Part shown: piece after piece, positions 1-64,000 of the stretch
Layout of the letters: each line of letters starts with the position of its first letter
Numbering within the stretch: the first letter of the stretch is position 1
Assembly: GCA_963693305.1 (NCBI GenBank)
Contig: OY855907.1
Location: 37,032,356 to 37,096,355, forward strand
DNA length: 64,000 bases
Direction of reading: 5' to 3'
Origin: Meandrina meandrites
Lineage: Eukaryota; Cnidaria; Anthozoa; Scleractinia; Meandrinidae
The notes under the pieces: generated by a model
The model's database searches: none
Told to the model about the DNA's origin: nothing
Seen by the model: only the letters and a program-made list of their open reading frames with translations
Position numbers and translations under genes: made by a program

Positions 1-250
1 TCCTCTGAAGTACGAGCTTTCTTCCTGGGACTGGCAGTACCATCTCTTCTGTTGAAGTAGTCTTCTTTATGTCATTGACGTCTGTGGTTTTGTGGTTAAC
101 TAGTCATCAATTGTAACCAATCAAACAACAATTTAAAAGAAAATGAATAGACAGTAATACTCCCTTAGCTAAATTACATCGCGATTAAGTCACTGTGTGT
201 GTTATAAAAGCAAAAGTTGCGGCTTTCTCTCTTGAGTAGACCAGTCATGA
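1..250. other. No gene recognised
   Basis: AT-rich DNA to the left of the tandem array. No open exon with convincing splice sites is visible. It could be intron of the gene whose last exons are at 2157-3632. Confidence 0.4.
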
Positions 251-337
251 AATTTAACCCAGCCCCGTTAATACGGCCACCCCGTCAATACGGCCAAATT
301 TCCATGGCCCGTTGGTGGCCGTACTGAACGGGCTTCC

Positions 338-1620
338 ACTGTACTTTACTCGCTTGCGCTTTATTACGCATTTAGATTGTTTGTCTCGTGCGTCGTTGTT
401 CGGCAACTCCGCTTTATCGTGCATCAAAATGAATGTTTGCGGCTGCATTCTTTTAGAACGAGGTATATACACATGTACTTTACTCGCTTGCGCTTTATTA
501 CGCATTTAGATTGTTTGTCTCTTGCGTCGTTGTTCGGCAACTCCGCTTTATCGTGCATCAAAATGAATGTTTGCGGCTGCATTCTTTTAGAACGAGGTGT
601 ATACACATGTACTTTACTTGCTTGCGCTTTATTACGCATTTAGATTGTTTGTCTCTTGCGTCGTTGTTCGGCAACTCCGCTTTTTCGTGCATCAAAATGA
701 ATGTTTGCGGCTGCATTCTTTTAGAACGAGGTGTATACACATGTACTTTACTCGCTTGCGCTTTATTACGCATTTAGATTGTTTGTCTCGTGCGTCGTTG
801 TTCGGCAACTCCGCTTTATCGTGCATCAAAATGAATGCTTGCGGCTGCATTCTTTTAGAACGAGGTATATACACATGTACTTTATTCGTTTGCGCTTTAT
901 TACGCTGTTTGCGGCAGTATATCGCTTGGTTGTCCGGCAGCAAAAAAGATCGCGAAGTTGCAGTCATTCGCGAACTGCCACGGATCGATTTCGCTGAATG
1001 TTTACGCCTGCATTCTTTTAGAACGAGGTGTATACACATGTACTTTACTCGCTTGCGCTTTATTACGCATTTAGATTGTTTGTCTCGTGCGTCGTTGTTC
1101 GGCAACTCCGCTTTATCGTGCATCAAAATGAATGCTTGCGGCTGCATTCTTTTAGAACGAGGTGTATACACATGTACTTTACTCGCTTGCGCTTTATTAC
1201 GCATTTAGATTGTTTGTCTCGTGCGTCGTTGTTCGGCAACTCTGCTTTATCGTGCATCAAAATGAATGTTTGCGGCTGCATTCTTTTGTTCGGCAACTCC
1301 GCTTTATCGTGCATCAAAATGAATGTTTGCGGTTGCATTCTTTTAGAACGAGGTGTATACACATGTACTTTACTCGCTTGCGCTTTATTACGCATTTAGA
1401 TTGTTTGTCTGGTGCGTCGTTCGGCAACTCCGCTTTATCGTGCATCAAAATGAATGCTTGCGCCTGCATTCTTTTAGAACGAGGTATATACACATGTACT
1501 TTATTCGCTTGCGCTTTATTACGCTGTTTGCGGCAGTATATCGCTTGGTTGTCCGGCAGCAAAAAAGATCGCGAAGTTGCAGTCATTCGCGAACTGCCAC
1601 GGATCGATTTCGCTGTGACG
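338..1620. repeat. 134-bp tandem (minisatellite) array, about nine units
   Basis: A unit of about 134 bp repeats head to tail; the shared start TGTACTTTACTCGCTTGCG recurs near 340, 473, 607, 741, 875, 1039, 1173, 1360 and 1494. Most units are nearly identical. Two of them (after 900 and after 1521) end in a different segment of about 90 bp (906-998 and 1527-1615) containing CGGCAGTATATCGC, so the array has a higher-order structure. One unit around 1275-1345 carries a partial internal duplication. Both strands stay open for long stretches only because the unit is stop-poor. The many overlapping ORFs here are not treated as genes. Confidence 0.9.
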
Positions 1621-1860
1621 GGTCGTGACGGCCCGAGTCGGATCGTCACGATCCGCCAAAATATTCAGGGTGCACGGTGTCTTGACAAGTTCACTTCCGG
1701 CGATAGAACCCACTTCCGTTTAACTGTCTCGCGAAATGACTTCTTGTTGACCGGTCGACTTTTCTAAGGACGGGTCGTAACGATCCGTGACGGATCGTAC
1801 AATATTGGCGATCCGGCGATCCGTGTCGGGTCGTCAACCCCTTTGACGATCCGTTATAGA
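1615..1860. repeat. Short GATCG/CGATCC inverted repeats next to the array
   Basis: This stretch is rich in the words GGATCG, CGATCC and GACGGGTCGT in both orientations, for example GGATCGTCACGATCC near 1640 and AACGATCCGTGACGGATCGT near 1789. It looks like degraded repeat flanking the 134-bp array. No coding sense is seen. Confidence 0.5.
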
Positions 1861-2156
1861 TCGGGTGTATTGGACATGGGTGCAGAAAGGAGTTGTGCAT
1901 GGCAAGGCTGTTATATGGGGGCTGCACAACATTTGAGCCTCTACCTCGTAAATTGTAAGTGTGGAACCCTGAGAGGGTCAGTTTATTATGCCATGTAAAC
2001 TCTGTGCAGTACAGGAAGTTCACAATAAGCTTGTTCGTGTTCAGGATGTCTCATATTATCCATGCAATGTTTCTGAATATTGCTTTGGGTAACTGGCTAA
2101 ACAGATAGAAACATGTAGAATTTGTGCTTCTCTTACGAAGTCGATATTTTTTTTAG

Positions 2157-3632
2157 AATACTTGTTATGGTTACTACATTCATGGTCGATCAGTTCACGG
2201 CCGCGCAGACACAAACTTGTGGCAGATGAATGAACAACTCAAACGAGAAGAAGACGACTTATGTGGTAAGAGGGGCCTTGAACCCAACTCTGAGCGGCAG
2301 ACATTTGAAGTGGAAGTACCATCAAAGTTCCGTGAACAGTATGAAGATGTTGTCAGGCCACTGCGTCAGGGAGACATTCAACAGCAGAGGAGGAATGTGC
2401 CTAATACTCCCATGGGTAAGTTTAACTACCCCGGGGATAGGGAAATTACAATGGGTAAGTTTGACTACCCCAGGGATAGGGAATTTTGGGATAGGCAGTG
2501 GCCCATACTGCCAGAGCTGACATCCTGGTTTCTGTAGTATTTGAGTGAAATGGAGTATTTCTACTCCCCCCTCCCCCCCCCCCCCCCCCCCGATAGGATG
2601 CTAGTCCATTGCAGGGTTACCCCCAGTGTTAAATTCAGCCCAGTCTCCTCCTTTCTTCCGCATCTCCCTCGCTCTGAGGGGCAGGAAGAAGAAGATACCC
2701 TGGGAACGAAGTTGAGGATACTCAAGGTGCTCAAGAGTCACGCTGAGCTGGATGATTCAAAGCACGATTGCTCTAATCCAGGATTAACTAAATTTCAATT
2801 TCATTTTTTTTTTTAACTATGTGAGGATTTCCCTGTTATTTACCATTCTCCAGTTTGAACGTCGACCAATTTCAAACTCCACAAACATAAGCCATAAAAG
2901 CTCTTTTAATTATACAAGGCAAATCAAACACTTGATCAGTTTTTAATTCTGGTTAGTGTTTATTGGCTTTTGAACAACCTGGCCTTCTATGGTAAAAGAC
3001 ATCCCCTCCCCTCTCCCCTTCAGAAAGGAACACTTTACAACAGCTCTGGAACGGCGGCTAATGTAGACTCGATTACCAGCCGCTGTTCGGGGAATGAGCC
3101 CGCGCTCCTCCCCGAATGGAGGAAAGACCGAACACGAGAGGTCGGCGGAAATCGAGCCTACGGCTAATGATGCGTCATCTTTTTTTTTTGTTTCTTTCCA
3201 GGGCAAGATGGTCGTGGGAGTCGCCTCGCCCCAGCAGTGGAGAAACGCCTACAGGCATACAACTCCTTGAATCGCTTCCTATCTGCCTTTATTGATCACT
3301 CCCTGAGGGACCTTGATTACCTGGTAAGGGACAAGCTCCTTTTTGAGCGGATCTTAAACATGGAACTCAAAGAGCTCCCTCCCCCGGACAAAGCAATATT
3401 TTACAACGACGACGGACGCTCTTTCAACTCGATTCTGTTTTATGGCAATGAGTGGACACTGATGTTCTTTGACTTGTTGATTTTTGCCGCGGTGGATTTG
3501 ATTCATCCGGATTTCGTTCTCGCCGGCATCATCTCATATCTGTTCAGCAAGACATTGACATTATTGAGAAACTCTTTGGGAAGAAAGAATCTCACAAGAA
3601 AGACCCTTGTGGATGAAAGGTTTTTGATTTGA
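2157..3632 (+). CDS. Hypothetical protein, last two exons only (5' part not found)
   Basis: Two exons can be read. Exon 2157-2265 follows a long T tract and AG and ends at G|GTAAGA. Exon 3202-3632 follows TTTCCAG and ends in TGA at 3630-3632. The phases agree (one base plus two), giving 179 codons without a stop. The first exon reads as a hydrophilic stretch around YYIHGRSVHGRAD and WQMNEQLKREEDD. The second contains VEKRLQAYNSLNRFLSAFID and ends in a hydrophobic region near LMFFDLLIFAAVDL. No ATG is visible before 2157, so more exons must lie upstream, possibly beyond the tandem array. I do not recognise the family. The reading after about 3400 may change if an unseen splice site exists. Confidence 0.35.
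2508..2640 (+). repeat. Dispersed repeat family A, copy 1 (poly-C broken)
   Basis: The copy shares the words GGTTTCTGTAG, GGAGTATTTCTACTCCCCC and GGATGCTAGTCCATTGCAGG with copies at 14655-14760 (reverse), 30575-30890 and 34715-34925. A C run (2573-2591) replaces the short CCCCCTGG of other copies. It lies in the intron of the hypothetical gene. Confidence 0.75.
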
Positions 3633-5380
3633 GACGTTTTGAGTGGCGTCTGGCTAGTAAGCTTGTGTGTTAACTGCAAAATACATGTAAATCGCACTTT
3701 ACTTTTGAAAGACAGTAAGATAGCATACATGTAAGACTTTATTTTAAGAGGGAAACACTTCACAGTAACTAAAAAAAGTCTAGCGGGAAGTGAGAGGGAG
3801 GCGGGAAAGCGAGTGGCTGGCGGGAAAATGGCGGGAAACAAACGGGTGGGGAGAAAAATGTGGCGGGAGGCGTGAGGTGCCCATCTTCGCCTTTGCACTT
3901 CTCACTTTTGCCGCCTCGAAGTTTGTGAGCGTTTAGAGTGAAAACTAATATGAAAGACTTTTGTAAGAAACGTGATAAACAGAGCAGAGACAAACCAAAT
4001 TATGACCTAATAAACTAGGTGAAAAATATTGCGGCGTACAAAACATAAATTTTCAGAAACTGCCTTAGCCTTTGGCTCGAAAGTGAAGGATTCCAGAAAT
4101 TGGAAACAGGCTGTTTTGACGAGAACTGCGTGCGCAGTTCATTTGACTACTGTGTGAGGGCCCGGTTAGGGTGAATTTTTATTCAAGGTTTAACTTAGTA
4201 TTGCGATTTTCTGTTTATACTCCGCTTCCAAAACATTAACATGGAAAAAACCTCCAGCTTGTATACGAAGAATTAAAAGCTTATCATTGATTAATTTTCG
4301 GTATTCGAACAACCGGGCGTTGAACTATACAACAACAAGCTCGTGCTAAATTCCGGTAGCGTTTGCAGTTTAGCTTACATACAAGACGAGAGCTCGAGTG
4401 TTCTACGAGTGAATAGTCAGAGGCGATTGTTGTTGTCTGTCGCTCGTAGAAACCCGCCACGGCGAGTTCCTGCTTTCTGCGAGCGGCATAGACGCTTGTG
4501 GCCGGTCAAATGGGAATTTCACGCGAGTGCACTCAGCAGCTATTTCGATCACAAAAGCTCTTTATGCGATATAAGGAAAACCATCTTCCATTTCTTTAGA
4601 ATGAAGCATGAATTTGAAAGAAATTTTTTTTTGTTTAGTACATGATTATAGCAAGTTACCGTATAAAACAAAACTTGTTTTGTCCTTTATGACAGAAGGT
4701 TTTTTTTCTGGCACATTATTTCGGAGAATCAACTTGTTTTGCGAAATGACTTTCGCTGTTCTTGATAAATTTTAGTAAAGGCGTGGCATTCTCCGTGGAC
4801 TCAGAAAGAAAAAATACTGTTATTGAATCGACATGTAAAGGAAATCTTTAAAATGTAGTCGGTAAATTTCGTTTTTGTAACACAAAGTTCGAGTAGTAGT
4901 ATGAATTTCAGCCGTATCTGGTCGCTAAGAAAAGGCGGCTGAAATTCAGGTTAATACTTTCCCTAGTTCAGGAAAATTTGCGTTTCACGTCTCGTTATTC
5001 GTTCACGAAAAGTAATACTTATTGCCGTTTTCAATAACATGCGATAAGGAAACGTCGGATAAGGAAAAGAGACTTAACGCACTTAATTGAAGACGGGGGC
5101 TGCAAGAACTGTCATTTATGCAATAGTTAATTTAGAAATTAAGGGATCATAATTATTTTATCAGTGTATATTTTTAAGTATGTTTATAACTAGAGTTTTA
5201 TTTATAATAAGTGTAAGTTTTTTTTAAACATGTTTTTAACTAGAGTTTTATTTAGAATAGGGTTTCAATTTTTACAAAATTTTAATGTTTTTCTTAGTCT
5301 TTTTAATTAGTGTCACCAATTAGTGTGTAAAACGCTAGAACGACTGACACTTTAATAAAGTTTACTACTACTACTTTTTT
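3633..5380. other. Intergenic, no gene recognised
   Basis: No supported exons. A short hairpin, GAACTGCGTGCGCAGTTC, is at about 4122-4139. A tandem duplication of about 53 bp (5169-5221 and 5222-5276) shares AACTAGAGTTTTATTTA. Confidence 0.5.
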
Positions 5381-5479
5381 ACTCTGAAATTCAAACCTCA
5401 ACCGACGGTTTACGTTTCTCGCTGCCGTCAATCATCTAAGCGGACCTCTCAGGAAACAGCAGTTCATTTCAGCCGGGTC

Positions 5480-5514
<35 letters not shown>

Positions 5515-5578
5515 CGTCGGCTGTCGCCATAATTACGATTGACGGCAGCGAAAAACGCAGGGCTTTGAAGTTCAGAGT
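5381..5578. mobile_element. MITE with ACTCTGAA ends, copy 1
   Basis: The left end ACTCTGAAATTCAAACC and right end TTTGAAGTTCAGAGT form an imperfect inverted repeat. It extends inward through CGCTGCCGTCAATC and GATTGACGGCAGCG. A diverged full copy is at 19917-20148. No ORF; non-autonomous. Confidence 0.7.
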
Positions 5579-7343
5579 TCGAATGTTATTGAAGGGCGCA
5601 ATAAATTAGTGCTGTTTAAATTCGATATTTATAAAAGCGCGTATGTTATTTAGATATTTCAGTTGGGGGAGCCCGTCTCTTTGTCGGAAAATTTTCATGA
5701 AGTGTCGGAAATGTTTCCAATTCTTCTTGAGCAAGATTTGACTTTATCTTTTCGCCATTAGGATATGTCACTGTTGCTTGGCAACCTCAAACGAGAACTG
5801 CGGGCTCAGTGACAAGTCTCCGACTGACCTCAAGTTAGTTGTTTAGCAAGTAACATTGCTTTGTTGAGTTATTTTTTTAAAAAAATAACTCTTAGTCGGC
5901 ATGAAGACGTGTTTGGCTATTAAGTGGATGGATGTTGGTTGAGTGGATCATTCATGTATGTATTTCACACCAATCAGATTTGGGATTCTATCAAGGACCA
6001 ATGAAAATGCGGCTTGTATATATAGATCGTTTTTATGAATATTTGTTTTGGGTTCAAGGTACGGCCATTTTTGTTTTGCTATAGATTCGACCTTATTGGG
6101 TCGTGTTGGTCTGAAGTCTATTTTCCAATTCTTGATTTTTATGTAGTTTTGGGTGAGAACATTGTGTGTGGGTTCTGAAACCGAGAAAGTGTTTGGAAAT
6201 TTCATCGTGGTGAAGGTGATTCTCTTGGTTTTAATACGGAATCAGGTGGTTCAGTTGACGACACAATATGGGTATAGTATTTGTTGACCACTCTATATTT
6301 AAATGTATGATGTTTTTGAGTAGAATAAATATGTATATTGAGAATAAATGTTGTGACTTCCATTTTTAATGTCAGTGTTGTGTGCTTGCTCAACGTTTTG
6401 TTTTGATCCCCAAGTGAGAACAAACTGACGCTGTGTGGGTTGTTTGTAAGGGCGAGTGTTAAAGATTTGAGATTCCAACCGCGCGGTGTTTAAACTGTTT
6501 TCTCTTGGTTAAAAGTATAGTATTAGTAGGAGCTTTGGATAAGTAATAACACGAGTGACCACAAATCTCTCAAGGTTTTTCCCCCAAAGAATAACGTGAT
6601 TGTAATAGGTTGAGGCATGTGCGTTTATTTGGGTTCGAGAGTTGCCAAATTATAGGTATTTTAGTGAGGTTGGAATGTGGCCGGAGAAGGTTTGACGTTT
6701 CCTGCTTAGGAATAGTAGGACTTCACATGAGCGGTCATGAGTTATTTATTGTACTATCGTTTGAAAAGCTCATGACGTGATGATGTTACAAGGGCACGTT
6801 TTGTCTGCTCGGCAAATATTAAATTAGGTGTTTTAACAACGTGGTTGGATGGCACTGCAAGAGAAAATCATCATTTGTGCCGCGAGCGAGGGCCGTAGGA
6901 AGGTATAGTAGTCGTGCGAGTCTCGCATTTCAAGCTTCGCATTGATGGCTATCTTCAGTAGTACGGCGGTGCAATGCGGTTATTTCCGTACCAATGACGT
7001 GATGCTTGCAAGTGTTTACGTTGGCCAAATTTATTTTCTTCAGATCTCTGAACTCGCCTCGATGAAACAGCCAAAATATTCACTTCAACTGGCTAAACCG
7101 ACAAGAAATAGTCGCAAAATTGCAAACAAATTAACGACCGTCGCTTCTGGCGAAATAAACATGCAAATTAAACATATTTCTTGTTTGTCACGTACCGAAA
7201 GTGAAAGCTGCAACGTCAGGGCATTCCATGGCTGACGCAATACCTTTTTACTGTATTAATATTCCCAACGCAAAGCGGTTGCAGTTACGTTTACTCATAG
7301 GCAAAAGAAAAAAAAAGACAGCCAGCTTTTTGGTAGTCTCCTC
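5579..7343. other. Intergenic, no gene recognised; 26-bp perfect palindrome inside
   Basis: No coding exons supported. 5866-5891 is a perfect palindrome (GAGTTATTTTTTT followed by its complement) next to TTAGTCGGC. A related imperfect hairpin with the same TTAGTCGGC neighbour is at about 8576-8617, so both may be ends of one short mobile element. Confidence 0.5.
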
Positions 7344-7842
7344 ACAGGCAGCCCAAGGTCACGTTTCGAGCGGTTGGTAGGTATAAATTGGTGTTGCGTA
7401 ACACTAGACCGTTGAGAATATTATAAGGCTTTGTATGGGATTTGGGTCGATTTTGGCCGTATTTATGCTTAAAATACAGTAAATATACAAAATAAACTTA
7501 CTTTTGCCATTTGCTGTGTCCTTTTGCCTGTTTTGCGTCTTGAAGTGGTGTTTTAGTCGATTTTTCTCTTCCCTGTTCCTTCCTTCCTTCCGTCTTAGGA
7601 AGGAAGGAACAGGGAAGCGAAAAATCGACTAAAACACCACTTCAAGACGCAAAACAGGCAAAAGGACACAGCAAATGGCAAAAGTAAGGTTATTTTGTAT
7701 ATTTACTGTATTTTAAGCATAAATACGGCCAAAATCGACCCAAATCCCATACAAAGCCTTATAATATTCTCAACGGTCTAGTGTTACGCAACACCAATTT
7801 ATACCTACCAACCGCTCGAAACGTGAGCTTGGGCTGCCTGTG
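7344..7842. repeat. Long foldback repeat (two arms of about 244 bp)
   Basis: Arm 7344-7587 is almost exactly the reverse complement of arm 7598-7842, with a loop of about 10 bases at CCGTCTTA. The outer ends are CACAGGCAGCCCAAG and CTTGGGCTGCCTGTG. Few mismatches are seen across the arms, so it is either a recent insertion or an arm-homogenised foldback MITE. A transcript from either strand would fold into one long hairpin. Confidence 0.9.
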
Positions 7843-10582
7843 GTCTCCTTTACAGCCGTTGTTTGGGCTCGTCACGCAAAAAACAACGGCTGAAAAGAAA
7901 ACTAGCTTTGTGGGTGTGCAGTCAAGCGTGTCACACAACTTCATCGACAGCTATTTTTAGCACGGCCGTGGGAATATCGGTACTGATCATGTTACGCTTA
8001 CAAGTTAGGGCACGTTTCTGCTTCTGGTTGCGAAATTAATATTGCACCAGTCCAAATAAAATCATCACGTGGTTTGGCCGAAATGCACTGGTGACTAGAG
8101 TTGTTTGTTTCTCGCGTTCGTCGAAAGAAAGTCGTCCTTGCTTGCAGAAAGGTTTCTGTTTTATATTGATGATGAAAATAATGGAGCCATTTCAGAAACC
8201 CGAGAATACTTTGTTCTTGTTCCATCTGGCTATTCGTTTGCAATTTCTGGGTCAATTTGGCTTTCTTAGTGAGCGTGTTTGCGATTTTCTGATCATGTTT
8301 ACGGTAAATGTTGTCAACAGTTTTCAATCCATGTTTTGATGTACTTAGCGGTTTTCTTTCGGCTTGGAATGAAAGGGGATGGATAGTTAAACATCAAGGT
8401 AATCTTAAAAGTGACTACCAGATATTTTTTTCTGTTTACGTTTGAAGAAATTACTGACGTATTTTTTGTCTTCAACAGTATGGTTCGATCGATCGGTTGC
8501 ACACCACAGTCATATTTACAAGGGAAAGCAGCCTAATTTTAGAACATTTGCACAATTTCTTTTTAAATTGTTTTTGAGTTATTTTTCCAAAAGTAGCTCT
8601 TAGTCGGCGCGATGGACCGTGCACATGAACCATGCACAAATAGCTCAACCCATGAAATAAACCATCCCAACAGGACTAACACCCAGTTCTACCCCAAGCC
8701 ACCCAATCAATTGAAAAAATAACTCCTGCACGCTTAGCGTGCCTATGTTTTTAAAGTAAGCTCAGACGTATTGTAAATTCAGAAATAAAGTTGAAAGTTG
8801 TAGTATCTGTGGAGTTATTTCACCTAATGGTTCTCGTCATGTCAGTTGCAGTGCTCTCTTTGGGCGGAACGAGCAGGAAATAAGTGCGACGAAGGTTTTA
8901 CGATGGGTGGGAGTCCCCAAGTACCTGCTTCTGGATGATTCACGGTTGGAAACTTGGAATCGACCGTTATCTCGGAGTTTTTCCGCGCTTACTTTCGGTT
9001 GAAGCATTTTTAGTGGCATTCCGTAAGCACAGCAATCACGGGGGCGGGGGTGTCTATTTGAAAGCAATTCGTTGAAATAGGTGTCCCAGTCGGGTTGCGA
9101 GTGTGTTTTGTTTGAAATGTTCATTTTCCAAGGGGCTTTAGTCTTGCCTACAAGTCGAGTTAACAAAGCACGAAGCGCGACAATTTGCGCGAAAGCGAGC
9201 TCGAAGCGCGAGAGCTCCGGTCGCGCCCAGGTCCACTGCCAAACGGTAAACTAGAAGCGAATGACTTTTAAGAAAGTCTAAAGCGGCTTCTAAACAAAAG
9301 TTTGCAATTCAAAATTGGTCAGGTCAGGTTGGTCAACGGCTGAGTTATTTGTTCAGTATTTTTCGGTGGGCTTATTTTCAGAGGGGGCTATAACGGAAAT
9401 GTTCGGTAAACAATCTTTAAAGGGGCTTTGTCATTTGTCATGGTAACAGATTTTTACTGAAACAGCCAAAATATATATTTTTGTCACAGGAAACCTGAAA
9501 ATAATGGTCCAATTTAATCAGTAACAATTGCTATATTAGAGTACTGAAACTGCTAACAGCGTCTTTAGCCACTGATGGCTAGGATGGAAATGAATTGCAA
9601 CTTGAAAAATTAACTAGCAGGGCTTGATTACCCAGTTCAGTTGACATTTCTCGGCGTTTGCGAGATACACGTCTTGGCCTCATTGCTGCACTCCACGGAG
9701 ACCCATTCAGTACCATCTAAGCTATAGCACGGCATGAATTATCTGAAACAATATGGCCAAATTTGGCACAGAATAGGTGAATATAGAGGATATTACACGG
9801 TAAACGATCAGTGGAACAGGAACTGCCCTAAATTGGCTCGGATAGATTAAGGTGGGAGTACACCTGAAGCCCGTTTTTCCACCGCTAAACTTGGTTTAAT
9901 GCGAATTAGGAATATCTCGTCCGCGTTTCAGGTAATCCAGAAATTCTATGCTCATTTCACAAAGCTATGTTTAGCGGGATTTTGTAAATTTTTGGGGAAT
10001 GTTTGGGAAGAGATAGTTTTTCTCAAAGGATTAGTAAAATTTGGAGAAATAAGAAATATTAAAGATTTAATGTGATTTTAAAATTAGAATTTGAAGTTAA
10101 AAATTATTAGATGGACACCCAAACAGTCCCCTGACAACCTGGGGTGCTCTTGCGTGGGGGTCAACTGTCTGGTGGTGTAACAAAAATTATTTTCTTTCTT
10201 CTATCCCTTCTTTAAACCTCTTAAAATTTCACTCAAAATCGGGTGTACCCCCACCTTAACCCGCAGGATCATCCTCGGGGCATGACTTCAGTATATTATT
10301 TTTGCTACAAGAACGTAGTATTCATTCCTTATTGGACGCCATCGCCGTTTTTCGATCGGCGTTTGGGAACGTTTGGCTGCAGTTTAGCCACACGGAGCCC
10401 ATACAAGCGGTGTGCCTATATAAAATAAAGAAAAGCATGAGAATATCGAGAGGGTCTTATTATTGTAAAAAATATCACGAGTCATTTCTACATTTAGGCT
10501 CATATACAAAATAAATGTAAATTTGCCCCATCGATCTCTGCGGCTCAAAATGGCGAATTTGTGCGATTTAAAGGGTTTTGCG
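7843..10582. other. Intergenic, no gene recognised
   Basis: No supported exons. It contains dispersed repeat B at 9418-9605 and the TTAGTCGGC-associated hairpin near 8576-8617. The ORFs here are short and have no recognisable domain. Confidence 0.45.
9418..9605 (+). repeat. Dispersed repeat B, copy 1
   Basis: It begins AAAGGGGCTTTGTCAT and runs through CAGCCAAAAT, AATAATGGTCCA, GCTATATTAGAG and GATGGAAATG. The same word order is found at 20447-20615. The two copies differ by substitutions and small gaps. Confidence 0.75.
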
Positions 10583-10660
10583 TAGCCTGCGTGCAGACGT
10601 CTCCATTTCCTTTGCTTCACGCGTGAAACAAAGGAAAAGGAGATGTCTGCACGCAGGCTA
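10583..10660. repeat. Short foldback (78 bp)
   Basis: The arm starting TAGCCTGCGTGCAGACGTCT is mirrored by the arm ending AGATGTCTGCACGCAGGCTA. The loop is around TTCACGCGTGAAA. It looks like a very short MITE or hairpin. Confidence 0.8.
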
Positions 10661-11002
10661 GTTTTGCATTGACTGTTACTACACGTTATAAGAAGAGAAC
10701 TAGGGTGGAAAACTCATATACGACCGCTCTAGTGCCATGCCAAGCCGCTTTTCATCCAGAAACTGAAATCGACCAGCTTCCAAATCAAACACCAGAGAAA
10801 CAAAAAACGGTTCTTTTTCTCCTGTCATTCAATTGAGCAATTGAGAATTCGTTCAAAAAATACTAAAAAGCGCTAACTGCCGAGTGTAAAATCGAACATC
10901 CGCGCCTGGGTTTTCGTGTGCCAAGGAGCAACCCTCTTTTGAACAATACTAGAACTGAGCGCAAAACTTTAGAGCTTCTTTTATGAAGACTTGATTCTCT
11001 TA

Positions 11003-11401
11003 CAGTAGAACCCCTATTAAGCGGCCACCCTCGGGGAAATGGCGACTGGCCGCAAGAAATTAACATGAGGCATTTTAAAAAGGTTACGTTTCTTCAATAC
11101 AAAATAGCGTGAAAAGGAAAACGGAATCACATGAAGACGTCGATAAACCTATGTTTAAATGATTGTATCAGCCGTCACTATATTTTTTTGACTCTGGTCT
11201 GTCCGAATTTGTTCAAAACAAAATTAAGCTTCTTGCTGGCCGTTAAATTGGAGTAAAAACAACGCTCATCGGGACTGCAAAAATGTGGCCGCCCTGGCCA
11301 CTTAAAAGCGGTTTTATTAACAGTATTTTACTGACAGTAGTTTCGGTACTTCAGTAACTGGCCGCTTAATAGAGGGTGGCCGCTTAATAGGGGTTCAACT
11401 G
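11003..11401. mobile_element. TA-flanked MITE, AGCGGCCACC type
   Basis: The left end CAGTAGAACCCCTATTAAGC and right end GCTTAATAGGGGTTCAACTG are inverted. Each side is bounded by TA (11001-11002 and 11402-11403), as expected for Tc1/mariner-type insertions. The GCGGCCACC motif occurs several times inside. No transposase. Confidence 0.8.
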
Positions 11402-11904
11402 TAGTTTGTTTGTTTCAAATGCAGCGCTTTTTTAATGAATCTATCCTTGGTCATCCTTGGCAGCTGTAAAAAGTCACTCATCCATCGCATCCTCTTTTGA
11501 CATTAAAGAGACTTGCCGGAAGCCTGTCGTCCCTTTTTTAACAGGAATGTCGCGTGACGATCTATACTTTAAATCACCTGCAACTCCTTGGAAGATTTCC
11601 CGTTCCGCAAAGAAACTAGAAACAGGAAGCATATGCAACGAATGCAGTTTCCTTTGAGTTCGAAAATGATTTTTGCACTCTTTTTTCTGCAAAGCAGAAA
11701 GGGCGAGGCCGCAACATGAAAGTGAGGCTACAGCGCGCAGCCGCGATGGAAGCAGCTTGCTGCATTTGTTGTTTATGTGTCGCTTCAGTGAAGGCCGTAG
11801 CTGAGAGAAACGACGGCGACAGTTAAAATCTGGTTCCATCTTGGTGTGAAAGATAACAGCTACTGGCCATTACTCGCCATCACACGCTTTAGGGTCTAAG
11901 GAAG

Positions 11905-19204
<7,300 letters not shown>

Positions 19205-19916
19205 GAACATGGACTGGTGCCAAGCTTTTCGGAACTCTAGTCATCAAGCATTAGTATTGTAGTATAGTATTATTAACCTTGTGAATACTTGTATAAAATA
19301 ACAATCTGCCTCTCAAAAAGCATATTATGTTACTTTTGTTGGATGTAATATTTAAAATTTTGCATTATGGTGATGACTAGGTAAGCAAGTTTGCTTCCAC
19401 TCCAATGTCGATGCTGTCTAATAATATCGAGTATGCTTTGAGGCATGTTGCATTGAGGTCGGAATAGATTTCCCGTGATCCAGTATGTTTCGGTAGGCGT
19501 TCTTTGGTGCAGAATGTATCTGTGGGCTTCCTGTGGCTGAGGAAATGTCAGAGTGTCTAATAAACCCGGGATACACCAGTGGGTCCCCTGCACTCCACAG
19601 TGTGTTTCATGGTATTTGCCACATGTCTCTTTTCTGACCAAGCAAGCTATACAGCAGTGACTTACCAGTATATAATATACAGTGTATAGATAAATATCTA
19701 TTGTAGTTAAGGCATGGAGGTGATTGTTGTTGGAGAGTGTGCTGCTGCCTGTTCTGAGCATAAATTCTCCTGGCTGATTTCCATATCCTTCTTTTAGTCA
19801 CAGTTTCGAGAATTAGGTAGTCCATCAAGAAGACCTCCCCTATTTGGTTGTGATTTACTTATAAATTCCTATCACCTGTCGTATTTACTTTATTATTGTG
19901 GTTTTCAATAACGTGA

Positions 19917-20148
19917 ACTCTGAAATTCAAACCTTGACTAATGGTTTACACTTTTTGCTGCTGTCAATAATTCTAGTGAAACAGAAGTTCACTTCAGCCA
20001 AGTCAAAAGGTCACATCTGTCAGTTGTGATTGGTGGTTTTCGATCCATTTTGTTTGTTTCTGTTTTTCAAGGCTAGTTGGCTGTCGCCATCGTTGTGATC
20101 AGTGGCAGCGAAAAATGCAGTCGTTAGTTGGATTTTGAACTTCAGAGC
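19917..20148. mobile_element. MITE with ACTCTGAA ends, copy 2
   Basis: It starts ACTCTGAAATTCAAACC and ends TTTTGAACTTCAGAG. It is alignable along its length with 5381-5578 (shared TCAAAAGGTCAC, GTTGTGATTGGT and GGCTGTCGCCAT). An extra segment of about 30 bp after GATTGGTGG is absent from copy 1. Confidence 0.75.
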
Positions 20149-20446
20149 TCGCATATTATTGAAAGGAGCAATAAGATGTTGTACAACAAGTGTTGCTTTC
20201 GGTTTAAATCAGATTTAGAGCATGGCTTTCAGCCGTCACCTTGAATCTTAGCCAATAGCAGGGCTTGAAATAAAGTCCCGTCTGGTCATCAGAGACAAGT
20301 AGACTTCCCTGAATGGCAGTAACCTCAGTTTCTTTATTTCAAGTTCTGCAATAGTTATCAACAACTAGTCTCTGTTAACTTCATTAACATCGAAGGCAGG
20401 TGAAGAGAATTACTGACACTATCAGCCAAGTGACGCTTCTCAAAGG

Positions 20447-20615
20447 GGCTTTGTCATGGATTTGAACAGATTTTTGAACAGCCAAAATTTATATTTTTGT
20501 TGAAGGAAACCAAAAAATAATGGTCCATTTTATTAACAATTGGCTATATTAGAGCACAGAAACTGTTGACAAGGGTCTTTGGCAGTAGATGGCTATGATG
20601 GAAATGGATTACAAC
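20447..20615 (+). repeat. Dispersed repeat B, copy 2
   Basis: The words AAAGGGGCTTTGTCATG, CAGCCAAAAT, AATAATGGTCCA, GCTATATTAGAGCAC and GATGGAAATGGATT occur in the same order as in 9418-9605. Confidence 0.75.
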
Positions 20616-22350
20616 TTGAGGCTAAACTTTTCAAAGTTGTTTCTGCACGTCTTCAAAAAATCGATATTCATAGCTGTATTTTGATTTCTATTCACAAATT
20701 TAGGTTATACTGCAACTAATTTCAGAACAGTTTAGACCAAGCATCCGCAAAATCACCGTGACAGAGCTCCTTTAAAGCCAGTTTGAAGATTTTGTTCATT
20801 CTCACAACCTGACAACCGAACATTGTTTGTATGATAAAAGAAGAAATTAGCTGTTGATAATTAAGTATTGTGCATAGTCAGCACTTTGAGCCCAGCACTT
20901 CCAGTCAGTGACAAGGTGATATGTTGTCCTGTGTATGGCAGACACTCTTGTAGTGTCTTCATTGCCCAATCTGTATTGCCATTTGTTGATTCACATATTT
21001 TGATTCCTAGAGTTGCTTTTGCATGTCTTCTTTGCATTCATTTGTTTTTGCATGTCTGCTGTTGCCCCATTTTGAGTGGTATGGAGCTAATGCAAATTAA
21101 CGCATAATTCACCTGTTGAGAAAGGAAAAATTCATCAGGAAAATCGTGTGATCTGAAATGGACAATTAACATATTAATTTAAGCTAAGAGGAGCTCGGTC
21201 TTGATTAAGTTGTGTTGCGATGTAAAAAAATAATTATCATGAAAGCAAAGAAAATTTAAAGATAATAATCGACTAACATAGAGAAACAATGACCTGAAGC
21301 TTTACAATCTTCTAATACTGTTCATCTCGGAGCAGTGTCCAGGTAAAAAAAAAAACCTTCGAGGTCAGCAACCTAACCTGATAAATTACATGTAATAACT
21401 TCTAATGATTTGGTGACTTGGAATTTGACCTTAGTGGAATTCCTTGTCGTAAAAACTATCTGAAACACTTCTTGGAGTTGTCATGTATCCATATGATGAG
21501 TGTTTTAACATTATTGCTGGAAAAATCATTGTTATTGACTGCCAGATTTTTTAGAACAGATTTGATTCTAGTCAAATGTGGACTTTTCAGGCACAGATCT
21601 CAGCCTTCTGATGTTCTAGTACATGTAATATTCCATGAATAGTCTCCGTTGTATATGCTCTTGTCTTGTGAATGTAAAATCTAAGAGGAGACCTTCTACG
21701 CTTGCTATATAAAGCTCTATTGCCTTTAAAAATAGTTGTAATCTATGTAGGTGTAGGCATTTTATTTATGATTTTAAAACGAAGGAAAACTATAAGTTTT
21801 TGGTTTAAATTAAAGATACTTCCTACGAAGAACATATTGTAATTACAGTAATAGTTGTACATATATTGTTGTGTCAACTGCCTTTTGTTGGAAGAGTGAA
21901 GCATTGATCATGGTGTGTTGGGTACTGTTGGCACCTCTCCTGGTCTCGCTGAGGACTCCTGAAAAAACAGGACGTCGGCACCGAATGTCATGGTTGAGGC
22001 GGGGAGCGAGAAAACTGGCCTTTTGCTTGCTTCAGTTCTCCCTGCCTCGGTGGCACTTCGGCTAAGGACACTTGTAGTGGGCCAAAATCTCGACTATTGC
22101 AACTAGTCAATTTCTTTATAAGCCAAGCCAGAACTACTCGTTTCTTGAAAAGACAGTTCTACTTTCTGCTCTCTCTTTGGTGTGGTGCAGACTCGTTCCC
22201 AGTTGCTTCTGAGGTGGCTTTGACTGGAATGCATTGCATCAAGGGAAGGCTGCACGATCCGCCATCGAAAACATCTCCCAGTCCCTGCTTTTCTTTTGCC
22301 TTTGAAGAACAAATAAGTAGGGACTGGGAACGAGTCTGGGTGTGGTGTTC

Positions 22351-22760
22351 AATTGGCCATGCTCTAAACGAGCAGGGGACTGGGTACGAACATATTTTTC
22401 CTTGGTGAGAATATTCAGTATCGATTGAATTGAAAATGGGGCATGTCATCTGAAAGAGCATCCAAAAATTAGAAAATTCACCAAATTTGATTGTTATTGG
22501 TTTAAACGCAAAGGCATGGTACACTTTTAAAATAAGAGAGCTTGGTATGCATTGGAGGACGCCTGTCCCTCCAATCCATACTAAGTGTACCATACCTTTG
22601 GGTTTAAAGCAATAACCGTCAAATTTGGTGAATTTACTAAGTTTTGGATGCTCTTTCAGATGACATGCCCCATCTTTCAATTCAATCGATATTGAATGTT
22701 TGTACCGAAGAGAAAACATGTTTGTACCCAGTCTCCTGCTCGTTTAGAACATGGTTAATT
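22351..22760. repeat. Foldback repeat (two arms of about 200 bp)
   Basis: Left arm 22351-22558 and right arm 22567-22760 are reverse complements with scattered mismatches. The outer ends are AATTGGCCATGCTCTAAACG and CGTTTAGAACATGGTTAATT. The spacer is GCCTGTC. The 186-codon minus-strand ORF over it is a by-product of the palindrome. Confidence 0.88.
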
Positions 22761-24076
22761 GAAAAACGCAATTAGCGCAAAATTGCACGACGTCGAAGAA
22801 GTGACAACCCGTTCCCAGGCCATCACTTGCACTTCCCGATCATCTGCGAGAGGTAGAATACGCCAAGAGACAAGGCTCTATTCTGACTATTCTTGATGCG
22901 GTCATACCACAAATCATATTGCACTGGGAATGTCCAAAAGAATCGAAAAAAACACAAAGGAGGATTTCTCCATTGCGAAATTGATTTTATTTTTTTCTCT
23001 CACAGTTCCTGTTGTCTAGGTCCTTGTTAATTTTCTACGTCAGGTAGCCAGTCATTGTTCGAAGTGCTTCACGAATCTAACGGCTCGCTTATTGCTGGAA
23101 TGGCATGCATAAATTTTAATGTAAATTTAATAAGTAGTAAGAAACACGCACAAATGAGGCAAGTGGTTTCGTTACTACTTCAGACTATATTATTTTCGCC
23201 TGTATTTCATTATGTACTTCAATGGTGTACGTATTAATAGAGAGATAAAGCATGACGTTTGTTTTTCCCGCGAACGGCAAATAGTCCACTTCTGCTGTCT
23301 GCCGTTTGGCGTTTGGATGCGGAAAGTAGGTTTGCGTTTGTCGTGAATGTGCGATTTTTTCCCTATTTCTCCGAGGGATTTATTTTAGAATTCGATAAAA
23401 AGGTAACAAAATGAAAGGCAAGCTCGCGTTTGCCGTTTGTCGTATCGCGTCATGCTTAATCTCTTTAATATTTGGCAGAGTAGCACAATCAATAACACCC
23501 ATCAGAAATTCGAACAGAAAGATGTTTACCTTTGACCGCTCGTCGCCTTGCCACCCACCTCCCCCTCGAGAGACATCTTGGATTTGAAAATTCCATGACC
23601 GATGACGCAATGCAGAGTGATCTTTTAGCGTGTCTGATTGGTTGATACTTTCGCGCGAAAACCGAGCATTAACCAATCAGTTACTACACAGCTAGGCTGG
23701 CTAGGTCGTGGCCAGTGGAAAAAATTTTCGGGTCGAATTTCAAATCGTCTTTCGTGTGGGGAAACAGGTGGGAGGGGGGAATATCTCATTTTAGTGTGAA
23801 GCGAAAAAACAGCACGAGCGGAAAATGGGGAAAAAGAGAGGCTGCTCGCAGTCTTAAATTTGAGCATATACGTACGTACTAAGCTTTTAGAAAGACGCAG
23901 CCTCCACAATGAGCTTTTACTAGATTTTCAGCACAACTATAATGTTTTTCCAAGATTCTCCACTGCGAAAAAAATCAGGTATGGTAGTTGCGTGTTTGGC
24001 ACTATGTTCGAGCATTATGAGAATACAATGATAATACAGAAGGGAATGAAAGGACACAGTGGCACGAGATTTCCCT
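22761..24076. other. Intergenic, no gene recognised
   Basis: This lies downstream of the TRIM-NHL stop codon. No exon with domain content is seen. Part of it is probably TRIM 3' UTR (minus strand). Confidence 0.45.
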
Positions 24077-26377
24077 CTAAACTGCCGCTAATGAAAAAAC
24101 CTGAATACGGTCATTGAACGTGTCCGCGACATAGAGATGGCCTTTCTTGTCCACCGCCACTCCCGCCGGGAATAACATCAATCCGTCCCCCTGTCCTTTT
24201 CCACCAAACTTCGTGGCATAAGTTCCATTTGACTGGAAAATCTGCACTCTGTGGTTACTTCGGTCTGCGACAACATACTGCCCCTGGTCATCCACTGTAA
24301 TACCCGCGGGGTTGTTTAGTAATCCGTCGGTATCCCCCCGGGATCCGAACTGCAGGGCGACAGAGCCGTCTTTGTTGAAAACACAAACTCTGTGGTTGTT
24401 ATAGTCTGTCACCACAATTTGTCCAGTCTTGCTTATGGCTACCCCCCACGGGCACGCCATTTCTTTGGACACAATCATCCCCCTGGGGATCCCTTCACGT
24501 GAAAAGATCTGAATCCTGCTGTTTCCAGAGTCGGCTACGTAGATGACGTCATCCACGTCAATAGCCACACCGAGCGGGTGTTTTAGCCTTCCGACTTCAT
24601 CACCGAAACCACCGAAGATCTTCACGAGTTTCCCCGAAGGTGTGACGATCTGTACACGATGGTTTTGACTGTCGGAAACGACAATTAGATTGCCGCGTCG
24701 ATTGAGCGCTAGACAGTAAGGAAAATTGAACTGTCCTTCTACTATTCCCTGTGATCCAAACGATTTGAGCACTTCTCCTTGTAAAGAAAGTATTTTAATT
24801 CTGTGATTATGCGAGTCAGCCACTAACAGATGGTCGTGTGAGTCCGCAATAACACTGTACGGATGAGAAAAGCCGCCGCAGTCTTCACTTCGTAGGATAA
24901 GATGGCTACCAATCCAATCTCTTGGTCTTACTGTGACTGTAACAGGACTGTCCGCCACTGGACACCCATTAATACTCACGTGAAGCCAGTAAGTGTTTGG
25001 TTTTGTGATGACGTAAGCCAAGGAGTACGTTCCATCCTTGTTGTCTTGGCAACCGTACTTAAACCCGGCGTTTTCAGGCGTCACTCGAGAGCTGGCCAAT
25101 GAGAAAGAGAGCTTAACTTTGTCTCCCCCTCGTTGCTGTTTTTTTCCTTGTTGATTGACAGCTGTCAAAGTCATTCGATTGACTTCTCCCGTTATCACGT
25201 GCTGAGGCTCTTTAGCGGGAGACAAAAGACATAATGTAGGTTCGCAAGGCGTACTAGAAGACTGCACTTTTATGTGACCTAAATGACTAATATCATTCAT
25301 AATTTTCTCGCTCTCTGCGACAAACTCAACCGAGCTGCGCAGTTCATTTTCAAGGCGATGGCTTGCAGGATTTTGCTCTATTTCTTCCACGAGCGATATG
25401 AGGCGTTGAATAACAGTTTGTCCGATGCTAAGTATTTCCACGTCACTTCCCTGCTGAACGGCGCGGTCCGTGAACAGACAACAGTCTCTTGCATGTTGAA
25501 CAGTTTGTTGTAGTGTCTTTTGTTTTGATAACAAAGCTTCAAGGTTTGTGGTACAATGTGATTCTACCTCATTTACAAGTTCATTCATGCGATTCTTAAG
25601 CGCCTCAATCAACTTTTGAAAATATTCTTCGACGCTGTTGCGAATCTCCTTCTTTTGGTTCCCCACCGTTGAAATATCTTCTTTAATTAGGCTAACTTGT
25701 TCGTTGAGGTGTTTTTGTTTTCCTTTGATCTGTTCAGCAAGATTTACCATGTTAACTTTAAACGTTTTAGTGACCTCCGCAATATTGCGACATTCATGTT
25801 GTTCGTGAGAAGAGATAGAGCATTGGCGACAAATCGTTTGCTCGCAAGTTTGACAAAAGTAACACAGCCGCTCGGATGAGTGAACGGAGCAAAATGACGG
25901 CCTTTGAAAATGGTTTCCCTTGAAAATTTGTCCTTTGAGCTCGTCAACTGACTGTAAGTTATGCGTTTTGGTGGCGCTCATTCGACGATGAGCCGTTGAG
26001 CAAAACTCGCACAGAAACAAGTAGCAATCATTACAACGCATGGTTACGTTTTCACCTTCAGCTTCACAAGTATCGCAAACGAAATCCAGAGGTGTATTCT
26101 CGCGGACAGCTGCCATGTTTACCATGTTGTTCGCCACAAAGTTAAGTGGAAATTCACAACGTAACTCCAACACTTTTGAACATACCGGACAACGTGGAAG
26201 CGTTCCATTTTTCGGTGAAATCTTCTCAACGTCAATGCACTTTTTACATAAAGTGTGTAAACATGGCAAGAGTAACGGTGAAACAAATCGTTTCTGACAG
26301 CCAGGGCAAAACAAATCGCCAGAATTTGCCATCTCGAGCTCGTCGGCAAATTTTACCTTCGTTCGTTGCTTTGCCAT
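24077..26377 (-). CDS. TRIM-NHL protein (TRIM71/TRIM2/TRIM3-like), single exon
   Basis: A 766-residue protein read from ATG at 26377, within one exon. Domains in order: RING (about 24-67; CPGC, then CLHTLCKKC, then CPVC), two B-boxes (about 95-145 and 158-200), coiled coil (about 200-300), filamin-type immunoglobulin domain (about 385-490) and about six NHL repeats to the C-terminus (for example YVADSGNSRIQIFSREG). RING TRIMs are usually E3 ubiquitin ligases, and NHL propellers often bind RNA or proteins. The domain order is that of TRIM71/LIN-41, TRIM2 and TRIM3. Cnidarians carry many such genes, so orthology cannot be fixed here. The lack of introns suggests a retrocopied or tandemly expanded family. 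All RING and B-box metal ligands appear present, so the gene looks functional. Confidence 0.92.
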   Translation of the reverse strand: MAKQRTKVKFADELEMANSGDLFCPGCQKRFVSPLLLPCLHTLCKKCIDVEKISPKNGTLPRCPVCSKVLELRCEFPLNFVANNMVNMAAVRENTPLDFVCDTCEAEGENVTMRCNDCYLFLCEFCSTAHRRMSATKTHNLQSVDELKGQIFKGNHFQRPSFCSVHSSERLCYFCQTCEQTICRQCSISSHEQHECRNIAEVTKTFKVNMVNLAEQIKGKQKHLNEQVSLIKEDISTVGNQKKEIRNSVEEYFQKLIEALKNRMNELVNEVESHCTTNLEALLSKQKTLQQTVQHARDCCLFTDRAVQQGSDVEILSIGQTVIQRLISLVEEIEQNPASHRLENELRSSVEFVAESEKIMNDISHLGHIKVQSSSTPCEPTLCLLSPAKEPQHVITGEVNRMTLTAVNQQGKKQQRGGDKVKLSFSLASSRVTPENAGFKYGCQDNKDGTYSLAYVITKPNTYWLHVSINGCPVADSPVTVTVRPRDWIGSHLILRSEDCGGFSHPYSVIADSHDHLLVADSHNHRIKILSLQGEVLKSFGSQGIVEGQFNFPYCLALNRRGNLIVVSDSQNHRVQIVTPSGKLVKIFGGFGDEVGRLKHPLGVAIDVDDVIYVADSGNSRIQIFSREGIPRGMIVSKEMACPWGVAISKTGQIVVTDYNNHRVCVFNKDGSVALQFGSRGDTDGLLNNPAGITVDDQGQYVVADRSNHRVQIFQSNGTYATKFGGKGQGDGLMLFPAGVAVDKKGHLYVADTFNDRIQVFSLAAV

Positions 26378-28082
26378 CACGCGAATGAAGGAATTTCATT
26401 AGCTTCGGTTAACAGGGCAAGTACTTAATGGCAAACCGTTTTCCCGCCATTAAATCAACGTTATCTTGTTTTATAATCCCGAAAATGAAAACAAATCAGG
26501 CAGCATTATAAAACAAAACTCGACGCTCGTTTGCACCACGATGCGTGACAAATGTCAATGAAATTTTAATCTTTTCACATTGCCGTCGGCAAGCAAACAA
26601 AGAACTTCATTCTAAGTTGACACAACTTTTCAATGAATACAATTACTCTTTCGGTCAATGACGCAAACTTCCGTAACTGTTGGAGTAATTTTGCAATTGT
26701 CTTTCTCTATAGAATTTTAATATAATCGAGCTTATAAGGCGATGGCTAAGACGATACATGACCGTCGCGCGAGACGCTTACACGCGATGCAAATTCTACG
26801 TGTTGCTTCGCGTATGCGCGCAACTCAAACGCAAGCTAAAAATCTCCGAAAATATTTCGCTGAAAATGTCAGTTTTAAAGAAAAATCGAAGAAATAAGCA
26901 AAAACACCTGACTAATTATTTATATAAGAATGCCTTTCAATGGAAATTTAGAATAACTGACACCGGATTTAATATTTCCTCCCACTTTACTCAAACGCCC
27001 TCGCAATTCACAACGCTTATGTCAACAAATGATTTTGTTGGTTTATTTAGTTAGTGCTTTGTGATTATCATTTGAAATAAAATCTAACTTAGTTGATCAA
27101 CTAAGTTAGACTTTATTTCACTAAAGGGACAGTGAAATATTATCACAGTTGCAGTTTATTTTGCGGCAAAGTTCTGAGGCGGTCCTTAGCAGGAACGAAG
27201 TCACCAGCAGGAGAAGGGGAGGGGGGAGGGGGAAGGGGGAAGGGGAGGGGGGAATTTGTAAAATAAGAGTATTAGCGCACGCTCTTTAGCGAAGTAAACA
27301 AACTCTGTCTGGTTTTAAGTGACGTGGCTAAGGACACGTTGATTTTTCTTTGTTAATGCCTCCTAATAGCAGAAAGGAGATGGAGAGATACCTTTCGCAA
27401 TTTTTGAGAAATTTTTTGATTCTCAGGCCTGCTCAAGCTGTTTTAAATCTATAGAGAGCTCCTATAGACTGGTTTTCACTTGAGTGCCGAAAGAAATCCG
27501 CATTTGCTATGGTTTTGCATTACTACGCTTAGTAAATGATTAAAACAACTCGCACCACTTTCTCAACCATTGAATCAGAAGTAAAAAGCTAAACCAATTT
27601 GTGATCGCTTCCACGCGTTTTACTGCGGTTCGCGCTGGCTTCACTGGATTGTTTGTGTCTTTTGGTGTTGCTTTGCTTTATCGTTGCCATGGCAACGATA
27701 AAGAGAAAAACACGAAACCATTAAACTTGAATTCTATGCGAATCAGATTTGATGTAAAAAAAACTTACACCAGTATCTGAAACTATGGTGTACTGCACGT
27801 GAAATATACAAGAATAAAAAAATTCTGTATGTTTGATTTCGAATAAATGGCAAATATATTTCAAACCATGCTTTTTGAATGACAATGATAAATGGACTGA
27901 GATGCAGGCATCGCGTTGACGAAATTATTTCGAAATAACGCCAAAATGAGCGAGCGAGGTCCATTCAACTGGAACAAAGTATACTCATTTAGTTTTGCTT
28001 TACGTGATTCATAATCCGCACATATCAAAGCACCCTGGCCCAGTCAAACAATTACTCACAATTGACCTCGCTCCCAATGTGT
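26378..28082. other. Upstream region of TRIM-NHL; purine tract and palindrome
   Basis: No supported exon. 27075-27121 is a near-perfect palindrome around TTAGTTGATCAACTAA. About 27212-27253 is a G/A-only tract. The start of this stretch should contain the TRIM-NHL promoter, but no TATA motif is obvious. Confidence 0.5.
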
Positions 28083-28225
28083 GGCTTCATAGCTCAGTTG
28101 GTAAAGCATCGCACCGGTATCGCGTAGGTCACGGGTTCGAATCCCGTTGAATCCCTGATTTTTTTCAGGCTTCTTTATTCCAGTTGCTTAAATTGGAAAT
28201 TCACTGCGAAGATCACATATCACCT
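28083..28225 (+). repeat. tRNA-derived SINE
   Basis: The head resembles a tRNA: TAGCTCAGTTGGTAAAGCAT (A box) and GGGTTCGAATCCC (B box), with imperfect acceptor pairing GGCTTCA/TGAATCC. It is followed by the tail CTGATTTTTTTCAGGCTTCT. The D and anticodon stems have mismatches and position 33 is not T, so a working tRNA is unlikely. The tail is shared with 17897-18010. Confidence 0.8.
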
Positions 28226-30058
28226 TCCCTTAATATGACGCGTGTAGAATTTTCAACTCAGTCACAAATAAAACCTGTTTTCGCGCTCAACTTTAATTTG
28301 TTGCCGCTAAGTTATAAAATAATTGGTTTATACTTTTAGCTGCGACTATGTCGAGTTAGGGTGCACTTGGGAAGTTTTACTTCCCGCATGCATTAAAAAC
28401 TCGATATACGCACGTTACAGCCTCACTGAAAAATCGTGCCTTATTTCAGACCAAAGTCTATTCCCCAGTTTTTTGCTTTTCTCACGGTAAACCCTGAATT
28501 TATCCGTCCTCTAACACAAGCTTGACACTCGGGCTGGAAAAGGGAATCCTTCGAGCGATTTCCGAGCATCTTTCGCCAGTTGTGTATTTAATTAGCTGGA
28601 CACTCCCTCGAGATAACAGGTGAATGAAAGAAAAAAAAAACGCAAACCAACCCAAAATCTCGTGAAATTTCCACTAGTTAGTCAAACACTGAGAAACCAC
28701 ACCATGCGATATTTGTTTTGAGAGAAGTGTATTTACAATCGCTTAACGTAAAATATTTACAGACTGCTTAAATATCGTGCTGTGTACCTAACTTAAAGAT
28801 CGAAAAACACAAAAATACAAAGCAGTGAAAATTAAACAGGACTACATAATACATCTGCTCCATAACTTTCGGTTGAATGCGTAACATATACTAGGGTTTC
28901 ATCCTCAGAATAAGTTAGCACCACCTTGTACAGCATAATAAACAGTACCACATGAAAGTAATGCTTGATAGCTTTCATTTTAATGGTCACACACTAGGGT
29001 TTCATTCACAGATGCTGAAGTTAGATCCACCTTGTTGATCTTGAAAGTGGAAGAGTTCAGAATAAATTCAGGCCACAAAGGTCCACCTTTTCCGAGATGG
29101 GACGCCAAACAAGATAAATAACTGAATGGAGCATCCCAATTTATTTTCCCTCTTCTTATACCATATACTTGAGCACAAAAGTGAAGACTGTTTAACCAGC
29201 CTAGTCCTCATCACAAACGAGTAAATTTTATTTACGATGCCGTTAAACGAGGCTTAAAAATGTCGTCTTCAAAGAGCTCGCAGAAATCTCCATTATAATT
29301 ATAACGAGTTGTGAATAAAAGAGTGTTATGAGTATGTTGGTGGCTGAGAAGCAATCGGTGGAATAGGCTCAGTTGCTCGAAGTGGTCTGATAACGGGCGA
29401 CGAGCGGGTCAGGAGGTCGCTAATGACCCGTCCCGCGGGTCGAGTGCTGTCGAGCGGCTGAAGACATGCTGCAGAAGGTGTCTTTTCTGCTCGACGGGTA
29501 ATCTGAAGATAATTGGAAAAAAACAATTCAAATTACAACAAATTATAATGTATAAGTCCGATTTTAATCTGTGTAATATTTTTTGTCCGCACAAAAAGAA
29601 GTCAGGCGACGCAGCCAAGCTAAAAGAGAATCCTCGCCTTAGGTCGAGTTGGCTAAAACTATATTGCTCAAGAATGAGCAGGATAATTATTTCATTATTC
29701 AACAAAACGCATTTTTCGGCAAGAAAAACTGTGGCTGTGCGGCACTTTCCGAGACTCCGGAGGCGTGTAGTGAAGTGAAGTGAAGTGAAGTGAATACTTC
29801 ACAGGCTATAAGGTTCTTGACACTTAAATAAAGTTTCTTATCTTATCTTATCTTATCTTATTTACCCTCGGATTGTAGAGTAGCTTTAACAGTTAATGTC
29901 TCCGAGCATTTCAACAGCACAATGGGCAAAGACCAGTCCACAACACCGGGAACTTCGTGCCCTACGTGCTTGTAAGGTGTCTCTAGGGGCTAGTAGACTA
30001 TTTGCGGTTTGATGAGTTATGCAAGGGCCATTCGAGGCATTTCTGTCAACCATGATTT
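28226..30058. other. Downstream of C2orf81-like gene; microsatellites
   Basis: No supported exon. (GTGAA)n is at about 29771-29794 and (TCTTA)n at about 29838-29861. Two imperfect direct copies of about 50 bp contain CTAGGGTTTCAT followed by CCACCTTGT (around 28888-28930 and 28992-29035). Part of this stretch is probably 3' UTR of the gene at 30059-38761. Confidence 0.45.
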
Positions 30059-33000
30059 TTATTTTTCATTTACTTGCTGTTGTAATTTTCCCAGAGTCTT
30101 TAACGCTGTAACGCTCGCTTCATATTGTGCATTAATAAACGAGATGCCCGCTCCTGATTCTGTGTTTTGTGACTGTTTTAGGTTAGTTACAAAATGTTAT
30201 ATTTTATAATCATTTGAGTGTGATAAGAGTATAATATTTGTTACGTACAGATGACAGAAAACAAGAACTGTGAGATAGGTTGCTAAACAATAAGTATTTC
30301 CCTGTTAGGTTTAACAGGTGTTTAACAGGATAAAACACGCTTTACCTGTCTTGGTCCACGTCTGACTATATTTCCTTCTCGCACCAGCACACCAGCTGAT
30401 ATGTCCATCGTATCGACCTTATAAAAAATAAAATAAAAAACATCGCAGTCAGATACGGCAAGGTATCAAGTCTTCAATTTTTCAACTTGTCAAACTCGAA
30501 TTTACGTATTTTAATCCAAAACTACAAAAAAAAATCAATTCCCCTTATAAAAAGTATGTCTGCGTTCGAGCCTAGTGGCCCATTGAGCTGGAGCTTATCC
30601 CGGTTTCTGTAGCAGGGAGCGACTAGGAGTATTTCTTCTCCCCCTGGGTGGGATGCTAGTCCATCGCAGGGTTACCCCAAGCATTAAATTCACCAGTAAA
30701 CATTTATACACCTGGGTGGAGAGAGGCACTGTGAGAGTAAAGTATCTTGCACAAGAACACAGCGTGCGGGCAGGCTCTCTCTCTTTTTTTTTGGGGGGGG
30801 GGGGGGGGGGAGGGGGGGAGTTTTGTGGCAGCAGGCAAGGTGCAGTGTGTTTCGCCACTAACGCGTTGCCTCCAATGGCAATGGTAGCCCAAACCCAAAC
30901 GAAAACACGCTGACCTTATCCAAGGGTTAAACGACATCTAAGAATTGTTTGAATGGTCCGTCCAGCAAGCTGTCCTGTATTTCAAAGTTAGAAGCTTATT
31001 CTTACCAAGGGAGGTGGCAACGGTGTTATGTGACCTGCACCATCCATCTGATACGAGTTGTTATGTAACATGCCGGTATCCATATTTTGCGTGTGGCCAC
31101 TTTTAGAAGGTTTCCACTCTTTCCCAGATCTGATTTTTTGTGAATTCGGTCCCAGCTTTCTGGGTCTTGAGCGAATGTGCGTCAACTGTCCTTCACTGTC
31201 ATTGTCCACAACTGCAAACTTTGTTCGAACTCTGCAAGCAAACAAAGCAAATGTCATTAGAATTGGATTTGCGTGTGTAACTGGGATGGTCTCTCAGCTG
31301 TATGATAGTATCACATCAGACTTGTTACTATAAAAGTGGGTATTAATCCCGAAGAATACCCCAAGGAACAGGATGTTTTGGTGAAGTTGTTGAGGCGATT
31401 TTCAGGGGATTTGCTGTGACTTTCAGCGTTGTCTGACAAGTTTTCACGACTTTCCCTTAAGTGCATCTAGGCCCTCACTTTCTAACCTGTAGTTACCACT
31501 AGTTATAAAAGTGGATATTAATCGCAAAGAATAACCCAAGGAACAGGGAGGAAGGCGTGGAAGAATTTTAATGTAATGTGTATTATGAAGAGTGTCATGG
31601 AACTCCACCGGGGTGAAGTTTATTAGCCTTTTTTAGAGGGAGCAGAGTGTTGTTGTAGACGAGTAGCGTTTTGAGGCATATTAGAGGATTGAATTGATTG
31701 AATTTACAATATTGACACCTTCATGACGTTTGATTTTGTCTTTTATTTGGAATCGAAAACGTTCTGGTCTCTTTTTCTGGGGGAGGGGTGGGGGTTTGTA
31801 TATAACATCAGTTCTCTGACGTGTACAAATGACTTTCAAATTGAAGGAAATCTCAAAATAATGATAGCTTTCTGATGTAAAAACACCAAAGTTATAATAA
31901 GTACAGTTGAATCCCGATAACTCGAACCTTCAAGGTAAATAAAAAAAGGTTCAAGTTATCGGGGGTTTGAGTTATCGAGGGTAAAATTAGTAAGAAAATT
32001 ACCTGGATGGGAATCGAAGGTTTGAGTTAGCGGGAGGTTCGAGTTATCGGGATAAAACTGTAATTACATAGGCCTAAATACTCTAACACTCAAATTAAGT
32101 GATTTTTAACTGAAAATAAACAAATGATGAAGATTTTTATTGACTTTTGAGATCTTCTTGACTACTTTCTGATGGTAGTCATTTAGACAGCCTAATCAAA
32201 GTGTAAGAACTGCCAGGTACCTGTGTGATGGAAGTTTATCAGGAGAAATCTTCATGACAGCTACTACATTTCCACGATCATCGTACAGTACATCCTTGAT
32301 CCCTGGTGGCCGCCCATATTGGGCCTGTTGACAGAAAAACCATACATACATGATTTTAATCTTACCCTGGCTGAGGAACAGGGAAATCAAGTGATGCCCT
32401 CCATAAATGTTACAGAAAAAAATTAAAGTGGCCACAATGCTGGGATGAATTATTTGATTTGTTAAAATTTAGGCTGGAACCTATTGCAATGACTGGATCC
32501 ACAAATTATGTTTAAGATCTTCAAGGTCCTAAAAGATGAGGATCTCTCAAGGACCCTTGAAGAATCTCAGAGAGCATTTCATATAATGATGAAGCTCTCA
32601 GCAAAGATTCTTTCAAAGTGCTTTGTATCCATCCTTCAAGATCCTCAACAATTTGATAAAGATTTAACCAGGTTCATGAGTTTTCATAGGTCAGTGGATA
32701 GAGTGCCTACCAAGAGTTTGGGAGGTCATGGGTTCAATTCCTGTCGAGACTCAGATTTGTCTTTGTCCCACGCTTGTGACATGATGAATATTCCATCTTT
32801 CATCTTACAAAAATATATCACTGGCATCATCTCTCCCATGGCTAGCACTTGATACAAGGGAGCTGATTGATGCAGGGTCAGTTCCCTTGGTGACAGTGTT
32901 AATCTAAGGATGTCTTGCTCCAGCGACATGATACACACACCGCCCCTCCCCCTCCCCCCCCCCCCCCCCCCCCACTCACATTGAAGTGTAGTGTACACAG

Positions 33001-36000
33001 CAGTGGCCTTGTTGACTGGGATAATTACTGTACATGTGATGGCAAAGAATTTCATAACAAGCTTACAGTTTTACAATTTACTGTCTTGGATGGTCTGTGG
33101 TTAAATTTATTGCTCAGCTGAAATGCTATTAGTGGAAAAGATGAAAATGTTCATGTCATGAGCATGGGAAAAAGAAAAAATCTGAGTCCCCGACAGGAAT
33201 TGAACCTGAATGCTATTAGTAGTTCATTGTTTAATTCCTGTTGTCTTTAAATTCTTTTATTTCATAAAATGTGTTCAATTTTTGTTTTTAAATTTAATGA
33301 TTTAATATATTTATTTCTTGTAAGTTACATATTTAAAGTGTTTGCATCATATGACATCATTTACCTGCATATTTTTGTTAAGTGACCAATTAAAATTACA
33401 ATTTATGATTAATCTATATGCTAATTTCAAAAGTGTTTGCATCATTTAAGTTAGGATTCAGATTACCTGTGATTTTGAGAAGTGACTTACACTCCAAGAT
33501 TGAGAAGATGTCTTGGTCGTGGATGACCATGAGTATGCATCTGACCTACCGCTCTCAGAACGAAGCTGTTTAGTCCAAACCAAAATGCAGTCAACATACA
33601 GATTCTCCTTACTGGTCTCATATACTTCCTTAAGAGTTAGTTTTTAAGTTAGGAGATTTCAAAATATCAGCTGAAGTTCATTTATCTTTTCCAATCACTT
33701 TCTTTATAATAAGAAATTAACAGAATAATATTATTCTCACAGCCTTTTATTGTGATTATTATTACTTTATTGATAAAAGTGAGGATCAACTTGATGCTCA
33801 TAGCATTGGGATTAAAAAGGTAAACCTAGATGTAAATTTCTTTTTATAAAAGGAATACTTAAGTTTTTAGCCTTATAATGACCCTCCTGGAGCCAAACTT
33901 TTCTTTGTTATAATTTGTCAGTTTTCTAAGGTATAAATAAAGGACAAGTTACATGCACATTTTGATCACTTGCAGATTCATTTAATTCAATTTCATTTAG
34001 ACAATTTATCCACAGATCACACTTGACATATTAAATTGCCAATAAAACATGGCTGAGTGTCTCATTACTCCTGTTAATTTAAGCATGGTTGCAATCTATT
34101 AGTTTTACCTTTAGAATGGATGAAGATGAAGACAACATAGCCAGACCATTAGCCTCTGTGTGTTCTCGTGTTGCCTCATTTTGCTGTCTTTCAGTTTTGT
34201 TTAAAACATAGTCATCAGTCAGAGGTGTAAGATCCACTCCAGAAAATGATGGCAGCTTGCCTTTGTGAGGTTTAAATGGTGCACAAGTTCGCTTTTTACC
34301 TTGGACCTAAAAGCAGATAAATAAAGCACATTTGGCATGTCATGTGGCAATGTAATGATTATTGCGTAAATGATGATAGATCATTCTATTTTTATGGCAC
34401 AAATTTAATGAAATCAATACGTTTCTTTTCCTGTTTTGAACGAAGAGTTGAACAAAGAGCATGTAAAAGGGAGACTGAATCACATTCATGTATGATATGT
34501 TGGTAAGTGTAAAAATGAGATTGTCATACATGTGTTATAGGAGGCTCTTTAGGTTTGTCTGTGTTCCTCTCCTCGGCAGTAGTAGGCGGCGGCTGGGCAG
34601 GACTGCTGATTGACAAAGGAGTGGTGGACATTTCCAGGGCCTCAAATGGTGGTTCTGGTGCCCTGATAAAACAACAGCAATACATGAACAGTGTGCATAA
34701 AGTAATGGCTCATAGCTCTCGGGATTGAACTCTGATTTCTGTAGCGGGAAGCGGCTAGGAGTATTTCTACTCCCCCTGGATGGGATGCTAGTCCATCACA
34801 TGCCCAGCATTCTGTCAGGTTGCCCCAACATTTCACCGGTACCCATTAAATAAATACACCTGGGTGGAGAGTGGCACTGTGAGAGTAAAATTCCTAGCCC
34901 AAGAACACAATACAATGATCTTGCATCAACATAAAGAACAGTAGCAGAAAAAACAAAACTTTTAATCATCAAAACCATCGAAAATCTAGCTACTTACACT
35001 GTAATTGTGGCTGATGTTACTCAGAACATATTCTCGTTTAATTTAAAATTATTTTGCAATAAACTCAAAACTTACACCGGCCTTTCTTCAGCAACAGATG
35101 ACAACTCAGACTCACGATCTGATTGGACAGATGATGTTGATGATGCTGACGATGGCCGCAACATGATAGGCACTGATCCTTGAGCCCAAGAGTCAGTGAC
35201 GGGTGTCACAGGTTCTGAAGAAGATTTAAAACCAATTTTATTTTAATCCATATAGCATACATGTACACATGTCCTTAGCTTAGAAAATTTTATTGTCTTA
35301 CGAAAATGGAACATGAAGATTCAAACTATTACTAATGATGCAGGCTCTCTTCAAGCAAGGTCAATTTTGCACAAAATCAATTTGTGCATGGCCAGTTTGA
35401 TGCAAAGTCAATGTGTCTAACTGCATGTCAAGCAAATTGACAATTGCCCCTCCTGCATGATCCCAGGCAGAAATTCAAGTGCAAATATCATTTGCCCTAA
35501 CTCAATTTTAAGCAGTCAAAATCCTAGTTTAAAGCAGCCAGAAGAAACAATATTTTGTTTTTCTATTTGTGTTAATTTCTATTTGACTGTGTTCAAACTT
35601 TACATAACATTTATCATTATGACTGAAAAGGTGCAAAGTGTTTATGAATTTAACATGATAAAAATTAATTATTGTTTTATTATACCTTCTTCCTCCAGCC
35701 ATGTTGAGTCACATGCTGGGTTGTTCTCTCCCATATCACAAGCTAGAAACTGCCACTATGATAAAAATAAATTTCAGACTATCAAAAATTGTTACAAACA
35801 ATTTTTAAAGTGCCTATGAAGTAAAAAATAATTACCACTCATTTTGAAGGCTTTTCAAAAATAAAGAAAAATGGCATTTTCCTTTTTGAAATATTAGGTT
35901 TTTGTATTATGCAAATGAGGAATGTGATGACATCATTAATCGTTCCACAAAAAGATAAATCACTGAATCAAGCATATCTCTTGGAGTATTAAAGTGGTGT

Positions 36001-38761
36001 TCTTCAAACTCACAAATTTTAGGCGAGATTCTGACACTCGCCAAAAATTTGCTCAGACTCGAGACTTTTCAAGGACCATTCTAAACCCCTACAACTGTAA
36101 GCTACCAATCCACATACATGTAGGTACATGTATTTTCAGAGCGTCTTACCATTTTTAGGTACAGGTCTAAACATTTTCAGATGCAGTTTCCCTTCCAAAT
36201 GTAAACCCAATTAATCTTGAAACACAATTTTCCTTCCAAAATTACACCCTCCATATAGAAGTCCTCCTTGATGAGCTCACTTGAAAAGGGCACTGAGCAA
36301 ATATAAGCCCAGGGGTTATTTTTGGAAATTTTTTAAAGTACATGTATACAGTCTACATATGTAATGAACATACCTCTATGATCTGTAAAAGCAGATTTTT
36401 GGTCTCTTGTATAGTGTATGGCAGTGTCTGGCTGATGATGTACTGGTCATGGAGTACCTTCATGGTAGACTCCACTATTTCATTGACTATGTCGAGAACA
36501 AACTCTTCACCATCTTCCTGCTCCACCATGTGATGCCTGATTATTCATATAAAAAATTGACATGACATGTCAATCCATTATTTTGCAATAAGCTTAATCT
36601 GCAAAGGCAGCAGTCTTTCTTAATGAATAAAAAAATAAATAAATAACTTTATTTTAGTGTCAATGTATTTAGCAACTTCTGTGCTAACTGGGGACACTGT
36701 AACTAAATAAACAAATATTGTAAATCGAACAGAAACTTGCTAAAAATCCCAACATTCTGGAGGCTGACCAGATGGCTATTTACAAGGCGTGGAGGAGTTG
36801 AATTTGGGACCACCAAACTCAAATCCATCTAGTGGCAGAGGGGAGGATTTGAACTTGGGACCTTAGGATTTCAAGTCCAGCGCCTTAATTAATCACTACG
36901 CCATGAAGCCTCCCATCTATATGCATTGCTAAGCATCTACAAAGTACAAAACAATGCACGGGGTATATTGCATTTTTTGTGTGAATGTAAAAAAAACTTT
37001 CCATAAAGCATGCCAAATTAAGTCTTCTTCATACAATTGCACCTGCTAACTTATTTTAGAGGAAAACGAAATGGCAACAGGAACATTGTCAACAGGGAAT
37101 CAAGAAATCAATTCAGACAAATGCCATTAAATACTTCTTTGATATTCATGAATCTCCACATTGAAGATTTAAGGTTACGGTATACCTTTGGGGGTGTCTC
37201 GCGTTTAAACGATATAGCGCGGTCGGAATAAATTGTAGACAGCTAAAACCCTATATCAAATTAAAGCTTATTGAGCTGGCTGTCAAACTATAAAAACCAT
37301 TTTGTAGTCGAATGAAATGTCAATCTTTTAGGAACCTCGAAACACGAGCGCCTGAGTCGCCTTTTGAAGGCTACAAGTCAAAGCGAATTTTGTATTTTGC
37401 TAATTTGATTTGTTCTTTGGTTTCCAGACCCTAAGCGCTAAGAAAATGTGTCGGCGTTTTGTCATATTCAATTGCAATAAAAAGATACAAGACATTTCGC
37501 AAATAGGGCTAAAACAAACAGGAGTGATCATACAAAAATCGCTCCAGTAGAAAAAGTATACAAAAATAAAAAAATCACCGATACGTTTTTGTTATTAACA
37601 TGTTAAACTAGCTGCTCGCCAAATTTGACGTAGAAGGGGCAAATTCCTTTGGAGTTGTAGCTCTTTAAAGTGTCGCGTTCAAAGCGAAAAATTGATTTCA
37701 GAAAACAGCGCTTAAAAAATATCTTGCAATGCAAACAAACACCGCCCACATGAAGCTTGCAACACCTTCTCGAATAACAAGGCCAATCAGTGCGCGAGAA
37801 TGGCGGCTTTCGTGATACTTCCCGCGAAAACCGTCTCGGTTGAGTGCATACACGTCATATGAGTGTCACTCTAAAGAAGAATTTTTACTTCCGGTCAAAA
37901 ACGAAATATGCTCATTTCTCCGCCGATATTCACTCTTTTTCAAAACTTTTTTTTTTAAATGAAAGATCACACTTGGACTATTACTATGATGTAAAAATCG
38001 AATTTCGTGAAAAATTGTCGATCTGAAGGTATACGGTAACCTTAAGAGCTTGACTTATGGTATGTTTAGAATCTTCAGGTGAGTTTTTATGCTTTAAAGT
38101 GAATTAGCCTCACAAGCAAATGAACATGGGTAACACTGAGAATCAAACTGTACATGATGCACACAGGTACATGTAAAAGGTTGGCAATTGGCTCGCTGGT
38201 TCGCACATCTTCTGTACATGGTTATACTCTGCAGATTTGGCTGAACCAGCAGTAGAGAGATTGACACATTGAGCGATGATTACATTTGTAAAGCATCTGG
38301 GCCAAATATAATTTGATTTCAGGCCTTGCCAAAATGTCAGAATTGCTTAGATAAAATCCGTCACTGCAGCTGCAAAATATAGAAACTTGGAAACGTTTTG
38401 AAAAGAAAAGTATCTCTTACAATAACTTTAGCTGTGTTACAATAAAGTGAACGAAATAAGAAAACAAACGTGTTGGGCCCTTTAATGTGCAATATTTCAC
38501 CCTTTGATTTGGTTTAGATCAAGGGAAAATATAAGTCTTTACTATAGACAACTATTGAAGAGGCACGAAAGCTCCGAGGCGGAAGGCAAAATAGTCGATG
38601 ATTGACTAACAAAATTATAGAGAAAAATACATATTCCTTCATATCACTACATACCAGTCAGCTTCTGTAAATCTCCCAGGTATAATGTCATTGCTAGTAG
38701 GCGGCGGTGCCGATGTTTGAGCAGGAGTTTTCGTCTTGTCTTGGCGACTTTTGTTGGACAT
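30059..38761 (-). CDS. C2orf81 homolog: C2orf81-like protein (DUF4639), 11 exons
   Basis: Exons from 5' to 3': 38655-38761, 36374-36536, 35686-35755, 35076-35214, 34530-34662, 34109-34306, 33491-33565, 32221-32324, 31006-31231, 30346-30417 and 30059-30172. All are GT-AG with agreeing phases and total 1401 nt (466 residues). The N-terminus contains NDIIPGRFTEADW and LPYTIQETKNLLLQIIEWQF, followed later by TDSWAQGSVP. These match the conserved start of vertebrate C2orf81 (IVPGR.SEAEW, IPFT.S.A, ITEWRF, TDSWAQGSVP). Function is unknown; no enzymatic motif, signal peptide or membrane segment is seen. The middle is Ser/Pro/Thr-rich and probably disordered. The last exon, ending LQQQVNEK, is chosen on phase and open reading and is less certain than the first four. 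Introns hold several repeats and one TTAA element. The ATG lies about 280 bp from the left end of a large transposon. Confidence 0.88.
30575..30890 (+). repeat. Dispersed repeat family A, long copy with poly-G
   Basis: Contains CGGTTTCTGTAGCAGGGAGC, GACTAGGAGTATTTCTTCTC, GGGATGCTAGTCCATCGCAG, CACCTGGGTGGAGAGAGGCA and CTTGCACAAGAACACA. A G run (30793-30810) interrupts it. It lies between C2orf81-like exons 9 and 10. Confidence 0.8.
31904..32060. mobile_element. TA-flanked MITE, 157 bp
   Basis: Left CAGTTGAATCCCGATAACTC and right GAGTTATCGGGATAAAACTG are inverted, bounded by TA at 31902-31903 and 32061-32062. The internal words CGAGTTATCGGG and GTTATCGGGGG repeat the same motif. It lies in an intron of the C2orf81-like gene. 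Confidence 0.82.
32688..32865 (+). repeat. tRNA-like SINE, family 2, forward copy
   Basis: GGTCAGTGGATAGAGTGCCT (A-box-like) and GGTCATGGGTTCAATTCCTG (B-box-like) are followed by GACTCAGATTTGTCTTTGTC and GTGACATGATGAATA. The head is tRNA-like. A reverse partial copy is at 33155-33212. Confidence 0.75.
32954..32973 (+). repeat. Poly-C run
   Basis: About 20 C with the interrupted prefix CCCCTCCCCCTC. Likely an unstable homopolymer where read length could be wrong. Confidence 0.85.
33155..33212 (-). repeat. tRNA-like SINE, family 2, reverse fragment
   Basis: AATCTGAGTCCCCGACAGGA and ATTGAACC are the reverse complement of the B-box and tail region of the copy at 32688-32865. Confidence 0.7.
34715..34925 (+). 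repeat. Dispersed repeat family A, copy
   Basis: GATTTCTGTAGCGGGAAGCG, GGCTAGGAGTATTTCTACTC, GGATGGGATGCTAGTCCATC, CACCTGGGTGGAGAGTGGCA and CCCAAGAACACAATACAATG. It lies between exons 4 and 5 of the C2orf81-like gene. Confidence 0.82.
36796..36912 (-). repeat. tRNA-like SINE, family 3
   Basis: The reverse complement reads GGAGGCTTCATGGCGTAGTG, then GGCGCTGGACTTGAAATCCT, then AAGTTCAAATCCTCCC. The TTGAAA loop resembles a serine tRNA anticodon loop. A second GAGTTTGGTGGTCCC block follows. It lies in intron 1 of the C2orf81-like gene. Confidence 0.7.
37173..38041. mobile_element. TTAA-flanked element (869 bp) in a C2orf81-like intron
   Basis: The left end GGTTACGGTATACCTT and right end AAGGTATACGGTAACC are perfect inverses. 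TTAA stands on each side (37169-37172 and 38042-38045). A TTAA duplication is typical of piggyBac and Kolobok elements. No transposase ORF is present, so it is non-autonomous. Confidence 0.88.
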
Positions 38762-39038
38762 GTTGACAAAAGAAGACGACGTTTTATGCGCGTTTAATTC
38801 ACATCACCATCCAAAAAGAGTGCATAAAATTCCACAAGGGGTTTCGAACTTGCTTGAAGAAGCTATCAAAGTTACAAGAGCATCGATTTCATCGACATTT
38901 TAAATTCAATCGCAAGTTTCTTGCCATTTTAATCAAAATGGCGGACTTCGTCTCGTTGATACTGGTTGCTATGGCGGTTTTATGCTCTCGCCCCAGGCCC
39001 TCGAGAGATGGTCGTAGCTCAACAAATGGGTCCAATAC

Positions 39039-39074
39039 CAAGGAGGATTGGAACCTATTCCCAAGCTACTTTGC
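39039..39074 (+). repeat. Left terminal inverted repeat of the 9.9-kb transposon
   Basis: The first 20 bp match the right end perfectly. After one mismatch CCCA matches, and TTTGC matches further in. It overlaps the start of a likely untranslated first exon ending at a GTAAGA donor (39192). Confidence 0.85.
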
Positions 39075-39671
39075 GAATCGTGTTTTTGTAATTTTGCCAC
39101 GTATCAGATCACGTTTCAGCGAGAACCCGAATTTTGGAGATCTTTCACGCCGTTTTTGTCTTATTTAAATTGGTCCAATGGAGTGAAGAAAGGTAAGATT
39201 TTTTTCTTTATGATCTCTTCTTTTCTACTGTTTATTTGTTGGGGCAAAAACTCTGATTCGCGACACTCAAAATCCCACATTTCTTTGATGAATTTATTTG
39301 AAACAGTTGGCGCGTTATTTTTCGTCAAAATGCGTTTTAAAAACCTCTTATAATATAAGTTAAACGTGGAGGCTTTCCCAGAAAAACATTATTACGTCAA
39401 AGAAGAATAGTTCATGAATAAATAGAATGCAAAGGTCGCGCAAGGTCGCTTCGTATTGACTTATTTTGAACCCATTGAAAATCCCTTTGTTTATCTTCAA
39501 CGAGCTGTGTAATGTATTCTAAAGAAAATGGCGCGCTCGTAGCGTGATATTCCAACTAACGTTTTGTTGAGCTGATGACAATGTTGTCGCTTTTCTTGAG
39601 TCAAAATATTGCGTTTTTTAGCTTATACAGTTGCACTGAAAGTAGAAATGGGTCTTCTTTTTTCTTTAGTG

Positions 39672-42600
39672 ATGAGTACTCCAACGAAAGAAAACAAGAG
39701 ATGCCACGTCACGAGTGGCCTAACACCGAATGAAAAGAAAAGGAATCGGCCACAACGGCAAATTGGTTCAAGAAAATCTCTCGACTACAAGTCGGTCGAA
39801 CATATTACCAAGGTGAGCTTTTTAGTTATTCTTGGGCAAATGGCTGTAATTTTTTAATGCTCATTGACACTGTCATCTTTTGTTGTCCATATTATTATAG
39901 TCGCCTTCGCCATGCATCAAGGGAGTTTTACAGAGGACGATAATTGTTACTTCTCCGCGAAAAAGTCCCGCAAAGAAGTATCCTTGGTCTGAAGCTGAAG
40001 ATCGGGCCACAATTCAGTTCATTGCCTTGCACAAAGATGAACAGGCCTCTGAGAACGAGTGGCCAGCCATGAGATCAGAAGCCGAGTACTGGAGTCTGGC
40101 AGCAAGGTATATTAAATCGGCAACAGGTGTTCAGTACCTTCGAAAAGGTAAATTCTCATACATAACATAGCTATGATTCTATGTTAATTCTCTTTAGATT
40201 TTTGTTTTTGATGGTTGGTTGTTTACTGTATTTTTCCTTAGTGAGTTTTTCTAAAGCTCAATGTTTAATTTTCAATAATTTAATTATATTCTCCAGAGAT
40301 GGATGTTAACATTTTTGAAAACTATTATCATTAAACTCTGATCCTCATTCTTCAGATGGGATTTGCAAAAAATGAAATAAAAAATTCTTCACAGATGGGT
40401 GGTTGTTAGTCAAAGTATCTGAAGTTTTGTGAATTAATTGTGTATCTTTATACATGACGATGCACTGTTGATCTTCTGTTCCTATTTTCTTCAACTTTTA
40501 GGGGAAACAGTTACACTCTATTGACTTTAAATATTATTATGCTCTTTTTTACAGCACAGTCAATTCGGCAAAGAGTGGTCAACCATTTACGTAAAAAGTT
40601 TACAACTGTTGATGATGCAGAGGATGCGTATGGAATTACAGTTGATTTCTACCTGGCGAGCCCTTCTGGCAAGGAAAATACCCCAACAGCACAAAAGGAA
40701 AAACAAAGTCAACCTCCTGTCATTCCACAAAAAGTGATGGATATGCTTGGAAAGCTAACTGGTTGTCAGCTGTCAATGCTTGCTGCCCACATAATGGAAA
40801 ATCTGGCAGTGCCAATTCTTCAGTCCACTTTACTGAAAGTGTTGCCAAAAGTTCTTCCCAGCTTGTGCGTGTCTGATGTGACTGATTTGCTGTCCTCCTT
40901 GACCAAGATAGCTTCTCGTGAAGCTCTGCTCAGTGTTGCTGACAGTCTTGTGTGCAGTGTAGCATCCAAGACTGGCCTTTCTTGGAATGTTAAGGGGTTC
41001 CTTGAAACTGCTTGCAGAGCTATGTGTGAATTGGAGGCCCATGATAAACCCAATGTGGTGTATTTCTTGTGCCGATGCATTGCTGACAAGAAAGAGGATG
41101 GAAAATCACCAATTCTTCCTCTTGATCGTATGCCCTTTGGAATGATTCAATATCAGCTAGAATTCTTCAATGCAACACACATCTGCCAGGTGATAACATA
41201 ATAAAGTTGGATTGATATTTAACCCAAAAATATTTTTAGATCTTTTTAATTTTTGATTTTGGATAAAAAAATCAGACAAGTCTGTTTTATATATTGGCAC
41301 TTGGAAATTGCTGTTGCAGTTTAAAAATGATTTTTGTTCTTTGTTTAAGCATTGGCATTATGAATCTAAACAGATAAATGGCAATACAAACTAATTTAAA
41401 ATCATTTTGACCTGAAATTAATAAAAAAAACGGACCTCAAACTATTCTTGTATTTTTATTTTTTAATTTAAAATCAGATTAAAGAGCCTGAAGATTTTAG
41501 GATGTGGCGAGAGACCATGGAGTCGGAGTTCGGAGGTGGCAAGTTCAAGCGCCTTTTTAGGGGGCCAATGTGGAGTTCATGTGAAAGGAATGATATTGGT
41601 GTTCCTCAACAGGTATTCATAAAAGGAAATGAAAATTAATGGAAAAAATTCATTTTTTTGTTTTCTGTCTCCAGATGATGACTCCCATGGAAAATTACTA
41701 TTTTTTATCATAACATGTAATTTGTAAACATTCTCCAGTTTCATTACCATTTTCTGGAAAAACTACACAAATTGATGCTGTTCACAAAATACATGTAATT
41801 GAGACTCTTTGGAGTCATATCTCATTTGACTTTAATTTGTAACAAATTATGAGGTTTTTATGTTATTATTGAAGGTGAGGTTGTTATGTTATTATTATTA
41901 TTATTATCATTTCCCTTTAGGCAAAGGTCAATGTTGCCTGTATCAGTACAAGGACGCAGAACAAAAGAAATAAACGTTCTCAGTTTACTGGAAAACCTGA
42001 AATTCAGGTACATTGATTGATAATATCATAGTTACCCACTCGCAGATAACCTTGTTGATTAATAACACATTGTAAAACATCACAGGAACCTTAATGCCTC
42101 TACATATATATATATGTTCAGATGAGTTTTTGGCCGAACATTCCCTATAGGGTTTATATGTTACATTCCTCCGAGTTAATAATTATGTCTCCAACCTTCA
42201 TCATCTGATTATACATGAAGATGGCTGAATCCTGATTGTTGTATGTTGTTATCAGAAAGCTAAAAGTGTAAAATTAAATATTCTTCTACATTTTGTGTGG
42301 TGTAATTGAGTGTAGTAGTACCGATTTGAATTCTTAACTGCCTACAACACCCAATTTAAATTATTGATTTTTTTTTATTAGGTTGCAGCTTTGAAAGACC
42401 TAAAATCTGCTAATCCTGATGGTCGCTTCTGGATCAAACTGGATGGTACTGATGTGAAGCCTGCACTGCTTGAATCCATGCGAAAGGAGTGGAATGGTGA
42501 TGTGGATCTGGGAAATGGGGAGTTGCAAGCTCTACGTTGTGAATACGACGAGAGAAATTCAGCCTTCAAAGAGGCACCCAAGGCTTCCAATTGCCATGAT

Positions 42601-45600
42601 CTCCAGCAGAGTCTTACTAAAGTGATTGATAAGATAGAGGGAGACATTGTCTTTCTTACTAGTGGTCTGGAAAAAGCTGCGAACTTGTTTCGTGAAAAAA
42701 TGCGTAAGCAGACAACATCAGAAGAAACTCTGAGGTGCTTAAATTGGGAAGTTGTGGAGTTTCAAGTCCTACTGGAACAGAGCAACAACTGGCTTCAGCT
42801 CCTTTCTGATCTTCTTGGAGACTTGAATCCAAATAACCCAGCTCTAGCACCTGTGGTTGCAGTTTTGAAAGACTCAGAGAGCAACATGTCTCTGTACTTG
42901 AGAAACATTTTCAAGAAGAAAAGGCAACCAGCCGCAACGCATGTGCTGGTGTTAATGGTCTCTGATGAAAGGAGAAACAAGAAGCCATATGCTCTTCCTG
43001 TTCAATACATCCCATATTACAGTTTGAAAGACCAATACATCCGGGACTTTACCAAGGTTCTAAAGCAGAATATGGTCCAGTTAGGGCTTCATGTAGTTGG
43101 TGAGTTGATAATCAAATTAATGATTATGATTGGAATTGTGACACCCCTTGAGCCTGTTCAAAAGCCCAGTAAGTCCGGCAAAGTTTATAATGACATGCAT
43201 AAAAGTTCAGAAGAATATTTGAAATATTCATCCTTCTGAGCCAAGAAACCTTGGTACAAGTCACCCAGTTCCTGTTATTAATCTGTGAAGTATATTAATG
43301 CAGATGCAGGGTGTTTGTGTAATGTTACTATGCTTTTAAAGAGGTAGTCAGATTATTTAACAGTTTTTGGGTTGGTATTATTTAAGGAAGGGAGATTAGG
43401 TTGTTATTTGTTGTTGACCCCTGAAATTTGAAAAATCCTAGGCACAGTATCTGATGGTGAGTTTGTTACATTGCGAACCCGTGGTGAGACGAGGTCTGTG
43501 CACATCTGGCAGCTGATCCATGATGCAAGGAGTAGCGTGGCGAAACTTGGCAAACAAAAACTTCTTGAAATGCTGGTACTGCAAGGAGGTAAATATTATT
43601 CTTCAAACCATTCTCCTTTCGTTCTAACATGTTGTATTTTCTTTAATATTATCATAGTCGAGTAGCATAGTTTTTTATTTATTTGGCAGGTATGTACTTT
43701 GTGATTAATAGGAACTGTCAGGTTATGACAACAATCTGAAAATGATGACTTGGAAAAAGAATGTAAATGTACACAAAATAGTAAAAAAATGGGGACTCAG
43801 GAAATGACAAGTGCAGGAACATAGGGAGATTTGATAATTTTTAGCTTGAGAAATGTTTATTGCTCACATCTACGAGCAAACGAATAACATATTTTCACAA
43901 GGCTTTCCTGGGAAAGAACAAGTAAATTACTATAAAACTGTGAAGCTGATTAATTGTTAATAATTGAAAATTGCAGTCAACCCAGATGGGACACCACTTG
44001 TGAGAAGGCCCAATGATGCCATTCCAAGAGAAGTGATAACGGACTTATTCAACCTGCAAGTCAGAGATAGATTGAGCTTGCCAGATGCCATTGCTAATAT
44101 CCGTGGAAGTTTGATTCCTGCTGGTTACACCCCTTGGCCATTTCGACGTGATACCCCAGAAAGTATGCTTGACATGCTGAGGTCCATTGTTGCAACATAC
44201 GAGTTCAGGAATACAGTTAAATCTTTGAATGAAGAATTTGGAGCTGATTTCACACAGCATTTGTATGTCCCTGAAATTGATCCAGTAACAGGCAGTGCAC
44301 ATCATGAACGTGGAGATCACAACCACATTTTGAAGAGAGTGGCAGCATGTACCCGGAATGGCAACTACTCAGATCTCAATTTTGAGGCATTTGTGGAGGC
44401 CATGCGTTCACCTGACACTGGCCTGACCTACACAGCACTTGCAGGGAAACGGAAGCAATCTGTGGTTGATGCAGAAAGGCTCCTTTCTTATCATGTGGCC
44501 AAGTTCTTCAGAGAAAAGGGTTATGAAAGAGAGTACCAGTATGTGAAGGTTATTGCTCAATGGCATGAGTCATCTGATGGAAGAGGCCTATCACAGTTGA
44601 AGAGGAGCCAGTACAACTATGAGATGTTGAACTACATAATTGATGAATGGATGCCCTGGCATAAGGATGATTATGACTTATCAAAGATTGACATCAACAG
44701 GTATATTTTTTAACTCTTCCCACTTAAAAGTATGCACAATAATAATATTAATATTAATAATGGGGATCTCTAAAATACAATAACAATAATAATTGAAACA
44801 TTCTGCTTTAAAAAAATACATATTAACAAAATATAAAAGCTCATTAAAATATTTTTGTTTGCAAAATCTAATATTTGTTTACTAACATCATTATTTTTAA
44901 ATCAAATTTTACAAATTTCGAATATAAAAGAAGGGAAAATCCTTAGAAATTCTATATGCATTATTCTGGCTTCATATGTAATTTGAGAGTCTTTCGTTGA
45001 TTATTTTTATTTATGTTGTTATTATTATGTTGATAATTAATTGTCAGTAAGACCTTTCCTGGCTTCACTCTTGCTACTCAGAGAATTGCTTTTTTTTTTT
45101 ACTGTGACTAACTGCCAGCTTACTATGTTCAAATTATTGTCTGTTGTTATGATGCTATATGTAGGGTTTTTTTTTCTAGACCAGTGGAATACATCCGAGG
45201 TTTCACAAGAGAAGTAGTTATCGAAATTACAGCAAACATTGAGAGTCAGGAGCTGAGGAGGTGCCAGAATAATGAAATTGGATATCCTGAACACCCACGC
45301 GCAGGATCAACAGAGGACCTTGAGTGCTTTTTTGGTGTGGCACATAGCCGTTTGGGGAACATTTTTACACTGAAAGAGTTCAAAGATGGTTGGCCCAAAC
45401 TTGTAAGGTACAGTTTAAATTACCCTAGTCAATATTAATGTGGCACCGTATGGATTCTAGATATTTGAGGGCAGAACGTCAATCCCTCACCATACCTCCT
45501 GTGCATCGTAGTGGCATTCCAGAAATTTGTTCAACATATAAAATCATTTGATTAGTTAAAATAAATTCGTGTAGGCATGTCAGGTAGAGGAAATGGATTT

Positions 45601-46094
45601 TGCCTGTCAACATGATTTGCCATGTGATATTATTTGGCATCATTTCTTACAGTCATCAATAAATATAAATGTATTCATTTGTCTGTTCTCTAAGCTTAAT
45701 TATATCCAAAGGTATTGAGTCTCATTTCCAATGTTTCTTTAAAAGGGAAAATTCCAAGCGCTTGAGTAGCGAAACCCTACCATTCTACTACTGGACCGAG
45801 AATGACCGTTTCAAAGAAGGGTCACTAGATTCCTTTGATGTCATCCCTGGTCAGGTGGACAGTGACGATGAACAGGATGATGAACATGGTGACGAAGATG
45901 GGCCATCCAGAAATCCTCTGCGCTTGCACAGGCTCATGAGGAACCAAAGGGAAAGCGTAGCTCACTTTGTCCCTAGTAGAGCATTCCTTCCAGCAAGGGA
46001 TGATCGTACAGTTAGGCAACAGCATCACCGCCCTAGGTCAGGTGTTCCTCCCCCCTCTGGTTTTTTGTTTTCAATCAATGAGGAAAATCAATGA
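39672..46094 (+). CDS. Myb-like/RNase-H-fold (DDE) transposase-related protein, 1136 aa
   Basis: Ten coding exons: 39672-39812, 39901-40147, 40555-41189, 41478-41612, 41921-42007, 42382-43099, 43442-43588, 43977-44700, 45180-45407 and 45746-46094. All phases agree (3411 nt). The ATG lies two bases after a splice acceptor (39669), so a 5' UTR exon ending at 39191 is likely. Residues about 70-135 (PWSEAEDRATIQFIALH, then YWSLAARYI) look like a Myb/SANT or trihelix DNA-binding domain. The catalytic core resembles P-element/THAP9 transposases: D436 in FWIKLDGTDVK followed by GDVDLGNG; D659 in LHVVGTVSDGEF preceded by THVLVLMVSDERRNKKPYA; E993 in STEDLECFFG. The D436-D659 gap (about 220 residues) is longer than in P transposase because of an insertion. 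An acidic tail (DSDDEQDDEHGDEDG) ends the protein. The family call rests on motif reading only. Confidence 0.82.
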
Positions 46095-47051
46095 TCATCA
46101 TTTATCATGCATTCATGGTGACAATGCAATTATTTTATCTTTGGCGACTTTAAGGAATTTGTATACAAGAGTAGCCAAAATATGCAAGTGACCAATAATT
46201 AAGTTACCTAAGATAATGCCTGTTTATAACAAATATTCATTTTCTTCGGTTTATCAAATAGAATCACTTGAAGATAAAATGAGAAGTAATTGTCAACAAA
46301 AGTTAAATCACACTAGTTAAAAATTTTCACAGCTGCAGAGTTAACACACTTGATGTGGTTAATCAAAAGTTTTTCTCTTCAGTAGCAATTATTAGCTGTC
46401 ATAGTTCAAGTCTACTTCACTGAAACTGTTGGGAGTAAACACAACACACAGGTGATCAGTTAATATGTGGATGAGTTTATTACAATAAAATCTGCAGAAA
46501 TGTCTAAGCACTTTATTGTCTGCCTACCTTAAAAGCCTTAATTTTCCCACTCCAAACTATGCCTTGTATATGATTATTATTTTAAGTTGTACAAAAATTT
46601 ACCCCAATCCTCATTTACACAAACTTTTTCTAGAATTTTCTGCTCCAGTAAATGTCCATACTTCCCACAAAGAAGGGATTGGAAATTCCTGTTGATTCGA
46701 GGGGGGTCTCAAAGGCCAAACATTTTAAAGAAATGTATGAATCTAAATTGGGGGGGGGGGGGGGGGGGTCCTTAGAAAAAGACACTTCTTGGGGGGTATG
46801 AATATTTCCTGGAACCACACATTCAAAAGTCAAGCTTTGAGTGGGTGGAAATAAATGTGAAGTTTTTTTAAATGTATGAAAATGTATCTTCATCTCTCAA
46901 ATTATGGACAAGTAAAGATGAGCTACCAGTTCCCATAATACATTTTCAGAATTATGGTTTCATACAGTTCGACGCCACTACAGGGATGGAGTTAAGCAGA
47001 TCCTTTATTTGGGTTAATACTTGAATTGGCATGGTTGCAAATTAGGAAAAT
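46095..47051. other. Spacer between the two convergent transposon genes
   Basis: Non-coding, presumably the 3' UTRs of both genes. A G run is at 46750-46768. No further ORF is supported. Confidence 0.5.
46750..46768 (+). repeat. Poly-G run
   Basis: About 19 consecutive G. Homopolymer length is likely unreliable. Confidence 0.85.
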
Positions 47052-48825
47052 TTAATTGATAGTGTCATTGTATTTGTAATTGGCATCAGTAGGAAGCCAA
47101 CTTCCAATTTTTGAAATTAGCACACGAGGATGGTACAGCCAGTCATTCAAATCTGGGACAAACATAAATCCAATGAATTTAAACTCCACTTTCTGAATTT
47201 CATTGCTCCTAATTGCAACAACAGTTTTTTTTAATTTCTCTTTGGGGATGTAACCAATACGACACCATGTGGTGTCTACATATGCCTCCACTGTCACAGC
47301 ATTCTTATCCCTGATGTTGGTAGGTTCTGGGCTCACCCGAAGTTCGATTGCTTCACTTCGCAACTGAAGTTGCTTACACTTCCTTAAAGTTTTCTGACAA
47401 TCTTCATGGTAGCTGCTTCCTTTCAAAGCAAAGTACTCCGTAAACTGCTCGATTTCATCATTAACTGGAGTTTCTTCATCCAGTTGATTATCAAGTTCGT
47501 CACCACTTTCCGCTGTTTCATTTGGATCTGACAATTCAGAGCTGGACTGACAGGATTGTTGTGTTGCAGCATCACTGTCGTCGGACCTGTCAACAATTAC
47601 CTTTCCAGTGGCTGGGTAATTAGAACAATTGCAACTGCAAACCAGCACTTCCAGCCAAGGTGTGCAAGGCACTGGATCCTCTTCCTCATGATCTACCTTG
47701 GGTGGAACTTTCACAGAATACGAACTGGGGACCACTTTGAATTCCACAACAACAGATAATGTTCTGTTATTTGCCTGTACATCAAAAAGAAGGGGAACTA
47801 AGCATTAGCTAACAGTATTTATTTCAGTTGTTCTAATCTTTAGACCTGCTTGAATGACAATGATGCATGTTCTTTGAAATGCAAATGAGCTTTACTTTCA
47901 ATAACAAAGACAATACAGCTGCAATGAATGAAACAATATGGCAGCCAAGAGTTGTTAAATCGTGGAATTTTAACTTCCAATCACTCTGAATGAATTGTTC
48001 CTAATGTTTAAACCTACTTGAATAGCAAACATGGAAATGGTGTATGTTTCCTTGAGATGCAAATGAGATTGTACTTGAATATAAACAAAGACAACACAGC
48101 TCCAATGAGCAGCCAAGAGTTGAGAAATTATAAAATTTTAACTCCCAATCACTCAGGAAAAGTCGGTCTAAAGGAATTGGCTAAGAGAGCGAACAACATA
48201 AACTGGCAGTGTAGGCCAGCAGCCTAAGCAAGACATATTTGCTTCTTTACTCGCTCGGATATGGTAGATACAAAAAATCGCGATCGTGAATGGGTTTCTC
48301 TAACGTTAAATGACACTAGAGTTAGCTCAATCGAGAAATGAATTGTTGAGACACTTAGCTTAATATAACAACTGCTTAGCACTTCGATAAGGCTAGTTAG
48401 GACAGAGACTGTTTAATTGTGACACGCGAATTCTTAGAGTAAAAATTTTCAATTGTGAAATGTCTGAAGACAAAGAAAATGGGCTTCGCAACGTCAAACA
48501 AAGCTACAATTAGCTGATTAACCAAGAAATTAATCACTGTGAGGCTTACCTTGATGTTACAACTATTTATCACTTCGATTAGCACTGGAGATGGTCGATC
48601 CTTGAGAAGATTCAGCACTTTTTGCTGAAATAAAAAGCCACACATCCTTCGCTCAGCGATTTTCTCAGGAAAACTGACATGGCCAAGAACCAAATTAACC
48701 TGAAGACAAGGAAATTGTTCCAACTGAACACTTTCCTGAGCTCCAAGATCGTAGCAATGGAGATAAATAAGGCTTCGTTCGCGAAATGTCGGAGCTGATT
48801 GCGACGTGATCTCGATGAAATCCAT
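47052..48825 (-). CDS. HIRAN-domain-like transposon accessory protein, 332 aa
   Basis: Two exons: 48550-48825 (ATG at 48825, 92 codons) and 47052-47774, joined in phase 0 by a GT-AG intron. The N-terminal half, about 130 residues, is unrecognised and followed by an acidic Ser-rich linker (DRSDDSDAATQQSCQSSSEL). Residues about 234-276 resemble the HIRAN core: EPTNIRDKNAVTVEAY (acidic/Asn-Ala-Val motif) then CRIGYIPKEKL (Gly-Tyr-Ile-Pro motif). HIRAN domains, known from HLTF and Rad5, bind 3' single-strand DNA ends. A role in handling transposon ends is an inference. The gene lies wholly within the inverted-repeat element, about 90 bp from its right end, and is transcribed towards the transposase gene. 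Confidence 0.75.
47830..48160. repeat. Two direct copies of about 160 bp inside the HIRAN gene intron
   Basis: Copies begin near 47833 and 47998. Both hold CCTGCTTGAATG or CCTACTTGAATA, GCAAATGAG, CAAAGACAA.ACAGCT, GCAGCCAAGAGTTG and TTTTAACT.CCAATCACTC. They differ at about one base in six, so the duplication is not recent. Confidence 0.75.
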
Positions 48826-48876
48826 AGCGAAATGAATTGGTCACGTGATTGAAAAAAATGATAATATAGTTTGAAT

Positions 48877-48912
48877 GCAAAGCATTATGGGTATAGGTTC
48901 CAATCCTCCTTG
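48877..48912 (-). repeat. Right terminal inverted repeat of the 9.9-kb transposon
   Basis: The reverse complement of this end starts CAAGGAGGATTGGAACCTAT, identical to the left end for 20 bp. CCAATACC follows outward in direct orientation. Confidence 0.85.
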
Positions 48913-49210
48913 CCAATACCAAAGATCCCAAAAACGAGAATAACTTTCAATCAAAAGTCTCAAAAATGATCTTTTTTTTACACACAGGCAAAGAAGATCG
49001 TTATGGCACTTTTGTACTCTCGTCCCAGGCCTTCAAGTGAGGTGTCCATGAACCCCAGCTCCCTACGCCACCCACAATTCACATATCCTTTGAGCTGAAT
49101 GGCAATTAATGGTCACATTACACATCAGTTTGGCCAGAACCTGTACCCATGCGCAGAGCCTATTACCTGTGGAGTGGCAGCCATGGACAGCTGTTTTGTC
49201 CGTGTTAGGG

Positions 49211-49330
49211 ATCATCGCATATATATCACCATGGCAACCATTGCATTCAGATCATCGCATATATATCACCATGGCAACCATTGCATTCAGATCATCGCAT
49301 ATATATCACCATGGCAACCATTGCATTCAG
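49211..49330 (+). repeat. 40-bp unit repeated three times exactly
   Basis: Three identical copies (49211-49250, 49251-49290, 49291-49330) start ATCATCGCATATATATCACC. Perfect identity suggests very recent expansion. Confidence 0.97.
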
Positions 49331-50032
49331 ATGGTTAATTATAGCAATTAAGACTTTCAAACCACAAATATAGAATCAATCTTATTAAGTCCCAAAAGTG
49401 TCAAATTTTAAGTCTTACATTGTTCCTGTGACAAAAACAACTTTTTTAAAAAAATTTGCTTGAGTGTGCAACCACAAGATAATTTGCTCAAGCGGGGATA
49501 TCTGCAAATGGCAAGGGGAATTGTTTCATAGTGTATGCAACTGAAAGGTCTGCAGACAAACAAAATAATTAAACCCATGACAGCATAAAATGCTACACAG
49601 TTTTATTTATTTTAACTAAAATTACCAGTTTTTACTTTTTGATCACTGATAGACCTCCTTTCTAAACTAGGCAAAGCAACTGATGAAACCATGAAAATGA
49701 CTCAAGGGGGTGGGTACCCCCTATGACGGACTATACAGGGGGGCTCAACCTGAGAGGGGTATCCTTTTTCAGGCTGTAGGTATATAACAGGGCAGAGATT
49801 GCACAAGTTGGAGTATACAAAAGCATCAGCAAAACTGCCATTAATGTATTGATTAAAGGGATTTCAAAATATCTAAGAACAGATCCACTGAGCAGTTGTT
49901 TCATTTAAGTATTTTTAAGGAGTAATATTAAAAATATACTCTATCACTTCTGTTGGTATGTAAAAGGGGTAGCATTTTCTATTAAAAGGTATATAAACAA
50001 GATTACTTTTTCTGTCAAAAATGGTATTGACT

Positions 50033-50534
50033 GCTAACAGAAACTCATAAGGAGTTGAAACGTATAACGTGTGTTCACAGCGTTCGAATATTCAGTTTGC
50101 TAAGTACCATATTTGGCAACACAAAGAGTTTGTACGTGAATGATTTACACACGTAACGACACACGCAACAAAATTTTCGGTTTTGCGATAAGTCACTTGA
50201 ATTTTGACTAAAACGCCGTAAATTACTCACAGAAACTAAAGAAATTCCTTACAGTATCAAGTGAAGTTCTCCAGACTACTGAATGACGACGAAACAGAAG
50301 AATTAAACCAAAATTAACTTTATTCAACCCAAATTGTTCAAAAACAAGATTACACCATTTAGCACGAGCTAGCGCGCGCTGTGAATTTAATCCAGATATT
50401 GCAATTTTGATTGGTTGAATTTTTTCTCGTGATTTTCCAAACATGGTACTTAATGAAAACGAATGTTCAAACGCTTTGTACAATGCGAATCATAGGGAGT
50501 TACACGTTTCAACCCTTATGGGTTTCTGCTGCTA
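50033..50534. mobile_element. MITE-like element with long imperfect inverted ends
   Basis: Left GCTAACAGAAACTCATAAGG and right CCCTTATGGGTTTCTGCTGC are inverted. Similarity continues inward over about 90 bp (GTTGAAACGT, then AAGTACCAT.TTTGG). No ORF. The exact borders and target duplication are not clear. Confidence 0.7.
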
Positions 50535-51319
50535 AGGGTTGAGACCTTGGGGCTGAGACTCCCTGAATGTGTCCTTCCTATCCCACTAAACAAAAGATTT
50601 AGCGACGAGTACAATAGCTCTGCACATGCCTGATGAGTCCTTTGCAGAACAATGTCAAACGACCAAATTCTATGGTATAGTAAGAATGAGAACCACTGCA
50701 AATTTTTCAAGACTAAATGACTAAACTGATCTAGATATAACTGCAAGATTCCTATTAAGTAAAATATATATCCACTTTTTATTTGATGTTGTCCTCGTGT
50801 CGTCATCATCATGGCTGCTTAAATTCGCTAATGAGTAGCTAATGTGGCCAACCTGAGAGGCTGATGTTTAAATGCATTCAACCCATGGGCCATGGGCAGA
50901 CAATAAATTGTACTAGTTTCCTATAATTTCTCCTCAAAGCTTAGCATGCTTTTACAAGGCACACCAAGCTTGTATATACTGGTTAGATCACTGAAGACTA
51001 GCTGGTGATGAAGGCATCCTCGTGAAAAATTTTAAACTGATCACTCTAAAATATAATTATGTTGTTAGTTATAAATACCTAATTTTGTGACTACTTAAGT
51101 CTTTTCTACAATAGTTCATACGATCTAATTTAAAGTAAATATTTTATTTCCCTAATAGCTTTTCATCTTTTAGTGCTCATGAAAAGGCAAAGAAAAGTTA
51201 GGAATTGCTGAGGGAGGAAAGACATGAAAAGCCCAAAGGAAATTGATTTACATCGGGAGACTTGCATTGGGTTACATTTCAGGTTACAAAAGTTTTTAAA
51301 GTTATTTACGTGACTGTTA

Positions 51320-52712
51320 CTACGTTATAATGCTGGAAATCCTCTCTTCCAAAGAAACATTTGCAATGTGATCTTTTAAAAACTTTGATACTGGAAGATC
51401 ATCAATCTTTTGCAGAGGATCACTATAAAGTAGTTTTCTGATCACTAAAATGCATAGGTACTGCAATGAAGCTGTTTGACAGGCAGCGATGTGCAGCATT
51501 GATGAGCCTTCAGATGACTGACTAACATCTACTGGGGTCTTGTTGTTTCTGTTCTTAGCGTGGATATCTGAGGCAGCATCTATCAACACCTGGACTGTTG
51601 GAGAGCATCCCCAAGCTGCGGCAAGATGTAGTGGTGTGTAACCCTGATCATCCTGAAGCAACACATCACTGCCATGATTAAGAAGAAGTTTTACCATGTT
51701 GGTACAGCCTCTGGCTAAAGGAGAATATAATAAAAATTTGCAAAAGAGCATTAGCTAGTAAGAGGCAAGAAAGCAAAATTGTTCAGGTGGGAAAAATAAT
51801 CTCCATTTAAAGAGATAGAGTTTTCTGGAGAAATATTTCATGAAAAATGCTGAAATTGTGTTTCAGAGCCTCTAGATCTCTAAATTTTCTGAGGGGCCAG
51901 AAATTTCAACTTGGGCAAACAGGCTGAACAATCAAGTGAGCTTGGCGGTGTTATTTTCAACAAACAATATGTGAAGGCCATGAGAACATTTCTGTTTCAA
52001 CCCGGGCTGAAATTTGCCATGTAATCACAACCAAATTCCAGCCCACCCAACCTGGGCAGAAATTCATCATGCATTTGGCCCCTAAGAGTCTGGGCAAGAG
52101 GTAGAGCCCCCCCCCCCCCCCCCCCCCAGCCCCCTCCCCCGGGAGGTAGAGGGGAAAACATAATTAATTTTGATTAGTTTAGGTCAAACTGCAGGAAGGA
52201 TTTTAAGATTACAGCTAACAGATGTAACTCGTACCAGCTGCTCTGTGTAGAGGTGTTTGATTCCAGCGGTCACACAATCGCACATCAGCGTTATAACTCA
52301 GCAACAACCCGGCAGCTTCAAGATGGCCGTGGTAAGCTGCCACATGAAGGGGAGAATGCCCACCAGTGTTCTTAACGTCTACCTCACATCCCGATAACAG
52401 CAAAACGTCCATAGTTTGAACATCATTATTAACTGCACATTTGTGAAGCGCAGTTTCGCCAGCAGTTCCTAACAGGTTCAGATCGCAGCCAAAACTGCAA
52501 AGCAAGGAGACAACAGTCGTGTGACCCCCGTTCGCGGCTTCTTGCAGGGCTGTCCAACCAAATGTACCTACGCTATTTGGCGATACGCCTTGTTCGAGAA
52601 GTTTACGCACATGAGCGCAGTCTCCTAATTGACAGGCTTCTACTAAAGCTACTTGGCATTTTCTCTGGTGAATATTTCCTCGTCGTTGGTATGATAAGCA
52701 ATTTGTTTGCAT
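51320..52712 (-). CDS. Ankyrin repeat and SOCS box (ASB-like) protein, 290 aa
   Basis: Two exons: 52235-52712 (ATG at 52712) and 51320-51714, joined through a GT-AG intron (G + CC gives Ala), 873 nt in all. About six ankyrin repeats span residues 19-230, with signatures such as GHSPLHVAAYHGHLEAAGLL and GYTPLHLAAAWG. Residues 242-277 (SLQYLCILVIRKLL, then LPVSKFLKDHI) have the pattern of a SOCS box, which recruits elongin B/C and cullin 5 to form a ubiquitin ligase. Ankyrin repeats would select the substrate. A good splice acceptor (TTAGCAG) lies one base before the ATG, so an upstream untranslated exon is likely, and a longer N-terminus cannot be excluded. The particular ASB subtype cannot be told. 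Confidence 0.88.
52107..52127 (+). repeat. Poly-C run in ASB-like intron
   Basis: About 21 consecutive C followed by AGCCCCCTCCCCC. Homopolymer length is likely unreliable. Confidence 0.85.
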
Positions 52713-52758
52713 GCTGCTAACCGTGTGAAACGGAGGTCTGTGCGTAAAATTGTGAGCA

Positions 52759-52860
52759 TCACAAAGTATTCGTCTTCAGTATCTTCACAAAATAAACACC
52801 ACCTGCATACGACACCACCATGACTCCAACGAGCAATAAAACCAAAATAAATTGCGCCAT
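52759..52860 (-). CDS. Small ORF, 33 aa, single hydrophobic (membrane-type) segment
   Basis: ATG at 52860, TGA ending at 52759. The peptide begins MAQFILVLLLVGVMVVSYAG and ends with the basic stretch KILKTN, so it has one continuous hydrophobic segment of about 20 residues and a short positive tail. It lies on the same strand as the ASB-like gene and stops 46 nt before that gene's ATG. It could be an upstream ORF in the same transcript or a separate microprotein. No known small membrane protein is recognised, and chance cannot be excluded at this length. Confidence 0.3.
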   Translation of the reverse strand: MAQFILVLLLVGVMVVSYAGGVYFVKILKTNTL

Positions 52861-53165
52861 GTTGTTGTTTTGAGTCGAGAAACTGCGTAACAAATTACCC
52901 ACCAAGCACCTTGCTCTCCTGCAGCCACCAGCCCCACACCTCCCCGCCTAACACCATTCTTCTTTGTCACAGGCTTAACGGACATTTTGATTCACCGAGA
53001 CTCCAAGTGTTTGCACGCAAGAACGGCCACTTGTTACGAAAACAAGTAAAACTTTCAAATTCTCAGAAAAACGTTTAAATTGTTAATTATTAAATGACTT
53101 TAAACCCCATTGATCACTCTTTTCGGAATCTCGTTCCCAGATCCCTTTCCCATATTAGGTATATA

Positions 53166-53228
53166 CACCCTATGCATAATGAAAAAGGACTGGGAGCGAT
53201 ACGCGCGAAAACGAGGCTAGTTGGGCCT
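53166..53228 (+). repeat. Left terminal inverted repeat of ISL2EU element
   Basis: Starts CACCCTATGCATAATG and ends GCTAGTTGGGCCT. About 61 of 63 bases match the right end. Confidence 0.95.
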
Positions 53229-53280
53229 GGTAAATTAAAAATGGCCGCCTGAAGTGGCGCCAGGGCGCCAATTTTTAAAT

Positions 53281-54831
53281 ATGCCGACTAATTGTTGCGT
53301 GCCAAACTGTACGAAAAAGCTATACAGGACTGGAAATGGGGAAAAAATTTCTTTCTTGAAGTTTCCAAAGGATTTGGAGCTCAAAAAGCGTTGGCTGCAT
53401 GCTATCCGTCGCGATGAGGGAAAGACGTTTAGAGTAAAGCAAAACACAAAGATTTGTTCTCGTCATTTTAAGTCTGAGGACTTGGTTAAAGCTATCGGAG
53501 GTCAGCGAGTTTACGTGAAGGATGGAGCCGTTCCATCACAATTCTCGTGGTCAAAAAATTCTCCGAAAAAGAGAAAACCACCTAAGAGTCGTGCTCTTTC
53601 TTCGCAACGTTCTTCGAAAACAGAATTTCCTAACACCGAGTTAAAAGTCGATCAAACAACTAGTGTAACTGAAACTACTGCTGAAACCTGCACTTCATCG
53701 GCGGACGTTAGTTCTCCTGACGTGAAAAACGGCATGCATTCGCAGGGAGACGTCAAGGAACTTCTCGAAAGACTTCGAAAATTGGAGTTTGAAAATGCTT
53801 CTTTGAAGGCTGAAATAGAGGTTGTGAAACGGCAGAAGGGCCTTGCAGATTCCCGTGTTTTTCAGTTACGTAATTTTACATCCGATGAGGACATCTCCTT
53901 TTACACGGGCTTTCCTAACTTGGCTACTTTTAATGCAGTATTTGAATTTTTAAATACTGGATTGAATGGAGAGAACATCAGGTACTGTTCCTCAAAAGAA
54001 AGAGGTGTCCAAAAGGGTTTTTACATCGGGAACGGAAATGAAACCGAGGAACCAGGGGGGTGTACTAATAAAGGTAGACGAAGGAGCTTAGAACCTAGGG
54101 AGGAGTTCTTTCTTGTTCTCTGCAGACTAAGGAGGGGATTTGCAGAAAAACATCTGGCTCACTTGTTTGATATCTCCCAGTCGACAGTAAGCAGGATTTT
54201 CCTGTCTTGGATAAATTACATTTATCTGAAATTCGGTCAAGTATCAATCTGGCCTAATAGGGAGGTTGTAAGAGCTACAATGCCAGACAGCTTTAAAGAC
54301 AAATACTCTTCCACCCGTGTAATAATCGATTGCACGGAGATTAAATGCCAGATGCCTTCCAGCCTTCTGTTGAATTCCAAACTGTTCAGCTCGTACAAGA
54401 ACCATGTAACTCTGAAAGGTTTAGTTGGAATTGCTCCCAGTGGAGCTATTACTTTTATCAGTCAACTGTATAGTGGAAGCATTTCCGATCGGGAAATTGT
54501 TGAAAGAAGTGGGTTTCTCAAGTTAGAGTTTGATCAAGGTGACACCGTGATGGCCGATAAAGGCTTTACAATTGAAGACCTCCTCCCACTCGGTGTAACC
54601 CTTAACATTCCACCTTTTCTGGGGTGCAATACCCAAATGGCAGCAGAAGATGTTATCAAGACCCAGGAAATTGCTTCTGTTAGAATACACATCGAACGAG
54701 CTATCAACAAAATTAAGAACTTCCACATCTGGGATGGTATTGTACCACTTAGTTTGTTTGGGGTAGTTAACCAAATGTGGAGTCTTTGTGCCTTTTTGTG
54801 TAACACTCATGACCCTCTTATTTCCATGTAA
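53281..54831 (+). CDS. THAP-domain DDE transposase (DDE_Tnp_4 type), 516 aa
   Basis: Uninterrupted ORF. The start at 53281 is chosen because MPTNCCVPNC is the usual THAP beginning. THAP zinc finger (about 1-88): the CC...C cysteines, KICSRHF and a closing AVPSQF. A coiled coil follows (about 158-190, LLERLRKLEFENASLKAEIE). A helix-turn-helix-like stretch (AHLFDISQSTVSRIFLSW) precedes the catalytic core. The DDE triad reads D350 (VIIDCTEIK), D426 (TVMADKGF) and E472 (IHIERAINKIKNFH). Spacing is 76 and 46, within the DDE_4 pattern. This protein should bind and cut the 63-bp ends. No frameshift or stop is present, and all key residues are retained. Confidence 0.95.
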   Translation: MPTNCCVPNCTKKLYRTGNGEKISFLKFPKDLELKKRWLHAIRRDEGKTFRVKQNTKICSRHFKSEDLVKAIGGQRVYVKDGAVPSQFSWSKNSPKKRKPPKSRALSSQRSSKTEFPNTELKVDQTTSVTETTAETCTSSADVSSPDVKNGMHSQGDVKELLERLRKLEFENASLKAEIEVVKRQKGLADSRVFQLRNFTSDEDISFYTGFPNLATFNAVFEFLNTGLNGENIRYCSSKERGVQKGFYIGNGNETEEPGGCTNKGRRRSLEPREEFFLVLCRLRRGFAEKHLAHLFDISQSTVSRIFLSWINYIYLKFGQVSIWPNREVVRATMPDSFKDKYSSTRVIIDCTEIKCQMPSSLLLNSKLFSSYKNHVTLKGLVGIAPSGAITFISQLYSGSISDREIVERSGFLKLEFDQGDTVMADKGFTIEDLLPLGVTLNIPPFLGCNTQMAAEDVIKTQEIASVRIHIERAINKIKNFHIWDGIVPLSLFGVVNQMWSLCAFLCNTHDPLISM

Positions 54832-55174
54832 CACTCGGGCAGAGGACTGAGGCAGACTACAGAGCACAACTCAATTTAATAACAATGAAAAAATGTTATA
54901 TCTAAGAAAGAGCGCAGATTTGGTAAAGTAAGGTTTGTGTTTTGGCTGTTTACAGCCCAAGGCGCTAGTACACTGTCAGAAATTTACAAGCAGTAAATAA
55001 CATTGTTCTATAGATCTAAAAGTAAACAAAGAAAAAAATTTCAAAAGTTTTATCTTGAAAGACATCTTATCATACAGAGGATATAGGTAAATATTCTGTT
55101 GTAGACATGATGCACTGATACAGTTTTAACAACACTGATGTGACATAAGCAATGATAAGATTGTGTCAACCTTT
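54832..55174. other. Spacer between the two ISL2EU genes
   Basis: Non-coding interval between two convergent stop codons. No other structure is seen. Confidence 0.6.
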
Positions 55175-57262
55175 TCATTTATTGTCTACAAATTCTGAAG
55201 CATCTTGCCCTATAAAGTGCTTGAAATAGCTGTTCTTTAGGCCTTCATTCAATGTGTCCCAGAACTGAGGATCAAATGTAATCCTCTCTATACTCATGCC
55301 TTTGCTGGTGTAGATTACAAGATCACACCAGCTAGCCCCTGTAACACCAAGTTGACCCTGTATTTGAAAGTAGTACTGATGTCCCCTTTTCAGTCTTGGC
55401 TTCCCATTAACATTTTCTGCAAAGAAACTTTCATCTTCACATGCATCTAAGGGACTCACATGGAACTTACTGTAGGGGCATTTAATCTCTACAAGCCCAA
55501 AAGGCTTACTACAACCATGATCAATAACCTTGCCATCTGGTGATGCTGCTAAAAATGGGGAGGCCATACTTACAACAAGGCCACTTTTAAACACTGTAAC
55601 TGGGTTTCTAGTTGAAAACATATACTTTTCATACTCTTTTAAGGCTACAGGTTCATAGGTGTTCCCATGTGCTGTTTGTTTGGAGGTAAATGACTTGGGA
55701 TGAAGCAGATTGTTTACTAGAGTGTCATGATTCCTTTTCCTTTTTACAATAGTGTTGAAATTAGATGATGTAAACCGAAATTTCCTTTCAGTCAACCATT
55801 CTTGGGAGGCTGCCTGTTCTCTTGTAGTCTTCTCAATGTTATTGAGCTTTGCCTCATCAACAATTAAATGATCCAGGAGTGCTTCTTGGTTACTGCTTAA
55901 ACCATCTGGTTTTTCATACTGCTGAGATTGTTGCAAAGGAAATGCAGGATATGTAGAAATAGCATTTTGGTCACCGTTACAATTCACTCTAGGCACTGAG
56001 TCAATATTACAGAAAACTTGAAAATTGGACTCTGTGAACTGTAACTGATAACTTGCATATGAACCACTTGGAGATTTTCCAAATTTTGTTTCCTGTAAGT
56101 TGGTTCCACCAGGAGACATGATCTGGGACAGTGCAAACTTAGGGTTGATCTTTTGAAGCTTGTCTTTCAACATAATTTCATCAGATGTTTGTGTGCTCAA
56201 GTTTTTCCTAGCTTCATACAATAAGCACCGTACCCCACTATCAGGGTTATACTCTTTATCTAATTTGGACCTTTTTACCTCAAGTTCCATGACAGGTTGG
56301 GGCTTGATTTTATCCCCTCTTACAGGCCTGTGCCATATTTGTAAACTTGAAGTGCATGCCTTGGATGCTGTCATATCAGATTCATAGTCCAACTGCTTAA
56401 CATCTTGACAACTATACAAGCTGAACTTACAGAGTTTCATCATAAGTGCAAGCACATGGTTACAAAAGCCAACAGATCCTGCCACGCAGGTACATGAAGC
56501 ATATTTTACAGCTCCACTCACTAAACAAAGTGCAACTTGTAATTTATGAGGAGCTTCATTTTTTTTAAAACTATGGTGACACAAACATTTGAAAAAGAAA
56601 TATTCATTATCACTAGCAGCAACTATGTCCCTTAGGTATTCGTCCTCCAGGAAGGTTTTGGCCTTTTTCATACTTGTTGGAACTGCATGGTTCTGTTTAT
56701 TTCGGTCAATGTTCTTTCCAGACTGAGAGATGTGTAAATCCATTTTTGCCTTGGTAAACAAGGGCATTCGTTGCAAACTTATTGACCACCCAGTTGATGA
56801 AAATCTTACAGTACTTTCCTTTGGCAACAGATCACTTTGCGTTTGTAATTGTTCTTGTCTCTGCTTCCGACGCGTGTAAATTAAGTTTTGGTCCGGATCC
56901 ACGACATCTTTCTCACGGCCCGAGGCAACATATTCAAGTACTCTACAAAACAAATTAGCACACCAGTTAATTGATACGTAAGTCCTACAGATCTCTATTT
57001 AAATGTAAGTTAGAATTCTAGCCCTTTTGAACAAACTAGCAAAAGCACTTCATTTTACTACAACTAAAACATAGATCGAAAAGCTTACTTGCCTTTTCGC
57101 CAACTGTGCCTTTGTTTTCAGCCCCTTCGCCGGATCGCCACGACATTTTAACCAAAAACGAAGCTCGTCAGATTTAAGAGTGGTTGGATTTCGTCCTTGA
57201 AGTGATGCTCCGGGAATATCCTCCTCGGAAAGACGGCTACTTACAGACTGATTAGCGGCCAT
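55175..57262 (-). CDS. SAP-SWIM-YqaJ nuclease of the ISL2EU element, 645 aa
   Basis: Two exons, 57093-57262 and 55175-56942. The phase requires a GC-AG intron with donor AG|GCAAGT; the GT three bases on would break the frame. The join rebuilds a SAP domain (about 29-62, LKSDELRFWLKCRG, then AKRVLEYV). A SWIM zinc finger follows (Cys207, Cys209, Cys217, His219 in SCTCVAGSVGFCNHV). The C-terminal YqaJ-type PD-(D/E)XK nuclease has Glu487 (HGNTYEPVALKEY), Asp526 (ASPDGKV), Glu542 and Lys544 (GLVEIKCP) and Gln583 (YYFQIQGQL). YqaJ enzymes are exonucleases related to phage recombinases; in ISL2EU elements this second gene is standard, with an unproven role in transposition. ATG 57262 (ATGGCCGC) is preferred to a non-ATG start inside the terminal repeat. 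Confidence 0.93.
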
Positions 57263-57284
57263 TTTACCACGAGACAACAAAACA

Positions 57285-57347
57285 AGGCCCAACTAGCCTC
57301 GCTTTCGCGCGTATCGCTCCCAGTCCCTTTTCATTATGCATAGGGTG
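57285..57347 (-). repeat. Right terminal inverted repeat of ISL2EU element
   Basis: Reverse complement of the left end apart from about two bases. TA follows. Confidence 0.95.
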
Positions 57348-57349
57348 TA

Positions 57350-58558
57350 TTAGACAGGAAGTGTAAAACTGCGGAAGATCGTGCAGAAGAAGATTTCTGT
57401 GAAGTGTGTCAATGGAAGTCAATGCCAAGACCAAGCGGATACTGGTTGGGTGCTTGATTAATTTCGAAATGGGGAACGTAAATAATATATAATAATCAAA
57501 GATCTCTTCGAGATTCGACTATTTCGCATGGAGTATGCGTTGGGGAAATGTTAGTATTGAAAGCGATTTGTGATGCACTAACCCATTGACTCACAGTCCA
57601 GAAGGCTTTTATTAGCGCTCACCCACCCCCCCCCCCCCCCCCCCAAAAAAAAAAATTCCTGGCTCTTTTACGGCTTTTAACACAAACGTGCGAGTGGGAA
57701 AAAATATACCATATGCGTACTAAATTCAGACAAACAATTCTTTTCTGAAGTAAACGTTTATTACAACTAGACACGCTGAAAGACCAATTCATGGTTTGAA
57801 ATGTTAATTATCAACCTTGATAAATTGATCCCAAACCAAACTTGAAGACGGTGAAAAAAATTTCTTCACCTCCGCGCGTCATTTTAACAACTCGCAAAAA
57901 CACGAACTCTTTCTACAAAATATAACACTAGTTCGAAACACTCTGGTGAAAGGTAGGCTTTCATTCTGTACAACTGTCACTGACATTTATTTAACCACCA
58001 CCAGCGGTAACTGGGGATAATAATTTGCGAATCATGGTGCCGTGAGATAGCGGACAACTACTGAATTCCTTCCACAAAATTAACACTCACATTGCTTTTT
58101 ATGAAAGGTAGGTTTTCATTCTGTATAACTGTCACTGACATTTATTTAACCACCAGTGGTATTATCTTGGTACAGAAAAGCGGTAATTGGAGATAAGCCG
58201 TGAGATTGCCGTGAGATAGCGGAAAACTACTGAATTCCTTCCACAAAATTAACACTCAGATTGCTTTTTATGCTATCCATCACTATAACTAATAACAAAA
58301 AAATACTTGTTTGCATTTTCCGAAGTACTGTAGTAAATCTTTGCATGTAAAAGGTCGTAAACTGAACACAATTATTAAATAAACAACAATGCGATGGTAC
58401 AGTAAGTCGGCCGCACGCTGCATATCAGATGTCACCATGCGCTTTTCAAATCAATACGCTTCAGAAGCCTAAAATTCCAAACGTAAACTGGGCAAATGAA
58501 AGAAACTTGAAAGAAGTTTTGTTTTAGATTAATTCTCATTGCAAGATGTAGCTACTAA
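57350..58558. other. Intergenic between two transposons
   Basis: No gene is supported. A C run is at 57626-57644 followed by A. A diverged tandem duplication is at 57949-58272. Confidence 0.5.
57949..58272. repeat. Tandem duplication, unit about 155-165 bp
   Basis: Both halves contain AAAGGTAGGYTTTCATTCTG, ACTGTCACTGACATTTATTT, GTGAGATAGCGGA and ACTACTGAATTCCTTCCACA. The second copy has a small insertion (TATTATCTTGGTACAG). Confidence 0.85.
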
Positions 58559-58564
58559 TGTATC

Positions 58565-58725
58565 CCCGGCATAGTCAATCGAACCCAATCGAACCCAATC
58601 GAACTAAATTTCAATCGAACTCAATCGAACTCAATTCATGGATTGAGTTCGATTGAGTTCGGCAATCGAACGAAATCGAACTCACCGAAAAGAAAAAAAA
58701 ATCAATCGAACCCAATCGAACGTTC
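58565..58725. repeat. Left terminal/subterminal AATCGAAC array
   Basis: At least eight copies of AATCGAAC, some in reverse (GTTCGATT), include the palindromic core CAATTCATGGATTGAGTTCG. Such arrays in transposon ends often serve as transposase binding sites; that role is inferred here. Confidence 0.85.
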
Positions 58726-58851
58726 GATTTTCGAACTCGTGATTTGTGTAAAACAGGCGTTGAAAATCCATAACCAGATCTTGGAATCTCGAGTTACTTC
58801 AACCCTGAGTGTAGCGCACGTGTTTTTCGTAAACGAAGAAATTCCGCAAAA

Positions 58852-59097
58852 ATGGCTTCAGATGCGCTGTGGATTGTAAGCTTCAAATGTGTAGTAAAAG
58901 GCTACCAGAAATGCCGCTTTGACGTCATGGATGGCGAAGTTTTCAAGGTTTTAAAGGAAATAGGCGAGACAGGCCGGGAGACAGGCCGTGCATTCCGAAT
59001 TGCAAACGAACACGGACAATTAGGTCACCTTCGACGTGTTCTGTCCTGTTCTCTTAAATGCCGTGGACAGTTTATAAATGTTATTTCTGACGAATGA
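58852..59097 (+). CDS. Small HIRAN-like protein, 81 aa, within the 4.8-kb element
   Basis: ATG at 58852, TGA at 59095-59097, uninterrupted. MASDALWIVSFKCVVKGYQK resembles the first strand of HIRAN domains. ETGRAFRIANEHGQLGHLRR resembles the later DP.AV.V...G..IG..PR part, but the Pro of the GYIP/GHVP motif is replaced (GHLRR), so it may be diverged. The whole ORF is about one domain long. It stands close to the left end of the element, next to a possible promoter downstream. The call is based on pattern only. Confidence 0.5.
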   Translation: MASDALWIVSFKCVVKGYQKCRFDVMDGEVFKVLKEIGETGRETGRAFRIANEHGQLGHLRRVLSCSLKCRGQFINVISDE

Positions 59098-59190
59098 GCT
59101 TGCGAAGAAGGCCGAAATAACTATTTTGCCGGCACGGAACACAACACGGCCTGGGTCCCAGGCCGGTGCATTATCGGTGGTTAACCAGGG

Positions 59191-59200
59191 GTATATAAGG
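59191..59200 (+). promoter_or_regulatory. Possible TATA box
   Basis: GTATATAAGG in a locally GC-rich setting (GGTTAACCAGGGGTATATAA), about 100 bp after the HIRAN-like ORF, directing rightwards. A transcript from here would be interrupted by the foldback insertion at 59552. Confidence 0.35.
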
Positions 59201-59551
59201 GGGAGTTTAGCACGTGATAGTCATCTAGGCCTCTAAACCAGCCCAGTTCAGGGCTCCGTTTATTTTTTATTTTTAGTTTTTCAGATTGTTCTTCGCCTTG
59301 TTGTCGGCTAGCCTTGAATTTATTTGTAAAGCCTCAGTAGGATGGGCTACCAATTGTTGGAGCTTGAGCCATGGTTCCTACCCAGATTTCCTGCTTCTTT
59401 TTTGCCCACGGGGTTTTTTGTGGCAGGTTTTTTCTGGCCTCCGTGCTAATCGCGTTTTCATTGTATGCGGTTGCTCAGCTCCGTTAGTTTGTTTATTCCA
59501 ACTGATTTGTATTTATATTCTTTACTCCTGCTTTTGTAGCCGGGATGTTAA

Positions 59552-62185
59552 GGTGGCTCGACTGGGTTTTTTAGGGGCAACACCGCTCAAGTTTGAGAAC
59601 TAACCAGACTGTCATTAAAGTGCTACTATGATGAAATTCGCATGTTTTCTTTCGCAACCGTTTTAAAATATTAACAAGTACTCTATATGAGAAGCAAAAT
59701 GCCGTTTACTGTTTTCCAATACCTCTTTTTGTTCCAGAGATATTCAAGTTTTTTTGCAAATTAGCAAAGTAGTGACGTCATACACTCAACCAAATTCTGA
59801 TTAAATACTAAGAAAGTGATATCTCAGCCAATTTGTATTGAAAGTCTCTGATTCTTTGCAGTAACATTCTGCTAGTTGTGTTTCACAATATGAACTTGAC
59901 AACTTGGTTACCATGGCAACATACTAGGTTCCAGATCCCCCAAATGCTTAACACCTTTCTGGCCAATTCTGGCATTCTCCGCTAATATTTGTAAATAATG
60001 CTTTACATGCGAGATCTAGCAAGCATATCAATGGATTTGGCAGACGTCTTGCCTGGGTTTAATTTTTCCGAATTGAAAAATTCTGAAATATTAAAAAAAA
60101 ATTGATGGGGACTGGAAAACAGTGAGTTGCCATGGTAACATAATTTTATTACAGCTGTAGGTGTGTCACCTGAGGAACTATTAGTCTGCCAAGTTTCATT
60201 GGTCTCTGCAGAAAAATGACCGAGATAGCTTAATTTTTGTACTTGACAAAAAATTGGGTTGAGTAGATGACGTCATCAGTTCCCTAATTTGCATATTTTA
60301 CGATTTTTTTAAGCTTAAATATCTCTGGAACTTAAATAGATATTTGAAAACGGTAAACGGCATTTTTAATCTTTCATTAAATACTCTTTGAAACGCCTAA
60401 AATTGATAGGGGTGAAAATTTGATCATAGTACCACTTTAACAATGCCATCGAAAAACGATCACCACAGCTGAATTAGGTAAAGATGAAAATTTGTTATGA
60501 CCAGTGTTATTTTGACATCGGGGTTGTCATAGCAACGTAATGACGTCATCACGTTTATCAATTTCGTTCGTATTGCTCGGCACCAGGAGGTTTTTTCGGA
60601 AATCGCTCAAGGGAGCATGTACCTCCTATACCTGCCTCAATGTTGGCAAAGTTTGAACAAATTCTGTGAGAGCGTTATCGAAATTTTTGGGGATGAAGTT
60701 TCGAGGGTCATAAATACAGTAAAAAACATACTATTGAGATAATAGGGTAATATCTGAAGAACACGACGCGCTTTGGGAATGCAGTTTCATCTCATAGTAG
60801 TTTGATGCCATTTAAAATTGTGTATACAAAATTATGGGGATCGCCACGACCGATTGCGAAAACGGATTTGATGAGCGTGCATTCAGGTGCTCTTGTTGCC
60901 ACTTTTGTAAATAATTTGGTCTACACCTACAAATGTGATAATTATTTGGAAACCGCTCGATGAATTTTTTTAAAAACTTGTCAATCTCGAGTTTTGTCAT
61001 CAGTTTATATGGCCTGCAAGTTTCAAGGTCATTGAAAACATGTAAGACAATAAAATCGGGGCTCCAATGTACTACTTTTTTCTCCCAGATTTTGTGTTTA
61101 CAAGTGAGTGTCCTCATTATTCACGGGCATTGTATTCAACTTTCATTTTCACGTGCACAACTCAGCAAAAAATTCATTTGCATTAAACAGAATGCTCAAT
61201 CGCTTTCTAAAAATGTTCGGGAAACATGCTGATATGACTTGAAAACTGTAATAATATTTGTTACGCCATTAGACTGTAATACAGCAATGCCGAGGGTCTC
61301 TTTCTCCAGGAAACGAAAAGCTATTTTTGTGTAGAACAACAGATCAGGAAAAAAGTCTAAACTCACTGATAAAATACAAATGAATTTTTTGCTGAGTTGT
61401 GCACGTGAAAATGAAAGTTGAATACAATGCCCGTGAATAATGAGGACACTCACTTGTAAACACAAAATCTGGGAGAAAAAAGTAGTACATTGGAGCCCCG
61501 ATTTTATTGTCTTACATGTTTTCAATGACCTTGAAACTTGCAGGCCATATAAACTGATGACAAAACTCGAGATTGACAAGTTTTTAAAAAAATTCATCAA
61601 GCGGTTTCCAAATAATTATCACATTTGTAGGTGTAGACCAAATTATTTACAAAAGTGGCAACAAGAGCACCTGAATGCACGCTCATCAAACCATTTTTTT
61701 CGCAATCGGTCGTGGCGATCCCCATAATTTTGTATACACAATTTTAAATGGCATCAAACTACTATGAGATGAAACTGCATTCCCAAAGCGCGTCGTGTTC
61801 TTCAGATATTACCCTATTATCTCAATAGTATGTTTTTTACTGTATTTATGACCCTCGAAACTTCATCCCCCAAAATTTCGATAACGCTCTCACAGAATTT
61901 GTTCAAACTTTGCCAACATTGAGGCAGGTATAGGAGGTACATGCTCCCTTAAGCGATTTCCGAAAAAACCTCCTGGTGCCGAGCAATACGAACGAAATTG
62001 ATAAACGTGATGACATCATTACGTTGCTATGACAACTCCGATGTCAAAATAACACTGGTCATAACAAATTTTCATCTTTACCTAATTCAGCTGTGGTGAT
62101 AGTTTTTCGATGGCATTGTTAATGACAGTCTGGTTAGTTCTCAAACTTGAGCGGTGTTGCCCCTAAAAAACCCAGTCGAGCCACC
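59552..62185. mobile_element. TTAA-flanked foldback element (arms about 820 bp)
   Basis: Left end GGTGGCTCGACTGGGTTTTT and right end AAAAACCCAGTCGAGCCACC are inverse. TTAA borders both (59548-59551 and 62186-62189). The left arm, 59552 to about 61182 (minus the nested MITE), is a near-perfect reverse complement of the right arm, about 61370-62185. The spacer is about 190 bp. The ORFs at 60812-61117 (-) and 61440-61727 (+) are the same sequence in the two arms; no transposase is recognised. Confidence 0.92.
59619..60436. mobile_element. Nested TTAA MITE (818 bp) inside the left arm of the foldback
   Basis: Ends AGTGCTACTATGAT and ATCATAGTACCACT are inverse, with longer imperfect inverted sequence inside (for example GCCGTTTACTGTTTTC versus GAAAACGGTAAACGGC). 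TTAA is on both sides (59615-59618 and 60437-60440). The right arm of the foldback keeps the empty site as CATTGTTAATGACAG near 62115-62129, which proves the insertion and its duplication. Confidence 0.93.
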
Positions 62186-62199
62186 TTAAAGTTTCCGTT

Positions 62200-62720
62200 T
62201 TTCTATTAGTGGCACAGTGTATATCATTGTATTTCAGTATGAGTTCTGTAGCCCTGTCGGCTGTTGGTAAGGAAGTTTGAAGCTTCTGGAGCTCTTTAGC
62301 CTAACTGGAACCATGTTGTATTTCGGGTTTTTGGTCCAAAGTTGTGGTCCTCCCAGTCGCAATTCGCGATTTATAGCCTTACTGGCACAATATATTTGTA
62401 TTCAATGAGCTGATGATCAGCAGAGGGCTCCCTAGCCTAAAGTGCTATTGTACAAGAAGTTTGTTTGTCTTGCAACTTTGCTGGCCTAACTGGCACAATA
62501 TATTTGTATATTCAGGGGATTTTAGTCCTCAGAAAGTTCGTTGCATTCTAGAGATTTTAGTCCAAAGTAGTGGGCTCCTCAGACTTATGGCAGTTGTACA
62601 CGAAGTTTGTTTGCCTTGCTAGTTTGTTAGCCTGGCTCACATAGTGATTTTGTCTTAGGGGTTTTTTGGTCCTAAGTAGTGGACTCCCCTGCCTTACTGG
62701 CAGTCAGTGATGTAAAGCTT
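62200..62720 (+). repeat. Diverged tandem repeats within the 4.8-kb element
   Basis: Repeated words in order: TAGCCTAACTGGAAC, TAGCCTTACTGGCACAATAT, GGCCTAACTGGCACAATATA, TTAGCCTGGCTCACATA and TGCCTTACTGGCAG. These alternate with TGGTCCAAAGT..TGG, TAGTCCAAAGTAGTGGGCTC and TGGTCCTAAGTAGTGGACTC. The period varies (about 90-150 bp). Probably an old degraded array. Confidence 0.65.
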
Positions 62721-63114
62721 GTTAAGGTCGCGTACTTACGCAAAATGATCGAGAAATAGTTATGCATCATGCTATATTCATTGACGTGAGATGGTTCGCA
62801 GGAATCCACAAGGACGCTACGCTAGTGGCCAGTGGTGACGGTTTTTTTCCTATCAAGAAGCAAGTTATTGAGTGTGTGATGTAACGTAGTTTATATTAGT
62901 TCTTGCAGTTGCTGTATCGTGGTTCGGGTTGGTTCTTGACAGGCCGCCTTCCTAAATAAACTTATTTGTCCTTAAGCTGTGTGCTTATTTGTTGTGAAGT
63001 GGAGGTAAAATATGGGGTTTCTGTTATAAGAATAAATTGTAAAAAGGCAGAAGAAAAACCTGTTTTGATGGGCTTGCTTTGGGGTTGCTTTGGGCTTGCT
63101 TTGTATAGGTTTAC

Positions 63115-63363
63115 CAGAGCCAATCGAACGCAATCCATTTAATTGTGTTCGATTGAGTTCGGTTTCCGAACCCAATCAAACACAATCAGATGGATTGAGT
63201 TCGATTGAGTTCGATTTTTTCGTTTGAATTCGATTTGTTCGGAAATCGAACTCACTGAAAGTCTGGTGTTCGATTTCGTTCGATTGCCGAACTCAATCGA
63301 ACTCAATCCACGGATTGAATTCGATTGAGTTCGATTTTCGAACGTTCGATTGACTATGCCGGG
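63115..63363. repeat. Right terminal/subterminal AATCGAAC array
   Basis: Multiple GTTCGATT and AATCGAAC copies with the core CAATCCACGGATTGAATTCG, ending GACTATGCCGGG. It mirrors the left array. Confidence 0.85.
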
Positions 63364-63369
63364 TGTATC

Positions 63370-64000
63370 AAAGCTTCAAAATTCTGCATATTTCTGAAGC
63401 CGTGAGATCCTGCATTTAATATTCACGCTAAAGCGTAAGTTTAATTTTAGCCCGACGGCTTTTTGCAGTCAATTTTTCACTAAGTGGCTTTACCGATCCT
63501 TCTAAAAATTCCATTTAAGTTCGAAGCAATATTGTACATTACCATTTTCCTGTCTGAATTCTTGAGAAGCTGCTGTCGTGATCAAGTCCGTGAATTGTGG
63601 TCAAAACAAAAGATTGCCTGACGAGCTAAAAATACTTCTTTCAATGAAGACTACAAACAATAGACTTGTAACAATAGAAAATAGCATTGGCCAATATCCT
63701 CTGACAATGAAGATTCGCAGCAGCTTTTAAGCATGTAAAACTAAGCAATTCAATCGATGAATAGCACAGATCTTTAAAAAATACCTACCTGTAGTTTGCA
63801 AAAGGCTAGACAGGCTAAATGACGAGCGACGCGTGAAAATAACATTTCGGGATCGAAAACGGCGGACGCATTCCTATCCAGTGACGTTTTATCGCCCACA
63901 GCGAAAAGTATTCCCTTGACAAATTAAAACAGTCCCTTGAGAGTATACAAAAATGTGTGTCAGAGAGTGCCACCAATGATCCCAATTCTTACCATTTTCC
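63370..64000. other. Flank to the right of the 4.8-kb element, nothing recognised
   Basis: AT-rich unique-looking DNA to the window end. No exon or repeat copy can be supported. Confidence 0.45.

Follow-up and report, generated by a model that had tools for sequence, protein, structure and literature searches.

The stretch of coral DNA analysed here (the window, 64,000 nucleotides) contains a complete DNA transposon of 9,874 bp at positions 39039-48912. We consider it highly probable that this is an autonomous-looking cut-and-paste element of a P-element-related lineage that carries two intrinsic genes, one for a large transposase and one for a HIRAN-type protein. The element has copies, target duplications and deleted derivatives, a sister subfamily is present as near-identical copies on two chromosomes, and the two genes occur jointly.

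The boundaries agree with the original prediction of a 20-bp perfect inverted repeat that continues imperfectly to about 36 bp and is bordered by a direct CCAATAC(C). The window holds exactly two occurrences of CAAGGAGGATTGGAACCTAT, in inverted orientation (39039-39058 and 48893-48912), and 100 dinucleotide shuffles gave no match with three or fewer mismatches, which rules out a pair of chance inverted repeats. Beyond the perfect 20 bp the similarity extends to 36 nt at 86% identity, giving a left terminal inverted repeat at 39039-39074 (+ strand) and a right one at 48877-48912 (- strand). Just outside the ends lies the direct repeat CCAATAC, at 39032-39038 and 48913-48919. Because the left end starts with CAA and the right flank likewise continues with CAA, the identity of the direct repeats runs on to CCAATACCAA. 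The target duplication of the window is 7 bp if both ends are symmetrical and begin with CAAGG, and it is 8 or 9 bp in other copies, so that the duplication anticipated at 7-8 bp is present with a range refined to 7-9 bp.

Among the conditions that would count against the original prediction was an absence of the ends from other places, but they do recur in the same genome. In searches of the 551-Mb assembly that contains the window, the left 301 bases matched five places including the window and the right 311 bases matched eight. The four further left-end alignments start at query positions 28, 28, 38 and 40, where the element starts at 40; the two that start at 28 belong to copies on C13, whose flanks differ from those of the window when read base by base. 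The seven further right-end alignments end at 266-275, where the element ends at 273. Nine matching regions were fetched in order to read their ends and flanks. The two C13 copies (L014 and L015; 5,080 and 5,081 bp) are internally deleted, lacking the equivalent of window 39910-44644, and have GTTGGACC on both sides as an 8-bp duplication. Since they have common flanks and are 99.9% identical, they represent one insertion that was duplicated. Their HIRAN gene is intact with a dN/dS of about 0.23, calculated from the small numbers of 7 synonymous and 6 nonsynonymous changes, which fits either a gene that benefits the element in cis or copies that are simply young. Two much shorter derivatives are a 137-bp left-end remnant (L020, 541-677) between GTCGGAAA repeats of 8-9 bp and a remnant of 56-57 bp (L021, 504-560) between AGCGCAGAC repeats of 8 bp, or 9 bp counting a shared A. 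The first 17 bases of the left end are unchanged in all four of these copies. Both left-end remnants appear to pass, at a short shared word, into the final bases of the right end, a structure that interrupted gap repair would leave. L016, L017/L018 (which have flanks in common) and L019 contain the right end only within the fetched stretch, and L016 also contains a decayed HIRAN copy. A 159-bp stretch on C8 (L022) that matches both element ends was rejected, its ends being degenerate and its flanks having no clear duplication.

Both genes had been expected to be spliced, intact and convergent, and predicted splice models with GT-AG borders agree. The transposase gene lies on the + strand at 39672-46094 and comprises ten coding exons that encode 1,136 aa with no internal stop. 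Exon 1 (39672-39812) holds the ATG and is likely preceded by a non-coding exon. Exon 2 (39901-40147) contains a possible, weakly indicated Myb/SANT region, and is followed by exon 3 (40555-41189), exon 4 (41478-41612) and exon 5 (41921-42007). Exon 6 (42382-43099) encodes the putative first catalytic Asp (D436 or D439) together with a long helical insertion, which was seen in a structure model of a Mytilus relative. The second catalytic Asp (D659) is assigned to exon 7 (43442-43588), the DxxH motif (D817/H820) to exon 8 (43977-44700) and the catalytic Glu (E993) to exon 9 (45180-45407), with exon 10 (45746-46094) carrying the stop. Using motif patterns of our own on 11 proteins (the window protein and relatives P0001-P0010), we found the first Asp in 11/11, the second in 10/11, DxxH in 9/11 and the Glu in 9/11; P0008, P0009 and P0010, which account for the misses, seem to be incompletely predicted. 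This order of D, D and E with DxxH ahead of the Glu, together with homology and fold, suggests an RNase-H transposase of the DD(DxxH)E type. Relatives come from Oculina and Actinostola, among others. In Oculina patagonica a predicted gene (P0011, ACROYT_G015143) contains a short piece that matches the transposase at 90% identity and looks like either an annotation chimera or an exonised fragment.

The second gene is on the - strand, convergent to the transposase gene, and is predicted to have two exons encoding 332 aa. Exon 1 (48825-48550) contains the ATG and encodes an N-terminal part that is conserved among relatives, while exon 2 (47774-47052) encodes the HIRAN-type domain and the stop. 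A direct duplication of ~160 bp (72% identity) lies within the intron at window 47828-48154. The protein matches Pfam HIRAN with E=0.0034, below the curated cut-off; the homologous protein on C7 taken alone matches with E 9.5e-4 and that on C29 with 0.071. Both the sequence profile and the fold of the C-terminal domain are those of HIRAN, as the predicted HIRAN accessory gene requires. We take the EPxNxxDxNA stretch of the protein to resemble HLTF, and presumably the second Asn of the HLTF pocket is kept in the window, C29 and C7 proteins (EPTN, EPIN and EPDN), while Tyr93 is not, in a tentative alignment. The pocket of HLTF for the 3' end of single-stranded DNA is described as including Tyr72/Tyr93 and Asn90/Asn91 (PMC4666394, PMC11237066).

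Open reading frames related to the HIRAN gene add a sign of mobility that is independent and comes from other sources. In six of them (P0033, P0036, P0037, P0040, P0054 and P0063) translation continues across the right end in frame RRIG and in a seventh (P0046) in frame KEDW, and judged by eye the sequence preceding the right end differs in each of the seven. Two others (P0034 and P0047) diverge, again by eye, inside the terminal repeat. Four HIRAN-related frames on different contigs (P0023, P0026, P0027 and P0029) apparently begin with the same out-of-frame start when compared by eye, as would be expected of dispersed copies of one broken element.

Divergent subfamilies hold the same two genes. 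Copies on C29 and C7 were picked from the list of transposase matches, ahead of the HIRAN search results, in order to find their ends, and both hold a convergent HIRAN homologue at the same position. The C29 transposase is 46-66% identical to that of the window in most exons and 32% near the N terminus, with the HIRAN proteins 34-39% identical. The corresponding figures for C7 are 42-57%, with 27-33% in the N-terminal third, and 27-29%. At C7:5321779-5331609 we found a second complete element, of 9,831 bp, with ends of its own beginning CAGAGGAGGGA and a 9-bp duplication (TTGAAAACT); it is a further locus of the kind sought by the proposed check, with both genes between similar ends. A copy on C11 has the same ends as C7 and a 9-bp duplication of a different sequence (ACCGGAATG), and over 3.7 kb the exon-8 regions of these copies, on two chromosomes, have an identity of 99.5%. 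Across the three subfamilies the right ends have CCCATAATGC and AACTATATTATC, or close variants, in common. A target duplication was looked for at C29 and not found, and a scan for a terminal inverted repeat with an 8-bp duplication gave no match at C29 or at C7, the duplication of the latter being 9 bp. A second C7 copy at about 5478240-5488100 (L059 and L060) shares its left genomic flank with the first, has lost its left terminal repeat end and has a different right flank; it looks like the product of aberrant transposition or of duplication.

We determined linkage across the genome by probing with one exon per gene; many of the loci counted are fragments or distant. Transposase exon 8 gave 58 matches at 46 loci (after merging same-strand hits no more than 6 kb apart) and HIRAN exon 2 gave 34 matches at 29 loci. 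Thirteen of the 29 HIRAN loci are convergent with a transposase locus within 10 kb, at distances of 2.3-7.5 kb, compared with 0.04 pairs on average and at most 4 in 2,000 draws of random placement; pairs in any other orientation within 10 kb were absent genome-wide. The C13 duplicates account for two of these pairs and a duplication also links the two C7 loci, so the pairs represent about 11 distinct insertions. Unpaired loci number 33/46 for the transposase and 16/29 for HIRAN, and the 11 best-scoring transposase loci besides the window divide into 6 paired and 5 unpaired. The presence of the convergent pair in three subfamilies with HIRAN identities of 27-39% implies a long joint inheritance of the two genes, and the same pair in such divergent relatives suggests that the HIRAN protein takes part in transposition.

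How it might do so can be sketched from homology, fold and analogy. The N-terminal part of the transposase may recognise the ends, and the enzyme would excise the element and insert it at sites staggered by about 9 bp. The HIRAN protein would bind the 3' ends of DNA that transposase cleavage exposes, either those of the excised element or those of the donor break, and once bound could either hold the ends in a transposition complex or channel the donor break towards gap repair; interrupted repair would then leave the small derivatives as by-products. The HIRAN domain of HLTF is described as binding the 3'-OH end of single-stranded DNA (PMC11237066, PMC4666394) and as preferring fork-like DNA (PMC4666394), and P transposition is described as GTP-dependent with a 17-nt staggered cut, the transposase leaving 17-nt staggered ends (PMC7776569). 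We put forward the role of the HIRAN protein at 3' ends tentatively, as a possibility somewhat short of an even chance. To the same tentative degree we propose an animal P-related superfamily that needs two proteins, a large (perhaps Myb/SANT) transposase and a dedicated HIRAN subunit that binds 3' ends and would protect the 3' overhangs of excision or pass them on, in this way setting the repair of the donor break and the frequency of deleted copies.

The HIRAN protein may instead act away from the ends as a regulator or mimic of a host factor, for example by repressing the transposase, counteracting silencing or competing with the HLTF/Rad5 protein of the host. We regard this as unlikely but worth serious consideration, given that the gene survives in the transposase-less C13 derivative and that the isolated HIRAN domain of HLTF is described as inhibiting the removal of Cas9 by HLTF in vitro (PMC11237066). 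Slightly less likely is a passenger HIRAN gene, which would have come from the host by capture between the ends and would contribute nothing to transposition. Such a history would suit the 16 of 29 HIRAN loci that lie more than 10 kb from any transposase exon-8 match, as well as the presence of a HIRAN domain in the host repair enzyme HLTF (PMC4666394), but recurrence of the convergent pair across three subfamilies at 27-39% HIRAN identity argues against it, as does the intact HIRAN gene of the C13 derivative, its dN/dS of about 0.23 resting on 13 changes.

The placement of the transposase near P draws on both profile and fold. The window protein matches Pfam TNP-like_RNaseH_N with E=0.025, and because this match and that to HIRAN are both below curated cut-offs, a single sequence gives weak backing for these domain assignments; the P-type TNP-like_RNaseH_N match recurs in 7/10 transposase relatives. 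P transposase tops the fold comparison of the transposase model, in a ranking that is blind to any superfamily without a structure in the PDB. Residues 654-1097 of the model aligned by overall fold to residues 305-569 of the P chain, a range that spans the position of the GTP-binding insertion domain. Foldseek gave no match at E<=0.001 for either the transposase or the HIRAN model, and sequence searches against solved structures, run with profiles A1 and A4 as well as the transposase of the window, gave nothing meaningful; alignment A3 was left out as short read-through proteins spoiled it. Scans of viral contigs with A1 (23 pattern matches) and A2 (17) yielded no relatives, nor did a scan of genomic contigs (80 pattern matches). 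The "Myb-DDE gene" of the original prediction holds as an RNase-H transposase, P-element-like by fold, while its Myb part has weak evidence: a Myb_DNA-bind_4 match in 1/10 relatives, one Myb-type fold row at rank 34, and no Pfam Myb match in the N-terminal piece of the window protein.

Membership of MuDR or of another DxxH superfamily rather than P is improbable in our judgement. The cleanest target duplications are 9 bp, a length typical of MuDR, where P has 8 bp. Against this, neither the window protein nor its 10 relatives matched Pfam MULE or hAT models at E<=1, with HMMER filters removing most matches above about 0.1 and a distant relation still compatible with the result, whereas the P-type profile occurs in 7/10 relatives and P transposase leads the fold comparison among superfamilies represented in the PDB. 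That the window merely holds two ordinary host genes between chance inverted repeats, as might be read from named relatives that are only uncharacterised or hypothetical proteins or bear a bare Hypp code, is contradicted by the shuffles, the recurring ends, the target duplications and the dispersed near-identical copies, and we give it practically no credence.

Set beside the P superfamily (the Drosophila P element and vertebrate THAP9/Pdre2), the coral element resembles known members in the fold of the transposase core, in ends that start with CA (the zebrafish terminal repeat begins CATACCTG), in its terminal inverted repeats with internally deleted non-autonomous copies, and in the 8-bp duplication of one insertion. 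It differs in its N-terminal region, which is perhaps Myb/SANT-like; Pfam detected no THAP domain at E<=1, whether in the whole window protein, in the N-terminal piece taken from it or in 10 relatives. The first and second Asp are separated by 220-223 residues (D436 or D439 to D659) as opposed to D230 to D303 in P, with the extra stretch modelled as helical, and the element, with its 1,136-aa transposase and second gene, measures 9.9 kb against 2.9 kb for P. Duplications are 9 bp at C7 and C11, 9 (or 8) bp at L021, 8 bp at C13, 8-9 bp at L020 and 7 bp in the window. The element appears to operate as a P element does and lies closest to P in fold, but because neither a THAP domain nor a consistent 8-bp duplication was found, we file the element as P-related and not as a P element.

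PIF/Harbinger elements also have two genes including a Myb/SANT component, but in them it is the second gene that encodes the Myb-like protein, and they duplicate 3 bp of target, whereas the coral element duplicates 7-9 bp, would carry any Myb-like region in its transposase, and has a HIRAN-type second gene. Compared with HLTF/Rad5, the element's protein has the HIRAN profile and fold in its C-terminal domain, but at 332 aa it has HIRAN as the only Pfam domain found and an N-terminal region of its own. Kolobok already offers eukaryotic examples of two-gene transposons in which the partner is a nuclease or a helicase; its lineages with accessory genes are described as Kolobok0 with KolX, KolobokE, KolobokD, KolobokH and KolobokP (PMC9587614). 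Kolobok resembles the coral element as a eukaryotic DDE transposon with an accessory DNA-processing protein tied to a DxxH transposase, a motif reported as common to hAT, MuDR, Kolobok and Dada, but the accessory proteins described there are nucleases, a helicase or KolX and not HIRAN (PMC9587614), and Kolobok generally duplicates TTAA (KolobokP 3-5 bp) and not 7-9 bp of other sequence. In searches of an open-access library we found no HIRAN protein paired with a eukaryotic DNA transposon, a combination that the original prediction likewise did not know as described.

If our reading is right, the HIRAN domain, familiar from bacterial proteins and from repair enzymes that remodel forks, has a function within a eukaryotic cut-and-paste transposon as well; a DNA-end-binding partner of a P-like transposase would become directly testable, the persistence of the two genes together across large divergence would have a reason, and gene catalogues of corals and other animals would hold mobile genes listed as uncharacterised proteins.

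The window contains several further repeats. Three exact repeats of a 40-bp unit lie 300 bp outside the right end (49210-49332), and a 134-bp unit forms a tandem array at 340-1524. A 750-bp inverted repeat of 98.4% identity (60437-61184 and 61373-62122) is possibly another mobile element, and an identical 71-bp inverted pair lies near it (59548-59618 and 62119-62189).
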